From assembly GCA_024742285.1 (NCBI GenBank), contig JANSYR010000008.1:1-64000 (forward strand): 64,000 nt of DNA. Reading direction: 5' to 3'. Position 1 is the first letter of the stretch. Every line of letters starts with the position of its first letter. The DNA is from a bacterium (lineage in GTDB: Bacteria > Myxococcota_A > UBA9160 > UBA4427). Below are positions 1 to 64,000 of the stretch, piece by piece. The position numbers were made by a program, and so were the translations under genes. The notes beneath the pieces are model-generated. The model was not told the origin of the DNA and did not search any database. It saw nothing but the letters and a program-made list of their open reading frames with translations.

Positions 1-198
1 CCAGTAGGACGGGGAGAAGGTCTGTGAACTGAAGTAGCTGCCGCAATGAGTACAGCGATACCGCTGGATCCGGCGGGGCCGGGCCTCTCGTTCGTAGAAG
101 CCCTTCTTCTGAAAGCGCCAACCGGTTGGATCTGCATGGAAATCGCAGTCGGGGTTGGGGCAGTGGGGTGGGCGACGCAGGAAGGGCGGAGTCGGCAT
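1..198 (-). CDS. Zinc-ribbon transposase-like protein, N-terminal part (cut by window edge)
   Basis: Reading leftward from an ATG at 198 (an in-frame ATG also lies at 210), 66 codons stay open to base 1. The product has a CPNPDC motif near residue 13 and a CTHC motif near residue 49, giving a four-cysteine zinc ribbon, followed by an FSSQTFSPSYW stretch. This Cys4 plus FSxxTFxxxY arrangement resembles the N-terminal zinc ribbon of IS1/IS1595-like transposases and related DNA-binding proteins; that family link is from memory. It follows the quinone oxidoreductase on the same strand after a gap of about 40-50 bp. The catalytic part lies outside the window, so whether it is a working transposase cannot be judged. 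Confidence 0.6.
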   Translation of the reverse strand, partial: MPTPPFLRRPPHCPNPDCDFHADPTGWRFQKKGFYEREARPRRIQRYRCTHCGSYFSSQTFSPSYW

Positions 199-248
199 GC
201 AGGCCGACATCGCAGGATGCGTGCCGGGTGCAGACTACGGTCCACGTC

Positions 249-1223
249 TCAGGGAACGAGGACGACCTTGCCGACGGTCTTGCGAGAGGCGAGCGCGGTC
301 AGCGCCTCACCGGCCTCCTCGAGCGGGTGCCGCGCACCGATCAGCGGATCGATCCCGCCGACTGCTGCCATCTCGAAGAGCCCTTCCATGCACGCATCGA
401 TCGCCTCGGGCTCCTTCTCGGGATACGCACTCCAATGGAGTCCGACGAGGGAGATGTTCTTGAGCAGCACCCGGTTCATCTTGATGCTGGGGATGTCGCC
501 CCCCGCGAAGCCGATCACGAGCAGGCGACCGTTCCAGGCGATGCACTTGAGGGAGCGGTCGGTCGTGTCCCCGCCGACGGAGTCGTAGATCACGTCGGCC
601 CCGCGCCCTCCGGTCTCCTCCATCACGATCGGGACGAAGTCGTCCTTTCGATAGTCGATCAATACGTCCGCCCCGGCCCGGCGCGCGATCTCGAGCTTCT
701 CGGGCCCGCCGGCGGTGGCGATCACCCGGGCGCCGAGGGCCTTGCCGATCTGCACGGCGGAGAGGCCGACGCCCCCCGCTGCCGCGTGCACCAGGAGCGT
801 CTCCCCGGTGGCGACCGGCGCGCGCCAGACGAGCGCCGCGTAGGACGTCGGATAGACGGTGGGCAGCGCCGCCCCCGCTTCGAAGGGGAGCGCGTCCGGA
901 AGCGCATAGGTCTGCGAAGCCGGAGCAGCGACCTCTTCCGCGAACCCGCCGAGCGCGCAACGCGACAGCACGCGATCGCCCACCGCGAACCCGCTCACGC
1001 CGGGCCCGACCTCCTTGACGAGCCCCCCGACCTCACCGCCGGGCACGAAGGGCAGCGGCGGCTTCACCTGGTACTCGCCCTTCAGCATCAACACGTCGGA
1101 GAAGTTGCAGCCCGCCGCGCGAACCTCGATTCGCAGCTCGCCCTCTCCGAGGCTCGGGGGATCGATCTCCCGCACGGACAGCTCTTCGGGAGTCATGAGT
1201 CGATCGACGACGACGGCGCGCAT
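249..1223 (-). CDS. NADPH:quinone oxidoreductase, zinc-independent MDR family
   Basis: A 324-residue protein with the medium-chain dehydrogenase/reductase layout: an N-terminal GroES-like domain (about 1-120) and a Rossmann domain with the nucleotide-binding motif AAAGGVG near residue 150. The structural zinc cysteines of alcohol dehydrogenases are absent, as expected for QOR/zeta-crystallin enzymes, which reduce quinones or enoyl compounds with NADPH. The start chosen is the ATG at 1223 (MRAVVVDRL), preceded by an AGGAGA ribosome site; the longer open frame upstream lacks family similarity. It is divergent from the TraB/GumN gene. The exact substrate is unknown. Confidence 0.88.
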   Translation of the reverse strand: MRAVVVDRLMTPEELSVREIDPPSLGEGELRIEVRAAGCNFSDVLMLKGEYQVKPPLPFVPGGEVGGLVKEVGPGVSGFAVGDRVLSRCALGGFAEEVAAPASQTYALPDALPFEAGAALPTVYPTSYAALVWRAPVATGETLLVHAAAGGVGLSAVQIGKALGARVIATAGGPEKLEIARRAGADVLIDYRKDDFVPIVMEETGGRGADVIYDSVGGDTTDRSLKCIAWNGRLLVIGFAGGDIPSIKMNRVLLKNISLVGLHWSAYPEKEPEAIDACMEGLFEMAAVGGIDPLIGARHPLEEAGEALTALASRKTVGKVVLVP

Positions 1224-1305
1224 GGGGGGCGTCTCCTGGGTCCTTCGCCGCCAACGTTCCAGCTGCGACGCGGCCCATCGGTAGCAGAAACCCGCGGGCG
1301 ACGAG

Positions 1306-1311
1306 TAGACT
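1306..1311 (+). promoter_or_regulatory. -10-like hexamer TAGACT before the TraB/GumN gene
   Basis: TAGACT lies 20 nt before the GTG start at 1332, with a purine-rich ribosome site (AAGGGGGG) between. It matches the TANNCT pattern found ahead of many genes in this window. No convincing -35 box is visible. Confidence 0.4.
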
Positions 1312-1331
1312 GCCGGCCAAGGGGGGTTCTC

Positions 1332-2306
1332 GTGGCTCGATGCCAGCACACGATCTTCGACGTCGGTCTCGGCCGGCTCCGACGCGGTCTCGTCCTCGCG
1401 CTCGTCGTCCTGCTCGGCGCCGCCTGCGGCCGGACCGCCGACCACGCGTCGCCCCCCGAGCCCGACGGCCTCGCCCGTCCGCCCTTCGTCCGGGTCGAAA
1501 CCGAAACGGGGCCGACACTCTTCCTTCTCGGCACGATCCATCTCGGGCCGCCCGACGGCTGGCGCTTCTCCCCGGAAATCGAACGCGTCGTCGCCGAAGC
1601 CGACACCCTCGTCCTCGAGATCGACGTCGCCGGTCTCGACGCCGACGAAGTCGCGACGGCGACCGCAGAACGGGTGATCCTTCAGGGCGGACGACGTCTA
1701 CCCGACGTCCTTTCGCCGGAGACGAACGCGGTCCTCGAGGCGCGCGACGCCGAGCTCTCCGAGATCGGACTGACGGCCCGTGCACGAAGCCTCTACGAGC
1801 CCTGGTTCCTCTTCGTCGGGCTGGGCGAGCTGTCCGCGCAGCGTTCCGACCTGAGCCTCTCGAAATCGGTCGAGAGTGCCCTCCTCGAGCGCTTCGGCGG
1901 CGACGAGATGCTCGCGCTCGAGACCTACGTCGAGCAACTCGACATGCTCGACGGACTCCCCCTGCCGCTCCAGGACCTGATGCTCCGGGACGCGCTCTCC
2001 CGACTGGACGAGGCCGATGCGGAGCTGGCCCTGCTGGTCGAAGCGTGGCGCGAGGCCGATCGCGCGACGCTCCTCGATCAGGCGCGTGCAGGCGTCGACG
2101 AACTCCCGGAGCTCGAAGCCGTGTACACGCTCCTGCTCGACGATCGCAACGAGAGGTGGCTCGTGCCCCTCGAAGCGATCGCCAGGGATCCGGCACGCAA
2201 GGGGCAGACGGTGCTCGTCGCCGTCGGTGCGCTCCACGTCGTCGGCGACGTCGGCGTCCCCGCCCTCCTCCGGAAAGCCGGCTATACCGTCAACCGCATC
2301 CACTAG
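1332..2306 (+). CDS. TraB/GumN family protein, probable lipoprotein
   Basis: From the GTG at 1332, which follows an AAGGGGGG ribosome site, this encodes 324 residues. A hydrophobic leader (LALVVLLGAAC) ends in Cys32, a weak lipobox because the -3 residue is Gly. The GumN signature LLGTIHLG lies near residues 65-72 and the second conserved segment VGALHVVG near the C terminus, both typical of the TraB/GumN (TIKI-like putative metalloprotease) family. The open frame extends far upstream but that part only shadows the quinone oxidoreductase. Function in bacteria is poorly defined; a periplasmic, outer-membrane-anchored hydrolase is an inference. Confidence 0.82.
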   Translation: MARCQHTIFDVGLGRLRRGLVLALVVLLGAACGRTADHASPPEPDGLARPPFVRVETETGPTLFLLGTIHLGPPDGWRFSPEIERVVAEADTLVLEIDVAGLDADEVATATAERVILQGGRRLPDVLSPETNAVLEARDAELSEIGLTARARSLYEPWFLFVGLGELSAQRSDLSLSKSVESALLERFGGDEMLALETYVEQLDMLDGLPLPLQDLMLRDALSRLDEADAELALLVEAWREADRATLLDQARAGVDELPELEAVYTLLLDDRNERWLVPLEAIARDPARKGQTVLVAVGALHVVGDVGVPALLRKAGYTVNRIH

Positions 2307-2324
2307 CGCCCGATCGAGACCCCG

Positions 2325-2915
2325 ATGATGAGCCAGGACGATCTCCAGAACATCGACGCGAGCGTCTTCGTCCACCCGACCGCGCAGCTCTACGGACGCG
2401 TCGAGATCGGTGCCGAGTCGTCGGTCTGGCCGAACGTCGTCGTCCGCTCGGAGTCGCACCACGTGAAGGTCGGTCGCTACACGAATCTCCAGGATTTCGT
2501 GATGATCCACATCGGGTACGACTTCCCGACCGTGATCGGCGACTTCTGCTCGATCACCCATCACGCGACGATCCACGGCTGCACGATCGAAGACGACTGC
2601 CTGATCGGCATCAACGCCGTCGTGATGGACGGCGCCCGGATCGGCCGCGGCTCGATCGTCGCGGGCGGCGCCATGATCAAGGAAGGCGACGTCTTCCCCG
2701 CCGGCTCGATCATCGCCGGCGTCCCCGCCAAGCAGATCGCCGAACGCGACTCCGCCCGCCCCAACCGCCAGAACGCCTGGCAGTACCACTGGAACGCCCA
2801 GGCCTACCGCCGCGGCGACCACCGCGCCTGGGACAGCGACGAGTACAAGACCTGGATGCGCGAGCTCCTCGTCAAGATCGAGAACGACGAGGACCTCGAA
2901 GGGATCCGCCGCTGA
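2325..2915 (+). CDS. Gamma-class carbonic anhydrase homologue (left-handed beta-helix)
   Basis: A 196-residue hexapeptide-repeat protein of the gamma carbonic anhydrase/PaaY/YrdA family. The three metal-ligand histidines are visible as His62 (MIHI) and His79 plus His84 in the THHATIHGC segment, with the same 5-residue spacing as in YrdA. The repeats run to about residue 145; the last 40 residues are charged and probably helical. Start is the tandem ATG ATG at 2325, 18 bp after TraB/GumN, so the two may be cotranscribed. Whether it hydrates CO2 or only binds metal is not known. The stop codon forms the first bases of a 64-bp direct repeat. Confidence 0.85.
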   Translation: MMSQDDLQNIDASVFVHPTAQLYGRVEIGAESSVWPNVVVRSESHHVKVGRYTNLQDFVMIHIGYDFPTVIGDFCSITHHATIHGCTIEDDCLIGINAVVMDGARIGRGSIVAGGAMIKEGDVFPAGSIIAGVPAKQIAERDSARPNRQNAWQYHWNAQAYRRGDHRAWDSDEYKTWMRELLVKIENDEDLEGIRR

Positions 2916-3048
2916 ACGCGCCGCGGTCGCTCGTCCGCCGTTCGCGGCCCGTGGACGTCCGCAGTGGATGGCTCGCTTCGCCAATGAACGCGCCGCGGTC
3001 GCTCGTCCGCCGTTCGCGGCCCGTGGACGTCCGCAGTGGATGGCTCGC
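2913..3048. repeat. Two perfect 64-bp direct repeats, period 72
   Basis: Bases 2913-2976 are repeated exactly at 2985-3048 (each begins TGAACGCGCCGCGG), separated by 8 bp. The first copy starts on the TGA stop of the carbonic anhydrase gene. Only two units are present, with no CRISPR-like array, no flanking transposase and no open reading frame that I trust. Confidence 0.93.
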
Positions 3049-3063
3049 CCCATAGGCGGGGCG
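3046..3063 (+). terminator. Possible terminator hairpin after the carbonic anhydrase gene
   Basis: CGCCCC-ATAGGC-GGGGCG forms a 6-bp perfect stem with a 6-nt loop just after the direct repeats. There is no T-tract, so this is at best a weak or factor-dependent terminator. Confidence 0.3.
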
Positions 3064-3438
3064 TGTCCGCATCCCGCGCTTCGAGCTGACCATACGACCC
3101 ACTGAATACCCCGTCGGCTGGGCTGCGCTTGATTCCACTGCGGCCGCCCCCGAGCCGCTCACTCCCGCCGAAGCAAGACGACACGCCCCAGCTCCGCGTT
3201 CGATCGAGAAAACCGAGCACGCGCGCATCCCCAGCGAGCAACACGATCCGCGGGAGCGAGGCGGGGTGTCTCGCGGCGAAATAAAGCGCAGGCCCGCGCC
3301 CCGTACCCGCTAGCGGGTCGTACGGCCAGCGTGAACCACGGAATCGAAGACGCCCCGCCTACGAAGGCCGAGCCATTCGCCGCGGGGCGCACCGTCTCGC
3401 GACCATGGCTGGGCCTCCACCGGATGCGCACGTCGAAC
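3064..3438. other. Gene-poor stretch downstream of TetR
   Basis: No convincing coding frame. It contains the inverted repeat at 3301-3325 and otherwise nothing recognisable. Short open frames here show no family motifs and are not supported. Confidence 0.6.
3301..3325. repeat. 25-bp nested inverted repeat
   Basis: CCGTA and TACGG arms enclose the perfect 12-bp palindrome CCCGCTAGCGGG (3306-3317), with a 3-nt bulge on one side. It lies 114 bp past the stop of the TetR gene and could act as a transcript-end hairpin or a protein-binding site. No T-tract follows on either strand. Confidence 0.6.
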
Positions 3439-4173
3439 CTACGACACGCCTCTGAACAGGAGATCCACCGCCTGGTGCATCGACTTCCGGAGGGCGTCAT
3501 CGGTGACCAGCCCGTTCGCCCACGGGATCCGCGCGCCGTTCGACACGTGGAAGAGGACGCGAGCGGTCTCGAGGACGTCGACCTCGCGGGCGAGGTGCTG
3601 CTTCTGGCGACCTCGCTGGAGGATCTCCATCAGGAGGCCGATCGTGCGGTCGTAGAGCTGGAGCACGCGCTTCGCGACGCGCGCCTCGGTCTTGGTCGTC
3701 GCGCGCAGGGCGATCGTCGTCAGGTCGCGGTCGGCGACGAGCAGCTCGTGCTGGACATCGAAGAACTCGCGCAGCCGCACGTCGGTCGGCCGGTCGCGAT
3801 CGTCGACGGCGCGGAAGCGCGTCCAGGCCTCCTCCTGCATCTCGGTGAGCTCGTCGATCAGGAGCTCTTCCTTCGACTGGACGTGGCGGTAGATCGAGCT
3901 CGCGCCCATCCCGGCGCGCTCGGCGATCGCCCGGAGCGTGGCGCCATCGAAGCCCCGTTCCCGGAACAGTTCGCGAGCCGCCTCGCGGATGCGCGCGCGG
4001 CTTCGCCGACCGCGGACGAGTCGGCCGTCATCGGCCCGCAGACGCGTGCGTTCACCGCTCGCGGACCGCGGCGGCGCGGCCTGACCGGTTCGCGGCGTGC
4101 GCGCGACCGTCGGCGCACCGCGATCCTGGGTTCCCGACACAGCCGGATGAGGAGACGAAAGACCCGTGCTCAT
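3439..4173 (-). CDS. TetR/AcrR family transcriptional regulator
   Basis: A 244-residue protein. Residues of about 58-105 form the TetR helix-turn-helix (AARELFRERGFDGATLRAIAERAGMGASSIYRHVQ, quoted only as landmarks: RERGFDGATL and GASSIYRHV). The first 55 residues are basic and Pro/Ser-rich, longer than usual, so an internal start is possible; I took the ATG at 4173. The C-terminal ligand domain gives no hint of the effector. It does not overlap its neighbours, and the GNAT gene on the same strand lies 164 bp upstream. Target genes are unknown. Confidence 0.85.
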   Translation of the reverse strand: MSTGLSSPHPAVSGTQDRGAPTVARTPRTGQAAPPRSASGERTRLRADDGRLVRGRRSRARIREAARELFRERGFDGATLRAIAERAGMGASSIYRHVQSKEELLIDELTEMQEEAWTRFRAVDDRDRPTDVRLREFFDVQHELLVADRDLTTIALRATTKTEARVAKRVLQLYDRTIGLLMEILQRGRQKQHLAREVDVLETARVLFHVSNGARIPWANGLVTDDALRKSMHQAVDLLFRGVS

Positions 4174-4337
4174 GGCGCGACTTCCGATCGTTCCGAATTC
4201 GGGGCCGCAGAGGCCCCGAAATGCTGTGGGGGGATCAGCCCGGCATGCGACCGAGGGAGGCCACAGGCCACGGGCTTGGCGAACAGGATCGCATAGAAGC
4301 GCTGTTTCGTCAGCGAAGTGGGCCCCGATCGCCCGCC

Positions 4338-4991
4338 TCAGGCGGAATCTCCCGACGGGAAGCCGCGGCCGAGGCACCAGCACGGCACGCCGTGCACGAC
4401 GTCCTCGGCGCGCACCTCGAAGCCGTGGGCGCGGTAGAAGCGCACGCTCTCCGGCCGATCGCATTCGAGGCAGAGCGGGGCGGGCGAGGCCGCGACGAGG
4501 TCTTCGATCGATCCGAGCAGCGCCGCGCCGATCCCGCGCCCCTGCCACACCGGCTCGACCCCAAGGACCGAGAGGTACCAATGGGGCTCCCGGGGTCGGT
4601 ACTGAGCGAGCGAAGCCGTCACCGCCGACCATGCGCCCATCGCCCCCGCACCCTGTAGCCAGAAGCACTCGAATTGCCGCCGGATCGACGGCCGCGGCAG
4701 GGGGAAAGTACCGGGCGGCGCCACGATGAAGCCGCCGATGACGCCCGAGTCGTAGGTGATCACCCTCGAAACGACCGTGTCGGAATGGTCGAGCACCAGG
4801 GACCGCAGGCCGGCGGCGTTGGCCCGCACGCGCCGCGGCGGATCCGGTCCGTGGATCCGCGCGTTCATCGGATTGTCCCGGAAAGCACGCGCGAGCACGT
4901 CGACCAGCGACCGTCGCGCGGCGCGGTCGGGCGCCCCGATCGCCAGACGGCTCGGCTCCAGCGCAGGGGGCACATCGCCTTCGAGTATCAT
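4338..4991 (-). CDS. GNAT family N-acetyltransferase
   Basis: A 217-residue acetyltransferase-fold protein. The acetyl-CoA-binding motif A reads VEPVWQGRGIGAALL (about residues 140-155), preceded by a beta strand WYLSVLGV, and the motif-B region FYRAHGFEV is near the C terminus. The ATG at 4991 (MILEGD) is preferred over the upstream in-frame start because the extra 37 residues are Arg-rich and would overlap the divergent amidohydrolase. Only 8 bp separate its start from that gene's start, and a TAGCAT hexamer lies 8 nt upstream on this strand, suggesting a leaderless mRNA. Substrate unknown. Confidence 0.83.
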   Translation of the reverse strand: MILEGDVPPALEPSRLAIGAPDRAARRSLVDVLARAFRDNPMNARIHGPDPPRRVRANAAGLRSLVLDHSDTVVSRVITYDSGVIGGFIVAPPGTFPLPRPSIRRQFECFWLQGAGAMGAWSAVTASLAQYRPREPHWYLSVLGVEPVWQGRGIGAALLGSIEDLVAASPAPLCLECDRPESVRFYRAHGFEVRAEDVVHGVPCWCLGRGFPSGDSA

Positions 4992-5005
4992 GCGCCGCCA
5001 TGCTA
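4986..5005. promoter_or_regulatory. Mirror-image divergent -10 elements with leaderless starts
   Basis: The 20 bp TATCATGCGCCGCCATGCTA contain both start codons. On the plus strand TATCAT lies 8 nt before the ATG at 5000. On the minus strand TAGCAT lies 8 nt before the ATG at 4991. Each hexamer overlaps the opposite gene's first codons, and no ribosome site fits either start. Confidence 0.5.
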
Positions 5006-6763
5006 CTCGCTCGCTCGCACGCCTGCGTGTCCGTTCTCGTCCTCCTCTTCGTACTCGCGGCGCCCACCTCGGCCCTCGCCCGCGCGAACGCCCCGACGGC
5101 ACCGCCCTTCGAGGACGTGACGGTCTTCGTCGCGAAGCAGATCGTCACGATGGAGCCGGGACAGCCCGAGGCCACCGCGGTCGCCGTCGACGGCGAGACC
5201 GGTCGGATCATCGACGTCGGCAGCCTCGACACGATGGCGCCCTGGCTCGAGGACGTGCCCCACACAATCGATCGCCAGTTTCGGAAGCAGGTCCTCCTCC
5301 CGGGCTTCGTCGACCCCCACGTCCACCCCTTCCTGGCCGGAAAGCTCCTGACCGTAGACATCGCGGCGCCGGAAGCCTGGAACCTGCCGAGCGGCCGGGT
5401 CGAGTCGGTCACGAACCGCGAGGACTTCGTCGCGCGTCTGAAGACGCTCTCGGCCGCGTGGCCCCACGACGACGTGCCGCAGATCGTCTGGGGTTGGCAC
5501 CGGCTCTGGCACGGCGACTTCGGACGCGACGATCTCGACGCGATCGCACCGGACAAGCCGCTGCTCCTCTGGCACCGGTCGTATCACGAGATCGTCGCCA
5601 ACTCGAAGGCGATGGCGATGATCCCGATTCCCGACGAGGCCCTCGAGCGCTTCGGGAACCAGATCGACCTCGAGCGCGGGCACTTCGCCGAAATGGGCAT
5701 GGGCGTCGCGAACATGGCGATCGCGCCGATCACGGAGACCCCCGAGAAGATCGAGCAAGGGCTCGAGACGTTTCGCGTGCTCATGCAGCGTGGCGGCCTC
5801 ACGACGGCAGCGGACATGGTCGCGGGCAGCACGATCGGGATCGACGTCGAATGGGATGCGTCGAAGGCCCATCTCCAGGGCGAGGACGTCCCTTTCCGCA
5901 CGCTCTTCATCCACGCCCCCGCCGGCTGGCAGATCGCCGCGGGCGAAGCGGCGGTCACGAAGTTCCAGTCGATCCGCGCGGAAGCCAACGACCAGCTGCG
6001 CTGGCCGAAGGCGATCAAGTCGCTGGCCGATGGCGCCTTCATCTCGCAGCTCATGCGGATGGGACCGCCCGGCTACCTCGACGGGCACGAAGGCGAGTGG
6101 ATGATCCCGCCGGAGCTCCAGTACGGCGTCGTCGAGCCGTGGTGGAAGCAGGGCTTCGACGTCTACTACCACGTGAACGGAGACGAGGGCCTCGACGTCG
6201 TCCTCGATGTCTTCGAACGGCTGAAGGCCGAGCATCCGCGCAGCGACTTCCGCTTCAGCCTCGAACACTTCGGCATGTCCCGGGACGATCAGGTCGAGCG
6301 CTTCGCCCGACTCGGCGGCGGTTCGGTCTCGATCAACGGCTACTATGCCCACTACTTCGCCGACAAGTACGCGCGCCACGGACTCGGCTACGCGCGCGCG
6401 TCGCAGATGACCCGCCTGGGCTCCCTGTCCCGGGCAGGAATTCCCTTCACGATGCATTCGGACTGCCCGATGGGGCCGCTCGAACCCCTGCTCGCCGTCA
6501 CGACCGCGGTCACGCGACGGACCCAGGAAGGTCGGATCATGGCCCCGGAGCAGCGTGTGACCGTCGACGAGGCGCTTCGCGCCGTCACGATCGACGCCGC
6601 CTGGAACCTCCGCCTCGACGACGAGGTGGGCAGCATCGCGCCGGGCAAGAAGGCCGATTTCGTGGTCCTCGAGAAGAATCCCTACGACGTCCGACCGGCC
6701 CGGATCAAGGACATCGGCGTCTGGGGCACGGTCTACGAAGGGCGCGTCTTCGAGGCGCCGTGA
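5000..6763 (+). CDS. Exported amidohydrolase, YtcJ-like (amidohydrolase_3)
   Basis: A 587-residue protein with a cleavable signal peptide (hydrophobic core VLVLLFVLAAP, cleavage after SALA near residue 28), so it should act in the periplasm. The metal-binding HxH is in DPHVHPF near residue 111, and the late HSDCPMGPLEP segment is typical of YtcJ-like amidohydrolases, which hydrolyse amide or imine bonds in diverse small molecules. The ATG at 5000 is preceded by TATCAT only 8 nt upstream and no ribosome site. It is divergent from the GNAT gene. The substrate cannot be deduced. Confidence 0.86.
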   Translation: MLLARSHACVSVLVLLFVLAAPTSALARANAPTAPPFEDVTVFVAKQIVTMEPGQPEATAVAVDGETGRIIDVGSLDTMAPWLEDVPHTIDRQFRKQVLLPGFVDPHVHPFLAGKLLTVDIAAPEAWNLPSGRVESVTNREDFVARLKTLSAAWPHDDVPQIVWGWHRLWHGDFGRDDLDAIAPDKPLLLWHRSYHEIVANSKAMAMIPIPDEALERFGNQIDLERGHFAEMGMGVANMAIAPITETPEKIEQGLETFRVLMQRGGLTTAADMVAGSTIGIDVEWDASKAHLQGEDVPFRTLFIHAPAGWQIAAGEAAVTKFQSIRAEANDQLRWPKAIKSLADGAFISQLMRMGPPGYLDGHEGEWMIPPELQYGVVEPWWKQGFDVYYHVNGDEGLDVVLDVFERLKAEHPRSDFRFSLEHFGMSRDDQVERFARLGGGSVSINGYYAHYFADKYARHGLGYARASQMTRLGSLSRAGIPFTMHSDCPMGPLEPLLAVTTAVTRRTQEGRIMAPEQRVTVDEALRAVTIDAAWNLRLDDEVGSIAPGKKADFVVLEKNPYDVRPARIKDIGVWGTVYEGRVFEAP

Positions 6764-6859
6764 GGCCGCCGGGCCGCGGCTTGAGTTCCCGGCCCATTCC
6801 GCCGATTGAGAACAGGGGATCTCCCCCGACCGTCCCATCCTCGAACCCGGAGCGCACGC

Positions 6860-8572
6860 ATGTCCACGGAGCAGGGAGATCGCATCGTCTGCCGCTTGCG
6901 CTTCCAGCACGAGGGACGCGACCGGGTCTTCACCGTGAGCGATCGACCGGTCGTGATCGGGCGCGCGCCCGAGTGCGATCTGCTGCTCGCCCACGACAGC
7001 ATCTCGCGCCAGCACGCGCGCCTCGCCTTCGAAGACGATGGCTGGCTCCTCACCGACCTCGAGAGCAAGAACGGCTCGCGGGTGAACACCTTCCACGTGA
7101 AGGAGCAGGTCCTCCGGAACGGGGACCGCCTCGACCTCGGATCGATCCGCATGTTCGTCGAGATCGGCCCCGAGTCCGCCGCCTCCCGCGCCCGCGTGAT
7201 CTTCGACGAAGACAAGGCACCGGCGATGCACACCGAGGTGCTCGATCTCCAGGGCCTCGATCACCTGCTCCAGGCCGCAGGCGAGCGAAAACTGGCCCCG
7301 CAGCCGTCGCCCTTCACCGACAAGGACGTGCTCGCCGGCGTCGACGACGATCTGCTCCGCACGCCGATTCCCGAAGGCGGCACGAGCCCGGAGCTGCTCC
7401 GCCTCGTTTCCGAGTCCGCCGAGAGCCTGCTCTCGTGTACGACGCTGCCCGAGACCCTGGACCGGATCCTCTCCCTCGTCTTCGCGAACATCCCCGTCGA
7501 GCGCGGCGTGATCTGTCTGTACGACGAGGCCTCCGGCGGGATCGAGCCGATGGCCATGCGCAACCGCGAGGGAGTCCCGGACGCGCCGATCGAGATCAGC
7601 ACGAACATCACCGGCGTCGCGATCGAGGAGAAGCAGGCGGTCCTGATCAAGGACACCGCCATGGACGAACGCTTCGGCGGCGCCGAGAGCGTGATCATGA
7701 TGGACATCCACTCGGCGATGTGCGCGCCGCTCCTCCGGGACGACAAGGTCAGCGGCTACATCTACGTCGACCGTCAGTCGAGCGCCCACCCCTTCGACAT
7801 GCCCCAGCTCCAGGCGCTCTCGATCCTCGCGCTCCTCGCCGCGATCGCGGTGGAGCAGGCGGGACTGCGGGACGACGTACGTCGGGAGCAGGAACGCCGC
7901 GTGCGCCTCGCCCGCTACAGCTCGCCGGCGGTCGTCGAACGGATCATCGCCGACCCCGAGGCCGGCATGGGCAGCATGGTCGCCGACGAAGGCGACGTCT
8001 CCATCCTCTTCGCCGATCTCACGGGCTTCACGACGATGGCGGAACGGCTCCCGCCCTCGGAGGTCGTGCTGATCCTCAACCAGGTCTTCGAGCGCCTCAC
8101 GAGCGCCGTCTTCGCCCTCGACGGCACCCTCGACAAGTTCCGCGGCGACGGCATGATGGCCTTCTTCGGCGCACCGCTCCCGATGGCGGACCACGCGGAG
8201 CGCGCCGTCGAAGCGGCGCTGCAGATGCAGGAGGCCCTCGCGCGCTTGAACGACGCGCGCGAAGGCGTCCGTCCGATCCAGATGCGCATCGGCGTGAACT
8301 CGGGCTCGGTCGTCGTCGGCGACATCGGCTCCCCCGCCCGCAAGGACTACACGGTCATCGGCGACGTGGTGAACATCGCCAGCCGCCTCGAGTCCTCCGT
8401 CGCCCGGCCCGGCCAGGTGGTGATCGGCGAGTCGACCTGGGAAGCCGTGCGCCACGCATACACGGCGGAAGCCCTCGACGAGGTCCTGCTCAAGGGCAAG
8501 CGCAAGAGCGTGCGGCCCTATCTCGTGACGGGAAGGGTCGGCGCCGACACCGGCCCGACGCGGGCGCTCTGA
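6860..8572 (+). CDS. FHA-GAF-class III adenylate cyclase fusion
   Basis: A 570-residue cytoplasmic signalling protein. Domain order: FHA (about 20-100, with GRAPECDLLL and SRQHARL, binding phosphothreonine), GAF (about 180-330, small-ligand sensor) and a class III cyclase domain (about 375-555). The metal Asp lies in LFADLTGFT; DKFRGDGMMAFFG supplies the second Asp and the adenine-specifying Lys, and GDVVNIASRLES supplies the transition-state Asn and Arg. All catalytic residues look intact, so cyclic AMP production is likely. The ATG at 6860 has a GGAG site; the longer frame upstream does not. The cyclase probably couples phospho-signalling and ligand binding to cAMP. Confidence 0.92.
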   Translation: MSTEQGDRIVCRLRFQHEGRDRVFTVSDRPVVIGRAPECDLLLAHDSISRQHARLAFEDDGWLLTDLESKNGSRVNTFHVKEQVLRNGDRLDLGSIRMFVEIGPESAASRARVIFDEDKAPAMHTEVLDLQGLDHLLQAAGERKLAPQPSPFTDKDVLAGVDDDLLRTPIPEGGTSPELLRLVSESAESLLSCTTLPETLDRILSLVFANIPVERGVICLYDEASGGIEPMAMRNREGVPDAPIEISTNITGVAIEEKQAVLIKDTAMDERFGGAESVIMMDIHSAMCAPLLRDDKVSGYIYVDRQSSAHPFDMPQLQALSILALLAAIAVEQAGLRDDVRREQERRVRLARYSSPAVVERIIADPEAGMGSMVADEGDVSILFADLTGFTTMAERLPPSEVVLILNQVFERLTSAVFALDGTLDKFRGDGMMAFFGAPLPMADHAERAVEAALQMQEALARLNDAREGVRPIQMRIGVNSGSVVVGDIGSPARKDYTVIGDVVNIASRLESSVARPGQVVIGESTWEAVRHAYTAEALDEVLLKGKRKSVRPYLVTGRVGADTGPTRAL

Positions 8573-8588
8573 GCGCGACCGGAACCGC

Positions 8589-9077
8589 CTAGGACTCGTC
8601 GTCCGCGAGCGCCCAGTATCCCGCCATCAGCTCGGAGCTCCAGTCCGGCTGCCGCGTCGCGCTGCGTGGCGCGAACTCCGTCATGAAGGGCTTGAGGTCG
8701 AGGACCGGCGTCCCGTCGATCGCGTCGAGACCTCGCACGCGGAGGGTGAGACCGTCGACGCCGAGCAGCTCGCACGTCGTGATGCCGAGCCGATTCGGTC
8801 GCCCCTTCGCGCGCTGGGCGAAGATCCCGACCTTCGGCCATGCCTCGTTGCCGCGTGGATGACGGCTCCCGAGGTTCACCTTCGACTCGTCGACCCGATC
8901 GAAGTGGAACACGACTTCGACGTGCGAGAAGGCATCGAGGCCGGCGAGCACCTCGGGCCCGAAGCGCTCGGCATCGAGGGTGATCGTCGATTCGATCGCT
9001 CCCCAACCGTCGTCGATCGCCTCGCTCCGCGGACAGGCGACGATCCCGATCGGGCGCAGCGTGATCTCCGCGGCCAC
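8589..9077 (-). CDS. TrmO/TsaA family tRNA methyltransferase domain protein
   Basis: A 162-residue protein with the TrmO (UPF0066/YaeB) beta-barrel fold signatures: DDGWGAIES, LDAFSHVEVVFHF, and HPRGNEAWPKVGIFAQRAKGRPNRLG (landmarks HPRGNEAWPKVG and GRPNRLG). Family members methylate t6A37 of certain tRNAs using SAM; this short form lacks the C-terminal domain of E. coli TrmO, so the substrate is uncertain. The start is the GTG at 9077, one base after the TAG stop of the DUF4336 gene, suggesting coupled translation. It converges with the cyclase gene at a 16-bp gap. Confidence 0.85.
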   Translation of the reverse strand: MAAEITLRPIGIVACPRSEAIDDGWGAIESTITLDAERFGPEVLAGLDAFSHVEVVFHFDRVDESKVNLGSRHPRGNEAWPKVGIFAQRAKGRPNRLGITTCELLGVDGLTLRVRGLDAIDGTPVLDLKPFMTEFAPRSATRQPDWSSELMAGYWALADDES

Positions 9078-9078
9078 C

Positions 9079-9756
9079 CTAGAGGTCCCCCGTCGCGACG
9101 CGGAATTTCTCTTTCGCGGCGCCCCGAACGACCGAGCCGTGCGCGACGACCAGGTCGTCGAAGTCGTACTCGAGCATCTTCCCGATCGACGCACGCACGG
9201 CGACGCGGTCCTTCATCATCGAACGCATCAGTCGGGAGACCTTGAGGCCCCCGCGAGCCCCCGCCAGCCAGAGGAAGATCCCCGTCCAGCCGCCGGGCGC
9301 CGGCTCGAAGTGGAAGCAGAGGTCGGTCACGATCAGCGTGCGGGAAGCGGCGTGGAAGAAGACGATCTCGTTCGTCGCCGGCGTTCCCTCGAGCGCGACC
9401 TGTCGGAGCGCATCCGTCCAGAGCGACTCGGTCTCTCCTCCGAGGACCGTGAGCGGCGGAACGTCGCCCTTCAGCTTGGGCTCCGTCCCCGGAGCGACGA
9501 AGCAAGCCGCCTCCGGAAAGCGCTTCGCCGCCGCGACGAAGTAGAAGTGGTGGAAGGCGTTCGGGGCCACGATCGCGCGGACCGGGCCGATCGCTTCGAT
9601 CTCGGCCGCCGCGGCGTCGTCGATCGGGATGGGCGAGATCAACACCACGCCCCCGTCACCGAGCTGCACGACGGTCATGCGCGTACCGAATCGCGCCCCT
9701 GCGAGCGAGAGAGGGGCGTCTGCAGTCCAGATTCCTTCGCCGAGCGCTTCGAGCAT
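9079..9756 (-). CDS. DUF4336 domain protein (metallo-beta-lactamase-like fold)
   Basis: A 225-residue protein matching DUF4336: an early ISPIPID segment, APNAFHHFYF where the HH pair sits in a position like a metal-binding motif, and a TLIVTDLCFHF strand followed by a conserved C-terminal helical part. DUF4336 proteins resemble degenerate metallo-beta-lactamases and have no assigned activity. A TAGACT -10-like hexamer (9777-9782 on this strand) and a GAGGAGA ribosome site precede the ATG. Its stop is joined to the start of the TrmO-like gene, so the two are probably one operon. Function unknown. Confidence 0.8.
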   Translation of the reverse strand: MLEALGEGIWTADAPLSLAGARFGTRMTVVQLGDGGVVLISPIPIDDAAAAEIEAIGPVRAIVAPNAFHHFYFVAAAKRFPEAACFVAPGTEPKLKGDVPPLTVLGGETESLWTDALRQVALEGTPATNEIVFFHAASRTLIVTDLCFHFEPAPGGWTGIFLWLAGARGGLKVSRLMRSMMKDRVAVRASIGKMLEYDFDDLVVAHGSVVRGAAKEKFRVATGDL

Positions 9757-9776
9757 GCCGTCTCCTCGTCTCGGAG

Positions 9777-9782
9777 AGTCTA
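9777..9782 (-). promoter_or_regulatory. -10-like hexamer TAGACT before the DUF4336 gene
   Basis: On the minus strand TAGACT is followed 20 nt later by the ATG at 9756, with GAGGAGA between. It belongs to the recurrent TANNCT pattern. The divergent argD promoter candidate TATAGT lies about 55 bp away. Confidence 0.42.
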
Positions 9783-9836
9783 CGCGACGCGACCCGGGGG
9801 CCGATGCCGCGAATCGCGGCGCTCCGATGCGCGCCG

Positions 9837-9842
9837 TATAGT
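9837..9842 (+). promoter_or_regulatory. -10-like hexamer TATAGT before argD
   Basis: TATAGT lies 48 nt before the ATG of argD and matches four of six consensus -10 bases. No clear -35 box is present. Confidence 0.4.
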
Positions 9843-9890
9843 AGGCCCGCCACCGGATCCCCGCGGATTCCCCCGAGAGCAGAACAGGCC

Positions 9891-11087
<1,197 letters not shown>

Positions 11088-11161
11088 CGTTCGCTCGCGG
11101 CCAATGTGACCGAGGGACGCGCACGATCGGCGCGGATCGCGGGGCTCTCCGCTTCGCGGTT

Positions 11162-12454
11162 TCAGTCCCACCTTTCACGACGCATGAGCGCGTAGACCGC
11201 GGCGCCGACGACGACCGTGCCGAGGCCGACCGCCGCCTCCCGTGGCTCGCGCATCACGAGGAAGGCGCTGCTGCCGAGGGTCGCGCCGATGAAGACGAGC
11301 GGAACCAGAGGCGCCCCCCAGACGGGCGGGCCCTCGAGCCGCCGGACCGCCGGAAGGAAGAGCGTCGCCACCGTCGCCGCGGCGGAGAGCCCCAGCATGA
11401 AGCCGGCATAGTCGAGGAGCGCACGCAGGTCGGCAACGAAGTAGGCCAACACCGACAGGGCGACCTGGAGCGCGATCGCCGCGCGCGGACTCTCGTCGCC
11501 TCCGGCGAGGGCCGATGGAAGCAGACCGTCGGACGCCATCTGCGCGTAGACGCGGGGGCCCACCATGACCATCGCCGAGATGGACGTGAAGAGACCGAGG
11601 GCGACGATCCCGGCCAGCGCGGTTCGCGCCCATGCGCCCCCGATCGCCTCCGCCGCGACGGCGCCCACGTCGGCGCGCCCGGCCAGAGCCTCGACCGGCG
11701 CCGCCAGCACGAAGACGGCGTTGAGCGCCACGTAGAAGAGCGAGACGGCGACCGTCCCGAGGACGAGCGCGCGCGGAAGGGTCCAGGTCGGTCGGTCGAG
11801 CTCGCCGGCCACGTAGACGGCGGCGTTCCAGCCGGAGTAGGCGAAGGAGATCCACACGAGGGTCACGGCGAAGGCCGGGAGCTGGAACGGCGGCGGCGAC
11901 GCAGTCGAGGCGACGGTGCCCGACTCCGGACGCGCGACGGCGAGAGCGCCCAGGACGAGAAAGAGCACGATCGCGACGAGCTTCGCCGCGACCGCGCCAC
12001 TCTGGAGCCGAAGGCCGCCGGCGCGACTCGCCGCATGGAGGAGCCCGCAGGCGAGGATCGCCAGGGCGCCGAGCCCGGCGGGCAGTCCCTCGAGCCCCAG
12101 CGCCGCCGCCAGATAGGCTTCGAGGCCGTGGGCGGCGACGGCGATCGGCGCCGTGAACCCCGCGAAGAGCGAGACCCAACCGGCCAGGAAGCCGAGCAGG
12201 GGATGAACCGCGCGAGAGAGGAAGAGATACTCGCCGCCGTTCCCCGGTAGGCGCGCCGCGATCCCCGCATACGAGAGCGCGCCGCAGAGCGCGATCGCGC
12301 CCCCGACCACCCAGGCGACGATCACCTGCGTCGGCGACCCGAGGTCCGCGAGCGCGAAGCCCGAAGTCGTGAAGGCGCCGACACCGATCATGTTGCCCGC
12401 GACGAGGAGCGCCGCGGCGCGGAGGCCGATGCCGCCGGATCGTTCTCGGCTCAT
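11162..12454 (-). CDS. APC-superfamily amino acid permease
   Basis: A 430-residue inner-membrane transporter with about 12 hydrophobic segments. The N-terminal GNMIGVGAFTTSG motif is the characteristic APC substrate-binding loop of TM1, and the FAYSGWNAAVYVAGE segment corresponds to TM6. Such proteins exchange or import amino acids or polyamines. Its ATG overlaps the TGA stop of the TetR gene (ATGA, 12451-12454), so the two are translationally coupled and the permease is likely controlled by that regulator. The substrate cannot be read from sequence. Confidence 0.88.
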   Translation of the reverse strand: MSRERSGGIGLRAAALLVAGNMIGVGAFTTSGFALADLGSPTQVIVAWVVGGAIALCGALSYAGIAARLPGNGGEYLFLSRAVHPLLGFLAGWVSLFAGFTAPIAVAAHGLEAYLAAALGLEGLPAGLGALAILACGLLHAASRAGGLRLQSGAVAAKLVAIVLFLVLGALAVARPESGTVASTASPPPFQLPAFAVTLVWISFAYSGWNAAVYVAGELDRPTWTLPRALVLGTVAVSLFYVALNAVFVLAAPVEALAGRADVGAVAAEAIGGAWARTALAGIVALGLFTSISAMVMVGPRVYAQMASDGLLPSALAGGDESPRAAIALQVALSVLAYFVADLRALLDYAGFMLGLSAAATVATLFLPAVRRLEGPPVWGAPLVPLVFIGATLGSSAFLVMREPREAAVGLGTVVVGAAVYALMRRERWD

Positions 12455-13140
12455 GCCAGGAGTCCGCGCACGGCGAAGTCGATCGCGTTGGCGCGAGCGA
12501 GCCCTTCGTCGTAGGTCTCCGGCGCGCGATCCCAGTGGATGTGAACCGCCCAGGTCGTACAGATCTCGATCACCATCCGCGCGGCCAGACGCACGTCCTC
12601 GAAGGTCCGGAAATCGCCGGACCGGGCGCGGGCCTCGAGGTAGGCGAGGATCCGGGTCCGCACGTCCTCGCGGCCGTGGGTCTGCCAGAGCCCCTGGATT
12701 TCGGGGTGGTCCATGCAGCGGTCGAGAAGCTTGATCCCGAAGCGCTTCGCGTACATCAGGTCGAAGAGCTCGCCGACGATCGCGCGCGCTTCCGCCGCGG
12801 CGTCGTCGACGCCGCGCATCGCCATGGCCGCTTCGAGCCGCGGCAGCCGCACCTCCTGCCCGATCGCCTCGGTGACGCGTCGGGCGATCTCTCCCGGCGC
12901 CGGCGCCGGAAGCGGGAGCGGCTCCGGAAGCGCGATCGGCTTCGTCGCATCGGCGGAGGCCAGACACAGCAGGAAGAGCGCATCCTTGCTCTCCACGTAT
13001 CCGTAGAGCGTTCCCTTGGCGACACCCACGGCGTTCGCCACGTCCGCCATCTGGGTCCGGCGATAGCCAGCCTCGATGAAGACCTGCGTCGCGCCGCGCA
13101 CGAGGTCGTCGAAGCGATCTTCGGGGATCCGCCGCGCCAC
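12451..13140 (-). CDS. TetR/AcrR family transcriptional regulator (middle gene of operon)
   Basis: A 229-residue repressor-type protein. The helix-turn-helix lies at about residues 10-57 (FIEAGYRRTQMADVANAVGV and KGTLYGYVESK as landmarks, the latter typical of the recognition helix end). The start is a GTG immediately after the TAG stop of the upstream methyltransferase gene, and its stop overlaps the permease start. It is therefore cotranscribed with both neighbours, and the ACCGA-N5-TCGGT element upstream of the operon is a good candidate for its own operator. Confidence 0.88.
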   Translation of the reverse strand: MARRIPEDRFDDLVRGATQVFIEAGYRRTQMADVANAVGVAKGTLYGYVESKDALFLLCLASADATKPIALPEPLPLPAPAPGEIARRVTEAIGQEVRLPRLEAAMAMRGVDDAAAEARAIVGELFDLMYAKRFGIKLLDRCMDHPEIQGLWQTHGREDVRTRILAYLEARARSGDFRTFEDVRLAARMVIEICTTWAVHIHWDRAPETYDEGLARANAIDFAVRGLLA

Positions 13141-13815
13141 CTAACGCCCCGACGCGACGCCGGCAACCGACGACTCGTGCGGGACGAAGACCTGGAAGCT
13201 CTGGGAGGGCAGGAAGTCGAAGCTCCCGGTGCGCGTGTAGCCGGCCTCGTCCATCTCGGAGGCGATCCGCGCCGGCGCCGTCCAATGGCCGCGCGTCTGG
13301 AACCAGGAGATCGGGGCCGGCGCGTCCGGCCGGTCGTCGAGGTGCACGACACGGGCGTCGGGCGCGAGGTCGGTCCGGAGGGCGCGGAAATAGGCGACGT
13401 GGTCCTCGATGTGGTGATAGGTCAAGCAGGTGAGCGCCACGTCGATCCCTCCGTCCGGCAGCCGTGGATCCGTGTAGGCACCGTACACGACCTCGACGTT
13501 GTCGAACCCGTCGCGCGCGACCCGGGCCTCGAGCGCCTCGACGAGCTCGGCTTCGACCTCGACGGCGTAGACGCGCCCCTCCGGCCCGACGGCCTCCGAG
13601 AGCCGGGCGAGCCAGTAGCCGTCCCCCGCGCCGATCTCCGCGACCCGATCGCCGGGTCGGAGGTCGAGCGTTTCGATCACGCGATCGGGGTGTTGCCAGC
13701 CGTCGCGGCCGGACGTGAGGACCTTCCCGACGTCGACCTTCGCGAGGCCGCCGCTACAGCCGACCGAGGACAGGGCGATCGTGAGCCAGAGGATGAGGGG
13801 GATGAGCTTGAGCAT
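13141..13815 (-). CDS. Exported class I SAM-dependent methyltransferase, probable lipoprotein
   Basis: A 224-residue protein. A short signal sequence (LILWLTIALSSVGC) ends at Cys20, a plausible lipoprotein anchor although the -3 residue is Ser. The rest is a class I methyltransferase with motif I AEIGAGDGYWLARL near residue 60 and the acidic strand VYAVEVEAE. Secreted SAM-dependent enzymes are odd because SAM is cytoplasmic, but this UbiE-like, signal-bearing group recurs in Gram-negative genomes. It is the first gene of an operon with a TetR regulator and a permease, has an AAGGAGA ribosome site and a promoter at 13846-13875. Confidence 0.82.
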   Translation of the reverse strand: MLKLIPLILWLTIALSSVGCSGGLAKVDVGKVLTSGRDGWQHPDRVIETLDLRPGDRVAEIGAGDGYWLARLSEAVGPEGRVYAVEVEAELVEALEARVARDGFDNVEVVYGAYTDPRLPDGGIDVALTCLTYHHIEDHVAYFRALRTDLAPDARVVHLDDRPDAPAPISWFQTRGHWTAPARIASEMDEAGYTRTGSFDFLPSQSFQVFVPHESSVAGVASGR

Positions 13816-13845
13816 GATGGGTCTCCTTCCCGAACGGGCGGGTCA

Positions 13846-13875
13846 TATATAACCGACTCATTCGGTCATTTACAA
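13846..13875 (-). promoter_or_regulatory. Promoter with a TetR-type operator in its spacer
   Basis: On the minus strand: -35 TTGTAA (13870-13875), an 18-nt spacer, and -10 TATATA (13846-13851). Inside the spacer lies the inverted repeat ACCGA-CTCAT-TCGGT (13852-13866), a form common in TetR operators. The region is unusually AT-rich for this genome. It drives the methyltransferase-TetR-permease operon, so autorepression by the TetR protein is likely. Confidence 0.62.
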
Positions 13876-14108
13876 CGGCAGGGCCGCCGATCGGGGAAAG
13901 GTTTCGATGAAAGCGATGGCAAGGGACGCCACTGAATGTCGAGAGACGGACATCCAGTGTCCGGTCATGCCCGCGTCCGACCGGCAGATTCGCGCGTAAG
14001 TCCCTGGAATCATTCGAATCCGTGAACTGGCACGATCGCTGCTGTCGAGGAGGTCGGCCGCCAGAGAATCCCGACAAGCCACGCGGCCGATCCTCCGAGG
14101 AGACCCCG

Positions 14109-15290
14109 ATGAGCCCGAACACCCGACCGTCCCGAACCGAAGACGTCCCGCTCCGTTTCGGCGAAGGCCGCATCAGCGGCCTCGCGTCGATCTTCCTGGG
14201 CGCCTGCGCCCTCGTCGCAGCGCTCTGCTTCCACTTCCCCGAGTACCTGACGACCCCGGAGCTCCGCGCCGGCTACCCCCTCGAACTCCTCCGCGACCTG
14301 CTGATGGGCGGCATGCTCCTCTCGGTCGCCTGCGGTGCGCTCTCGGTCTTCCTCTCGCGCTCGAAGCGCCTCGGGCTGACCGGGATCGGCCTCACGCTGG
14401 CCGCCCAGTGGCTCGGCGGCGCGAACATCGAGATCGAGCACACGACGGCGCCGGTCGTCAGCTTCGGCTTCGATTGGCTCGTCCTGGCGCTCCTCGCGAA
14501 CACGATCGTCTTCGTGTTCATCGAGCGCGTCTGGCCCCACGATCCCGACCAGCTGACGCTGCGCAAGGAGTGGAAGCTGGACCTGCTCTACTACGCGTTC
14601 AACCACGTGATGATCAGCGTGATCCTGATCTGCACCACGTTCTTCTCCGAGGGACTCTTCGGATGGGCCGTCCACGACGGCGTCCAGGGCGCAGTGCGGA
14701 GCCTTCCCGTCCTGCTCCAGTTCGGCCTCGTGCTCTTCGTCGCGGACTTCGCGCAGTACTGGGGCCACCGCCTCATGCACGAGAACAAGTGGCTGTGGAA
14801 CTTCCACGCCGTGCACCACTGCCCCGCGCGCATGGACTGGCTGTCGGGCTCGCGGATCCATTTCGCGGAGGTGCTCTTCACCCGGTCGACGGTCCTCCTC
14901 CCGATCTACCTGCTGGGCTTCTCGGAGGCGGCGATCAACGCCTACGTCGTCTGGGTCGGGATCCAGGGCGTGCTGATCCACTCGAATACGGGCCTTCGCT
15001 TCGGCTTCCTCGAGTACGTCTTCACGACGCCCCACTTCCACCACTGGCATCACGCCGCCGACTCGGAGGCGATCGACAAGAACTACGCCGCGAACCTGCC
15101 GCTCCTCGACATGCTCTTCGGCACGTACCACGCGGGCGCACAGGATCGCTGGCCCGAGACCTATGGCGTCGTCGGCAAGCCCCTGCCCCACGGCTTCGTC
15201 AGCCAGCACCTCTACCCGTTCATCGCGAAGCCGAAGCGGCAGGCGGAGGCGGTCGAAGGCGAAGGCCAGGCTGGCGCGGAAGCGGCCTAA
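14109..15290 (+). CDS. Sterol desaturase/fatty acid hydroxylase family membrane protein
   Basis: A 393-residue integral membrane di-iron enzyme. Several hydrophobic segments surround the three histidine clusters HRLMH (near 245), HAVHH (near 259) and HFHHWHH (near 340), which bind two irons and are diagnostic of the superfamily. Members hydroxylate or desaturate lipids, sterols or hydrocarbons. The ATG at 14109 follows a GAGGAGA site; the extra N-terminal residues in the longer frame are not membrane-like. It converges with the crotonase gene, overlapping it by 4 bp. The lipid substrate is unknown. Confidence 0.9.
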   Translation: MSPNTRPSRTEDVPLRFGEGRISGLASIFLGACALVAALCFHFPEYLTTPELRAGYPLELLRDLLMGGMLLSVACGALSVFLSRSKRLGLTGIGLTLAAQWLGGANIEIEHTTAPVVSFGFDWLVLALLANTIVFVFIERVWPHDPDQLTLRKEWKLDLLYYAFNHVMISVILICTTFFSEGLFGWAVHDGVQGAVRSLPVLLQFGLVLFVADFAQYWGHRLMHENKWLWNFHAVHHCPARMDWLSGSRIHFAEVLFTRSTVLLPIYLLGFSEAAINAYVVWVGIQGVLIHSNTGLRFGFLEYVFTTPHFHHWHHAADSEAIDKNYAANLPLLDMLFGTYHAGAQDRWPETYGVVGKPLPHGFVSQHLYPFIAKPKRQAEAVEGEGQAGAEAA

Positions 15291-16084
15291 CGCCCCTTCC
15301 AGTTCGGCGCCCGCTTCTCGGCGAAGGCGAGCGGGCCTTCCACGAAGTCCTCGCTCTTCACCATGTCGCGGATCGCGGGGTACTTGTCGGCCATCGCGTC
15401 CTCGACCGAGCCGTGGCGCATCCCGTCCATCGCTGCCTGCTTGGTCGCGCGAACCGAGAGCGGCGCGCACTCGGCGATCTGATCGGCCCAGCGTCGCGCC
15501 GCCGCCATCAACTCGCCGGGCTCGACCACCTCGTTCACGAAGCCCAGGCGCTCGCCCTCCTCCGCGGAGACGCGGCGGCCGGTCAACATCATGCCCATCG
15601 CGCGCTTGAGGCCGATCTGGCGCGGGAGCCGATGGACGCCGCCGGCAAGGGCCGCGAGTCCGACCTTCGGCTCGGGAAGCGCGAAGACGGCGTTGCTCGA
15701 AGCGATGATCAGGTCGCAGGCGAGCGCGATCTCGAAGCCCCCGCCCATCGCGACGCCGTTCACCGCCGCGATCACCGGCTTCGTGTTGTCGTAGCGCCCG
15801 GTCAATCCACCGAATCCACTCGCGGGACCGGACTTCATCTCGCCGCCGGCTTCCTGGGCCTGGTACTTGAGATCGTTGCCGGCGGAGAAGGCACGATCGC
15901 CGGCGCCCGTGATGATCGCGACCCAGAGCTCCGGGTCCGCGACGAACTCGTCGAAGACCGCCCCGAGCTCCTCGTTCGCCATCCAATGGAGGGAGTTCAT
16001 CCGCTCGGGCCGATTGATCGTCACCGTGAGGACGTGGCCGTCCACCTCGGTCGTGCAGAACTCGCGCGTCGTCGTCTCGGCCAT
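15287..16084 (-). CDS. Enoyl-CoA hydratase/isomerase (crotonase) family
   Basis: A 265-residue crotonase. The oxyanion-hole segment AFSAGNDLK is near residue 70, and the two acid/base positions of rat enoyl-CoA hydratase are kept as Glu in GGGFEIALACD and Glu in ALPEPKVG, so hydratase activity is likely, although the superfamily has many reactions. Start is the ATG at 16084, 24 bp downstream of the DAHP synthase gene on the same strand, so the two may share a transcript. Its stop overlaps the stop of the convergent hydroxylase gene. Confidence 0.87.
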   Translation of the reverse strand: MAETTTREFCTTEVDGHVLTVTINRPERMNSLHWMANEELGAVFDEFVADPELWVAIITGAGDRAFSAGNDLKYQAQEAGGEMKSGPASGFGGLTGRYDNTKPVIAAVNGVAMGGGFEIALACDLIIASSNAVFALPEPKVGLAALAGGVHRLPRQIGLKRAMGMMLTGRRVSAEEGERLGFVNEVVEPGELMAAARRWADQIAECAPLSVRATKQAAMDGMRHGSVEDAMADKYPAIRDMVKSEDFVEGPLAFAEKRAPNWKGR

Positions 16085-16108
16085 CGTGCCCCTCCTCCCG
16101 GCGCGCGC

Positions 16109-17179
16109 CTAACGCGCGCGTCGCTTCCTGACCGCCTCGGCCAGCTCGTCGAAGATCGGCTCCGTCCGCTCCCAGCTCATGCACTTGTCCGTGATGCTCT
16201 GGCCGTAGACGAGCCCCTCGCGCCCCTGGGACTGCGAGTGCTTCTGGTTCCCGTCGAGCAGGAAGCTCTCCATCATCAGCCCGAAGAGCGCCGGGTTGCC
16301 GTCGGCGACCTGCGCGGCGAGAGCAGAAGCCACGGCGGGCTGCTTCTCGTGATCCTTGCCGCTGTTGGCGTGGCTGCAGTCGACCATGATCCGATTCGGA
16401 AGACTCGCGGCGGCGAGCAGCTTCGAGACACCTTCGATCGACTCCGCGTCGTAGTTCGGCCCGCTGGTCCCACCGCGCAGGATGACGTGGCAGTAGGGGT
16501 TGCCGTTCGTGGCGACGATCCCCGCGATGCCCTGCTTGGTCACCGAGAGGAAGTGGTGCTCGCCGGCGGCGGCGCCGATCGCGTCGATCGCCATCTGGAC
16601 CGTGCCGTAGGTCCCGTTCTTGAAGCCGACAGGCATCGAGAGACCGGAGGCGAGCTCGCGGTGGACCTGGCTCTCGCTCGTCCGCGCGCCGATCGCGCCC
16701 CAGGAGACGAGGTCGGCATAGAACTGGGGCATGATCGGATCGAGGAACTCGCTGCCGGTCGGCAGCCCGAGGTCCGTCACGTCGAGCAGGAAGCGCCGCG
16801 CCGTGCGCAGACCGTTCCGGATCGAGAAGCTCCCGTCGAGCTCGGGGTCGTTGATCAGTCCCTTCCAGCCGACGGTCGTGCGCGGCTTCTCGAAATAGAC
16901 GCGCATGATGATCGCGAGATCGTCCCGGTACTTCTCGCGGAGTGGCGCGAGGCGCCGGGCGTATTCGAGACCGGCCTCGGGATCGTGGATCGAGCAGGGG
17001 CCGACGATCACCACGAGGCGATCGTCCTCGCCGTCGATGACCCGCTCGATTTCGCGGCGACCGGCGAAGATGGTCTCGTTCTGGCTATCGGAGACGGGGA
17101 GATCCTCGAGCAGGATCTCCGGCGCCATCAGGGGCCGGATGTTCTGGATCCGGACGTCATCGATCTCGTGCAAAACCAT
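16109..17179 (-). CDS. aroG: 3-deoxy-7-phosphoheptulonate (DAHP) synthase, class I alpha
   Basis: A 356-residue enzyme matching the E. coli AroF/G/H type in length and motifs: VIVGPCSIHDP (PEP/metal loop, Cys included), YFEKPRTTVGWKG, GARTSESQVHRELASG, and VDCSHANSGKDH. It condenses PEP and erythrose 4-phosphate, the first step of the shikimate pathway. The ATG at 17179 (MVLHEIDDV) starts the conserved region. A good promoter sits 143-171 bp upstream. Which aromatic amino acid inhibits it cannot be told from sequence, so the gene symbol is generic. Confidence 0.93.
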   Translation of the reverse strand: MVLHEIDDVRIQNIRPLMAPEILLEDLPVSDSQNETIFAGRREIERVIDGEDDRLVVIVGPCSIHDPEAGLEYARRLAPLREKYRDDLAIIMRVYFEKPRTTVGWKGLINDPELDGSFSIRNGLRTARRFLLDVTDLGLPTGSEFLDPIMPQFYADLVSWGAIGARTSESQVHRELASGLSMPVGFKNGTYGTVQMAIDAIGAAAGEHHFLSVTKQGIAGIVATNGNPYCHVILRGGTSGPNYDAESIEGVSKLLAAASLPNRIMVDCSHANSGKDHEKQPAVASALAAQVADGNPALFGLMMESFLLDGNQKHSQSQGREGLVYGQSITDKCMSWERTEPIFDELAEAVRKRRAR

Positions 17180-17321
17180 TTGGGTCGGGTCCTCGCTCTC
17201 CGGCCTGCGCTCTGCCCGATCTGGGGAGCGCGGCCTCAAGGTCGCGTCGGAGGCTGGGAAGGCGTCCGAATCGGCCTCGTTCGGAGATCCGGGGCACCCC
17301 TCTCCGGCGCCCGGACGAGGT

Positions 17322-17350
17322 TGTATACCGGGACGCCGGGGTCCGGACAA
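17322..17350 (-). promoter_or_regulatory. Sigma70-like promoter of the DAHP synthase gene
   Basis: On the minus strand, -35 TTGTCC (17345-17350), a 17-nt spacer and -10 TATACA (17322-17327). It would leave a leader of roughly 135 nt before the ATG at 17179. This is the best match to a canonical promoter in the window. The leader has several GC-rich inverted repeats but I see no leader peptide. Confidence 0.62.
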
Positions 17351-17413
17351 CCCCGGCCCCGGCGCCAACCCCGCGAGATCACGTGATTTTTCGGTGGCCC
17401 CGGCGCGCCCGGC

Positions 17414-17716
17414 TCAGCCGCCGTCGTCCTCCGCGGCGCGGTAGGCAGACCAGATGCAGAACGCGTGCACCACGAAGCCAGGCACGAAGAAGAGCCAGTA
17501 GGCGATCGCCGTCCCCACGAACCATCCGAGCGACGCGGTCAGGCGCCCGGCGTAGAGATGGCCGAGCCCGGGCCAGAAGAACGAGAGCACCGCCGCGATC
17601 CCCGGGCTCGGCAGGCGCCGCACGCGCACCTCCCCCGGCCCGTCGAGCCGTCGCTCCAGGTCCTCGAGCTCCTCGCGCAGGCTGAAGCCCCGTCGTCGAT
17701 CCGCTGTTCCGTCCAC
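17414..17716 (-). CDS. Small TM2-like membrane protein
   Basis: About 100 residues. The N-terminal 45 are charged, with a short helix REELEDLERRL. Two hydrophobic segments follow, with PGIAAVLSFFWPGLGHLYAG joined to a second helix near WFVGTAIAYWLFFVPG. The PGLGHLYAG turn is typical of TM2-type proteins of unknown function. I chose the GTG at 17716, preceded by GAGGAGGG, over the ATG at 17770, which would add 18 Arg-rich residues. It probably sits in the inner membrane. No function can be assigned. Confidence 0.72.
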   Translation of the reverse strand: MDGTADRRRGFSLREELEDLERRLDGPGEVRVRRLPSPGIAAVLSFFWPGLGHLYAGRLTASLGWFVGTAIAYWLFFVPGFVVHAFCIWSAYRAAEDDGG

Positions 17717-17896
17717 GATCCGCCCTCCTCGGGCGCGCCGCGTTCGCGGCCGTCGTCCCCGATAGAGCAAGGGGCGTGCCGAGCACGAGCACCGCCTGCA
17801 TCCGCCCGCCTGCGGGAAGTGTCGCGATCGCGCGACACCCGCCGCGCTGCAGTGCAGTCGATGAGCTGCAGTGTCGGAGCGCGGCGACGCCGGCGA

Positions 17897-19453
17897 TCAG
17901 CGCACCTCGCCGAGCACGTCGGCGAGGATCCCGACACCCTCCCGAATCGACTCGGGCGAGAGACGCGCGAACCCCATCACGAGCTCGAGGTCGGCGCCCG
18001 GGTCGGGCTTCAGGTAGCTCGGCGCCGCCGGATAGACCCCCACGCCCCGCGCCGAAGCGCGCTCGACGATGGCCCGGAGCCGCGCCGCCGGAATCCCCGG
18101 AAAGCGAACCAGCAGATGGAGCCCCGCCCCGCTGTCGTCGAAGCGCGCGGCACCGTCGCCGAAGGCCGCCCCCAGTGCTTCGACCAGCACCTCCCGACTC
18201 GTCCCGTAGAGCGTGCGCGCCCGGCGAAGGTGACGTTCGAAGTCACCGCTCTCGAGAAAGCGCGCAAGGGCGTGCTGCTCGAAGCTCGGGGTCGACCAAT
18301 CGGCCAGCCACTTCGCATTGCGGAAGACGTTTCGAAGGGCCGGCGGGACCACCAGATACGCGATCCGCATCGAGGGCAGGAGCGTCTTCGAGAACGTCCC
18401 GACGTAGAGGACGCGACCGCCCTCGTCGAGGCTCTTGAGCGACGGGATCGCGCGACCCTTGTACCGGAATTCCGAGTCGTAGTCGTCCTCGACCACGTAG
18501 GCGTCGTTCGCGCCCGCCCAATCGAGCAGGGCCTGTCGCCGACGCAGGGAGAGCACGACGCCCGTTGGGTACTGGTGGGAGGGCGTCACGTACGCGAGCC
18601 GGGCCTGCGCGAGCGCCTCCCGATCGACGCGGCCGAGATCGAGCCCTTCCCGGTCGACGGGCGCGCCGACGATCTCGGCCCCCGCTGCCTCGAAGTGGCG
18701 GCGCGCGCCGAGATAGTGCGGATCCTCGAGGAGGACCGCGTCGCCCGGGTCGACGAAGAGCCTCGTCGCGAGGTCCAGGGCCTGGGCGACGCCGCCGACC
18801 ACGACGAGTTCGTCGGGCTCGCAGTACACGGCGCGTGCGCGGGCCAGGTAGCCGGCGATCGCTTCGCGCAGCTCGGGCACGCCGCTCGGATCCGCGTAGT
18901 CGAACGCGAGCGGAGGCGCGTAGTGGGCCGTGCGCGCGAGATGTCTCCGCCACGCTTCGTACGAGAGCCGTTCGAGGTCCGGGACACAGGGACGGAAGTC
19001 GATCGCGAGGTCGGTCTGCGCCTCGAGCAGGTCGTAGGGCGTGCGCGGAGAGCGCTCGGCGAGGCGCTGTCCGTAGCGCGAGAGTCGAACCGGCGGGTGC
19101 GCAGGTCTCGACGGCTCGCCCTTCCGGTCGCCGCTCGTCTGGCGGCCAGCGTGCCCCTCCGGATCGAGCTGCGGCGCGACGAAGGTGCCCGCGCCGACCC
19201 GGGAGACGACGTAGCCCTCCGCCTGGAGCGGCTCGAAGGCGGACACGACGGTGTTCCGGGAGACGCCGAGCTCCTCGGCGAGGGCGCGGGTGGTCGGCAG
19301 ACGCGTGCCGGCGGCGACGCGGCCGGACAGGATCGCGTCCCGGATCGAGCGGTAGATCTGGTCGTAGAGCGCGCCTTGTCCGTCGAGGGGCAGGTCGCGG
19401 AGGAGCGTCGCGCGCTCTCGGAGGGCCGGTCGCGGAGGGAGGACACTGACCAT
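17897..19453 (-). CDS. MocR/PdxR-type regulator (GntR HTH plus aminotransferase domain)
   Basis: A 518-residue fusion. An N-terminal GntR winged helix (about 25-95, with LPTTRALAEELGVSRNTV) is linked to a class I aminotransferase domain (about 150-510), with the PLP lysine in GTFSKTLLPSMR and the DDYDSEF segment. MocR proteins sense PLP or amino acid adducts and regulate nearby, often divergent, genes. I used the ATG at 19453; an upstream start at 19501 would place the operator-like palindrome inside the gene. The molybdopterin oxidoreductase is divergent, 106 bp away, and is the obvious candidate target. Confidence 0.9.
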   Translation of the reverse strand: MVSVLPPRPALRERATLLRDLPLDGQGALYDQIYRSIRDAILSGRVAAGTRLPTTRALAEELGVSRNTVVSAFEPLQAEGYVVSRVGAGTFVAPQLDPEGHAGRQTSGDRKGEPSRPAHPPVRLSRYGQRLAERSPRTPYDLLEAQTDLAIDFRPCVPDLERLSYEAWRRHLARTAHYAPPLAFDYADPSGVPELREAIAGYLARARAVYCEPDELVVVGGVAQALDLATRLFVDPGDAVLLEDPHYLGARRHFEAAGAEIVGAPVDREGLDLGRVDREALAQARLAYVTPSHQYPTGVVLSLRRRQALLDWAGANDAYVVEDDYDSEFRYKGRAIPSLKSLDEGGRVLYVGTFSKTLLPSMRIAYLVVPPALRNVFRNAKWLADWSTPSFEQHALARFLESGDFERHLRRARTLYGTSREVLVEALGAAFGDGAARFDDSGAGLHLLVRFPGIPAARLRAIVERASARGVGVYPAAPSYLKPDPGADLELVMGFARLSPESIREGVGILADVLGEVR

Positions 19454-19469
19454 GATTGGATCCTCGATC

Positions 19470-19501
19470 TTGGTACGAATTGGACTCAGTGACAGTACCA
19501 A
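19470..19501. promoter_or_regulatory. Candidate MocR operator between divergent genes
   Basis: TTGGTAC (19470-19476) and GTACCAA (19495-19501) are perfect inverted arms separated by 18 bp. The spacer and flank also carry a repeated TCCAAT (minus strand). Such GGTAC/CCAAT elements are common before MocR-controlled genes. A TATCCT hexamer at 19509-19514 could be the -10 of the oxidoreductase gene, whose ATG is at 19560. Confidence 0.55.
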
Positions 19502-19559
19502 ATGGATCTATCCTCGCTCCCGTCCAGCGAGACCCGCCCGAACGAGGAGATCCCCGCCC

Positions 19560-21809
19560 ATGGCTGCCGCCGACCCGTCGATCGTCCACCGCATCTGCAC
19601 GCTCTGCGAAGCCACCTGCGGCCTCCGGGTCCACACGGCCGCGGACGACGGCGGCGGGCGCCGCGTCACCCGGGTCGAAGGCGACCCCGACGACGCCTTC
19701 TCGAAGGGCCACATCTGTCCCAAGGCCCACGCGCTGATCGAGCTCCAGGCGGATCCCGACCGACTGCGAACGCCCGTCCGCAAGACGGCGAAGGGCTTCG
19801 AGCCGATCGGCTGGGACGAGGCCCTCGACCTCGCCGCCGAGAAGCTCGGGGCGATCCGGGCCGAGGCGGGGGCCGACGCGATCGCGCTCTACCGCGGCAA
19901 CCCCACGACCCACGACGCGCAATCGCTGCTCTACTGGAACGTCCTCCAGACGGCGCTTCCCACGCGCAGCCAGTTCTCCGCCGGCTCCGTCGACACCTGG
20001 CCCCGCTGGGTCCAGGCCGGGCTCATGTACGGCGGCTTCCTGAACACGCCGGTCCCGGATCTCGCCCGCTGCGACTACCTGCTCATGCTCGGCGCGAACC
20101 CGCTCGCGTCGAACGGCAGCCTGATGACGGCCCCCGGAATCAAGAAGCGGCTCGAGGCGATCCGCGCGCGCGGCGGGCGCTTGGTGGTCGTCGATCCGCG
20201 CCGGACGGAGACCGCGGCGATCGCCGACGAGCACCTCTTCGTCCGCCCCGGCGGCGACGCAGCGCTCGTCCTGGCGATGGTCCAGGTCGTCGTCGAGGAG
20301 GAGCGCGTCGACCTCGGACGCGCGGAAGGGCTCGTCGAGGGACTCGATCGCGCCCTGACGGCGATCCGCCCCTATACACCGGAACGCGTCACCGAGGCCT
20401 GCGGCGTCGCGCCCGAGACGATCCGCCGGATCGCGCGAGAGGTCGCCGAGGCGGACCGAGCCGTCGTCTACGGCCGGATGGGCACGAGCGTCCAGACCTT
20501 CGGCACCCTCGCCCACTGGGCGATCGACCTGCTCAACATCCTGACCGGCAACCTCGATCGCGAAGGCGGCGTGCTCTTTCCCCTGCCGGCGGCGAGCCTC
20601 GCATTCGCGGGCCCCTCGAAGGCATCCGGCTTCGAGGTCGGCCGCGCGAAGAGCCCCGTCTCCGGCTACGACGAGGTGCTGGGCGAGTGGCCGATGGCCG
20701 CCTTCGCCGAGGAGATCGAGAGCGACCGGGAAGACCGGATCCGCGCCCTCGCGATCATCGCCGGCAACCCCGTCGCCTCGGCCCCCAACGCGGAACGCGT
20801 GGATGCGGCCCTCGAGCGTCTCGAGTTCATGGTCGCCTTCGACTACTACGTGAACGAGACGACGCGGCACGCCGACCTGATCCTGCCGCCCACGGCGCCG
20901 CTCTCCCACGCGACCTACGACGTGGCGCTCCTCCACTTCGCGGTCGAGAACGTCGCCAAGTGGTCGCCGGCGGCGGTCCCCCCGGAAGAAGGCGAGCAGG
21001 AGGTGTGGCGGACGCTGCTGGGACTGTCGAAGCGATTGATGGGGCTGGGCGGGATGGCCGACGACGAGGTGGACGCGATCGTGGTCGCCCAGCTCGCGGG
21101 CCGCGTCCTCGCAGGCAGCCGATTCGCCGGCGAGATCGAGGTCGAAGAGATCGTCTCAGGCCTCGGCGACACCCCCGGGCCACGCCGCTTGATCGATCTC
21201 CTGCTCCGGCTCGGTGCCTACGGGGACGGCTTCGGGCGCGTGCCGGACGGGCTGTCGGTGGATCGACTCGAGGCGGCCCCCCACGGACTCTCGCTCGGGA
21301 CGCCGGCGCCGCGATTGCCGGAGGCCCTCGAAACGAAGAGCGGGCGGATCGATCTCGCTCCCGATCGCATCCTCGGCGACCTGCCCCGGCTCGAACGCTT
21401 CGTCGACGCCGGCCCGGACCCCCGGCTCAGCCTGATCGGGCGGCGCGACATCCGCTCGATGAACTCCTGGCTCCACAACCTGCCCAGCATGGTCAAGGGG
21501 CGCGAACGCTGCACGCTCCAGGTCGCCCCACCGGACGCGGAGCGACTCGGACTGTCGACGGGCGATCGCGCGGAGCTGAAGGGCCGCGTGGGGGCGATCG
21601 TCGTCCCGGTCGAAGTGACCGACGCGATGGCCGAAGGCGTCGTCAGCCTGCCCCACGGATGGGGACACGACCTGCCCGGGGTCCGGCTCTCGGTCGCGAC
21701 CGCGCGTCCCGGCGCGAACGCCAACCGCGTGGTCGACGACGCGGAGATCGACGTGCCGTCCGGCACGAGCGTCTTGAACGGTGTGCCCGTCGAAGTGACC
21801 CGCGTCTGA
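19560..21809 (+). CDS. Molybdopterin-dependent oxidoreductase (DMSO reductase family)
   Basis: A 749-residue enzyme. The N-terminal [4Fe-4S] motif is visible as CTLCEATC with the fourth Cys in GHICPKA about 40 residues later. The bis-MGD binding domains follow, with LGANPLASN, VVDPRRTETA and, near the C terminus, the molydopterin dinucleotide-binding barrel (LPHGWGHD, ANANRVVDD). Substrate could be formate-like, or a C-H bond of an organic compound; the metal ligand residue is not clear to me. No Tat signal, so it should be cytoplasmic. GAGGAGA precedes the ATG at 19560. It is divergent from the MocR regulator. Confidence 0.88.
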   Translation: MAAADPSIVHRICTLCEATCGLRVHTAADDGGGRRVTRVEGDPDDAFSKGHICPKAHALIELQADPDRLRTPVRKTAKGFEPIGWDEALDLAAEKLGAIRAEAGADAIALYRGNPTTHDAQSLLYWNVLQTALPTRSQFSAGSVDTWPRWVQAGLMYGGFLNTPVPDLARCDYLLMLGANPLASNGSLMTAPGIKKRLEAIRARGGRLVVVDPRRTETAAIADEHLFVRPGGDAALVLAMVQVVVEEERVDLGRAEGLVEGLDRALTAIRPYTPERVTEACGVAPETIRRIAREVAEADRAVVYGRMGTSVQTFGTLAHWAIDLLNILTGNLDREGGVLFPLPAASLAFAGPSKASGFEVGRAKSPVSGYDEVLGEWPMAAFAEEIESDREDRIRALAIIAGNPVASAPNAERVDAALERLEFMVAFDYYVNETTRHADLILPPTAPLSHATYDVALLHFAVENVAKWSPAAVPPEEGEQEVWRTLLGLSKRLMGLGGMADDEVDAIVVAQLAGRVLAGSRFAGEIEVEEIVSGLGDTPGPRRLIDLLLRLGAYGDGFGRVPDGLSVDRLEAAPHGLSLGTPAPRLPEALETKSGRIDLAPDRILGDLPRLERFVDAGPDPRLSLIGRRDIRSMNSWLHNLPSMVKGRERCTLQVAPPDAERLGLSTGDRAELKGRVGAIVVPVEVTDAMAEGVVSLPHGWGHDLPGVRLSVATARPGANANRVVDDAEIDVPSGTSVLNGVPVEVTRV

Positions 21810-21827
21810 TCACGGGTGCGCCCGCGC

Positions 21828-22592
21828 CTAGCGGACGGATCCGGAACCGCCGTCGACCCACATCGTCTGGCCCGTGACGTAGTCCGCCTCGTCGCTCGCA
21901 AGGAAGACGCAGACCCGGCCCACGTCGTCCCGGCAGTCCCCGACCCGACGGAGCGGGATCTGCTGGATCGCGGCCTCGTGGCCCTCGGGATCGAGCGCCG
22001 CCCAGTCGATCATGCCCGGCGAGTTCGCGAAGGGGCAGACGATGTTCACGCGGATGCCGAGCGGGCCCCACTCGCGGGCCGCCGTCCGCGACAGACCGCG
22101 GATGCCCTCCTTGGCCGCCGCATAGGCGCCCTGCGCTTCGTTGCCGATCGTGCCCGAGCCGCTCGCGAAGTTGATGATCGCGCCGCGGCCCCGTTCGAGG
22201 AGATGGGGCTGCGCGATCTGCATGCAGAAGAACGTCGCCCACAGGTTCGTCGCGAGGACCCGCTCGAAGGTCTCGTCGTCGAAGTCCATCAGGAGCCGGC
22301 CCGGAGTCGGCGTCCAGGCGGCGTTGTTCACCAGGATGTCGAGTCCCCCGAACGCGGCGACGGTCTCCTCGATGCCGCGTCGGCAATCGCCCCGAACCGC
22401 GACGTCGCCCGGGATCGCGATCGCTTCGCCCCCCGCGGCCTCGACGAGTGCTGCGGTCTCCTTCGCGGTCGCCCCGTCGATGTCGATCACACCGACGCGT
22501 GCGCCCTCCTCGGCCATCGCGAGCGCGACCCCTCGGCCCACGCCCCGCCCGGCCCCGGTGATGACGGCCACCCGTTCGTCGAGTCTGCCCAT
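21828..22592 (-). CDS. SDR family oxidoreductase
   Basis: A 254-residue classical short-chain dehydrogenase. The cofactor motif TGAGRGVG is at about residues 12-19, NNAAW follows, and the catalytic Ser (FASGSG) and YAAAK (Tyr-x3-Lys) are present. The C-terminal VDGGSGS is typical of FabG-like members. An AAGGAGGAG ribosome site precedes the ATG at 22592. It faces away from the SirB1-type gene across 144 bp and converges with the oxidoreductase gene at an 18-bp gap. Substrate unknown. Confidence 0.9.
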   Translation of the reverse strand: MGRLDERVAVITGAGRGVGRGVALAMAEEGARVGVIDIDGATAKETAALVEAAGGEAIAIPGDVAVRGDCRRGIEETVAAFGGLDILVNNAAWTPTPGRLLMDFDDETFERVLATNLWATFFCMQIAQPHLLERGRGAIINFASGSGTIGNEAQGAYAAAKEGIRGLSRTAAREWGPLGIRVNIVCPFANSPGMIDWAALDPEGHEAAIQQIPLRRVGDCRDDVGRVCVFLASDEADYVTGQTMWVDGGSGSVR

Positions 22593-22722
22593 GCCCGCTC
22601 CTCCTTCGTTCCGCCGGCTTCCGACCGGTCTTCGGAGCATCGCGTAGACACCGCGCCGCCGCCGCGCGTCCCCACGGCGACGGTTCGGGCATTCCCTTGG
22701 TGCGGCTCCCCGCTCCGCGAAG

Positions 22723-22728
22723 TAGGCT
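22723..22728 (+). promoter_or_regulatory. -10-like TAGGCT, 8 nt before a GTG start
   Basis: TAGGCT is followed after 8 nt (AGGCCGCC) by the GTG start at 22737. The spacing would place transcription start on or next to the start codon, as in leaderless mRNAs. No ribosome site is present. Confidence 0.42.
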
Positions 22729-22736
22729 AGGCCGCC

Positions 22737-23579
22737 GTGCAGAGCGTGATCTCCGATCGATTCCACGAGCTGGCGCTCCTTCCCGAGAGCCAGCAGGGCC
22801 TCGCCGAAGGGGCGTTGATCCTCGCCGCCGAGGTCCGCCCCGAGGTCGACATCGCTTCGGGACTCGAGACCGTCGCCGAGATCGCTGAGCGATCGCGACC
22901 CCTGGTCGAGCACGCGACCACGCCGAGCGCCGCGGTCGATGCGCTCAATCACGCGCTCTTCGAGCTCGAGCGCTTCCGCGGCAACCAGGAGCAATACGAC
23001 GACCCGCGCAACAGCTTCCTGGACGAGGTCCTCGAACGCCGGCGCGGCCTGCCGATCACCCTCTCGGTCCTCTACGTGGAGATCGCGCGCCAGCTCGGTC
23101 TCGAGGCCTATGGGATCGGCTTCCCCGGACACTTCCTCTCGAAGGTCGTCGGCGTGAACGACGTGCCCGATCGAGAAGTGATCATCGACCCCTTCTTCGG
23201 CAAGGTCCTCTCCCTCGACGACTGCGCCGAGCGAATCCGCGCCGCCGCCGGCGAGCCCGTGGATCTCGACCCCGATTGGCTGCGCCCAGTGACCGCGGTC
23301 GAGATCTACACGCGCATGCTCAACAACCTGAAGATGGGCTACCTGCGCCAGGGCGACGGGCTCGGCGCGCTCGGCTGCTTCGACCGGATCGTCGTGCTGA
23401 TCCCGGAAGCGGCCTACGAGTTCCGGGACCGCGGGATGCTCCTCGAGCGAATGGACTGCGTGCACGCCGCGATCGACGACTACACGCGCTTCCTCGAGCT
23501 CGCCCCGGACGACGAGAGTGCCCGACCGATCCGCGCTCGCCGCGACGCGCTGTCGCAGCGGAAGCCGGCGCTGAACTAG
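22737..23579 (+). CDS. SirB1 family transglutaminase-like/TPR protein
   Basis: A 280-residue protein of the SirB1 family: an N-terminal helical part, a transglutaminase-like core with FLDEVLERRRGLPITLSVLY (landmarks RRRGLPITLS and GIGFPGHFL) and a C-terminal TPR-like helical region (about 190-275). The catalytic Cys of true transglutaminases is not evident. The start is a GTG at 22737, positioned 8 nt after TAGGCT. Bacterial members lie in various contexts and have no firmly assigned reaction. Confidence 0.82.
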   Translation: MQSVISDRFHELALLPESQQGLAEGALILAAEVRPEVDIASGLETVAEIAERSRPLVEHATTPSAAVDALNHALFELERFRGNQEQYDDPRNSFLDEVLERRRGLPITLSVLYVEIARQLGLEAYGIGFPGHFLSKVVGVNDVPDREVIIDPFFGKVLSLDDCAERIRAAAGEPVDLDPDWLRPVTAVEIYTRMLNNLKMGYLRQGDGLGALGCFDRIVVLIPEAAYEFRDRGMLLERMDCVHAAIDDYTRFLELAPDDESARPIRARRDALSQRKPALN

Positions 23580-23610
23580 CGCCCGAGCCACGCGACCCTG
23601 AAGCGGCGGA

Positions 23611-24360
23611 TCAGATGCTCGTCATCACGATCTCGCCGGAGGGACGAGTCGCGCGCTCCGCTTCGATCGTGATGAAGAGTCCACTCACCCGGTCGCGGTA
23701 GTCCCGCACCGGGATCGCGAACTGCCGGACGACGCGCTCCTCGTCATCCGCCAGGAAGTGCCCACAGGAAACCTCTTCGTCTCCCACGATCGCCCACAGC
23801 CGATACCCCATCCCGTTCGCCAACTGCGGGAGTCCGTTCACGACGATCGCTGCCTTCTTCGCGTCGAGATCCAGGCTCGCACGCCCCCCCGCGGACTGGA
23901 ACGGACCCTCACCGGCGAGCGAGAACGAGAGCACGACGTTCGGTTGACTGAGCGTCTCGGACACTTCCGCCATCACGGCGATCTCTCGCCGGAGGCGAAG
24001 ATCGTCGAGACCGACCACGACGAGGAGGATCGCGGCAGCCGCTGCGGCCGTGCCGGCCGCCAGGGACCGGAACGAAGTCCGGGGCTGTGCCCGGTTCGGA
24101 GCCGGAAGTGTTCCCTCGATCGCGGCATCGAGAACGCGCTCTCGCAGACGCGCCGGGGGCATCTCCGGATTCGCATGGCCGATCGCTGTCCAGGCCTCCG
24201 CAACCTGGCGTGCCTCCTCGCGGAGCGCAGCGTCGACGCGCAATCGGCGCGCGAATCGGCGCGCCTCGTGCTCGGCCATATCGCCAAGCACGAAGCGAAT
24301 GATCGCATCTTCTCTCTCGTTCATGTCGTCTTGTACGAGTTCGTCCGACACCTGAATCAT
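23611..24360 (-). CDS. Anti-sigma factor, RskA-type
   Basis: A 249-residue membrane protein. The N-terminal cytoplasmic domain (about 1-85) is the helical anti-sigma region without the HxxxCxxC zinc motif. One transmembrane helix (about 98-118, AAGTAAAAAAILLVVV) follows, and the exported C-terminal part carries the RskA signature with LPQLANGMGYRLWAIVG. Such proteins hold a cognate ECF sigma factor inactive until proteolysed. Its ATG overlaps the stop of the sigma gene (ATGA at 24357-24360), so the two are coupled. The signal is unknown. Confidence 0.87.
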   Translation of the reverse strand: MIQVSDELVQDDMNEREDAIIRFVLGDMAEHEARRFARRLRVDAALREEARQVAEAWTAIGHANPEMPPARLRERVLDAAIEGTLPAPNRAQPRTSFRSLAAGTAAAAAAILLVVVGLDDLRLRREIAVMAEVSETLSQPNVVLSFSLAGEGPFQSAGGRASLDLDAKKAAIVVNGLPQLANGMGYRLWAIVGDEEVSCGHFLADDEERVVRQFAIPVRDYRDRVSGLFITIEAERATRPSGEIVMTSI

Positions 24361-25031
24361 CCCGTCGCTCGCTTGAGCACTCGTCGCAGAACGCCCAAAC
24401 CGGATCTCAAGAGCCCCTTGACGGTGCCGAGCGGCGCCTCCATCTCACCGGCGATCTCGCTGTGACTCATTCCGCGGTAGTAGGCCATCTCCAGTGCCGT
24501 GCGTTGGCGTTCGGAGAGCTCGGACATCGCATCGGAAACCAGCCGCGCGTTCTCCCGGACGCCGGCGTCGTCGAACGGCGACGGTCCGCGGGCGCTCAGA
24601 ACCTCGTCGATCTGCCTTTCTGCTCGAGTCGAGACGGCTCGGCTCCGCGACCGCACGCGGTCGATCGCCCGCGAGCGCGTCAGCAGAGTGAGAAAAGTGC
24701 GAAACTGCGCACGCTTGGGGTCGTATCGATCACGCTCGATGAGCGAGAGGAAAACGTCGTGGGTGACGTCTTCCGCCTCGGCGCGGTCGCGCAGGATTCG
24801 CATGCTCAAGCCGAAGACGAGGCCCGCGTATCGGTCGTAGAGGGCGGCGAGGGCCACTTCGGGCTCATCATGATCCGCGTGCAGGCGACGCAAGAGGTCG
24901 ACGTCCGAGAGCGCGGTCGGGTCGTCGTCCGGCGTCATCGACGACCGCAAAGTCGTCCTCGCCGCGTTCGCCTCGCCGCCCGTCCGTTCGGTCTGCTTCT
25001 CGTCTCGAGCCACACCCGAAGGGTACGACAC
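24357..25031 (-). CDS. ECF-type RNA polymerase sigma factor (SigK-like)
   Basis: Up to 224 residues. Sigma region 2 is visible as YAGLVFGLSMRILRDRAEAEDVTHDVFL (landmarks LSMRILRDR and AEDVTHDVFL) and region 4 as LSERQRTALEMAYYRGMSHSEIAGEM with GTVKGLLRSGL. The start is uncertain: the GTG at 25031 gives 224 residues and the ATG at 24938 gives 193; neither has a good ribosome site. It lies 29 bp after a DUF4394 gene and is overlapped by its RskA-type anti-sigma gene, so all three probably form one operon. Confidence 0.88.
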   Translation of the reverse strand: MSYPSGVARDEKQTERTGGEANAARTTLRSSMTPDDDPTALSDVDLLRRLHADHDEPEVALAALYDRYAGLVFGLSMRILRDRAEAEDVTHDVFLSLIERDRYDPKRAQFRTFLTLLTRSRAIDRVRSRSRAVSTRAERQIDEVLSARGPSPFDDAGVRENARLVSDAMSELSERQRTALEMAYYRGMSHSEIAGEMEAPLGTVKGLLRSGLGVLRRVLKRATG

Positions 25032-25060
25032 GGCCCGGCGATTGGATCAGCCGATCTTCG

Positions 25061-25957
25061 TCATCGGCCCGGGGCGCGCGACGGAACGACCGACATGCCG
25101 ATGATCTGCGTGTTCTCGAGGCCGAGATCGCCCATCGCGGTGGAAGCACCGGTCTCGAGGTCGATCAGATGGATCTGCCCGTCCGACACCGCAAGGGCGA
25201 GTTCCTCGCCACCTGCCTTCGTCAGGATATCGAACGCCCCGTGCTCGCTGAAGTCGACCCGCAGCGGGCCCACGGTCTGAAGCTCGCCGTCGTTCGGCGG
25301 GTCCTGGAGCACGAGCACGTCACGCATCCAATCGATGTCGAAGAGACGCGTCACCGGCGCCTCGGCAACGTTGTCGGTGTAGGCACAGGCCGTGATGCGC
25401 GGGCTTCGGCCCGCGTTCTCGTCCCCGAGCGCATAGGAAAGGGGCCCATCGATCGCCACGGCGCCCAACCCGACGTGCACGCGCAAATTCTGACCGCTCT
25501 CGGCGACGAGACGAAGCCGGTCGGCCTGGGGGTTGAAGTCGAAGCAGGAGCGCGGCGTGCCTTCGAAGCCTGCCGTGAGGGCGCTCACCCGCTCCGCCCG
25601 ACCCTGCGTCCCGTCGAGTCGGTAGAGGTCGTTTCGGTCGTCGATCGCGTATACGCGGCCATCCGCCGGGCGCCAATCGACGCCGAGGAGCCGACCGCCG
25701 ACGCCCGTGACGGCCCGGCGCGCCCATGTGGACAGGGAGAAGGGCGCGCCGCGAATCAGCAGAGCATTGCGATCCGTCAGTAGCCAGAGCGACGCGCCGT
25801 CGAGCAGCGTATCCAGTCGAGCCGAGGGATCGCCTTCCGCCGAGACCTTCGAATTCGCCCACTCGTCCCGAGCCTCGTCCTCGCTCCTCTCCGCCTGAGC
25901 GGCGTGCGAGAAAGAGAGTGCGACCGCAAGAAAGAAGATGATCGCTGCGGACCTCAT
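25061..25957 (-). CDS. Exported DUF4394 protein
   Basis: A 298-residue protein with a signal peptide (AAIIFFLAVALSFSHAAQA, cut near residue 22). The body matches DUF4394, a predicted beta-propeller-like domain: GVDWRPADGRVYAI, CFDFNPQADRLRLV, ACAYTDNV, TRLFDIDWMRDVLVLQDPPN and a final DLETGASTAMG. No PEP-CTERM or membrane anchor is present, unlike its paralogue at 27619-28578. It begins the operon with the ECF sigma and anti-sigma genes. I chose the ATG at 25957 because it starts the signal peptide. Function unknown; an exported or secreted sensor/effector is only a suggestion. Confidence 0.85.
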   Translation of the reverse strand: MRSAAIIFFLAVALSFSHAAQAERSEDEARDEWANSKVSAEGDPSARLDTLLDGASLWLLTDRNALLIRGAPFSLSTWARRAVTGVGGRLLGVDWRPADGRVYAIDDRNDLYRLDGTQGRAERVSALTAGFEGTPRSCFDFNPQADRLRLVAESGQNLRVHVGLGAVAIDGPLSYALGDENAGRSPRITACAYTDNVAEAPVTRLFDIDWMRDVLVLQDPPNDGELQTVGPLRVDFSEHGAFDILTKAGGEELALAVSDGQIHLIDLETGASTAMGDLGLENTQIIGMSVVPSRAPGR

Positions 25958-25976
25958 GCACCCGCTACGCTCGCGT

Positions 25977-25986
25977 TTCCGCGGAA
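25977..25986. promoter_or_regulatory. Palindrome between DUF4394 and porin genes
   Basis: The perfect 10-bp palindrome TTCCGCGGAA extends, with one mismatch, to a 16-bp element. It sits centrally in the 61-bp gap between the two divergent starts (25957 and 26019), so it could be an operator for both genes or contribute to an ECF-type promoter. Confidence 0.4.
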
Positions 25987-26018
25987 GCGAGTCAAGGCGC
26001 ACCAGGAGTCCCCTACAC

Positions 26019-27500
26019 ATGCGACGGATCATGCGAAGGAGAGGGTGGACCCGGCCGCTGCTCTTCACATGGGCCCTTCTTCGATCGACCACCGCGGGTG
26101 CGTCGGAACTGGAATGGGAGGAGCACCTCAAGCTCTGGTTCAGCGACCGCTTTCGCGTTGAGCACGTCGACTGGTTCGAACCGACCGGAAGCGCAGGCTC
26201 CGGAGACCCAGGGCGCTACCTGTTCGCGGCCAACCGCTTTCGATTCGGCGCGAGCTTGACGTACCCCAGCTGGCAAGCCGCGGTGGAACTCCAGGACACG
26301 CGCCTCTTCGATCTGCCGACCGACGCGAATCCGGGCGCCCCCTTTGGCGCGTTGGGCCCCGGGGCCGTGTACTACGCGAATACGCCCAGCAGCAATCAGG
26401 GTGCCTTCTTCATCAAGCAGGCCTACCTGACCCTGCGGCGGAGCGGCGTCGCAGTGAGCGGGGGGCGGATGGAGATCGCCAGCGGTGTCGAGTCCGTGCC
26501 CGGGAACCGGACGCTCGCCTGGCTCAAGAAGAATCGCGTCGGTCAACGACTCGTCGGCCCCTTCGGCTACACGCACGTGTCACGCAGCTTCGACGCCGGC
26601 CGCATCAGCTGGGACCGACCTCGATGGAACCTCACGGCCTATGCGGGGCGACCGACCCGCGGTGGGTTCGAGGTCGACGCGAATCGCGGCATCGAAGACC
26701 TCCAGCTGGCGGGTGCCTCCGCGACGCTCAAGTCGATCCCGGGAGCGGCCCCGCTCGATCTCCAGGCGTTCTACCTGTTCTACCGCGACGCGCGAGATCG
26801 GACGACGCGCGTCGACAACCGAACGCTCGCCGAGCGTCAATCCGACGACGGCAACATCGCGATCCACAGTCTCGGTGGGCATGCGATCACCGCGATCGAA
26901 TGGGGACCCGGGGTCTTCGACGCGCTCGTCTGGGGCACGATCCAGGCCGGCGAGTGGGGGAGACAGGACCACTTCGGATGGGCGTTCGCCGCGGAACTCG
27001 GATTTCGGTTTGCGCGCGTGCCGGGCGCACCCTGGATCCGGATCGGTTGGAATCGTTCGTCGGGGGACGACGATCCGAACGACTCGGATCACCGCACTTT
27101 CTTTCAGATGCTGCCTACGGCGCGGATCTACGCGCGGGTGCCGTTCTACAACCTGATGAACAACAACGACGTCTTCACCCAGCTGATGGTGAAGCCGCAT
27201 CGACTCGTTCGGCTCCAGGTCGAGCATCACTGGCTCTCCCTGACCGAGTCCCGGGATCTCTGGTACGCCGGCGGAGGCGCGACGAACCAGCGTGTCTTCG
27301 GCTTCGCCGGCCTGTCCTCGGCCGGGGGGCGATCGCTTGCACATCTCGTAGACGTGGGACTCACCCTGGGTCCATGGGAGGGACTCACCTGGTCGGTCTA
27401 CTACGGACACGCCTTCGGCCGATCGGTGCCGCGCAACACGTTCGCCCGGGCCGACGCCGGCTACTTCTTCTCCGAGATCACCTATCGCTACTCGCGATGA
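26019..27500 (+). CDS. Alginate-export-type outer-membrane porin
   Basis: A 493-residue predicted outer-membrane barrel of the alginate_exp (AlgE/PF13372-like) family. A signal peptide occupies the first 35 residues (RRRGWTRPLLFTWALLRSTTAGAS, landmarks LLFTWALL and TAGAS). Alternating aromatic/polar strands follow, with HWLSLTESRDLWYAGGGA and a C-terminal strand ITYRYSR. The ATG at 26019 has an AGGAG site 10 nt upstream. Family members export or import polysaccharide or other anionic compounds. It is divergent from the DUF4394/sigma operon and convergent with the PEP-CTERM DUF4394 gene, which suggests a shared surface role. Confidence 0.82.
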   Translation: MRRIMRRRGWTRPLLFTWALLRSTTAGASELEWEEHLKLWFSDRFRVEHVDWFEPTGSAGSGDPGRYLFAANRFRFGASLTYPSWQAAVELQDTRLFDLPTDANPGAPFGALGPGAVYYANTPSSNQGAFFIKQAYLTLRRSGVAVSGGRMEIASGVESVPGNRTLAWLKKNRVGQRLVGPFGYTHVSRSFDAGRISWDRPRWNLTAYAGRPTRGGFEVDANRGIEDLQLAGASATLKSIPGAAPLDLQAFYLFYRDARDRTTRVDNRTLAERQSDDGNIAIHSLGGHAITAIEWGPGVFDALVWGTIQAGEWGRQDHFGWAFAAELGFRFARVPGAPWIRIGWNRSSGDDDPNDSDHRTFFQMLPTARIYARVPFYNLMNNNDVFTQLMVKPHRLVRLQVEHHWLSLTESRDLWYAGGGATNQRVFGFAGLSSAGGRSLAHLVDVGLTLGPWEGLTWSVYYGHAFGRSVPRNTFARADAGYFFSEITYRYSR

Positions 27501-27547
27501 GCACATCCACGACGGAGGCAGTCGCGAGGCGACGCGTCGGGCGGGTT

Positions 27548-27609
27548 TCGGGGCGGCGACTGGCGCCGCCCCGACCCCGGACTTCACGAGCACGCTCGCG
27601 AAGTCCGGG
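27548..27609. terminator. Two strong hairpins between convergent genes
   Basis: First hairpin: an 11-bp perfect stem (27548-27558 with 27564-27574) and a 5-nt loop. Second: CCCGGACTTC (27576-27585) pairs with GAAGTCCGGG (27600-27609), enclosing a further CGAG/CTCG stem. There are no T-tracts, but the position between the porin and PEP-CTERM stops suits a bidirectional terminator. Confidence 0.6.
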
Positions 27610-27618
27610 CCCCTTCCC

Positions 27619-28578
27619 TCAGCCCTCGCGGGTCCTTCGAGCGATACCTAGACCTCCCAGGCCAAGGCCCAACAGCAGCGCGGTCGAAGGCTCGGGAATC
27701 ACGGCGATCGCGGCGAGCGTGGTCCCTCCGCCGATCGCGCTGGCGTCCGGCGTGAAGTTCACGAAGCTCGCGCCGCCCGTCGCCAGATCGACGGTCCACA
27801 GCGTGGAATCATTGTCCCCGTCGACGAGGGCGACGAGGTAGGCGATGCCCGTGCTCCCCGAGATGTCGAAGCCTCCGAGCGAAGTCACGTCGCCGCCGAG
27901 CGGCCCGACGGTCGCCAGCGTGCCCGCGTTGTTCGCTTGCGTCACGAGCACGTCGAGCCCCGAGTCGATTCCATAGAGCTGCGTCGACGTCGATCCCACG
28001 AAACTGTTCGTGTACGCGGAATGCACGATGTTGGGGTCGACGCCCGCGTTGTCATCGCCGGCCTGATAGAACACGTCGGTGAACCGACCCGAGTCGCCCG
28101 AGTTCGGGTTCAGGACGATGTTCACGTTGGTATCCGCGACGTTGCGGATCCGATCGATCGTCGGATTGAAATCGAAGCTGAACGCGCCGCCGTTCAGTGA
28201 GGGCGTGTCGAATCCATCGCCAACGCGCGTCGCCGCGCCCGTCGCGAGATCGATCGTGTAGAGGTTGCTCTGACTCCCGAGACCGAAGAGCGTTCCGGTT
28301 CCCGGCGCGGGCACGTTCGGCCCCCCGCCGCCCGGGGAAAGCGCGTTCGGGCGGAAGTCGATGCCGATCACGTCCTCGCCGGGCGCGAGACCGGTGATCG
28401 CGGCTCCCGAGAGCAATGCCGTCGGCGCGGCACTGTCGAAGGAGACCAGGCGGTTCCCCACCTCGGTCACCCCGTAGATGATCTCCGCCTGGGCCGTGCT
28501 CCCGGCCAGGACTCCGACCAGGACGAGTACTCCCACGTTGGGCCAGTTTCGTGGCCCCCTCAGCAGCTTCAACAGCAT
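27619..28578 (-). CDS. PEP-CTERM DUF4394 protein
   Basis: A 319-residue secreted protein. A signal peptide (VGVLVLVGVLAGSTAQA, about 15-31) precedes a DUF4394 domain: IGIDFRPNALSP, LYTIDLATGAA, FSFDFNPTIDRIRNV, HSAYTNS, QLYGIDSGLDVLVTQ and a second LWTVDLATGGA. It ends in a canonical PEP-CTERM tail: IPEPST, a Gly/Leu-rich helix and ARRTREG. PEP-CTERM proteins are cleaved by an exosortase and usually become surface or matrix components. The exosortase is not in the window. It is a paralogue of the DUF4394 protein in the sigma operon 2 kb away. Confidence 0.9.
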   Translation of the reverse strand: MLLKLLRGPRNWPNVGVLVLVGVLAGSTAQAEIIYGVTEVGNRLVSFDSAAPTALLSGAAITGLAPGEDVIGIDFRPNALSPGGGGPNVPAPGTGTLFGLGSQSNLYTIDLATGAATRVGDGFDTPSLNGGAFSFDFNPTIDRIRNVADTNVNIVLNPNSGDSGRFTDVFYQAGDDNAGVDPNIVHSAYTNSFVGSTSTQLYGIDSGLDVLVTQANNAGTLATVGPLGGDVTSLGGFDISGSTGIAYLVALVDGDNDSTLWTVDLATGGASFVNFTPDASAIGGGTTLAAIAVIPEPSTALLLGLGLGGLGIARRTREG

Positions 28579-28776
28579 TCCGATCTCTCCTCGTATTCGC
28601 GGGACGAGCGTGTCCCTCGATACGGGAACTACGCATCAGCGAGGCGATCGGATGTGGATCATTCGGGATTTTTCCGTCCCGACACGAATAGTCGCTTGAA
28701 AGCTACGGGGCTGGCCGTGAGGGGCGCGGGCCCGAAACCGGCGGGACCGGCCGCGAGTTCATCGCCAGCGACGCAC

Positions 28777-29079
28777 CTAGCCGACCAGGGCCGCGACGTC
28801 GTCGACGAGGCGGCCGATCTCGGGATCGAGGTTGCCGTAGCGGATCGCGAAGGTCGTTCCGTCGACGCGGGTGACCTCGCCCGCCAGCTCGAAGGGGCAG
28901 ACCGGCTGGATGAAGACGTAGAGCCGGACCTTCGTTCCGATCTCGGGCACGTGGCTCGCGCTGTCGAGGCGGGCACCGGAACGCGAGATGTTCACGAGCG
29001 TCCCCGCCCCCTCGGTCTCTCCAGCCGAACAGAGCACGTCGAACTTGGCGCGAAAACGAGGGTGATTGCGTCGATCCAC
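28777..29079 (-). CDS. Single-domain PilZ protein
   Basis: A 100-residue PilZ domain. The cyclic-di-GMP binding motifs are RRNHPR (RxxxR) near the N terminus and NISRSG (N/DxSxxG) near residue 35, both complete. Stand-alone PilZ proteins transmit c-di-GMP signals to motility, secretion or polysaccharide synthesis. The start is a GTG at 29079 just before DRRNHPRF; another in-frame GTG lies 4 codons upstream. It lies 83 bp after the Gfo/Idh/MocA gene on the same strand. Confidence 0.85.
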   Translation of the reverse strand: MDRRNHPRFRAKFDVLCSAGETEGAGTLVNISRSGARLDSASHVPEIGTKVRLYVFIQPVCPFELAGEVTRVDGTTFAIRYGNLDPEIGRLVDDVAALVG

Positions 29080-29162
29080 GGGATTCCCCACTGGCGGTGG
29101 CTGACCCCTGGATCGGGCAGACGCCCGGATGGCTTGAGAGAACGGAGGCCTGGCGCCGCCCC

Positions 29163-30266
29163 TCAGCCGATCTCGATCCAGCGCCTTTCCTTGGAAGACC
29201 GGCGGATTGCGTCCAGAACTGCCTGTACGGCGACACCGTCGGCGAAGGTCGGCGGAACCGGATCGGACGGAATCTCGCGCCCCTGGATCCTCGATCCGAA
29301 GGCCTCGTAGAGCCGGGTGTAGGGCGCCAGGTCGATGCCCATCGCGTGGAAGTTGTCGTACGCGGAGGACGCCGTCAGCAGCTCCGCCGGCGGCGGGATC
29401 GGCGCCGGGTACACGAGGTCGCTCGGCGTCTCGAGCGTGCGCTCGCCGTCGGCATCGGCGACGCCGACGGTGTCCCCCTCCAACCAGAGCGTGCCCTTGG
29501 ACCCGACGAACCGACTCGCCGCCGCGAAGGGGCCGCGGGCGGCGGTGCAGGACTGCAGGATGCCTTCGAGGCCCGACTCGGTCCGGAAGTGGACGGTGTA
29601 GGTGTCGTCGGCGGTCCACGGCAGCTCGGGGCTGCGCTCCGCCACGGTCTGCACGGAGGCGGAGACCCCGATGAACTCGCCGGCGGAGACGCGGATCTGA
29701 TCGATCACGTGGGAGCCGTAGGCCCCGAGCCAGCCGCCGCCGTCCTCCTCCCGGCGCCACCAGTCCGGAACGTCGGCGTCCGGCTCGACGAGCGCGGGCA
29801 TGTGAAAGAGGAACGTCGCGAGACGCGGCTCGCCGATCAGACCCTCGGCGATCGCTCGGGCGGCGGTCGCCTGACCGGTCGCCCAGCGGAACTCGCAGCC
29901 GAGCCCGTGCACGACGCCCGCGGCTTCGGCGGCCGCGAGCATCTTCCGGCCCTCTTCGGCATTCGCCGCGAACGGCTTCTCGCAGACGACGTGCTTCCCC
30001 GCCGCGATCGCGGCGAGCACGATCTCGGCGTGGGTGTGCGGCGGGGTCGACACCGCGACCGCATCGACACCGGGGAGCGCGAGGGCTTCGTCGAGCGAGC
30101 CCGTCCCGAGCGGGACCCCCATCAGGTCGGCGCGCTTCTGGGCTTTGGCCGCGTCGCGCCCGACGAGCGCCTTCACGTCGAAGCCGGCGGCGCGCAGCGC
30201 GCGAAGGTGGGTCAGGACACCGAAGCCGGTGCCGACGACGACGGCACCGAGGGAAGGATCGGACAT
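29163..30266 (-). CDS. Gfo/Idh/MocA family oxidoreductase
   Basis: A 367-residue NAD(P)-dependent dehydrogenase. The N-terminal Rossmann fold has [13 protein letters not shown] near residue 12 and the conserved CEKPFA motif near residue 95 (Lys-Pro of the family). The C-terminal domain (about 125-330) has the GSHVIDQI segment with the catalytic-type His. Members oxidise or reduce sugars, inositols, biliverdin and other alcohols; the substrate here is unknown. The ATG at 30266 is preceded by a GGAG-type site. Confidence 0.88.
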
Positions 30267-30416
30267 GGAGGTCTCCGCGAGATCGCGCGCGGCATGCGCG
30301 GCGAGCCGAGACGCTAGCGCGATCCTCAGGCGCGCTCGCGGGTCGGAGCGCGTACGGAGCGCGCCCGCGAAGGCGCTCCCTGGTGCTCCGTGGTGCTGTG
30401 CTCCGAGCGCTCCGCG

Positions 30417-31337
30417 CTAGGCGCGCCGAGGGGTCGCGAGCGCCGCGAGACCGAGGCCGAGCAGGAGCGCGGTCCCCGGCTCCGGGACGGGCGTCGTCGG
30501 ATCGTCCGTGAACACGATCGTCTTCTTCGACGTCAGCCGAAGCGAAGCCAGCGTATGGTCCGACAGGTCGAGGTAGACGTCACCGCCGAGGGTGACGCGC
30601 CAGATCAGCGCGTCGTCGGAGCCGCCGGGGCTCTTCGGAGCCGGCGGCGATGCCGATGACGATGCCGATGATGATGACGCGTCGATCGCCCGGAGCGCCG
30701 ATGCGCTCACGAGATCTCCCGTGAACACCGGCACCGCAGCCGTCACGAGGTTTCCGCCCGTGAGGACGATTTCGCCGCCCCCTCGCACGATCCCGCTCCG
30801 ATCCAGTCGCGCCCCCGCCGCCACGAGCGAGACACCCGCGCCGACGCGGACCGAGGACGGATGACGCAGGGTGATCTCCCCCGCCGACGAGAGGTCGAAG
30901 CGTGTCCAGTCGGTGACGATCTGCCGACCGCTCTCGATCGTGATCGTGCCGCTCGTGACGAGCTCGATGTTGCCGGCGTCGATCCCGGCCCCGGGCGGGC
31001 GCGTGGCGATCGTTCCGCCGTCGAACTCGGCGTTGCCGGAGGCGATGAAGATGTCGCCCGTCGCGTCGACGGGTCCACGCACGAAGATGTTGCCGGCGGC
31101 GTTCAGCTCGACGTGGGCGCCGTCCCGGGCGAGTCGGGCGCCGAACGCGAAGTCGAAGTCGCTCGGCGCGTCCGGCACGGCGAGCGTCGAGCAGTCGCCG
31201 TTGCAGAGCACCTCGACGATCGCGTCCGAATCGAAGGTGAGCGCGTCCGCCGGCGCACCGGCGGCGAACGCCAGGGCCGAAACCCCCGCCAGAGCGAGCG
31301 ATCGCCAGGATCGAGCAGGGAACGAACGTCGCGTCAC
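30417..31337 (-). CDS. PEP-CTERM protein of unknown function
   Basis: A 306-residue secreted protein. The signal peptide (SLALAGVSALAFAAGAPADA) is followed by a Gly/Asp-rich region with repeated beta-strand segments such as IFVRGPVDATGDIFIASGNA (landmarks GNIFVRG and GDIFIASG), resembling a parallel beta-helix. A low-complexity Ser stretch (about residues 222-234) precedes the final domain, and the tail is a PEP-CTERM: PVPEPGTALLLGLGLAALATPRRA (landmarks VPEPGTA and ATPRRA). The GTG at 31337 follows GGAGG. No characterised homologue is recognised. Confidence 0.82.
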   Translation of the reverse strand: MTRRSFPARSWRSLALAGVSALAFAAGAPADALTFDSDAIVEVLCNGDCSTLAVPDAPSDFDFAFGARLARDGAHVELNAAGNIFVRGPVDATGDIFIASGNAEFDGGTIATRPPGAGIDAGNIELVTSGTITIESGRQIVTDWTRFDLSSAGEITLRHPSSVRVGAGVSLVAAGARLDRSGIVRGGGEIVLTGGNLVTAAVPVFTGDLVSASALRAIDASSSSASSSASPPAPKSPGGSDDALIWRVTLGGDVYLDLSDHTLASLRLTSKKTIVFTDDPTTPVPEPGTALLLGLGLAALATPRRA

Positions 31338-31521
31338 GATGGGGTCACCTCCGGCTGGGGTGTCGTGGCGACCGCGGCGCGAATGTGTCCGGAAAAGCAC
31401 AGAAAAACCGGGCGGCTACCGCGGCGCATTCCCCTCGTTCATGCGGTCCCGTCGCGTTCCCGGGGCGCCGCGGCGCGACCCCGGGTCGAGCCGGGCAGGC
31501 CCCTGTCGCCGGCGTGCGGGG

Positions 31522-31527
31522 TATTCT
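31522..31527 (+). promoter_or_regulatory. -10-like hexamer TATTCT before a TauD gene
   Basis: TATTCT lies 31 nt before the ATG at 31559, with a GAGGA ribosome site between. The same hexamer precedes the XRE gene (53110) and the small barrel gene (56683). Confidence 0.42.
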
Positions 31528-31558
31528 GGGCGCAAACCCGCTTCACGAGGAATCGCCC

Positions 31559-32446
31559 ATGGCCACTGCGCTCGATCAGACCCAGGACCTCGCCGTCCGC
31601 CGCCTCGCAGGCTCCCTCGGCGCCGAGGTGACCGGCCTCGACCTCCGGGCGGCGGGCCCGGACGAGGCGCAGACGATCACCTCGCTGCTGCACGAACACC
31701 TCGTCCTGTTCTTCCCGAACCAGCACCTCACGCCCGACGAGCACATCGCCTTCGGGCGTCTCTTCGGTCGCCTCGAAGGCCATCCGAACCTGGCCCTCGA
31801 CGCCGAGCGACCCGAGTTCTTCGAGCTGAAGGCGGTCGGCGGCGCCGGCGCGGTCGCCGACGAGTGGCACAGCGATCTCACCTGCGAAGCCGAGCCGTCG
31901 ATCTTCGCGATCCTCCACATGAAGAAGTGCCCCGAGTTCGGCGGCGACACCTTGTGGGCCAACATGTACAAGGCCTACGAAGCGCTCTCGCCGCCCATGA
32001 AGGACATGCTCGACGGCCTCACCGCGCTCCACGACGCGAGTCCCCACATGACGCCGGAGCGAAAGGCGATCCACCCGGTCGTCCGACGGCACCCGGACAC
32101 GGGCCGCAAGTCACTCTTCGTGAACCACCACTTCACCCGTCGCATCGTCGAGATGAGCCACGCCGAGAGCGAGAACCTGCTCGCCTTCCTGACGAGCTTC
32201 GCGACCGAGGACCGCTTCACGGTCCGCTACTCGTGGACCGAGGGCACGATCGCGATGTGGGACAACCGGTGTACGCAGCACCACGTCCTGAACGACTTCG
32301 AAGGCGAGCGCGTGATCCAGCGCGTCACGGTCATGGGCGACCACCCCGAGGCCGGCGGCGATCTCCGCTATGCGCCCTTCGACGACAAGTTCAGCGCCGC
32401 GACGTGGCGCGACCAGCCCCTCAAGAAGTTCCTTCAGACGCGTTAG
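31559..32446 (+). CDS. TauD/TfdA family dioxygenase (first of three)
   Basis: A 295-residue non-haem iron, 2-oxoglutarate-dependent dioxygenase. Iron ligands are visible: His104 and Asp106 in WHSDLT, and the distal His in TQHHV near 241; a 2OG-binding Arg follows in RVIQRVTV. TauD releases sulfite from taurine, TfdA degrades 2,4-D, and others hydroxylate carnitine or alkyl sulfates, so the substrate is open. It lies 10 bp before a thioredoxin-like gene and starts a three-gene run. Start is the ATG at 31559 with a GAGGA site. Confidence 0.9.
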   Translation: MATALDQTQDLAVRRLAGSLGAEVTGLDLRAAGPDEAQTITSLLHEHLVLFFPNQHLTPDEHIAFGRLFGRLEGHPNLALDAERPEFFELKAVGGAGAVADEWHSDLTCEAEPSIFAILHMKKCPEFGGDTLWANMYKAYEALSPPMKDMLDGLTALHDASPHMTPERKAIHPVVRRHPDTGRKSLFVNHHFTRRIVEMSHAESENLLAFLTSFATEDRFTVRYSWTEGTIAMWDNRCTQHHVLNDFEGERVIQRVTVMGDHPEAGGDLRYAPFDDKFSAATWRDQPLKKFLQTR

Positions 32447-32456
32447 GCGAACCGAC

Positions 32457-32957
32457 ATGCGAAGCGCCCTCGCCTTCCTCGGACTCCTCTCCGCGTTCGT
32501 CGCCGCGCCGGCGCTCGCCGAAGCGGAGCCGACGCCGTATGCGGTCGGCGACACGATCGCCGGGTTCACCCTGGAAGATCAGCACGGCGACGCCGGCGCG
32601 GTCGACGCGACCACGCGCGTGATCCTGTTCAGCCGGGACATGCCGGGGGGAGACCTCCTCAAGGAAGCCCTCGAGGACGTCGCGGCCGAAACGCTCGAAG
32701 CGCGGGGCGCCGTCTACGTCTCGGACATCAGCGGCATGCCCGCCCTCGTGTCGCGCCTGATGGCGGTCCCGGCGATGCGCCGGCGGCCCTACGACCTGCT
32801 CCTCGACCGCGAGGGGGACGTGACGGCACGCCTGCCCGATGCGATCCGGCAGGCGACGCTCATCCACCTCGACGCGCTCCGGATCGAGCGGGTCGAGCAC
32901 GCGAGCGACGTCGCGACGATCCGCGCGAGCCTCGGTCTGGAGGCGGGCCCGGAGTGA
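32457..32957 (+). CDS. Exported thioredoxin-fold-like protein without CxxC
   Basis: A 166-residue protein with a signal peptide (AFLGLLSAFVAAPALA). The mature part resembles AhpC/TSA/YtfJ-type thioredoxin folds: YAVGDTIAGFTLEDQHG and RVILFSRDMPGGDLL near the N terminus. No cysteine pair is present at the expected active-site position, so redox activity is unlikely. It begins 10 bp after the TauD gene and its stop overlaps the GTG start of the flavoprotein gene (GTGA). Function unknown. Confidence 0.7.
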   Translation: MRSALAFLGLLSAFVAAPALAEAEPTPYAVGDTIAGFTLEDQHGDAGAVDATTRVILFSRDMPGGDLLKEALEDVAAETLEARGAVYVSDISGMPALVSRLMAVPAMRRRPYDLLLDREGDVTARLPDAIRQATLIHLDALRIERVEHASDVATIRASLGLEAGPE

Positions 32958-34300
32958 GCCCGGAGGCCTCCTCCCCCCTCGAAGCCGACTATCTGGTGAT
33001 CGGCGGCGGCGCGATGGGCATCGCCTTCGCGGACGAGATCCTCCACCGCTCGAAGACCGCTCGGGTCGTCGTCGTCGAACGGCGCGCGAAGCCCGGCGGC
33101 CATTGGAACAGCGCCTACCGCTTCGTCACGCTCCACCAGCCCGCGCTCTACTACGGCGTGAACTCGGAGCCCCTCGGCGAAGACGAGCGCGACCTCGTCT
33201 CCCAGGCGCAGATCCTCGCCTACTACGAACGGGTCCTGAAGAAGCTCGAACGGACGGGGCGCTTCACCTTCCTCCCGAAGTGCGAGGTCGGGGAAGACAG
33301 CGTGATCCGCGCGATCGCCAGCGGTGGCGACGAGATCGCCGTCCGCGCGAAAAAGACCGTCGACGCGACCTACATGGACGTCCGGGTCCCGTCGACCACG
33401 CCCCCGAAATACGAGACCAGCAGCGGCGCGACCCTCGTCCCGATCAACGGGCTCGCCGACCTCGAGCGCGGCTACGCGCGCTACGTCGTGATCGGCGCCG
33501 GCAAGACCGGGATCGATGCGGCGCTCTATCTGCTCGAACGCGGGGTCGATCCCGCGAAGATCACCTGGATCATGCCGAACGACGCCTGGTTCCTGAACCG
33601 GGAGGCGCTCTACCCGGACGGGCTCGCGGACGAGTTCGGCACCCAGCTCGAGATCCTGCAGGACGCACAGAGCCTGACCGACGTGATGCAACGCCTCGAG
33701 GCCGCCGGACGGCTGCTGCGCCTCGACGGGGACGTCTGGCCGACGAAATACCGCTGCGCGACGGTGAACGAGGCCGAACTCGCGAATCTCCGGCGGATTG
33801 CGGACGTCGACCGAAGCGGACGGGTCGAGCGGATCGAGGGTTCGAAGATCGTCTTTGCCTCGAGCGAGCGCAGCTTCGACGAGGCCGTCGACGATCTTCT
33901 CTACGTGGACTGCAGCGCCGACGGTCTCGCCCAGCGCCCGCCGAGGCCCATCTGGGACGGCGACCGGATCACGCTGCAATCGGTCAGCATGTGTCAGCAG
34001 GTGATGAGCGCCGCCGCCATCGCCGCTCTCGAGCTCGCCGAGCCCGACGACACGAGGAAGAACGAGACGTTCCGGCCGGTGCCCCACCCGCTCCTGCCCC
34101 CGGACTTTCTCCGCTGTACGCAGACGACGATCCAGAACCAGGAGCGGAGCGTCTCGAAGCTGGGCCTCTGGGCCTTCCGAGCGCGCCTCTCCGCGGTCCA
34201 CCACATGGGCTTCTTCGGGATCCTGCGCTTCGTATGGCGCGTCTGGCGGAACCCCGTGCCCGACGACGAACGTCTGGCCGTCCTGATCGAAGCGGGTTAG
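32954..34300 (+). CDS. FAD/NAD(P)-binding flavoprotein
   Basis: A 448-residue protein with the dinucleotide fold motif VIGGGAMGIAFAD near residue 15, then GGHWNSAYRF, which resembles flavin monooxygenases, and a second nucleotide site VIGAGKTGIDAALYL near residue 177. It is probably a flavin-dependent monooxygenase or reductase acting on small organic molecules. Its GTG start overlaps the stop of the thioredoxin-like gene by 4 bp, implying one operon with the TauD gene. No cleavable signal is present. Confidence 0.8.
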   Translation: MSPEASSPLEADYLVIGGGAMGIAFADEILHRSKTARVVVVERRAKPGGHWNSAYRFVTLHQPALYYGVNSEPLGEDERDLVSQAQILAYYERVLKKLERTGRFTFLPKCEVGEDSVIRAIASGGDEIAVRAKKTVDATYMDVRVPSTTPPKYETSSGATLVPINGLADLERGYARYVVIGAGKTGIDAALYLLERGVDPAKITWIMPNDAWFLNREALYPDGLADEFGTQLEILQDAQSLTDVMQRLEAAGRLLRLDGDVWPTKYRCATVNEAELANLRRIADVDRSGRVERIEGSKIVFASSERSFDEAVDDLLYVDCSADGLAQRPPRPIWDGDRITLQSVSMCQQVMSAAAIAALELAEPDDTRKNETFRPVPHPLLPPDFLRCTQTTIQNQERSVSKLGLWAFRARLSAVHHMGFFGILRFVWRVWRNPVPDDERLAVLIEAG

Positions 34301-34325
34301 GCGCGGGCGATCAGGCCGCGCCCGG

Positions 34326-35225
34326 TCACGACGCGGCGAGATCTCTTTCCCAGGGCGGCATCGGGCCGAACGCGCCGCGAAGGTGATCGAGCAGGAGTCG
34401 GACCCGCGTGGTCAACAGCTTGCGATGGGCGGTCAACGCGTGGAGGCTCAGGTCTCCGCCCGTTCGCCCCGGCAGCAGGACCTCGAGCGCCCCGCTCCGG
34501 AGATCGTCGCAGACGAGGAAAGTCGGCAGGAAGGCGATCCCGAGCCCGGCGCGGGCCATCGACGCGATCAGCGCGCCGTTGTCGGAGACGTGGCGGCCGC
34601 TGAGCGCAACGCGACGCCCGTCGACGTCGACCGCCCCGCGCTGGTCGTAGGCATAGAGGATTGCCTCGTATCGGGCGAGATCGTCCGCGGACGCCGGCCG
34701 GCCCTCGCGCTCGAGTAAGTCCGGCGACGCGAGCAGGACCCGGCGAACCGGCGCGAGTCGCCGGGCCACGAGCCCGCTGTCCGGGAGGTCCCCGATCCGC
34801 AGGACGACGTCGTAGCCCTCGGCGACGACGTCGACGAAGCGATCGCTGAACGAGACGTCGAGGTCGACCTCCGGCTGCGCGCGGGCGAACTCGGCGAGGG
34901 GGTCGACGAGGAACTGGCGGCCGAAATCGACAGGGGAGTTGATGCGGATGCGGCCGCGCGCGACGCCCTGCGCCTCGCCGACCGCCGACTCGGCTTCGGC
35001 GAGATCCTCGATCGCGGCGCGCGCACGCTCGTAGAAGGCAAAGCCGTCTTCGGTCGGCGCGACCTGGCGCGTGGTCCGGTTCAAGAGCCGTGCCCCGAGC
35101 CTCGTCTCGAGCGCACCGACGCGTTTGCTGACCGCCGAGGCGGTCACGCCGAGCTCCTTGGCTGCGGCGCGGAAGCCGCGAACCTCGACCACCTTCACGA
35201 ACGCCTCGATCTCGACGAAGGACAT
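34326..35225 (-). CDS. LysR family transcriptional regulator
   Basis: A 299-residue protein: an N-terminal winged helix (about 1-60; FRAAAKELGVTASAVSKRVGALE, landmarks AAAKELGVTASAVSKRV) and a periplasmic-binding-like effector domain (about 90-290). Start is the ATG at 35225. It is divergent from the glutathionyl-hydroquinone reductase, the classic layout in which a LysR protein activates its neighbour. The 140-bp gap contains two direct repeats of GTAATTGT. The inducer is unknown; quinones or thiols are reasonable guesses. Confidence 0.9.
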   Translation of the reverse strand: MSFVEIEAFVKVVEVRGFRAAAKELGVTASAVSKRVGALETRLGARLLNRTTRQVAPTEDGFAFYERARAAIEDLAEAESAVGEAQGVARGRIRINSPVDFGRQFLVDPLAEFARAQPEVDLDVSFSDRFVDVVAEGYDVVLRIGDLPDSGLVARRLAPVRRVLLASPDLLEREGRPASADDLARYEAILYAYDQRGAVDVDGRRVALSGRHVSDNGALIASMARAGLGIAFLPTFLVCDDLRSGALEVLLPGRTGGDLSLHALTAHRKLLTTRVRLLLDHLRGAFGPMPPWERDLAAS

Positions 35226-35255
35226 GCTGGCCTCACTGTGTCTATGAGGGAAACA

Positions 35256-35280
35256 GTAATTGTCCCACAGACGTAATTGT
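35256..35280. promoter_or_regulatory. Two direct repeats GTAATTGT in the LysR-GHR gap
   Basis: GTAATTGT occurs at 35256-35263 and 35273-35280, 17 bp apart, within an AT-rich patch of an otherwise GC-rich region. Location and spacing fit LysR half-sites or an overlapping promoter. I cannot tell which. Confidence 0.45.
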
Positions 35281-35365
35281 TCTTCCACGGGACTGGACGA
35301 TCCTCTTTCCATCGAGAGAGTACGAATCGACGCCCCCGCGGCGCGACACACGGAGGAGAGACACG

Positions 35366-36346
35366 ATGGGACTGCTGATCGAAGGCAAGTGGAGCACGGA
35401 CTGGTACGACACGAAGTCGACCGGAGGCCGCTTCGTGCGCAAGGACAGCGCTTTCCGGGACGCGGTTCGCGCCGACGGCTCGACCCCCTTCGCCCCGGAG
35501 GCCGGCCGCTACCACCTCTACGTGTCCCTGGCCTGCCCCTGGGCCCACCGGACCCTGATCGCCCGCAAGCTGAAGGGCCTCGAGGACGCGATCACCGTGT
35601 CGGTCGTCCACCCGTACATGGGCGAGAACGGCTGGACCTTCGTGAACGAGGACGCGACCGCCGGCGTGATCGCCGACCCGCTCCACGGCGCATCGTTCCT
35701 CCACGAGGTCTACACCCACGCGGATTCGAAGTACACGGGCCGCGTGACCGTCCCGGTGCTCTGGGACCGCGAGCATCGGACGATCGTGAACAACGAGTCG
35801 TCCGAGATCCTTCGCATGTTCGACTCGGAGTTCGGCGTACTCGCGAAGGGCTCCGGCAACGACGTGCAGCTCTACCCCGAAGCGCTCCGCGAGGAGATCG
35901 ACGAGGTCAACGCGTTCATCTACCCGAACGTGAACAACGGCGTCTACCGCGCCGGCTTCGCCACGACGCAGGAAGCCTACGACGAAGCGGTCCGCGAGGT
36001 CTTCGCCGCCCTCGACGTGCTCGACGCGCGGCTCGCGGGCCAGCGCTATCTGGTCGGCGACGCGCCGACCGAAGCCGACTGGCGCCTCTTCACGACGCTG
36101 GTCCGCTTCGACCCGGTCTACGTCGGCCACTTCAAGTGCAACCTGCGGCGGATCGAGGACTACCCCGCGCTCTCGGAGTACCTGCGCGATCTCTACCAGA
36201 CGCCGGGCGTCGCCGAGACGGTGAATCTCGAGCACATCACCCGGCACTACTACGAGAGCCATCCGACGATCAACCCGACCGGCGTCGTGCCGATCGGCGC
36301 GGATCCCGGCCTCGACCGGCCGCACGGTCGAGCCGCGCTCTCCTGA
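35366..36346 (+). CDS. Glutathionyl-hydroquinone reductase (Xi-class GST, YqjG/ECM4-like)
   Basis: A 326-residue Xi-class glutathione transferase. The active-site Cys is in SLACPWAHR near residue 58, the family's diagnostic CPWxxR motif. Later markers are NNESSEILRMFDSEF, VNAFIYPNVNNGVYRAGFA and a C-terminal HPTINPTGVVP. These enzymes remove glutathione from glutathionyl-hydroquinones, protecting against quinones. It is divergent from the LysR regulator and 56 bp upstream of a SnoaL-like gene. Confidence 0.9.
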   Translation: MGLLIEGKWSTDWYDTKSTGGRFVRKDSAFRDAVRADGSTPFAPEAGRYHLYVSLACPWAHRTLIARKLKGLEDAITVSVVHPYMGENGWTFVNEDATAGVIADPLHGASFLHEVYTHADSKYTGRVTVPVLWDREHRTIVNNESSEILRMFDSEFGVLAKGSGNDVQLYPEALREEIDEVNAFIYPNVNNGVYRAGFATTQEAYDEAVREVFAALDVLDARLAGQRYLVGDAPTEADWRLFTTLVRFDPVYVGHFKCNLRRIEDYPALSEYLRDLYQTPGVAETVNLEHITRHYYESHPTINPTGVVPIGADPGLDRPHGRAALS

Positions 36347-36402
36347 TTCCCACTGCTCCCGAAACCATCGAACGAAACGAAGAGAGAACGAGGAGAACGA
36401 AC

Positions 36403-36747
36403 ATGAGCATTCGAAACGACGTGCAGGCCGTGATCGACGGCATTCTGAAGGGCGAGATCCTGGAGACCTTCGACCGCTTCTATTCGGACGACGTGGTCAT
36501 GAGCGAGAACGGCGTCGACGAGCGCGTCGGCAAGGCCTCGAACCGCGAGTACGAGGAAGCCTTCGTGAACGGCGTGACCTTCCACGGCGCCGAGGTCGGC
36601 GAGGTCCTGGTCGATGGCGACCGCTCGGTCGTCGAGTGGGTCTTCGACCTGACGCCGAACGGCGGGGACCGCGTCCTCCAGAAGCAGGCGGCGGTCCAGA
36701 CCTGGCGTGATGGCCGGATCGTCCGCGAGGTCTTCTATCACGGCTAG
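36403..36747 (+). CDS. SnoaL-like/NTF2-fold small protein
   Basis: A 114-residue alpha+beta-barrel protein of the SnoaL/NTF2 superfamily: DGILKGEILETFDRFYSDD, EYEEAFVNGVTFHGAEVG and QTWRDGRIVREVFYH are typical. Members are isomerases, cyclases, dehydratases or ligand-binding proteins. The ATG at 36403 has a GAGGAG site. It lies 56 bp after the quinone reductase and may belong to the same LysR-controlled transcript. Reaction unknown. Confidence 0.8.
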   Translation: MSIRNDVQAVIDGILKGEILETFDRFYSDDVVMSENGVDERVGKASNREYEEAFVNGVTFHGAEVGEVLVDGDRSVVEWVFDLTPNGGDRVLQKQAAVQTWRDGRIVREVFYHG

Positions 36748-36803
36748 CCCGCCGGGCCGTGGGCCGCGTCGCGGAATCCTGCCCGACGCGGTCTGGCGCC
36801 GGC

Positions 36804-36809
36804 TACGCT
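36804..36809 (+). promoter_or_regulatory. -10-like hexamer TACGCT before the cupin gene
   Basis: TACGCT lies 31 nt before the ATG at 36841 and fits the TANNCT pattern seen elsewhere here. Confidence 0.35.
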
Positions 36810-36840
36810 TCCGATCCCCGCGCGCCCACCGGAGGACGAC

Positions 36841-37530
36841 ATGTCCGAAGACGCTCCGCTCCATGGCGACCTCGGGGAGCGCGTCGCCGTCGACACGAAT
36901 CGCCTCGACTGGACGGCGAGCCCCTCCGGTCAGGTCGAACGCAAGCGACTCCACCGCGTCGGCCCTCAGGAGTCGGGACAGGTCACGAGCCTGGTCCGAT
37001 ACCTGCCCGGCGCGTCTTTTCCCGAGCACGACCATCCCGATGGCGAGGAGATCTTCGTCCTCGAGGGCGTGTTCTCCGACCAGCTGGGCCACGGCACGCG
37101 CGGCATGCACCTGCTCAACCCGGAGGGCCATCGACACGCGCCCTTCTCCGAGGAGGGCTGCTTGATTCTCGTGAAGCTCCGGCAATACGACGGCGACGGC
37201 CGTCCGTACCAGCGGATCGACACACTGGAAATGCCGTGGAGCGCGACCGCCCACCCCGGGATCGAAGAGAAGCGCCTCTTCGACGAGCCGGGCTTCCCGG
37301 ATCGCACCTCGCTCGAGCGCTGGCAGCCGGGGACCGATACCCGCGCCCGCGTCTTCGAAGGCGGGGCCGAGGTCTTCGTGATCCGCGGTTCGCTCGAGGA
37401 CGCGGACCGCGTCCACGGCGAAGGCAGCTGGATCCGCGTGCCGCCGGGCGAATCCCTCGCGCTGACCGCGCGCGAGGAGACCGAGCTCTATCTCAAGGCC
37501 GACGGCGTGGCGGCACTGCGTTCGGCCTGA
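36841..37530 (+). CDS. ChrR-like bicupin protein
   Basis: A 229-residue protein with two cupin-like halves. The first has the metal-binding cupin motif FPEHDHPDGEEIFVLEGVF (His-x-His and Glu, about residues 61-75), and the second (about 155-225) is more degenerate. This resembles the C-terminal cupin of the ChrR anti-sigma family, but no N-terminal zinc anti-sigma domain is present. It may bind metal and a small ligand, or act as a dioxygenase-like enzyme. Start is the ATG at 36841. Confidence 0.75.
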   Translation: MSEDAPLHGDLGERVAVDTNRLDWTASPSGQVERKRLHRVGPQESGQVTSLVRYLPGASFPEHDHPDGEEIFVLEGVFSDQLGHGTRGMHLLNPEGHRHAPFSEEGCLILVKLRQYDGDGRPYQRIDTLEMPWSATAHPGIEEKRLFDEPGFPDRTSLERWQPGTDTRARVFEGGAEVFVIRGSLEDADRVHGEGSWIRVPPGESLALTAREETELYLKADGVAALRSA

Positions 37531-37658
37531 CGAGGTCCCCCTGCTTCGACGGTTCCCGACCGCGGCGAGCGCGCACTCGCCGGCGAGAATTCGCTCGACT
37601 CGGACCCCCGGGATGCCGAAGCGATCGAGGGGGGTGGACCGAGCGTCCTCGACGGAGA

Positions 37659-38201
37659 ATGAGTCGCGTGGAAGAAGATCGCCGTCAGAGTGAGCGTGTG
37701 AGGTGCCGGATTCGCTGCACCGTCCACGTCGGCGACGAGCAGCTGACCGGCTGCCTGCTCGACGTGTCCGAGGGCGGCCTCTGCCTGCTCTCACCCGAAG
37801 CCGTCCAGCAGCACGATTCGCTCCGGATTCACATCGACGTCCCGGGCCTGGGTCGTGTCACGGTCAGCGCACTCGCCTGGCACGTCCGGCGTGTCCAGGG
37901 CGCCCGCAGCGGGAAACGAGCCTGGGCGGTCGGCGCGGCGCTCGTGAAAGCCGACCCCGGCTACACCTCGCTTCTCCGCGAGGAGGGGATCCTGCTCGAA
38001 GCGTCCGAGGGCAATCAGGATGCCGCGGTCGGTGGCGTGAACGCCGGGGACCTGACCGTTTTCAAGGTGCGCGTGAAGAAGAAGAACGGGCCGCGCTCGC
38101 GGCTGCTCAGCCTGACCGCGCGCGACGAGGCCGAAGCCAGACGGCTCACGCTGAACGATCTGGACGACTCCTGGTCGATCGTGGACGTGGCCGCGGCCTG
38201 A
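37659..38201 (+). CDS. PilZ domain protein with C-terminal extension
   Basis: A 180-residue protein. The PilZ domain (about 8-110) has RRQSER (RxxxR) and DVSEGGL (DxSxxG), so c-di-GMP binding is likely. The last 60 residues form a small separate region with FKVRVKKKNGPRSRLLSLTA and EAEARRLTLNDLDDSW, not recognised by me but it may be a modified DNA- or protein-binding tail. Start is the ATG at 37659. It stands alone between a cupin gene and a VOC lipoprotein gene on the same strand. Confidence 0.82.
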   Translation: MSRVEEDRRQSERVRCRIRCTVHVGDEQLTGCLLDVSEGGLCLLSPEAVQQHDSLRIHIDVPGLGRVTVSALAWHVRRVQGARSGKRAWAVGAALVKADPGYTSLLREEGILLEASEGNQDAAVGGVNAGDLTVFKVRVKKKNGPRSRLLSLTARDEAEARRLTLNDLDDSWSIVDVAAA

Positions 38202-38343
38202 AGAGGTCGGCACGACGCACGCGGATCGCGCGTCGACCGGACGATCCGACGACTCCGCAGGACTCGCGGCGGAGGGCCGGCCGCCAGTCCGGGGTTGAGC
38301 GTCGAGGGACGATCGAGGAGCCTCCAGAACGAGGAGGATCTCC

Positions 38344-38958
38344 ATGAGTGACCGGATCGACCGCATCTTCGACGCCTACGAACGGGGCCAGCTCTCCCGC
38401 CGCGACGTCCTCGCCGCCATCGCGGGCTTCGTCGGAGGCGGCGCCCTCGCCTGCGCCGGGGAAGCGCCAGCCCAGACCGAGGCGCCTTCCGAACCGACCG
38501 TCGAGATCCCCCCGCCGGTCCTGCGAGCGCGCGGCGCGGGTCGCGCGCATCTCAACCACGTGAACCTTCGCGTCGCCGACGTCGACCGGAGCTTCGCCTT
38601 CTACCAGCGCTTCTTCGGCCTGGGCCTCGTCGAGACCCCGACCTACAACGCCCTCGACTGTGGCGGCGGAACCTTCCTGAGTCTCCAGACCAAGGCCGAC
38701 ATCGACCTCGAATCCTTCCGCACCGTCCCGGAGGCTCGGGAGTGGGCGCGCACTCCGAACGAGCCCCCCGGCATCCTCGAACACTTCTGCCTCGAGGTCG
38801 ACGACTTCGACCTGGAGACGACGAAGGACGAGCTGCTCGCCGAGGGCCACGAAGCGGTCGTCGTCCACGACAACCTGCTGACGGCGGATCCGGACGGAAT
38901 CCTCGTGCAGATCGTCGACTCGGGGACGGTCTTCTACCACGAAGGAGCGGAGGAGTAG
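38344..38958 (+). CDS. VOC family (glyoxalase/dioxygenase-like) lipoprotein
   Basis: A 204-residue protein. It begins with a Tat-like SRRDVLAA segment and hydrophobic stretch ending in GALACAG, where Cys37 is a plausible lipobox cysteine, so it is probably exported folded and lipid-anchored. The VOC domain (about 65-195) starts with HLNHVNLRVADVDRSFAFYQ (landmarks HVNLRVADVDRS) and the second half has LEHFCLEVDDF and VQIVDSG; metal ligands His (HLNH) and Glu (VDDFxLE region) are partly recognisable. Enzyme reaction not assigned. GAGGAGG precedes the ATG. Confidence 0.75.
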   Translation: MSDRIDRIFDAYERGQLSRRDVLAAIAGFVGGGALACAGEAPAQTEAPSEPTVEIPPPVLRARGAGRAHLNHVNLRVADVDRSFAFYQRFFGLGLVETPTYNALDCGGGTFLSLQTKADIDLESFRTVPEAREWARTPNEPPGILEHFCLEVDDFDLETTKDELLAEGHEAVVVHDNLLTADPDGILVQIVDSGTVFYHEGAEE

Positions 38959-39007
38959 GCCTCCGTCGTCCGCGCTCCGAGGCGAGGCGGCTCTCGGGCG
39001 CGGCATC

Positions 39008-39033
39008 GGATCCGGGAACGAGGCCGGGATCCG
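39008..39033 (-). terminator. Possible hairpin downstream of tRNA-Arg
   Basis: CGGATCC and GGATCCG arms form a 7-bp stem with a GC-rich loop about 15 bp past the tRNA 3' end. No T-tract follows, so the call is weak. Confidence 0.28.
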
Positions 39034-39047
39034 CATCTGCGGCGGAA

Positions 39048-39124
39048 TGGCACCCCGACCAGGATTCGAACCTGGGACCTGCTGCTTAGAAGGCAGCTGC
39101 TCTATCCAACTGAGCTATCGGGGC
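39048..39124 (-). tRNA. tRNA-Arg (anticodon UCU)
   Basis: The minus strand folds as a 77-nt cloverleaf: acceptor GCCCCGA with TCGGGGT (one G-U), D arm GCTC/GAGC, anticodon stem GCTGC/GCAGC with loop CTTCTAA (anticodon TCT at 39088-39090), variable region AGGTC, T arm CCAGG-TTCGAAT-CCTGG, discriminator G and an encoded CCA. It reads AGA codons. It lies alone between the VOC and second TauD genes; no integrase is nearby. Confidence 0.96.
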
Positions 39125-39288
39125 AGCGCGACTCGACGTTGGCGCCGCGAGGACGCGAATCGCGCCGCAGTGTAGCGAAGCGCCGTCTGCGGCCCTTCGT
39201 CCGACCCGCCTCACCGCGGGCGAAGCGCCGACGTTTGCAGCACCATCCGTCTGCCCGTCCCGCGCCCGTGACGGCGCGAGGTCCCACC

Positions 39289-40167
39289 ATGTCCGCCGCC
39301 CCGACCGTTCCCTACGCGCGCCCGATGCCCGTCTTCGAGCATTTCCGCGCGGAGCCGATGACCGCGTCGATCGGCGCCGAGATCGACGGGCTCGACCTGA
39401 ACGCGCCCCTCGACGAAGCCGTCCAGGAGGAGCTTCGCGCCGCGCTCTACCACTTCCACGTGATCGCCTTCCGGGACCAGTTCCTCGACGACGAGGCCCA
39501 TCTCGCGCTCGCGCGGGTCTTCGGCGAGCCCGAGGTCCATCCGATCAAGGCGGCGCTCGGCAACCCGGAGGTCCTCGCCGACATCGTCGACACCGAAGAC
39601 AGCGTGCCCGACCGCGACGGCTGGCACACCGACGTCACCTACCAGCCGCGCCCGCCGGCGGCGGCAGTCCTGCGCTGCGAAGCGACGCCCGAGGCCGGAG
39701 GCGACACGCTCTGGGCGAACATGCAGCTCGCCTATCAGAAGCTGTCGGAGCCCATGAAGGCCCTGCTCGAAGGGCTGACCGGACATCACGCGACCGACGG
39801 CGGCTTCGTCGACTACATCCGACGCCACCTGCCGGAAGAGCTCGCGAACAAGGTCATGGACCTCGTGGGCGACGGCGCCCATCATCCGCTCGTCCGGACC
39901 CACCCCGTGACCGGTGCGAAGAGCCTCTTCGTCGACCAGTCGTATCTCACGAGGATCGACGGCCTGCCCGACGAAGAAGGCCGCTTCCTCCTCGAATTCC
40001 TGGCGAGCCGGGTCGACGACGTGAGCATCCAGTGTCGCTTCCACTGGACGAAGGGCGCGATCGTCGTGTGGGACGAGCGCTCGACGCAGCACTCGGGGAG
40101 CGCGGACCACCGCGGCCTCGCGCGGGTCCTGCGGCGATGCACGATCGAAGGCGAACCCCCCGCGTGA
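39289..40167 (+). CDS. TauD/TfdA family dioxygenase (second of three)
   Basis: A 292-residue iron/2-oxoglutarate dioxygenase. His113 and Asp115 (WHTDVT) and the distal His268 (STQHSG) are visible, with the 2OG Arg in RVLRRCTI. It shares the GGDTLWANM segment with the TauD at 31559, so the two are clear paralogues. The ATG at 39289 (MSAAPTVPY) is the best start; a later ATG at MPVFEHF is possible. Its stop overlaps a GTG (40164) that could begin the MMPL-like remnant. Substrate unknown. Confidence 0.9.
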   Translation: MSAAPTVPYARPMPVFEHFRAEPMTASIGAEIDGLDLNAPLDEAVQEELRAALYHFHVIAFRDQFLDDEAHLALARVFGEPEVHPIKAALGNPEVLADIVDTEDSVPDRDGWHTDVTYQPRPPAAAVLRCEATPEAGGDTLWANMQLAYQKLSEPMKALLEGLTGHHATDGGFVDYIRRHLPEELANKVMDLVGDGAHHPLVRTHPVTGAKSLFVDQSYLTRIDGLPDEEGRFLLEFLASRVDDVSIQCRFHWTKGAIVVWDERSTQHSGSADHRGLARVLRRCTIEGEPPA

Positions 40168-40331
40168 CGGATCGTGTCCCGCGACTTCGTCACCACCAGG
40201 GCATGGCCCACTTCGGCTTCCTGATCGCGATCGCTTTCGGCACCGCGGTCCTCGCCGATCTCTTCCTCCTCCCCGCGCTCCTGTCGCTCTCTGGCGCCGA
40301 CTTTGGTCGTTCGCGCCCGGAAGCAACCTGA
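40164..40331 (+). pseudogene. C-terminal remnant of an RND/MMPL-type exporter
   Basis: The 55 codons after the GTG at 40164 end with a membrane segment FGFLIAIAFGTAVLADLFLLPALL (landmarks GFLIAIAFG and ADLFLLPALL), which resembles the last helix of MMPL/RND exporters. The rest of such a protein (800+ residues) is missing, and the fragment begins on the TauD stop codon (GTGA). It may be a decayed remnant or a small fused ORF. It is followed 24 bp later by the dipeptidase gene. Confidence 0.5.
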
Positions 40332-40355
40332 GCGCGACGCCCCCGAGGTCTTCCG

Positions 40356-41579
40356 ATGTCTCGTCTGCTCTTCCTCTTCCTGATCGCGAGCCTCGCCGGC
40401 TGCGCCACGACCGGGACGCGTGACCCGGCGGTCGCGCTCCACTTCGACGCGATCGTGGTCGACGGCCACTCCGATACGACGCCGCGCTTCGCCGACCCGA
40501 GATGGAGCTTCACCGAGCGCCACGACGACGGCGATGGCGACATGGACCTGCCGCGGATCCGCGAGGGCGGCCTCGACGTGCAGTTCTGGTCCGTCTACAC
40601 GGGGAAGCTCGGTGCCCCGGGCGACGGCCTGCGGATCGCTCTCGAGCGGATCGACGCGGTCCACGAGATGGCGCGTCGCAATCCCGACGACGTCGTCGTC
40701 GCCCACTCCGTCGCGGAGCTACGCGCGGCGGTCGCCGAAGGCAAGTTCGTCAGCCTGATGGGGATCGAGGGCGGGCACATCATCGAGGAGAGCCTCCCCG
40801 CCCTGCGCCTCTTCCACCGCCTCGGCGTCCGCTACCTGACGCTCACCCACTCCTTCAACACGACCTGGGCCGACTCTTCCGGCACGACGACGATCCCGGA
40901 ACCGACCCACGGCGGCCTGACCGACTTCGGTCGCGACGTGGTCCGCGAGATGAACCGCCTCGGCATGCTCGTCGACGTCTCCCACGTGTCGGACGCGACC
41001 TTCTTCGACGCCATCGAGACGAGCCGCGCCCCGGTGATCGCCTCCCATTCCTCCGTCCGTGCCGTCGCGGACCACACGCGCAACATGAGCGACGAGATGC
41101 TCCGCGCCCTCGCCGAGAACGGCGGAGTCGTCATGATCAACTTCTACCCCGCCTACATCGACGAGGAGACGGCGCAGGCCACGAGCGCCTGGTTCCGGAC
41201 GCACGGCCCGACCCTGATGGAGCGTCGCGAGGCGCTCGCCGACGACCCCGAACGGCTCGCCGCGGAACGCACCGCCTTCTTCGAAGCGAACCCCGTCCCG
41301 GTCTGCGACCTCGACGTCCTGCTCGATCACTTCGACCGCGCGATCGAGGTCGCCGGACCGGACCACGTGGGGCTCGGCGCGGACTGGGACGGCGTGATCT
41401 CGATGCCGGCGGGCATGGAGGACGTCACGAAGCTGCCGGACCTGACCGCGGGGCTCCTCGCGCGGGGGCACCCGCCGGAGACGGTCCGCAAGGTCCTCGG
41501 GGAGAACGTCCTCCGGGCGCTCGAAGCGGCGGAGCGGGTGGCGGCGGAGATGGCGACCGAAGCGAGGACACAGGAGTGA
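40356..41579 (+). CDS. Membrane dipeptidase, M19 (renal dipeptidase) family lipoprotein
   Basis: A 407-residue protein. The leader FLFLIASLAGC ends in a lipobox LAGC (Cys16), so the mature enzyme should be anchored outside the cytoplasm. M19 metal ligands are visible: His-x-Asp in DGHSDT (near 38), the bridging Glu in GIEGGH (near 132), and His in DVSHVS and IASHSS (near 215 and 236). These enzymes cleave dipeptides, including D-amino-acid forms. The stop overlaps the GTG of the MOSC gene (GTGA). Confidence 0.9.
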   Translation: MSRLLFLFLIASLAGCATTGTRDPAVALHFDAIVVDGHSDTTPRFADPRWSFTERHDDGDGDMDLPRIREGGLDVQFWSVYTGKLGAPGDGLRIALERIDAVHEMARRNPDDVVVAHSVAELRAAVAEGKFVSLMGIEGGHIIEESLPALRLFHRLGVRYLTLTHSFNTTWADSSGTTTIPEPTHGGLTDFGRDVVREMNRLGMLVDVSHVSDATFFDAIETSRAPVIASHSSVRAVADHTRNMSDEMLRALAENGGVVMINFYPAYIDEETAQATSAWFRTHGPTLMERREALADDPERLAAERTAFFEANPVPVCDLDVLLDHFDRAIEVAGPDHVGLGADWDGVISMPAGMEDVTKLPDLTAGLLARGHPPETVRKVLGENVLRALEAAERVAAEMATEARTQE

Positions 41580-42031
41580 GCGACGCTGCCGAGCCGCGCG
41601 TCATCGCGATCCACGTCGCGAAGGCCAGCCGGCTCCCGATGCGCGCGGTCGAAGCGGTCGAGGTCGAAGCGGGACGTGGACTCGTCGGCGACCGCTACCA
41701 CGGAACGCGCCACCGCCACGTGACGATCCAGGCGACCGGGGAGCTCGCAGAGGCCGCGCGACGACACGGCGGGCCGATCGACCCCGGCGCGACGCGCCGC
41801 AACGTCACCGTCGAGGCCGACGCCGTGCCGCGCAAGCCCGGAACGCGGTTCCGGGTGGGCGGGATCGACGTCGAGGTCGTCCGTGACGCGGCACCCTGCA
41901 AGCTGCTCGAGGACGCGCTCGGGCGCGATGCGCGGCTGGCCCTGTCGCGGCGCGCGGGCGTGGTCTGCCGGGTCGTGTCGAGCGGCACGCTCCGGATCGG
42001 CGATCCCGTCGAGTTCGCGCCGGGGGACTGA
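41576..42031 (+). CDS. MOSC domain protein
   Basis: A 151-residue MOSC domain. The N-terminal GDRYHGTRHRHVT segment and the conserved molybdenum-linked cysteine in DAAPCKLLE (near 105) are present. Stand-alone MOSC proteins resemble the C-terminal domain of molybdenum cofactor sulfurase and of YiiM, which act in sulfur transfer or N-hydroxylated base reduction. The GTG start overlaps the dipeptidase stop, so it is probably cotranscribed. Reaction unknown. Confidence 0.85.
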   Translation: MSDAAEPRVIAIHVAKASRLPMRAVEAVEVEAGRGLVGDRYHGTRHRHVTIQATGELAEAARRHGGPIDPGATRRNVTVEADAVPRKPGTRFRVGGIDVEVVRDAAPCKLLEDALGRDARLALSRRAGVVCRVVSSGTLRIGDPVEFAPGD

Positions 42032-42103
42032 GCCGAGCGCCTTGCAGGCCGCGCAGGATGGTCGACACTGCGCCGCGCCCGCCCACCCCAACCGGAGTCC
42101 CCC

Positions 42104-44089
42104 CTGCGTTCCCCCGTCCGACCCCGAAGGCTCCTCCCGCGCCTCGTCCTGGCCGCCATCCTGCCGATGGCGGCGTCCGCCGAGGACGGCGCCGGCGCGA
42201 ACGAGGCGGACTTCGCGCGCGCGGAGGAGATGGTCGTGTCGGGCACGCCCGCGCCGCGCCCGGCCGCGACGATCCCGAACGCGACGACGATCCTCGAGGG
42301 CGAGGACCTCGAAGCGAGCCTCTCACTCTCCCTCGACGATGCGCTGCGCTACGTCCCGGGTCTCCAGGTCACACGCCAGGGCGGGCGCGGCGGTCGAAGC
42401 GAGCTGTCGCTGCGCGGTCTCGATCCGAACCACGTCGTCGTCCTCGTCGACGGCGTCCGCCTGAACGACCCGACCAACTCCCGCGGCGGCTCCTTCGACC
42501 CCACCACCCTCGCCCTCCTCGACATCGAGCGCGTCGAGATCGTGCGCGGCCCGCTCTCCACGGTCTACGGCTCCGACGCGCTGGCCGGGGCGATCAACGT
42601 CATCACGAAGCAGGGCCGCGGCGGCGATCCGCCGGAGGCGAGCGTCCGCGTCCGGGGCGGGCGTTTCGAGTCCGGGAGCGCGGTCGCGCAGGCGCGCACC
42701 GGCCTCGGTCGGCGAACGGGCCTCTCCCTCGGCGCGGCGATCGAGACCTTCGACGACCCCGAGTCGAACGGCGGCTTCGACGGGGCGTCGCTCAAGGCGA
42801 AGCTCACGAGCGACGTCCCCGCGATCGGCGAGCTCGAAGTCTTCACCCGGATCCATCAGAGCAGCGCGCGCGGCTTCCCCGACTCGAGCGGCGGCGGAGA
42901 GCTCGCGATCCTGCCGGGCATGGAGGATCGCAATGCGCGCGAGATCCTCGTCGGCGCGACCCTCGTCCGTCCGGTCTTCGACTTCGCGACGATCCACTAT
43001 CGCGTGGGTCACGCGACGCGACGGGAGGAGAGCACGTCTCCCGGAGTCCAGAGCGCGGTCTTCCCTCCCTTCATCTTCATCGGCGCCTCCCGACTCTCGG
43101 ACGAATACGAGCGGACCGACCTCGCCACGACCCTCGACCTGGACCTCTGGGAGAAGGCCGACGGAGAGGGTGGCCTCGCCTACGAGACCCGCCTCGTGAC
43201 CGGCGTCGAAGTGATCTGGGAAGACGGAGAGAGCGAAGGAACCGTCGTCCGCCCGCCGGGCCCGCCTCCCAACGACGAGACCTTCCACGATCACCGCCGA
43301 ACCGTCGGCGTTTTCGGCACCCTCGAGCAATCGATCCTCCGCTACCTGACCCTGAGTGGAAGCCTCCGCTACGACACGATCCAGGGGGAGAACGATCGGC
43401 TCTCGCCGTCCGTCGGAGTGACGATCGGCGATGTGGATTCCCCCGTGATCCTCTACGGCAACTGGGGCGAGGGCTTCAAGCTTCCGTCGTTCTACGCCCT
43501 CGGCAATCCGCTCGTCGGCTCGCCGACGCTCCGCAAGGAGCGGAGTCGCGGGTGGGAGATCGGGATCCGCGGGCGCAACGAGGACGGGACCCTGCGCGGC
43601 CAGCTCTCGTACTTCGATCTCCGGGTGCGCGACCTGATCGACTTCGACGGTGCCACGCTCGTGAACCGCTCGCGGCTGATCTCGCGGGGAATCGAGGCCG
43701 AGGTCTCGTGGGACGCGAACGACTGGCTCTCCCTCCGCGCCGGCGGGACCTGGAACTACACCGACTTCGAAGGCAGCCCGGACGCACCGCGCAGCCGTCC
43801 GCGTCTGCGCGGCTTCGCCGAGATCATCGGGCGGCCGATCGACGAGCTGACCCTCACCCTGCGCGTGCTCGGCGTTTCGTCGATCAAGTCGGAGAGCTTC
43901 GTGACCGGCTTCGCCCAGACGACCCTCAACGGCTACGAGCGCCTCGACGCCCGCGTCGCGTGGACGCCGTGCGACGCGCTCGAGCTCTTCGTCGAGGTCG
44001 AGAACCTGACGAACACCACGCCGCGCGAGGCGATCGGCTTCGAGTCCCCGGGCATCTTCCCGCGCGCCGGCCTCGTGCTGCGCCACTGA
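42104..44089 (+). CDS. TonB-dependent outer-membrane receptor
   Basis: A 661-residue receptor if translation begins at the CTG at 42104. The N-terminal segment RLLPRLVLAAILPMAASA is a good signal peptide, and only this start, 6 nt after a GGAG site (42094-42097), includes it; the first in-frame ATG, at 42167, would cut the signal peptide in half. The plug domain (about 45-160) has TTILEGEDLE and VEIVRGPLSTVYGSDALAGAINVI (landmarks RGPLSTVYGS), and the rest is a 22-strand barrel. Cargo is unknown; BtuB-like vitamin or siderophore uptake is typical. Confidence 0.88.
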   Translation: MRSPVRPRRLLPRLVLAAILPMAASAEDGAGANEADFARAEEMVVSGTPAPRPAATIPNATTILEGEDLEASLSLSLDDALRYVPGLQVTRQGGRGGRSELSLRGLDPNHVVVLVDGVRLNDPTNSRGGSFDPTTLALLDIERVEIVRGPLSTVYGSDALAGAINVITKQGRGGDPPEASVRVRGGRFESGSAVAQARTGLGRRTGLSLGAAIETFDDPESNGGFDGASLKAKLTSDVPAIGELEVFTRIHQSSARGFPDSSGGGELAILPGMEDRNAREILVGATLVRPVFDFATIHYRVGHATRREESTSPGVQSAVFPPFIFIGASRLSDEYERTDLATTLDLDLWEKADGEGGLAYETRLVTGVEVIWEDGESEGTVVRPPGPPPNDETFHDHRRTVGVFGTLEQSILRYLTLSGSLRYDTIQGENDRLSPSVGVTIGDVDSPVILYGNWGEGFKLPSFYALGNPLVGSPTLRKERSRGWEIGIRGRNEDGTLRGQLSYFDLRVRDLIDFDGATLVNRSRLISRGIEAEVSWDANDWLSLRAGGTWNYTDFEGSPDAPRSRPRLRGFAEIIGRPIDELTLTLRVLGVSSIKSESFVTGFAQTTLNGYERLDARVAWTPCDALELFVEVENLTNTTPREAIGFESPGIFPRAGLVLRH

Positions 44090-44136
44090 GCCGCGGCCTT
44101 CGGCGTCAGTCGGGTCGCGATCGACGGCACGCCAGA

Positions 44137-44739
44137 TCAGCCGGGTCGAACCATCTCGTGGATCGCGAGGGCGCCGACCAGCGTGAGCGAGGCGCCGACC
44201 TCGAAGCCAGCGGCGGCGAGTGCCCGCTCCTGGGCGTCGACGGTCTCGAGCCGCGTCTCGTCGTCCGGCCCCGCTCCGCCCGCGAAGGGCTCGCACACGA
44301 AGTAGCGGCCGCCCGGCGCCATCCGGGCGAAGACCGCGCGATGGACGTCGGTCGGAGCGTCCTTCGGCCCGCGGGCGGCGAAGACGTCGATCGCCCAGGC
44401 CGCATCGAAGGCCGCCCCCTCCTCGACCGTGGCCAGCCCTTCGAGGAGCGACGCCGTCCGGAAGAAGCAGTCGGGTCGATGGGCCAGTCGCGCCTCGGCG
44501 AGGTCGCGCAGGGTCTCTGCCTCGTCGATCCAGACGTACGCCGCGTCCGCGAGTCGCGCCAACACGACCTCACCGAGGAGCGCGGCGCCGCCGCCCAGAT
44601 CGAGCAGCCGCGCGCGGCGACCGACCAGGTAGCCGAGCCGATCCGCCACGTGGCGGCGCACGTCGGAAAGGGTCGGGTGGAGGCGCTGTCGCTCGTGGGT
44701 CCAGGCGAGCGCCGCCGCGGGATCGTCGAAGAGAAGCAT
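44137..44739 (-). CDS. SAM-dependent methyltransferase
   Basis: A 200-residue class I methyltransferase-like protein. Motif I is LLDLGGGAALLGE near residue 47, followed by an acidic strand (YVWIDEA), and DAAWAIDVFA forms the motif IV region. No transmembrane segment or signal. It converges with the TonB receptor gene and is divergent from the P450 gene. Substrate unknown. Confidence 0.78.
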   Translation of the reverse strand: MLLFDDPAAALAWTHERQRLHPTLSDVRRHVADRLGYLVGRRARLLDLGGGAALLGEVVLARLADAAYVWIDEAETLRDLAEARLAHRPDCFFRTASLLEGLATVEEGAAFDAAWAIDVFAARGPKDAPTDVHRAVFARMAPGGRYFVCEPFAGGAGPDDETRLETVDAQERALAAAGFEVGASLTLVGALAIHEMVRPG

Positions 44740-44785
44740 GAGTCGGAACCGGGAGAGAGACGGAGCGAGCGCCGGTAGCGTCGCA

Positions 44786-44791
44786 TAGACT
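44786..44791 (+). promoter_or_regulatory. -10-like hexamer TAGACT before the P450 gene
   Basis: TAGACT lies 50 nt upstream of the ATG at 44842. It matches the hexamers before the TraB/GumN and DUF4336 genes exactly. Confidence 0.38.
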
Positions 44792-44841
44792 CGGCAGGGA
44801 GACAGCGGTCATCCCATGACCCGCACGGAGCCCCGACGACG

Positions 44842-46014
44842 ATGGAATACGATCCGACCGATTGGACCACGCAGATCGACCCCTACCCCACCTACGCGTG
44901 GCTGCGCGACGAGGTACCGGTCTACCAGAACGAGAAGATGGGGTTCTGGGCCCTCTCGCGCTTCGACGACGTCTGGGATGCCCACCTCGACTACGCAACG
45001 TTCAGCTCGGCCTGGGGACAGACCCTCGAGAAGACCATGACGCCGCTGCCGCTCATGATCTCGATGGACCCACCGAAGCACACCCGCGTCCGTCAGCTCG
45101 TGAGCAAGGTCTTCACGCCCCGTCGCGTCGGTGAGCTCGAGCCGACCGTCCGCCGGATCACCGCCGAACGCCTCGCGGGCCTCGAGCCCGGCGACCAGAT
45201 CGACCTCTTCGATCAGCTCGCGTCGGTCATGCCGATGGACGTGATCTCGACGATGCTCGGGATCCCGGAGTCCGATCGCGAGCAGGTCCGGAACGACACC
45301 AACACGTCGATGCACCGCGAGGCAGGGATGCTCGAGGTCCCGCCGGTCGCCCGGGAAGCGTCGGGCCGTGTCGCCGAATACTTCGTCGGCTTCATCAAGG
45401 AGCGCCAGGCACGTCCGCAGGACGACCTGATCTCGGCGCTGATCGGGAGCGAGCTGCGCGACGTCGAGACCGGCGAGATGACGAAGCTCTCGTTCGAGGA
45501 GCTGCTCGGCTTCTGCATCCTGCTCGGAAACGCAGGACACGAGACGACGGCCCGCCTGATCTGCAACAGCGCCGTCACCCTCTTCCGCCACCCGGACCAG
45601 CGCGCCGAGTTCGCGGCGAATCCCGCGATCCGGGAGAATGCCGTCGAGGAGATGCTCCGCTACGACCCGCCCTCCCAGGTCCAGGGGCGCTGGACGACGA
45701 AGCCGTGGACCCGACACGGGATCACGATCCCGGAGGACGTCCGAGTGCTCCTCCTGACCGGCGCCGCCCACCGGGACGAACGCCGATTCGAGAATCCCAA
45801 CGGGTTCGACATCCACCGCGAGATCGACCGCACCGTCCACTTCGGGCAGGGCCACCACTTCTGCCTGGGCAAGAGCCTCGCGCGCCAGGAATGCCGGGTC
45901 GCGTTCGAAGAGCTGCTCGCGCGCTTCCCCGACTACGAGGTCGACGAGCCCAACCTCACGTGGAGCCACAACAACAACGTGCGCGGCTATGCGAAGGTGC
46001 CGATCCGACTCTGA
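44842..46014 (+). CDS. Cytochrome P450
   Basis: A 390-residue soluble bacterial P450. The I-helix reads GNAGHETTA, the ExxR pair is in EEMLRYDPP, and the haem loop is FGQGHHFCLGKSLAR with the axial Cys. Layout and length fit class I bacterial P450s needing ferredoxin and a reductase, neither of which is adjacent. Substrates of such enzymes include terpenes, sterols and fatty acids. Start is the ATG at 44842. Confidence 0.93.
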   Translation: MEYDPTDWTTQIDPYPTYAWLRDEVPVYQNEKMGFWALSRFDDVWDAHLDYATFSSAWGQTLEKTMTPLPLMISMDPPKHTRVRQLVSKVFTPRRVGELEPTVRRITAERLAGLEPGDQIDLFDQLASVMPMDVISTMLGIPESDREQVRNDTNTSMHREAGMLEVPPVAREASGRVAEYFVGFIKERQARPQDDLISALIGSELRDVETGEMTKLSFEELLGFCILLGNAGHETTARLICNSAVTLFRHPDQRAEFAANPAIRENAVEEMLRYDPPSQVQGRWTTKPWTRHGITIPEDVRVLLLTGAAHRDERRFENPNGFDIHREIDRTVHFGQGHHFCLGKSLARQECRVAFEELLARFPDYEVDEPNLTWSHNNNVRGYAKVPIRL

Positions 46015-46037
46015 CGCGCACGCCGACCTCCGTGGAA

Positions 46038-46061
46038 GGGCACGCCGCCACCGGCGCGCCC
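46038..46061. terminator. Hairpin between convergent P450 and amidohydrolase genes
   Basis: GGGCACGCCG and CGGCGCGCCC pair over 10 positions with one mismatch and a 4-nt loop (CCAC). It lies between the two stops and could end both transcripts. No T-tract. Confidence 0.45.
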
Positions 46062-46068
46062 TGCGGAC

Positions 46069-47274
46069 TCAGGCGAAAGCGTCGTAGGTCGGTCCGATCT
46101 CGGCGACGACGGGAGCGAGCTTCTCCCGGTCGAAGCCGTAGAAGTCCGCCGCGTTCCCGCCGAGGATTGCGGCGAGCTCGTCCCTCGGCACGCCCTCGAA
46201 GCTCTCCTGGAGCCGCGACGCCGTCTCCGGCCAGCTGCCCTCGGGATGGGGATAGTCGCTGCCCCACATCATCGTCCCGAGCCCGATCTCCTGGCGCAGC
46301 TCGATCTCGCGCCGATGGATGTTCGAGCCGACGCGCACGTTGCGCGCGAAGTACTCGGACGGCTTCATCGACATGTGGCTCCGGTAGTCGCCGAGCTTCG
46401 CGTTGCCGGCGTGCTCGGCGAAGCGATGGTCGAGGAGCTGGAGGAGCTCGGGGACCCAGACCGCGGTACCTTCCGTGACCGCGACCTTGAGGGTCGGGTG
46501 CCGCTCGAAGACGCCGCCCCAGATCAGGAACGTGAGCGGCCGGCTCACGAAGAAGGCGACCTCGGAGACGTAGATCCCCATCCCGCCGGTCAGCGTCCCG
46601 ACCTCGGGATCCGGCGGCCAGGTCCCGAAGTACTGCTCGCTCTCCGCCGGCCCCGAGTGGAAGTGGATCGGCATGTCGAGCTCGGCGCAGACCCGCCAGA
46701 GCGGCTCGTAGCGCGGATGGTGGTAGGGCGGATGCTGCCCCCACATGACCGGGATCATGATCGAGCGCAGCCCGTTCTCCTTTGCCCAACGCACCTCGGC
46801 CACCGCCTCGTCCACGTCGTAGAGCGCGAGCACGAGGGCGACGCCGCATCGCCGCTCCGGCGCCATCTGGCAGAGCTCGGCGAGCCAGCGGTTGTGGGCG
46901 CGCGCCCCGGCCCACTGGAGCGTCGGGTCGACGCCGCCGGCGGGAAGCCCGAGCCCTGCGCCGAAGGGCGGCGCGTTCATCTCGGTGATCCCGTCCGGGA
47001 AGATCACTTCGCCGGCGATCCCGTCGCCGTCGAGCACCTTCGTCCGGGCGTCGTGGTCCCAGGCGCCGGTCAGCTCGTACTCCCATCCCCGCCGCCACTC
47101 CTCGTTGATCTCCTGGACGAGGAACATCTTCTCGGCTTCGCGGGTATTCGCGATCTGGATCGGAAGCGCGTGGTCGAAGGCCTCGCGGAACTCCGGATCG
47201 AGATATTCGCGATAGCGCTCGGGCGGCAGCCCGGCGTGACAGTCGGACGAGATGAGAAGCATGCGGTCGGACAT
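46069..47274 (-). CDS. Amidohydrolase_2 family protein
   Basis: A 401-residue TIM-barrel metal-dependent hydrolase. The N-terminal SSDCHAGLPPERYREYLD replaces the usual HxH, IHFHSGPAES carries the middle His, and the C-terminal GSDYPHPEGSWP contains the conserved Asp. Related proteins include ACMSD-like decarboxylases. It lies 52 bp after the TIM-barrel isomerase gene on the same strand and both may be one operon. A GGAGG-type site precedes the ATG. Substrate unknown. Confidence 0.87.
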   Translation of the reverse strand: MSDRMLLISSDCHAGLPPERYREYLDPEFREAFDHALPIQIANTREAEKMFLVQEINEEWRRGWEYELTGAWDHDARTKVLDGDGIAGEVIFPDGITEMNAPPFGAGLGLPAGGVDPTLQWAGARAHNRWLAELCQMAPERRCGVALVLALYDVDEAVAEVRWAKENGLRSIMIPVMWGQHPPYHHPRYEPLWRVCAELDMPIHFHSGPAESEQYFGTWPPDPEVGTLTGGMGIYVSEVAFFVSRPLTFLIWGGVFERHPTLKVAVTEGTAVWVPELLQLLDHRFAEHAGNAKLGDYRSHMSMKPSEYFARNVRVGSNIHRREIELRQEIGLGTMMWGSDYPHPEGSWPETASRLQESFEGVPRDELAAILGGNAADFYGFDREKLAPVVAEIGPTYDAFA

Positions 47275-47326
47275 GGGTGACCTCCAGGACCGAGTGTGCC
47301 CGATTCTCGGGGCAGGTCGAGCGGGC

Positions 47327-48136
47327 CTATCGCCAGTAGGGCGCCGTCGTCTCGAAGACGCGGCGCGCGAAGGCGTCGAGGTCCATCGCTCGCGTCTCGA
47401 GCGAGAGGACCTCGCAGCTGACCGGGGCGGTATATCCCTTCGCCTCGAGAACGGCGCAGAAGCGTTCGAGCTCGAATCGGCCCTCGCCGGGCATCACCCG
47501 GCGCATGATCGTCTCCTGCACGAGGTCGTCGCTCTCGAACTCCGGATGGTCGTCGAACTGCACGTAGGCGATCTCGTCGAGGGGAATCGCTTCGAGCTCC
47601 TCCCAGGTGTCGTCGCTGACCGTGAAGTGCCACGTGTCGACGAGCACGCCGGCGCCCTCGACACCCGCCTCGTCGAGCAGCGCGCGGGTCGACTTCATGT
47701 CCTTGATCGCGGGCAGCCAGGGCAGGTACTCGATGGCCAGGCGCGCCCCGATCGGGCCGAACGCTCTCCCTGCGTGGCGCAGGCCTTCGATCACGTTCGC
47801 GTCGACCTCCCCCTCGACGTTCACCTGGACGAAGTCGGGTCGCAGCACGGCGGCGTAGCCCACCAGCCGTTCGATCGACGCGCTCGTCGCCGCCAGGTCT
47901 CCGCTCACCATCAGCGTCGGCAGCTCGAAGGTCCGCATGCCGGCCCGCTCGATCCGGTCGGCGAGCTCTTCGACGCTCCCGCCCTGCGCGACGTATCTCG
48001 CGATCGAGGCCTCGTCGGGCCCGAAGCCCGCGAAGCCCGCCTTGCCCGCCGCCTCGATCTGCCCGGGGAGGTCGGGGTCGTCGTCGCCGATCATGAAAGG
48101 CGAGCGATTCATCGTGTTGAAGCTGAGTTCGTTCAT
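47327..48136 (-). CDS. Sugar-phosphate isomerase/epimerase-like TIM-barrel protein
   Basis: A 269-residue AP-endonuclease-2-like TIM barrel. Signatures include LAIEYLPW (near 135), GVLVDTWHF (near 165), VQFDDHPEFES (near 190) and SCEVLS (near 243), which supply the Glu/Asp/His metal ligands of the xylose isomerase-like superfamily. It probably isomerises or dehydrates a sugar or inositol derivative. An AGGAGG site precedes the ATG at 48136. It is divergent from the ELM1-like gene. Confidence 0.86.
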   Translation of the reverse strand: MNELSFNTMNRSPFMIGDDDPDLPGQIEAAGKAGFAGFGPDEASIARYVAQGGSVEELADRIERAGMRTFELPTLMVSGDLAATSASIERLVGYAAVLRPDFVQVNVEGEVDANVIEGLRHAGRAFGPIGARLAIEYLPWLPAIKDMKSTRALLDEAGVEGAGVLVDTWHFTVSDDTWEELEAIPLDEIAYVQFDDHPEFESDDLVQETIMRRVMPGEGRFELERFCAVLEAKGYTAPVSCEVLSLETRAMDLDAFARRVFETTAPYWR

Positions 48137-48221
48137 GGCGCCTCCTCGTCCCTACGTTCGCGAAAGACCGCCGCGGCCGCCGCCCACGACCCCGCGCTCC
48201 GGCCGGGCGGCCGCGCCCTGC

Positions 48222-48227
48222 TAGCCT
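48222..48227 (+). promoter_or_regulatory. -10-like TAGCCT, 7 nt before an ATG start
   Basis: TAGCCT is followed after 7 nt (TGCGCCG) by the ATG at 48235, with no ribosome site, a leaderless arrangement. Confidence 0.42.
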
Positions 48228-48234
48228 TGCGCCG

Positions 48235-49344
48235 ATGGCGAGGGTCTGGGTACTGACGAGCGGCCGAACCGGCGACGACAAGCAGTCGCTGCGCCTCGCG
48301 ACCGCGCTCGGCGAGCCCTTCGAAGAGAAGAAGATCGTCTTCAACGAGCGCGCCGCGACCTGGCGCCTGATGCTCGGCCCGGGCGTCGACACCGTCGATC
48401 GCGAACGCTCGTCCGCCCTCGAGGCCCCCTGGCCGGACATGGTCATCTCGACGGGCTGGCGCCAGGTCCCGGTGGTGCGATGGGTCCATTGGAAGTCTGG
48501 CGGCCGCACACGCCTCGTACAGATGAATCGTCCGCCCGGTCCGCGCCATTTCGACCTCGTCCTCTCCCCGCCCCAGTACGACGTCCCGGCGCGTCCCAAC
48601 ATCGTGCGCCTCGACTGGCCACTCCAGCCATCGCCCGACGTCGAGGCCCTGGCGCGGGCCGGCAGCGAGTGGGAAGCGCGCCTGGGCTCCCTCCCCCGCC
48701 CGTGGACCGTCCTCCTCCTGGGCGGATCCTCCCATCCCTTCGAGCTCGGCCCCGAGGACGCGCGCACGCTCTTCGACGGCGCCCTCGAACGCGCGAGCCA
48801 CGCCGGCGGTTCCCTGCTCATCTCGACCAGTCGCAGGACCCCGCAGCCCGCCCTCGACGTCCTGCGGCGGGCGACCGGGGAAGCCGGTGGACGGGTCTTC
48901 CTCTACGCGTGGAGCGCCGAGGCGACGGAGAACCCGTACCTCGCGTTCCTGGCGGGGGGCGACGAGTTCGTCGTGACGCCGGACAGCATCTCGATGCTCG
49001 TGGAGGTCGCGCGGCTCGGGCGACCCCTCGCGATCGCGCCGCACACCCGCGTGCGCTCCGTCGAGAAGGACCTGCGCGCCGCGGCCAAGCGGCTTCTGCA
49101 CGGCTCGCCGGAAACGCCGCGTACCGGACTCGGCGAGTCGATCAGCGATCTCGCCTCCGCCCTCGGCCTGAAATTCGGGCGCGATCTGGCGAGCGTGTCA
49201 CGGAAGATGATCGAGCAGGGCTGGGCGGCGGACTTCCCGGCCTTCGGCGGACGCCCCGGCGAGGTCCTGCCGGACGACGACTTCGCGCGGATCGTGGGGC
49301 GCGCGAAGACGCTCCTCGAGACGCCCGAACAGGCGGGGCGCTAG
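48235..49344 (+). CDS. ELM1/GtrOC1-like protein
   Basis: A 369-residue protein starting with RVWVLTSGRTGDDKQSLRLA, the ELM1-family signature (landmarks TSGRTGDDKQ), and with VLLLGGSSHPFEL, ISTSRRT and FVVTPDSISMLVE, typical of GT-B-like Rossmann halves. Bacterial members lie near surface-polysaccharide or LPS genes and are suspected glycosyltransferases; the eukaryotic name refers to mitochondrial fission. TAGCCT precedes the ATG by only 7 nt. Its stop overlaps the convergent methyltransferase stop by 4 bp. Confidence 0.82.
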   Translation: MARVWVLTSGRTGDDKQSLRLATALGEPFEEKKIVFNERAATWRLMLGPGVDTVDRERSSALEAPWPDMVISTGWRQVPVVRWVHWKSGGRTRLVQMNRPPGPRHFDLVLSPPQYDVPARPNIVRLDWPLQPSPDVEALARAGSEWEARLGSLPRPWTVLLLGGSSHPFELGPEDARTLFDGALERASHAGGSLLISTSRRTPQPALDVLRRATGEAGGRVFLYAWSAEATENPYLAFLAGGDEFVVTPDSISMLVEVARLGRPLAIAPHTRVRSVEKDLRAAAKRLLHGSPETPRTGLGESISDLASALGLKFGRDLASVSRKMIEQGWAADFPAFGGRPGEVLPDDDFARIVGRAKTLLETPEQAGR

Positions 49345-50039
49345 ACCCAGCGCTCCGAGACGTGGTGCTCGAGCCCGCGCTTGCCGACGAGACCGAGGAT
49401 CTTCTTCGGTCCGGTCCGGGTCGCCAGACTGAAGTGATACGACACTTCGGTGTGTCGCATCGCCACGGCGTGGATCATCCCGCACCACCACTCGGGAGGC
49501 TGGACCGTGCAGTGGGCATTCTGGCCGTTCGGAAGATTCTTCCTCGCCGGGTAGCAGGCGATGTTCGCGAAGACGAAGCAGCGCGCGAAGGAGAAGAGCT
49601 CGTCCAGGATCCAGGGCAGATCGGGCTCGGTGATGTGCTCGAGCACGTCCGTCGAGATCACCGCGTCGTATTGCTGGGTCGGTAGCTGGCTGAAGGGCTC
49701 GTAGCCCGGGTCGTAGCATCGGATGTCGTCGAGGCCCCAGTACTCCTGGATCGTCGGAGCGACCTCGTTGCCGATCTTGATGTCCTTGGTCCGGTAGGAC
49801 TGGCCCTTGCCGGCGCCGTAGTCGAGGAGCGTCTTCGCCCCGGTCCGCTGGATCATGGTTCGGATCGTCGGCGCGTGCTGCGCGAGCATCTTGCCGGCGA
49901 ACGTCTCTTCCGGCGGCCGGTGCTCGTCCTCGCTGCCGGCGCCCGGCGCCTTGTCGGCCCCCTGCTCGTGGAGAGTCTCGTACATCTCGACCATCGCCCG
50001 GTATTCGGGGCTGGGATTCTCTCGCGTGTACTCGGCCAT
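49341..50039 (-). CDS. Class I SAM-dependent methyltransferase
   Basis: A 232-residue protein with motif I LLDYGAGKGQSYR near residue 70, the acidic strand IRCYDPGYEPF and VISTDVLEHI near residue 125. The C-terminal half has a distinctive FANIACYPARKNLPNGQNAHCTVQPPEWW segment (landmarks YPARKNLPNG and PPEWW) seen in methyltransferases tied to sugar or polyketide modification. Convergent with the ELM1-like gene by 4 bp. It and the next two genes appear to be a surface-molecule modification group. Confidence 0.82.
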   Translation of the reverse strand: MAEYTRENPSPEYRAMVEMYETLHEQGADKAPGAGSEDEHRPPEETFAGKMLAQHAPTIRTMIQRTGAKTLLDYGAGKGQSYRTKDIKIGNEVAPTIQEYWGLDDIRCYDPGYEPFSQLPTQQYDAVISTDVLEHITEPDLPWILDELFSFARCFVFANIACYPARKNLPNGQNAHCTVQPPEWWCGMIHAVAMRHTEVSYHFSLATRTGPKKILGLVGKRGLEHHVSERWV

Positions 50040-50407
50040 CTCGGGTCCTTGCTGGGGGGAGATTCGGGTCGGGCGCGGCGTGGTTCCGGCCGGGCCGCCG
50101 CGGTGGACCGCGACAGGGTACTACGTCGTCCGGGGTGGCGTCCCGGTTCCGGGCCTCGCCGCACAGAGCACGTAGGTCTTTGATTCTGTGAAGGAAATCG
50201 GCGCCTCGGGCGATCGGTCCCCCCGGCCCGGGCTGGCGATCGAGTAGCACGCCGCCGGGCCCCGACCAAATGCCGGCGCACGAGCCGGGTGTGGTAGCCT
50301 GCGCGCGAGCGCGGGGGGCTCGCCCCCTCGTGTGCCCGCCCCCGTCGGACTCCCCGTTTCGACCCGCTCGGCCGCGCCCCTCGCGGCCCGCTGCCCCGGA
50401 CACCCGA
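50040..50407. other. 368-bp intergenic stretch
   Basis: No convincing coding frame. It contains a relatively AT-rich patch near 50170-50200 and a TAGCCT hexamer at 50295-50300, matching the recurrent -10-like pattern, 107 bp before the next ATG. Nothing else recognised. Confidence 0.6.
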
Positions 50408-51325
50408 ATGAGCTTCAACTCGCTGATGGCCCTCCTCGTCTGCTCCACGGTCGATCGTCTCGACCCGAAGCCGACCGTGCTGGAGCTGGGCAACCAGACC
50501 CTGCGCGCCAACGACCGTACGCTCCGGACCGTGCTCGGGCGGATCGGCGAGCGCGACGACGTGGACGCGGCCGGGCTCGAGAAGCTGATCGTCCAGGGCG
50601 AGTCGAACCGCGGCGAGCGCGCGGAGGACTACTACCGGCTGCTGGGCTTCTCGGACTATCGCGCGATCGACGTGAACGAGCGCTACGGCAGCCTCGTGAT
50701 GGACCTGAACAAGGACCTGACCCTCGCGTACGACTACCGAGAGACGTTCTCCCTCGTGACCAACAACGGTACGGGCGAGCACGTGTTCAACCAGCACACG
50801 ATCTACCAGAACACGCATCAGCTGACGAAGCCGGGCGGGCTGATGATCCACGCCCAGCCTTTCATCGACTACGTGAACCACGGGTTCTTCTCGATCCACC
50901 CGAACCTCTATCAGGCGCTCGCGGCCGCCAACGGCTATTCGGTCGTGGCGATGGGCGTTTCGAATCGCGACGGCGAAGGCCTGACCGGCTTCGGTCCGGG
51001 CGCAGGCACGAACCCGCCGCCGATCCTCGCGAAGGAGACCCGGGTCGGGATCGACGTGTTGATGTCCGAGGCCAAGACCCTCGCGCGCGGCCCGCGCGGC
51101 TGGCTGAAGCGATTCGCCGGCAAGTCCGAGGCCCGACAGTTCGGCGCGGAGATCCGACGTCTCCAGCGAACCAACCCGAAGCTCCTCTCGTTCGCGATCC
51201 TGCGAAAGGAGCGCGACACGCCCTTCCAGATGCCGATTCAGGGGATCTACGAAGCGGACGTCGAGGACACGTCGCTCCAGACGGAATACGGCCTCGAGGG
51301 TGTCGCGCAAGGCGCGTCCTCCTGA
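50408..51325 (+). CDS. Methyltransferase-fold-like protein
   Basis: A 305-residue protein. The TVLELGNQTLR segment (near 25) takes the place of SAM motif I but lacks its usual glycines (ELGxGxG), and the order of later motifs (VTNNGTGEHVFNQ, LTKPGGLMIHAQPFIDYVNHGFFSIHP) resembles methyltransferases with a late MxxG/LxPGG strand. SAM binding therefore is doubtful. It lies in the ELM1-associated group, 14 bp upstream of a 2OG oxygenase gene. Start is the ATG at 50408. Confidence 0.65.
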   Translation: MSFNSLMALLVCSTVDRLDPKPTVLELGNQTLRANDRTLRTVLGRIGERDDVDAAGLEKLIVQGESNRGERAEDYYRLLGFSDYRAIDVNERYGSLVMDLNKDLTLAYDYRETFSLVTNNGTGEHVFNQHTIYQNTHQLTKPGGLMIHAQPFIDYVNHGFFSIHPNLYQALAAANGYSVVAMGVSNRDGEGLTGFGPGAGTNPPPILAKETRVGIDVLMSEAKTLARGPRGWLKRFAGKSEARQFGAEIRRLQRTNPKLLSFAILRKERDTPFQMPIQGIYEADVEDTSLQTEYGLEGVAQGASS

Positions 51326-51339
51326 CCACGGAGCCGGTC

Positions 51340-52218
51340 ATGTCCGAGACTGCGATGAATCTGAACGTCCTCGATCACGTGCTGTGCGCCATTCGCGAAG
51401 GCCACGCCGCGATCGAGCGGGATCCCTTCCCCCATCTCGTGGTCGAAGACGTCCTGCCCGAGGATCTCTACGCGAGGATCGAGCGCGAGTTTCCGGCCAC
51501 GGCGTACGTCGCCGAGACCGACAGCCCCGAAGACAACCGCACGTACCTTCGGTCGAGCGACGCCAGCCTCGAAGACCACGATCTGCCCGATTTCTGGCGT
51601 TCGTTCATCGAGACCAACACCGGCCGTCCGGTCTTCGAGAGCGCCTGCGGGATCTGGGGCGACGACATCCACGATCGCCACCCCGGCCTCGAGGCGAACT
51701 TCGGCAAGCCCCTCGAAGACTTCACGACGGCGCGCCGATCCGGAAAGGGAGATTCCCCCGAGAATCGGCGGGCGGACGTGATGATCGATTGCCAGTTCGG
51801 CGTGAACACGCCGGTGACGGCGGTCGGCTCCCCGCGTGGCCCCCACGTCGATCGCGGGGCCAAGCTCTTCTCGGCCCTCCTCTACATCCGGGATGAGAAG
51901 GACGAGTCGACCGGGGGCGAGTACGAGCTCTTCCGGCTGCGAGGTGGCCCCTTCCCGAAGCGCAAGATGAAGAAGGTGCCGGACCGCTATCTCGAGACGG
52001 TGAAGAAGGTGCCCTATCGCGGCAATCAGGTCGTGATGTGGATGAACACCCCGGACGCCGTCCACGCGGTCGCGCCGCGCTCGATCACGCCCTACCCGCG
52101 GCGCTACATCGCCGTCAGCGGCGAGTGCTTCGGCGGCGCGATGCCGAGCGCGTTCTTCTCGCACTTCTCGGAATGGGACAGCCCGATCGGACGCCTGCGC
52201 GCGGAGATCGGGATCTAG
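51340..52218 (+). CDS. 2OG-Fe(II) oxygenase family protein
   Basis: A 292-residue double-stranded beta-helix oxygenase. The iron ligands are His and Asp in GPHVDRG (near 168) and a distal His in AVHAVAPR (near 247), followed by the 2OG Arg in PRRYIAVSG. The HxD...H pattern and a 2OG-FeII_Oxy_3-like context fit prolyl or sugar hydroxylases. It begins 14 bp after the methyltransferase-like gene. Its C-terminal end abuts the hydrolase gene's 34-bp duplication. Substrate unknown. Confidence 0.82.
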   Translation: MSETAMNLNVLDHVLCAIREGHAAIERDPFPHLVVEDVLPEDLYARIEREFPATAYVAETDSPEDNRTYLRSSDASLEDHDLPDFWRSFIETNTGRPVFESACGIWGDDIHDRHPGLEANFGKPLEDFTTARRSGKGDSPENRRADVMIDCQFGVNTPVTAVGSPRGPHVDRGAKLFSALLYIRDEKDESTGGEYELFRLRGGPFPKRKMKKVPDRYLETVKKVPYRGNQVVMWMNTPDAVHAVAPRSITPYPRRYIAVSGECFGGAMPSAFFSHFSEWDSPIGRLRAEIGI

Positions 52219-52232
52219 CCGCGCGCCCGGCA

Positions 52233-52303
52233 AGAGCAGGCCGAGCAGGCAGTCGGCGAGCGCCGCACTAGAGCAGAGCGAGCAGACAGTCGGCGAGCGC
52301 CGC
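52233..52303. repeat. 34-bp imperfect tandem duplication at the hydrolase 3' end
   Basis: Copy 1 (52233-52266) and copy 2 (52270-52303) match at 31 of 34 bases, period 37. Copy 2 is the last coding stretch and stop of the alpha/beta hydrolase (encoding ADCLLALL), while copy 1 lies past the stop and still encodes ADCLLGLL when read in the shifted frame. Confidence 0.88.
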
Positions 52304-52951
52304 GGGCTGCGACGCGAAGGGGCTGTGCCCGGTCGGGAGCCGCAGGATCCGATCGGCGCCGATCGTCGCCGCCTGGTCGAGCTGGTAGTCCGCCGGAAGG
52401 ACCCGGTCGTCCTCGCAGAGGACGTAGGTCTGGGGCACGCCCTCGGGCCCGCGCACGATCTCGACCGGCGCGGCCATGGGGCCGGGGGGCTGGGGCCCCA
52501 GATTTCCGATGAGCCACGCCGAGGTCGGAGCGTCGAGGTCGCTGCAGAAGGCCGCCTCGATGTCGATCCCCGACGCGACGGGCGAGCGCGGATCGTCCAT
52601 CGAATCCAGAGCGCTCCGCCCGGCCGGCGGATTGGTCGTCGCGAGGTAGACGAGATGGCGGATCCGATCCGGTGCCCGGTGGGCGACGGCCGGAATCGTG
52701 ATCCCCGCCATCGAGTGCCCCACGAGCACGCAGTCCCGCAGATCGTGGCGCTCGAGATCTTCGAGGGCGCTGGCGTGGTAGTCGGCCAGCGTGATCTCCT
52801 CCTGGGGCTTGGCGTCTCGCCGGGCCCCGTGACCGCAGAGGTCGATCGCGACGACGCGGCGCACCCGCTCGTCGGCCTCGAGAAGCGGCACCAGCCGCTC
52901 CCAGCACCAGGCGCCGTGGGCGCCCCCGTGGACCAGCGCGAAGTCGGGCAT
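52268..52951 (-). CDS. Alpha/beta hydrolase (esterase/MES-like)
   Basis: A 227-residue hydrolase. The N-terminal VHGGAHGAWCWERL oxyanion motif and the nucleophile motif GHSMAG (Ser near 90) are typical of the plant MES/hydroxynitrile lyase-like group; the late His is in LPTGHSPF. Likely acts on esters or lactones. I took the ATG at 52951; the 35-residue extension upstream is not conserved. The coding end is partly duplicated downstream. Confidence 0.85.
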   Translation of the reverse strand: MPDFALVHGGAHGAWCWERLVPLLEADERVRRVVAIDLCGHGARRDAKPQEEITLADYHASALEDLERHDLRDCVLVGHSMAGITIPAVAHRAPDRIRHLVYLATTNPPAGRSALDSMDDPRSPVASGIDIEAAFCSDLDAPTSAWLIGNLGPQPPGPMAAPVEIVRGPEGVPQTYVLCEDDRVLPADYQLDQAATIGADRILRLPTGHSPFASQPAALADCLLALL

Positions 52952-53109
52952 CACGCGATGGTGCCACCGTCGAGCCGCCCCGCCAGGCCGCGCACCCCGC
53001 CTGGACCCCCTGGGGACCCAGCTCGATCCCGTGGCGAATCGACTCGAAAGCCCCATGGGAATCAGGCACTTGGGAGGAATTCACCGGCGCCGGATCGGGA
53101 GCCGGGCGC

Positions 53110-53115
53110 TATTCT
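53110..53115 (+). promoter_or_regulatory. -10-like hexamer TATTCT before the XRE gene
   Basis: TATTCT lies 75 nt before the ATG at 53191, identical to those at 31522 and 56683. Confidence 0.35.
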
Positions 53116-53190
53116 CGCCCCACCCTGACTCTCTCCTTCCAGCGACCCCAAGCGAACCCGACTTCGCATCCCACGCAGAGAAGCACCCCC

Positions 53191-53430
53191 ATGAATCGCA
53201 TTCGCGCCGCCCGCCAGGCCCTCGGCTGGACCCAGAACGATCTCGCCAAGAAGGCCAACGTCTCCCCCCGAACGATCCATGCGGTCGAGAAGGGACGACC
53301 CTGCCGACAGGCGACCAAGCGGCACATCCTGAATGCGCTGGGCGTGCCGTGGGAGCTGCGCGACGAGTATTTCGTTCGCGCACGCAGCGTTCGTCCCGCC
53401 GTTGCGGCATCCGAGATCCGCACGGCCTAG
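53191..53430 (+). CDS. Small XRE-family HTH regulator
   Basis: A 79-residue protein. Residues 1-55 form a Cro/C1-type helix-turn-helix: RAARQALGWTQNDLAKKANVSPRTIHAVEKGR (landmarks LGWTQNDLAKKA and SPRTIHAVE). The rest is a short tail. Such stand-alone regulators may be phage-like or host repressors. It stands alone between the alpha/beta hydrolase and secernin genes, divergent from the hydrolase. Confidence 0.85.
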   Translation: MNRIRAARQALGWTQNDLAKKANVSPRTIHAVEKGRPCRQATKRHILNALGVPWELRDEYFVRARSVRPAVAASEIRTA

Positions 53431-53550
53431 TCGCCGCAAGCGAGGGTTCACCTTGCCCCCGCCGTCACCCGCGAACGCGTCGCGTCGACCGGTGGACGAA
53501 TGCGCGACGATGACCCGTGAGGCGGTCCGACTTCTCGATCCGGATCGCGT

Positions 53551-54846
53551 TCAGAGCGAAGCAGTGAGCGCGTTCGCCTGATCCACCAGGCGGTCCGCCG
53601 TCTCTTCCATGAAACGCGTGAGCACGCGCTCCCCTTCTTCGAAGTGCTGCTCGTCGTAGGCGACGGCGGCCTCCTGCTCGACGCGAAGCCGGTCGAGCTC
53701 CACGGCGCGCTCGAGCTCCTTCCAGCCTTCGTGAAGGATCGGCATCGTGCGCTCGAAGTCGGTCGTCGCCCGCTCCTGCAGACGACGCATCGCCTCCCAG
53801 GCCGACCACGCGACCCCGACGCCTTCCGATTCCTCGGCGGCCGGCGGCCGCGCGAAGCGACCGGGGATCGTCCCGTCGAGGTAGACCGGCACGAAGATTC
53901 CCGTGCAGGGCGTCGCGAACGAGATCCAGACCGGCCACGGCCGCCGCCCGATCTCCTCGGGAAGACGCGCGACGAGGCTCGCCGTCGTCATGGACATCGG
54001 ATCCGCGTGCATGCAGACGCTGTAGCGGTCGGGGTCCTCCGTGGCGCGCCCCGCGTCCGGCGGCAGCGATTGGCCCGCGTGGTCGCGCAGCCAGCTCTTC
54101 ATGGCGCCGAGCGTCAGCGCCGGCCCCGCGAGCGATCGCGCGCTCGCCCGCCGTCGTCGGTCGGTGAGGAACGAGGGCCAGCCTTCGATCGCGTAGGCTG
54201 CCTTGAAGTCGAGGCGGCCGTCGTGCTCCCAGAAGCCCTGCTGCAGGGCGCTCCGCTCGAGATCCCGGGAGCCGATCTGCCATTCCGTGCCGAGGGTGAG
54301 CGCGTTCGTCAGCCCCGCGCCGTCGACCGCCCGACCCGCCCAGCCCCGCGCGGTCGTCTCGAGCACCCAGGCCGAGCGCCCGTCGGCGATCACGAAGCTG
54401 TTCTGGTAACCGTCGTCGCCACTCTCGCCGAAGGACGAGCCACCCTGGCCGTGGGTCTCGAGGAGCGCGGCGATCACCTCGAGGGCCTCGCGCGCGTCGC
54501 GGCCGCGCTCGAGGCCGAGCCGGACCAGGTCCATGCCGATCAGGCCGGCCTGGGGTTCGAGCGGCTCGCGCGACCAGGTCGCGTGGTTGCCGATCGCGAC
54601 ACCATGCTCGTTCACGCCGTGCTCGAACCCCCAGCACCACGCCGGCGAGTGGCCCATCACGCGATAGGTCTCCGCGACCTGATCGATCTCGATGTGGGTG
54701 CAGCGCACCCGTGCCCCCCTCGGATGGTAGGCGGCGGGGAACTGGACGAAGGGCTGCGCCTCGCGGCCGCGGCGATCGCTGTTCTTGGCGAAGAGCGTCG
54801 CCCCGTCCGCGGTCCGGGCACCGCGCGCGACGAGGGTGTCACACAT
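53551..54846 (-). CDS. Secernin-like C69 family peptidase
   Basis: A 431-residue N-terminal nucleophile-type protein. The first residues MCDTLVA carry the Cys2 that becomes the catalytic nucleophile once Met is removed, and AKNSDR (near 20) and GVAIGNHATW are conserved in dipeptidase C69/secernin members. These cleave dipeptides or act as acylases. A TACCCT hexamer lies 6 nt before the ATG and no ribosome site is seen, another leaderless-type start. Confidence 0.85.
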   Translation of the reverse strand: MCDTLVARGARTADGATLFAKNSDRRGREAQPFVQFPAAYHPRGARVRCTHIEIDQVAETYRVMGHSPAWCWGFEHGVNEHGVAIGNHATWSREPLEPQAGLIGMDLVRLGLERGRDAREALEVIAALLETHGQGGSSFGESGDDGYQNSFVIADGRSAWVLETTARGWAGRAVDGAGLTNALTLGTEWQIGSRDLERSALQQGFWEHDGRLDFKAAYAIEGWPSFLTDRRRRASARSLAGPALTLGAMKSWLRDHAGQSLPPDAGRATEDPDRYSVCMHADPMSMTTASLVARLPEEIGRRPWPVWISFATPCTGIFVPVYLDGTIPGRFARPPAAEESEGVGVAWSAWEAMRRLQERATTDFERTMPILHEGWKELERAVELDRLRVEQEAAVAYDEQHFEEGERVLTRFMEETADRLVDQANALTASL

Positions 54847-54852
54847 CCCGAG

Positions 54853-54858
54853 AGGGTA
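54853..54858 (-). promoter_or_regulatory. -10-like TACCCT, 6 nt before an ATG start
   Basis: On the minus strand TACCCT is followed after 6 nt (CTCGGG) by the ATG at 54846 of the secernin-like gene. No ribosome site is visible. Confidence 0.35.
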
Positions 54859-54992
54859 TCGCGCGGAGGCGGGACCGCCGGAGAGGCGCGGGCGACCGCT
54901 CTCCTGGGTCGCTGACGGCGCTGTGTGCGATTCCCTAGCATCGACTGCCCGGGCGACGGATGACGTGCGACCCGGATGACGAGGAGAGCGCG

Positions 54993-55823
54993 ATGTTGAC
55001 GGAGTTCGAGGGCCGCGTGGCGGTCGTGACGGGCGCGGGCAGCGGAATCGGCCGTGCCCTGGCCGCGGGGTTCGCGGCGGAGGGGATGCGGGTCGTCTGC
55101 TCGGACATCGACGCCGAGAACGCGAAGGCGACCGCGGAATCGATCGGCGACGCAGCGCTGGCGATCGCGACCGACGTCTCGAAGCCCGAAGACGTCGAGG
55201 CGCTCGCCGACGCGGCCTTCGAGCAGTTCGGTCAAGTCGACCTGCTCGTCAACAACGCGGGCATCTTCCAGGGCGGGCTCGCCTGGGAGCGGAGCCTCGA
55301 GGACTGGCACTGGACCTTCGGCGTGAACGTCTTCGGGATCATCCACGGCATCCGGTTCTTCGTGCCGCGCATGATCGCCCAGGGCACGCCGGGCCACGTG
55401 GTGAACACCGCGTCCGTCGCCGCCTTCGTCGCCGGCGCGACCTCCGGGCCCTACGTCGTCTCGAAATGCGCCGCGTTCTCCCTGACCGAGTCCCTGGCCC
55501 TCGATCTCGCGGCGGTGGGCTCGAAGATCGGCGCCTCGGTCCTCACGCCCTCTTCCTTCGACACGGGCATCGCGAAGACCGCCCGCGTCCGGCCGAGCAC
55601 CTTCGGCACGGACGAGACGCCCGACGGCGCCGTCGTCCGGGAGTTCCTGCAGAAGCAGCTCGACACCGGCATGCCCCCGAGCGCCGTCGTCGAGCCGGTG
55701 CTGGCGGGGATCCGCGGCGACGAGTTCCTGATCCCCACGAAGCCGAGCTATCGGGCCCAGCTCCGGAATCGCTACGAGGCCCTCCTCGAGAAGAAGATCC
55801 CCGGACCGACGGACGTCGACTAG
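54993..55823 (+). CDS. SDR family oxidoreductase (first of tandem pair)
   Basis: A 276-residue short-chain dehydrogenase. TGAGSGIG (cofactor) is at about 14-21, NNAGIF follows and the catalytic Ser (NTASVAAF) and YVVSK are present. It lacks the VDGG ending of FabG types and has an extended C-terminal part. GAGGAG precedes the ATG at 54993. It is 9 bp upstream of a second SDR gene, so the two are an operon. Substrate unknown. Confidence 0.9.
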   Translation: MLTEFEGRVAVVTGAGSGIGRALAAGFAAEGMRVVCSDIDAENAKATAESIGDAALAIATDVSKPEDVEALADAAFEQFGQVDLLVNNAGIFQGGLAWERSLEDWHWTFGVNVFGIIHGIRFFVPRMIAQGTPGHVVNTASVAAFVAGATSGPYVVSKCAAFSLTESLALDLAAVGSKIGASVLTPSSFDTGIAKTARVRPSTFGTDETPDGAVVREFLQKQLDTGMPPSAVVEPVLAGIRGDEFLIPTKPSYRAQLRNRYEALLEKKIPGPTDVD

Positions 55824-55832
55824 GAGACGCCC

Positions 55833-56621
55833 ATGAGCGACACGAACGAATTCACCCCGCGCCTCGGCAGCCCCTCGACCGGCGTGATCCTGACGGGCGG
55901 TGCCTCCGGCCTGGGTCGCGCCTCCGCGGAGGCCCTCGCCGCCGTCGGTCGGCCGGTCTCGCTCTGGGACCTCGACGGCGCGAAGGCTGCGGCGGTCGCC
56001 GACGAGATCGCGTCGAGCCACGGCGTCGTCGCCCACGGCTGTGCCGTCGACGTGCGCGACCCGGCGGCCCTCGACGCGGGGGTCGAGGCGGCGCGCGCGG
56101 CGCTCCCCACGATCGGTGGCCTGGTCCACGCCGCCGGAATCGTGGACGCCGCTTCCCTCGACGGCCTCACGCCGGAGAGTTTCGACGAGGGCATCCACGT
56201 CCACCTCCGCCCCCTCGCCCTCCTCGCGAAGGCCCTCCTTCCGGATCTCGCGTCGAATGCGGGCTCGTCGATCGTGACCTTCGCGTCGATCAACGCGACG
56301 CTCGGGAACGCCGCCAACCCGATCTACTCCGCCGGCAAGGGGGGCGCGCTCGCGATGATGCGCTCCCTCGCCGACCGGCTCGCACGCGACGGCATCCGGA
56401 TCAACGCGATCTCGCCGGGACAGATCCGGACGCCGATGATGAATCCGACCCTCGAAGCCCTCGGCGAGGAGCGATTCACCGAACGGATCCTGATGGAGCG
56501 CGTCGGCGAGCCCGCGGAAGTCGGGCGGGTCGTGCGCTTCCTGCTCTCGGACGAAGCGAGCTACGTGACCGCGTCCGAGTTCGTCGTCGACGGCGGGAAC
56601 ATCTCCTCCCAGCGGACCTGA
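55833..56621 (+). CDS. SDR family oxidoreductase (second of tandem pair)
   Basis: A 262-residue short-chain dehydrogenase: TGGASGLG, HAAGI in place of NNAG, catalytic Ser in FASINA and YSAGK, and the FabG-like VDGGNIS tail. It begins 9 bp after the previous SDR and probably acts in the same pathway. A GGAG site lies before the ATG at 55833. Substrate unknown. Confidence 0.9.
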   Translation: MSDTNEFTPRLGSPSTGVILTGGASGLGRASAEALAAVGRPVSLWDLDGAKAAAVADEIASSHGVVAHGCAVDVRDPAALDAGVEAARAALPTIGGLVHAAGIVDAASLDGLTPESFDEGIHVHLRPLALLAKALLPDLASNAGSSIVTFASINATLGNAANPIYSAGKGGALAMMRSLADRLARDGIRINAISPGQIRTPMMNPTLEALGEERFTERILMERVGEPAEVGRVVRFLLSDEASYVTASEFVVDGGNISSQRT

Positions 56622-56682
56622 CGGATCGACAGTCGTTCCGAACACCGTCGCTACGGCGGGGTTTCGGCCCTGTTTTTTGGCC

Positions 56683-56688
56683 TATTCT
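56683..56688 (+). promoter_or_regulatory. -10-like hexamer TATTCT before the small barrel gene
   Basis: TATTCT lies 52 nt upstream of the ATG at 56741, preceded by a T-rich run (GTTTTTTGG). Its -35 region has no consensus. Confidence 0.4.
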
Positions 56689-56740
56689 GGAAGCCCGCTC
56701 CCGGGCGCGCAGTTTCGCCCACCCGAGAGTGACCCAACGC

Positions 56741-57490
56741 ATGGAGTGCCCCGTGACCCGACCGCGCCCCTCGACGAACGAACTGTTCCGACTCGCCCTC
56801 ACCGGCCTGGTGATGCTGAGCCTCGGACTGGCCGCCTCCACCGCGACGGCGGAAGACGAGGAGAGCGACGACAAGACCGGTTCGCTCTACGTCGAGTACC
56901 TCGCCGGCATCACGCACAACCCGAACGGCACGATCCGGGGCGAGAACGGCGCGAGCATCGGCCTCTTCGGCAAGGTCCGCCCGGCCCCGATCGGCTATTT
57001 CATCGGCGGCGGCCTCGGCGGCTACGTGACCGACGACGTCCGCGTCGAGGTCCAGGTGGGCTTCCGGCTGAGCGAGATCGACCGGATGAAGGTCCAGGGC
57101 GAGAGCTCGAACGCGAAGGGCTCCGAGATGTCGCTCCTGAGCGTCATGTACAACGCCTACTACGACTTCGATCTCGAGGACTACGACCTGCCGGTCCCGG
57201 TCACCCCCTGGCTCGGCCTCGGCATCGGCTGGGGCATGCCGCGCATCGACGGCGAGAACACCGCGGGCGCCAACCAGCTCTCGATCGACGATACGGACAG
57301 CACCATGGTCTACAACGTCATGGCCGGTGTGAATCACGCGCTCTCCGAACACGCCGAGCTGGTCCTCGGCTACCGCTACATCCGCTCCCTGGAGTTCGAC
57401 GTGACCGGGACCGAGTCCGGGAACCCGCGGCGCTTCGAATACGAGTACGAGGCCCACGAGGGCTTCGGGGGCCTCCGCTTCAACTTCTAG
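56741..57490 (+). CDS. Small outer-membrane beta-barrel protein
   Basis: About 249 residues (245 if the GTG at 56753, preceded by GGAG, is the true start). A signal peptide (LALTGLVMLSLGLAASTATA) is followed by alternating strands, including SLYVEYLAGITHN, GYFIGGGLGGYV, PWLGLGIGWGMPRID and a C-terminal aromatic FGGLRFNF, the usual barrel sorting signal. The family resembles OmpW/Opacity-type eight-strand barrels. Substrate or role unknown. It converges with the DUF5916 gene. Confidence 0.82.
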   Translation: MECPVTRPRPSTNELFRLALTGLVMLSLGLAASTATAEDEESDDKTGSLYVEYLAGITHNPNGTIRGENGASIGLFGKVRPAPIGYFIGGGLGGYVTDDVRVEVQVGFRLSEIDRMKVQGESSNAKGSEMSLLSVMYNAYYDFDLEDYDLPVPVTPWLGLGIGWGMPRIDGENTAGANQLSIDDTDSTMVYNVMAGVNHALSEHAELVLGYRYIRSLEFDVTGTESGNPRRFEYEYEAHEGFGGLRFNF

Positions 57491-57526
57491 CCCGGCGCGG
57501 ATCTTCGCCGCGATCCCAGGGCGCGC

Positions 57527-60007
57527 CTAGAACCGGAACGTCCAGCGGATCTTCGCGGTCGGCTGCGTCTCGCGCACCCGGAGGTCGCCGGGCTTCGCGT
57601 CGACGTTCTGCCCGACGACGACGAAGAACTCGCGCCCGGGCTCGACGATCCAGCGCAGCCGCGTCTGGAACTGGGCCGCCTCGGTCGCGTTGTCGTACTG
57701 CAGGAGGGTGGACCAGATGATGTCCGGGGTGAAGTTCACCTGGAGCCGGAGTCGCGCCAGCTGGATCGTGAACTGACGCTTCTGCACGTCCGCGCTCGGC
57801 GTCGCATTCACGCAGTTCCGCGAGGCCGGATCCCCGTCGACCAGGCCGTAGCACGATTCGATCCCCCAGAACTGCCGACGGTCGTACTCGAGGGAGAGGA
57901 GCAGGTACTTCGACGGCCGCCACTCGACCAGGGGCGCGGTCCGGAGCCCGATGCCTCCGAAGAGCTGGCCCAGGCCGGTGTTGTAGCGGAACCGGACCTT
58001 GCGGTGCTGACTCGTCTCGAGGCGCAGGATCCCGGACATGCTGTGGTAGCGACCGCGCAGGATGCCGATGTGGTCGGCGATGTAGAAGGCGTTCTTCGGC
58101 GCGTCGTAGGCGTAGTAGAAGAGGATCTCGATCGAGTCGTCGACCTGGCTCGTGACCTTGAAGGGCAGGAAGAGATTGGCCGTCTCGATCTTGTCGTTCC
58201 GGTCGGTCGTGAGGTCGCCGTCGAAGGTGACGTCCCAGGTCCGGATGAGACTCTCCTGATTGCGCCATCGATATCGGTACTGGGCGTCGTAGCGACGGAG
58301 GTCCCGTCGGTTCACGAAGCCGAGCGCCGGATCGAATCGCTTGCCGACGTCCCGGAAGCGCAGCCTCCAGTTCACCCGGTCGTTCGGGTACGAGAGCGTC
58401 GCGCCCCAGGCGGTCTCGCGGCGCCCATATTGTCGTCCCGAGAAGTCCTGCTGGATCCAGAGATTCCCCGACACGAAGCGATTCGGGACCAGCTGGCTGC
58501 TCCGGTAGTTGAAGTCGGCGCCGGCGAGCAGGTTCTCGCGATCCGATTCGGGATCGCCGTGCGTGAGCAGGACGCCCACGTTCGACTCCTCGAGGACGTT
58601 CGCGGAGACCCGGGCGACCGCGAGGTTCTCGCCACCGAGGTCCGAGCGCGTACCCGCTCCGTTCGGCGGATCGCTCTGGAAGTTGCGATCCTGTTGGATG
58701 TCGATGAAGCCGATGTTGTATCGGCCCACCCGACCGGTCAGCCGGCCGCCGCCCAGGAGCCGGACGTCGCGGGGGCCGCGGGCGAGCGCCTGACGGGCCA
58801 GCCGGGGCGCACGCGGATTGCTCTGGAGGCCGATCCGACGAGAGAAGAAGGGCAGGATCCCATCGGATCCCTCGAGGTCGGCGAACTGGAAGATCCCGGT
58901 GTCGCGCAGGAAGAATTCGCGCTTCTCGGGAAAGAAGAGATCGAAGCGATTCAGGTTGACCTGGGCGTCGTCGATCTCGGTCTGCGCGAAGTCGGTATTC
59001 GCCGTCGCCGAGAGGAGCAGCCCCGGGGTCACGCGGTAGAAGGCATCGAAGCTCGGTTCGATCCGCGCCTCCGCATGGGCGTCGTAGTCGCGCATGCCGG
59101 GCGCGCTGGTGTCCCCCTGCTGGTCGACGTTCGCACCGAGGGAGAAAGTCGGGACGACGTCGAGGCCGAGCCCCTGCTCGGCGACGGCCATGCCCGTCAG
59201 CGTGCCGGCCCGGCTCATGTTGATCCCGAAGCGCTGGCGCGACGGGTCCGCCCAGCGATTCTCCTCGTTGTACCGACGAACGCGTCGGAACATCTGGAGG
59301 CCCCAGTCGTCGGCGCCCGGCCGGAACGGCAGGGTCTTGAAGGGGATCTCCATCTCGGCGGTCCAGCCCTTCGAATCGATCACGGCGTCGGCGAACCAGA
59401 TGCCGTCCCAGTTCTCCTCGAAGACGCCGCGTGCGAAGGTTCCGTCGCGGCGGCCGCCATTGGGGTTCACCTGGAAGAAGAACCCGTTCTGGCGGTCGTG
59501 AAAGGTATCGAGCAGGACCGTGAAGTTGTCGTCGTAGAAGAAGACGTCGCTCCGCCCCATCCGATTCGCGACGATCTTCTCGGGATCCGGGTCGTAGGCG
59601 CGGATCGAGAGATAGAGCTTGTCGCCGTCGGTGATGATCCGGATCTCGCTCTCGAAGCTCGACGGCGTACAGAAGATCGGCTCGACCTGGGTGAGGTCGG
59701 TGATGGGCGGCGCCTTCGCCCACACTGCATCGTCGAGCCGCCCGTCGATCACCGGCGCCTCGTCGACGAACACCGCGTGGGCCGTCGGATTCTGCCCGCG
59801 GTCGCATTCCTCGACGACGGGCGGGACGTAGTCGCCCGTCTCCGCGGACGGCGTGCCTTCGATGGCGGCCTCCTCTGCGTCTGCTTCTGCGAAGACGACG
59901 CGCGGCCACGCGAACAGAGCCACCGCGAAGAGCGCGGCGACGGCGAACCGTCGCGCGCGCCGATCCTCGAGGCGGGCTCGTCCTGTCCGAAGCGAGGCCG
60001 GGGCCAC
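57527..60007 (-). CDS. DUF5916 outer-membrane protein with CBM9-like domain
   Basis: About 826 residues from the GTG at 60007, which has a GGGAG site; a longer start at 60055 adds 16 residues. A signal peptide (FAVAALFAVALFAWPRVVFA) leads to a CBM9-like N-terminal domain (about 65-250, with APVIDGRLDDAVW and FKTLPFRPG) and then a large barrel with FPEKREFFLRDTGIFQF and a terminal FRF. This is the DUF5916 layout, often linked with TonB-type uptake or exported hydrolases; a substrate-binding outer-membrane role is likely but unproved. Confidence 0.87.
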   Translation of the reverse strand: MAPASLRTGRARLEDRRARRFAVAALFAVALFAWPRVVFAEADAEEAAIEGTPSAETGDYVPPVVEECDRGQNPTAHAVFVDEAPVIDGRLDDAVWAKAPPITDLTQVEPIFCTPSSFESEIRIITDGDKLYLSIRAYDPDPEKIVANRMGRSDVFFYDDNFTVLLDTFHDRQNGFFFQVNPNGGRRDGTFARGVFEENWDGIWFADAVIDSKGWTAEMEIPFKTLPFRPGADDWGLQMFRRVRRYNEENRWADPSRQRFGINMSRAGTLTGMAVAEQGLGLDVVPTFSLGANVDQQGDTSAPGMRDYDAHAEARIEPSFDAFYRVTPGLLLSATANTDFAQTEIDDAQVNLNRFDLFFPEKREFFLRDTGIFQFADLEGSDGILPFFSRRIGLQSNPRAPRLARQALARGPRDVRLLGGGRLTGRVGRYNIGFIDIQQDRNFQSDPPNGAGTRSDLGGENLAVARVSANVLEESNVGVLLTHGDPESDRENLLAGADFNYRSSQLVPNRFVSGNLWIQQDFSGRQYGRRETAWGATLSYPNDRVNWRLRFRDVGKRFDPALGFVNRRDLRRYDAQYRYRWRNQESLIRTWDVTFDGDLTTDRNDKIETANLFLPFKVTSQVDDSIEILFYYAYDAPKNAFYIADHIGILRGRYHSMSGILRLETSQHRKVRFRYNTGLGQLFGGIGLRTAPLVEWRPSKYLLLSLEYDRRQFWGIESCYGLVDGDPASRNCVNATPSADVQKRQFTIQLARLRLQVNFTPDIIWSTLLQYDNATEAAQFQTRLRWIVEPGREFFVVVGQNVDAKPGDLRVRETQPTAKIRWTFRF

Positions 60008-60180
60008 GTCGCATCTCCCGTCGGCGGCTCCCCGCCGACGCGGTCGAGGGCGCACTCATGGAGTGGGAATGGAGTTACGAGACGGTGCGTCTCGGACGAT
60101 TCACGTTACCTCTTCTGGCCCCGGCGACCACCGGCATTCGACCGGTAGCGAGAGCGCAGATCCGGCCCGAGGCCCTCGGA

Positions 60181-60999
60181 TCAGACCTCGTCGACGTAGC
60201 GGTCGGTGCCGGGCAGCGTCGGAATGAAGCCGGCGGCCATCGAGACGCGACCCATCCCCGCCGCCTCCTGCGCCGCGCCGAAGCCGCTGAACTCTTCCTG
60301 CCAGGCCGCGTCCGGCGTGCGGTCGAGGAAGAAGATCTCGAGCGAGCGCCGGTCCGCCCCTTCGTCCGGCTCGACGTACGCCGGCGAGGTCTCGGGGAGC
60401 TGGAGCGGATCGAGGGCGAGACAGAGCGCCGCGCTCGATCCGGGCAACGCCTTCGGGAGGTACTCGTCCAGAAGCCAGGCCTCACGCGCGTCTCGCGTCA
60501 CGCCCTCCGGCCGCTCCGAGAGCATCAGGACGATCCCCGGGAAGGGATGGTCGAGCGCAACCTCGGGCGGGATTCCGTCGTCGTCGCGGGTGACCCCGAA
60601 GCGGTGGGCGTAGAAGCTCGCGTGGACCGCGCGACGCTTGGCTTTCCCGCCCATCCGGTCGTTCTCGTAGAGCCAGAGTACGCGCTCGAGCGACCAGTCC
60701 TCGGCCTTCTGATGGAAGCCCCGCTCCATCCAGTAGAGGGCGAGAAAGGAGCCGATGGAGGTATCCGGCACTTGTGGCGACGAGGCGGGATAGCGGAGGG
60801 CCTTCAGGTCCCGGGTGGCGACGAAGCGCTTCCCGGCGAAGAAATGCTCCCCGGTCATGCACCCGGCGTAGAAGTGGTCCCGCTCGTACCAGCGGTTGAA
60901 CTCGCGCGCCGCGCCGGGCGCGGGCTCGAGCAGACTGACGAGGATGCTCCCGAGCGCGACACCGTACTCGGGCTCGTCGTCGACGCGGATCACGCGCAT
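60181..60999 (-). CDS. Dimeric alpha/beta-barrel (EthD-like) protein
   Basis: A 272-residue protein with FNRWYERDHFYAGCMTGEHFFAGKRF near the N terminus, resembling the NxWY..H strand of EthD/ferredoxin-like dimeric barrels, and a second half (about 170-270) that may be a repeat of the same fold. It is the last gene of the operon with the NTF2-like, TauD and BKACE genes. EthD-like proteins are accessory to ether or polyaromatic degradation. Exact family uncertain. Confidence 0.6.
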   Translation of the reverse strand: MRVIRVDDEPEYGVALGSILVSLLEPAPGAAREFNRWYERDHFYAGCMTGEHFFAGKRFVATRDLKALRYPASSPQVPDTSIGSFLALYWMERGFHQKAEDWSLERVLWLYENDRMGGKAKRRAVHASFYAHRFGVTRDDDGIPPEVALDHPFPGIVLMLSERPEGVTRDAREAWLLDEYLPKALPGSSAALCLALDPLQLPETSPAYVEPDEGADRRSLEIFFLDRTPDAAWQEEFSGFGAAQEAAGMGRVSMAAGFIPTLPGTDRYVDEV

Positions 61000-61033
61000 G
61001 TCGCCCCCTCTCCCTTCCGGGTCCTGACCTCGA

Positions 61034-61435
61034 CTACTCGCCGACGAGCACCTTCCGAGCGTGCTCCGTGTCCATGTACTCCTTCCACTCGGTGATCTGC
61101 CCGTCCCGGGCGCGCATCACGAAGTGGTACTCCTGGGCGTACGTGTCGCCGCGGAAGGTCGTGCCGTTGCTGTGCGCCTCGATCGCGACGGAGTCCCCCT
61201 CCGCGATCATCCGGTCGATCGTGAAGGTCAGCCCCTCCGGAAAGAGGTCGAGCACGGCGGGCATGCCGGCGAGCGCGCCCTCCTTGTCCCCGTCGCCGCT
61301 GAAGGGCAGCGAGCCCGTCACCCAGATCTTGAAGTCGTCGGCGTAGTTCTTCTTGACCCACTCGACGTCGGCGCGGGTGAGCGCGTCGATCATTTCGCGG
61401 GCGAGCCGCTTGTTGTCCTCTTCCTGCTGACCCAT
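61034..61435 (-). CDS. NTF2/SnoaL-like small protein
   Basis: A 133-residue NTF2-fold protein: LAREMIDALTRADVEWVKKNYADDF, then HFVMRARDGQITEWKEYMD and a short tail. Such proteins are dehydratases, isomerases or subunits of larger enzymes. It lies 34 bp upstream of the EthD-like gene and 41 bp downstream of the TauD gene, all on one strand. Confidence 0.82.
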   Translation of the reverse strand: MGQQEEDNKRLAREMIDALTRADVEWVKKNYADDFKIWVTGSLPFSGDGDKEGALAGMPAVLDLFPEGLTFTIDRMIAEGDSVAIEAHSNGTTFRGDTYAQEYHFVMRARDGQITEWKEYMDTEHARKVLVGE

Positions 61436-61476
61436 GTCTCGGGACTCCTCGATTCGATCGGATTGCGGGTTCGAGC

Positions 61477-62367
61477 CTAGAGCAGACGACCCGTCTGGTG
61501 CTCGCCCTTCATGGTCGTCCGGTGGACGACCCGATCGTGGCCGGGCGGGACGCCACGCGCCGTGTGCATCGTGCGCCAGTTGTCCCAGAGCACCATGTCA
61601 CCCTCCTCCCAGTCGTGGACGTAGGCGAAGCGATCGTCGAGCACGTGGTCGACCAGCTGCTCGAGAATCGGATCGCCGTCTTCGCGGGAAAGCCCCACGA
61701 CGTCGATCAGGTGCACCGTCGAGAGCGAGAGCGACTTCCGGCCACTGATCGGGTGGACCCAGACCAGGGGATGGGCGACGTCGGGGAACTCGGGATAAGG
61801 GACGCTGCCCTTGTCGACGAGAGCGACGCCCGGGGGCCTTCCGAAGCGCATCTCCTCGAGGTTCCAGACGAAGTCGAAGCGTCCCTCGAGTCCGTCGATC
61901 CGCGCCTTCGTCGCCTCGTCGAGCGCGTCGTAGGCCGCGGCGGTGTCGATCCAGCCGGTCTCGCCGCCGACCGCGGGCTTCTCGACCATGCGCAGGATCG
62001 CTCCGCGGTTCGGCGTCGTCGTATAGATCAGGTCCGTGTGGTAGGGGATCCGCCCGACGATGTCCTCGCCGGCGAAGCGATAGGTCATCTGGTCCGTGTC
62101 GTCGGCCTTCTGGGCGAGACGGATGATCTCGGGCACTCCGTCGAGCCGGATGCTCTCGACCGGGTGGACCTCGAGCTCGCCGAAGGCACGGGAGAGACGC
62201 AGGTGACGTTCGTTCGACGTGCCCATCCCGCGGAAGAGCACGATCGCGTACTCGAGCCAGACCTCGTTCAGGGCCTTCGCCGTGGCGGTGTCGATCTCGC
62301 GGTCGAGATCGAGGCCCGTCACCTCCGCACCGATTCCGCCGGCCAGCGGCTTCGCATCGAAGTTCAT
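61477..62367 (-). CDS. TauD/TfdA family dioxygenase (third of three)
   Basis: A 296-residue iron/2OG dioxygenase. Iron ligands His and Asp in YHTDLI and the distal His in TMHTARG are visible, with the 2OG Arg in VVHRTTM. It shares the overall layout of the other two copies but is more distant. Its ATG overlaps the BKACE stop (ATGA at 62364-62367). In this operon a dioxygenase may open or hydroxylate a substrate that BKACE then cleaves. Confidence 0.9.
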   Translation of the reverse strand: MNFDAKPLAGGIGAEVTGLDLDREIDTATAKALNEVWLEYAIVLFRGMGTSNERHLRLSRAFGELEVHPVESIRLDGVPEIIRLAQKADDTDQMTYRFAGEDIVGRIPYHTDLIYTTTPNRGAILRMVEKPAVGGETGWIDTAAAYDALDEATKARIDGLEGRFDFVWNLEEMRFGRPPGVALVDKGSVPYPEFPDVAHPLVWVHPISGRKSLSLSTVHLIDVVGLSREDGDPILEQLVDHVLDDRFAYVHDWEEGDMVLWDNWRTMHTARGVPPGHDRVVHRTTMKGEHQTGRLL

Positions 62368-63263
62368 GCTTCCCTCCTCTTCGGCGGGGTCGACAACAAC
62401 GCCCGTGTCCCGGCCGGGTCCGCGATCTCGCGTCCGATCTCGCGGGCGTAGCCCACGACCCGCTCGACCTGCTCCGCGTTCGTGAGCCGTTCGCCCTCGA
62501 AGAGCGGGTTGTCGCCTACGCCCGTGCGGACGTGACCGCCCTGCTCGACCGCGAAGCGCGACAGCGCCGCGTGCCCTTCGCCCTCGACGTAGGTCATCCA
62601 GCGGTAGGGGACGTCGTCGGGCAGGCAGCCCTCGGTCAGCATCCGGAGACCGGCCACCGTCGGAGGCGCGCCCCAGGCGTGGTTCTCCGAGAGCGTGATC
62701 TTGAAGAAGAGCGGATCGTCGATCCAGCCGAGCGCGCGATAGGCGAGGACGTGACGCACGTGGCCGAGCTCGCGGACCGTGAAGCTGTAGGTGATCGCCT
62801 TCTCGCGGGCGAGGCCGAAGAAGTACTCGATCTCCTTGTGGCTGACCGAGAGGATGTAGTCCCAGCCGAGCCCCTTCGCGTCCCCGCCCCAGTCGAAGTC
62901 CGCGTAGTTGACCGCGCCCGGGTCGATCGTCGCGAAGTCGAGACGGACCTCGGGGTCGTCCGCCAGCGCCGCCAGGTGGCTGAAGCGCTCCTCGGGCGTC
63001 GGCGAGGCCCCGTAGGTCGGATAGAGCAGCACGTCCGCATTCTCGCGCCGGATCGCGCGCATCACGTCCCGATACCACTCGGTCCCGGGGTGGAGCAGAT
63101 CCCCGGTCTCGGCGTCGCGCGCGTGGAAGTGGAGGATGGAGGCGCCGGCCGCGGCGGCCGCCAGTGCATCCTCGACGACCTCCTCCCGGGAGATCGGCAC
63201 GCTCGGGTTCTGGTCCTTCGTCACCTGCTCGTTGAGCGAGCACTCGATCACGAGCGGCTCCAT
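62364..63263 (-). CDS. BKACE family (3-keto-5-aminohexanoate cleavage-like)
   Basis: A 299-residue TIM-barrel enzyme of the BKACE (DUF849) family. The zinc-binding HFHARD is near residue 45, and GGHVRTGVGDNPLFEGE near the C terminus is typical. BKACE enzymes split beta-keto acids with acetyl-CoA, giving acetoacetate-type and acyl-CoA products. The ATG at 63263 is used; a TTG at 63281, next to the preceding stop, is possible. It overlaps the TauD gene by 4 bp and follows the D-aminoacylase-like gene by 18 bp. Confidence 0.88.
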   Translation of the reverse strand: MEPLVIECSLNEQVTKDQNPSVPISREEVVEDALAAAAAGASILHFHARDAETGDLLHPGTEWYRDVMRAIRRENADVLLYPTYGASPTPEERFSHLAALADDPEVRLDFATIDPGAVNYADFDWGGDAKGLGWDYILSVSHKEIEYFFGLAREKAITYSFTVRELGHVRHVLAYRALGWIDDPLFFKITLSENHAWGAPPTVAGLRMLTEGCLPDDVPYRWMTYVEGEGHAALSRFAVEQGGHVRTGVGDNPLFEGERLTNAEQVERVVGYAREIGREIADPAGTRALLSTPPKRREA

Positions 63264-63281
63264 CTCCGGCCCGCTCGCCAA

Positions 63282-64000
63282 CTAACGCGCTCCCGCGCCG
63301 CGTCGCAGGATCCGACCGGGCAGCGCGCCGGTGTGTCGTCCCTCGCGGAGCAGCACCTCGCCGCCGACGATCGTCGCGAGGAAGCCCGTCGCTTCCTGGA
63401 CGAGGCGCCGGGCGCCGCCGGGCAGGTCGTGCTCGATGTGTGGGACCGCCGGCGCGACGGTCTCCGGATCGAAGATCGCGAGATCCGCGACGTTCCCTTC
63501 CACGATCCGGCCTCGATCCGAGAACCCGAACGCCGCCGCCGGCTGCGCGGTCAACATCGAGACCGCTTCCTCGAGACCGACCGCCTGCCGCTGCCGCACC
63601 CAGTAGCCGAGCAGATGCGTCGCGATCGAGCAGTCCGAGATCTGGGAGACGTGGGCGCCGGCGTCCGAGAACGTGACCAGCGAACGGGGGTGCTTCATGA
63701 GCGCGAGCACCTGATCCTCGAGCTCGTTCGCGAAGGGCTGCAGGAAGTTCTGCTTGAGATCGCTCTCGAGGGCGAGGTCGATCATCAACTCGACCGGGTC
63801 CACGCCCCGCGCCTTCGCGAGATCGCTCACGCGTTCGTGGGGCCCGAGCGGATCGCCCATCACGAGGACCCAGTCGTAGTCCGGCTTGCGGGCCTCGGCC
63901 CCGACGGCCTGTCCGTACTCCCCGTGATGCGCCTCGTGGACGAGCTTCGCGCGGGTCTCGGGGTCCCGGAGCGCGGCGATCTGCTCCTCGCGAGAGCGCG
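63282..64000 (-). CDS. N-acyl-D-amino-acid deacylase-like amidohydrolase, C-terminal part (cut by window edge)
   Basis: About 239 codons open from base 64000 to a TAG at 63282; the start lies outside the window. The visible part matches the C-terminal two thirds of D-aminoacylase/DAN-type amidohydrolases: QNFLQPFANELEDQ, LVTFSDAGAHVSQISD and the late NVADLAIFDPETV segment. Metal and catalytic residues of the N-terminal half are not visible. It is the first gene of a five-gene operon and presumably releases an amino or acyl group from the substrate. Confidence 0.85.
   Translation of the reverse strand, partial: RSREEQIAALRDPETRAKLVHEAHHGEYGQAVGAEARKPDYDWVLVMGDPLGPHERVSDLAKARGVDPVELMIDLALESDLKQNFLQPFANELEDQVLALMKHPRSLVTFSDAGAHVSQISDCSIATHLLGYWVRQRQAVGLEEAVSMLTAQPAAAFGFSDRGRIVEGNVADLAIFDPETVAPAVPHIEHDLPGGARRLVQEATGFLATIVGGEVLLREGRHTGALPGRILRRGAGAR

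Follow-up and report, generated by a model that had tools for sequence, protein, structure and literature searches.

How two divergent genes can be expressed when only 8 bp separate their start codons was the question raised by positions 4986–5005 of a 64,000-nt window, by which we mean the whole stretch of DNA that was analysed. Direct reading of the window gave the order TTCGAG-TATCAT-GCGCCGCC-ATGCTA-CTCGC along the plus strand, with the minus-strand start codon at 4991–4989, the plus-strand start codon at 5000–5002 and positions 4992–4999 between them. TATCAT (4986–4991) ended 8 nt upstream of the plus-strand ATG, and TAGCAT, which runs from 5005 to 5000 on the minus strand, ended 8 nt upstream of the minus-strand ATG. 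Each TANNNT hexamer constituted codons 1–2 of the opposite gene and so included its start codon. No GGAG/GAGG-like Shine-Dalgarno site was found 5′ of either ATG in the window sequence. The arrangement described by the first-pass annotation, with divergent start codons 8 bp apart, a TANNNT hexamer 8 nt before each start inside the first codons of the other gene, and a ribosome site at neither, was thus borne out. The locus contains the following features.

4338..4991, minus strand: GNAT acetyltransferase of 217 aa (Pfam Acetyltransf_1/7/10), predicted leaderless
4986..4991, plus strand: TATCAT, candidate −10 element for amidohydrolase transcription and, read on the minus strand, GNAT codons 1–2 (ATG ATA)
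4992..4999, no strand: 8-bp spacer between the start codons, inside both predicted transcription bubbles
5000..5005, minus strand: TAGCAT, candidate −10 element for GNAT transcription and, read on the plus strand, amidohydrolase codons 1–2 (ATG CTA)
5000..6763, plus strand: Amidohydro_3 family amidohydrolase of 587 aa (Pfam PF07969, E 4.6e-63), predicted leaderless
6860..8572, plus strand: neighbouring FHA-GAF-adenylate/guanylate cyclase gene

The GNAT protein begins with M-I-L (ATG ATA CTC) and the amidohydrolase with M-L-L (ATG CTA CTC), the latter having a signal-peptide-like N terminus. In the window genome, the ATG at 5000 was the first possible start in the amidohydrolase frame after the preceding stop. 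In two relatives (G003 and G004), no ATG, GTG or TTG was found from the amidohydrolase ATG to the end of the signal-peptide-like stretch, so that a start farther downstream would cost the protein its export signal. On the GNAT side, the corresponding ATG in G001, G002 and G006 was preceded within a few codons by an in-frame stop. Comparison with homologues, which had been named beforehand as a test on which the arrangement could fall, moved neither start codon.

To place the two starts in the context of the genome, we predicted genes with a simple, self-trained finder in 1.6 Mb of the genome that carries the window, obtaining 1335 genes and 223 divergent pairs. The number of genes with TANNNT was 34, 14, 12, 11 and 7 at offsets of 6, 7, 8, 9 and 10 nt upstream of the start, respectively, against a background of ~0.9 per offset farther upstream (Poisson p 2e-10 for the enrichment at offset 8), and scrambled motifs produced no peak before the starts of the same gene set. 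Shine-Dalgarno sites were present in just 4 of 79 TANNNT genes versus 717 of 1333 genes overall (Fisher p about 1e-21), and about 6% of the genes look leaderless by these signs. Only the GNAT/amidohydrolase pair, among the 223 divergent pairs, had a TANNNT 5–10 nt upstream of each start; with five control motifs, no pair in the same set matched on both sides. The genome-wide TANNNT signal, the avoidance of Shine-Dalgarno sites and the conservation in relatives described below make expression of both genes from leaderless mRNAs, or from mRNAs with a 1–2-nt leader, well supported at the level of sequence, in agreement with the earlier proposal that both are leaderless.

A G two bases 5′ of the hexamer, resembling an extended −10 element, was present in 69% of the 78 genes with TANNNT 6–10 nt before the start, and no clear −35 signal was found in this set (78 genes, 1.6 Mb). 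Counting against a promoter at the block itself, no −35 element was seen on either side, the upstream G was absent from both hexamers in the window genome, and the distance from hexamer to ATG was 8 nt compared with a genome mode of 6.

On balance, we consider it likely that positions 4986–5005 form a bidirectional promoter whose two halves face each other and whose mRNAs are leaderless or nearly so. Each TANNNT would serve as a −10 element that points RNA polymerase at the opposite hexamer and over it, and transcription would begin in the spacer or at the first base of either start codon. The usual 6-nt discriminator would set the starts near 4998 (plus) and 4993 (minus), and an 8-nt discriminator would move them to the A of the start codons (5000 and 4991), in either case yielding two divergent, non-overlapping mRNAs that are leaderless or have a 1–2-nt leader. 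Both open complexes would melt nearly identical 15–17-bp regions, and because these regions nearly coincide, one polymerase would exclude the other while bound. Initiation would then be exclusive from moment to moment, with both genes probably transcribed at low, independent basal rates and not toggled. Since either gene's −10 element is made of the first two codons of its neighbour, coding sequence and promoter would be fixed together.

Conservation was assessed in nine genomes of the genus (G000–G008), five of which (G000–G004) contain the GNAT/amidohydrolase pair. Both TATCAT and ATGCTA were kept in 5/5 of the pair-carrying genomes. The start-to-start gap was 8 bp in G000, G003 and G004 and 9 bp in G001 and G002, and the sequence of this spacer was variable. 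Of the conservation that the first-pass annotation had suggested checking, that of the hexamers held and that of the exact 8-bp spacing held in three of the five genomes. In G005–G008, the GNAT gene was present and the amidohydrolase gene absent, the next plus-strand gene being that for the FHA-GAF-cyclase. Outside the genus, a family-wide search with GNAT recovered no copy of the block.

These four genomes bear on a narrower explanation, in which only the GNAT promoter (TAGCAT on the minus strand) is real and TATCAT is merely the Met-Ile start of GNAT; the amidohydrolase ATG would be a by-product of the CAT in TAGCAT, and its expression would be weak or driven from another promoter. TANNAT was found 5′ of GNAT in 9/9 genus genomes, including the four without the amidohydrolase, with variants TAGTAT in G006 and TACCAT in G007, and G005–G007 kept TATCAT even though no plus-strand gene exists at that spot. 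It follows that the amidohydrolase does not fully explain why TATCAT is conserved, and the GNAT promoter is better supported than the amidohydrolase promoter by these comparisons. The narrower explanation, however, leaves the amidohydrolase with neither a Shine-Dalgarno site nor an earlier start in frame, and it does not account for the choice of second codon. ATA made up 52 of 452,560 codons (0.26% of Ile codons) and CTA 0.5% of Leu codons, and these rare codons occupied position 2 of GNAT and of the amidohydrolase, respectively, in conserved fashion. An NTA second codon occurred in just 2 of the 1335 predicted genes, GNAT and the plus-strand gene of the pair at C4:106465/106474; the amidohydrolase fell outside this count because the gene finder had put its start at 5027. 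That sole other NTA gene also forms the −10 hexamer of its head-to-head neighbour, and two-sided blocks occurred at an unrelated NTP-transferase pair described below. We accordingly regard a lone GNAT promoter as unlikely, and a conserved, functional bidirectional promoter as the probable reading of the block.

The near-palindrome TAtCATG-N6-CATGcTA could alternatively be bound as an operator by some dimeric transcription factor. Six of seven arm positions were symmetric in the window, and a TetR-family gene lies nearby at 3439–4170. Across the nine genomes, however, the arm spacing varied (8 or 9 bp) and the CATG arms were lost in G003, G006, G007 and G008, while TANNNT and the start codons were mostly kept. 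The dyad was present once in the genome, so that no regulon was visible. With neither conserved arms nor fixed spacing, we rejected the operator as highly improbable.

The C4 pair (L084:6465-6474), in the same genome as the window, is divergent, its two starts lying exactly 8 bp apart, and is kept in G003, G004 and G005. By reading of the sequence, it encodes a ThiI-like protein and a small membrane protein. Its minus-strand gene has the form GGTATCAT-N8-ATG, in which TATCAT corresponds to the ATGATA start of the plus-strand gene and lies 8 nt before the opposite start; the pair is one-sided, with ATTCAT and no TANNNT on the other side.

Beyond the genus, the bare mirrored pattern was as frequent in a scan of the phylum as chance predicts and is thus no evidence by itself; the loci fetched from that scan contained no further divergent gene pair. 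The strict form TANCAT-N8-ATGNTA had a single match in the genome of the window. Over 79 genomes of the order it was about as frequent as expected by chance, and genome-wide and order-wide counts of the bare pattern otherwise resembled those of a reversed-pattern control. A two-sided block was nevertheless found between another pair of divergent genes, in another family of the order.

L097:1501-1520, L098, L113 and L114 (in G072, G032, G073 and G074): two-sided block between NTP-transferase and CDP-alcohol phosphatidyltransferase genes

The gap was 8 bp in G072 and G032 and 9 bp in G073 and G074, and both frames were complete or open over long stretches in all four. The block was also kept, with a gap of 9 bp, in G071 and G049; the partner frame is ended by a stop at 22 aa in G071 and reaches the contig end at 77 aa in G049, and these two pairs are unconfirmed. 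At gaps of 6 and 7 bp, no convincing divergent pair was found; one gap-6 case (L121), apparently a frame antisense to the gene of a secretion-type ATPase, was set aside. The preference for an 8–9-bp gap is no more than suggestive, with independent two-sided loci numbering n = 2, a small number. Somewhat short of an even chance, in our judgement, is the broader proposal that such blocks represent a recurrent class in this deltaproteobacterial order, namely codon-embedded bidirectional promoters of head-to-head leaderless genes with an 8–9-bp gap, in which the start codons, second codons and promoters of both genes would co-evolve as 20–21-bp units and initiation would be coupled through competition for one bubble.

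The overlap of the two promoters had originally been taken to give mutual exclusion and, with it, a compact switch between GNAT and the amidohydrolase. The steric part, exclusion from moment to moment, follows from the geometry of the predicted overlapping bubbles; the switch part found no support. A regulated switch would use the mutually exclusive promoters to choose between GNAT and amidohydrolase states, and it draws on the fact that overlapping open complexes cannot coexist and on the observation in E. coli that one direction can be repressed when its opposite is activated (PMC12825309). Such repression was seen in E. coli only when the other direction was strongly activated, and 5/5 tested E. 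coli bidirectional promoters had too little basal activity for transcription one way to influence transcription the other way (PMC12825309). At the present locus, neither a regulator providing feedback nor any functional antagonism of the two products was found, and GNAT persists without the amidohydrolase in G005–G008. Because basal activity in E. coli is too low for competition, a default switch at this block is by analogy unlikely; regulation may occur under activation of one direction. Overall, we give the regulated switch a very low probability and retain the reading of a bidirectional promoter with independent basal outputs.

This reading places the block close to three known systems. 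In prokaryotic bidirectional promoters, described by Warman, Grainger, Wade and co-workers, divergent starts fall within about 25 bp in pseudo-symmetric DNA, usually at a distance of 18 bp and frequently at 10 or 23 bp, polymerase binds in either orientation and not in both at once, and starts may fall inside the −10 element of the other direction (PMC12825309, PMC10268837). The block resembles them in its geometry of mutual exclusion, with hexamers 8 bp apart and overlapping predicted bubbles. Unlike the 18-, 10- and 23-bp classes, which are described as sharing one −10 element, it has two separate, non-overlapping hexamers facing each other across 8–9 bp, a predicted start distance of about 5–9 bp, and hexamers that are the first two codons of the neighbouring gene. 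The second system is that of TA-led leaderless genes, for which Zheng et al. (2011, PMC3160421) list delta-proteobacteria among the groups (8/33 genomes). As in these genes and in M. tuberculosis (PMC3898074), where TANNNT lies about 10 bp before a start lacking a Shine-Dalgarno site, both starts of the block have a TA-like hexamer 8 nt upstream and no Shine-Dalgarno site; the known cases, however, treat single genes, and the available portions of the two reports describe no reciprocal head-to-head pair. In Deinococcus-Thermus, a −10 motif directly 5′ of the ORF similarly drives leaderless mRNA with no −35 element needed, but the words "bidirectional" and "divergent" do not occur in the text of that study (PMC12340547). 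The probable face-to-face leaderless promoter would be a novel form, bidirectional promoters and TA-led leaderless genes both being already known.

If the starts are as predicted, the block would be among the most compact means of driving two divergent genes, with no intergenic promoter. It would allow one to ask, in a natural setting, whether expression depends on polymerases competing for overlapping bubbles, and TANCAT-N8/9-ATGNTA with rare second codons would supply a search rule for such pairs that needs no transcript data.

Two observations concern the surroundings of the block. The interval 6763–6860, before the FHA-GAF-cyclase gene, contains TTGAG...TTGAGA, and similar TTGA/TAGA sequences occurred 5′ of the homologous cyclase gene in G005, G006 and G008, which suggests a separate promoter for the cyclase gene. 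At 2915–3060, reading frames with a near-identical repeated peptide stretch (NAPRSLVRRSRPVDVRSGW...) indicate a short direct DNA repeat just 3′ of the gene at 2325–2915.
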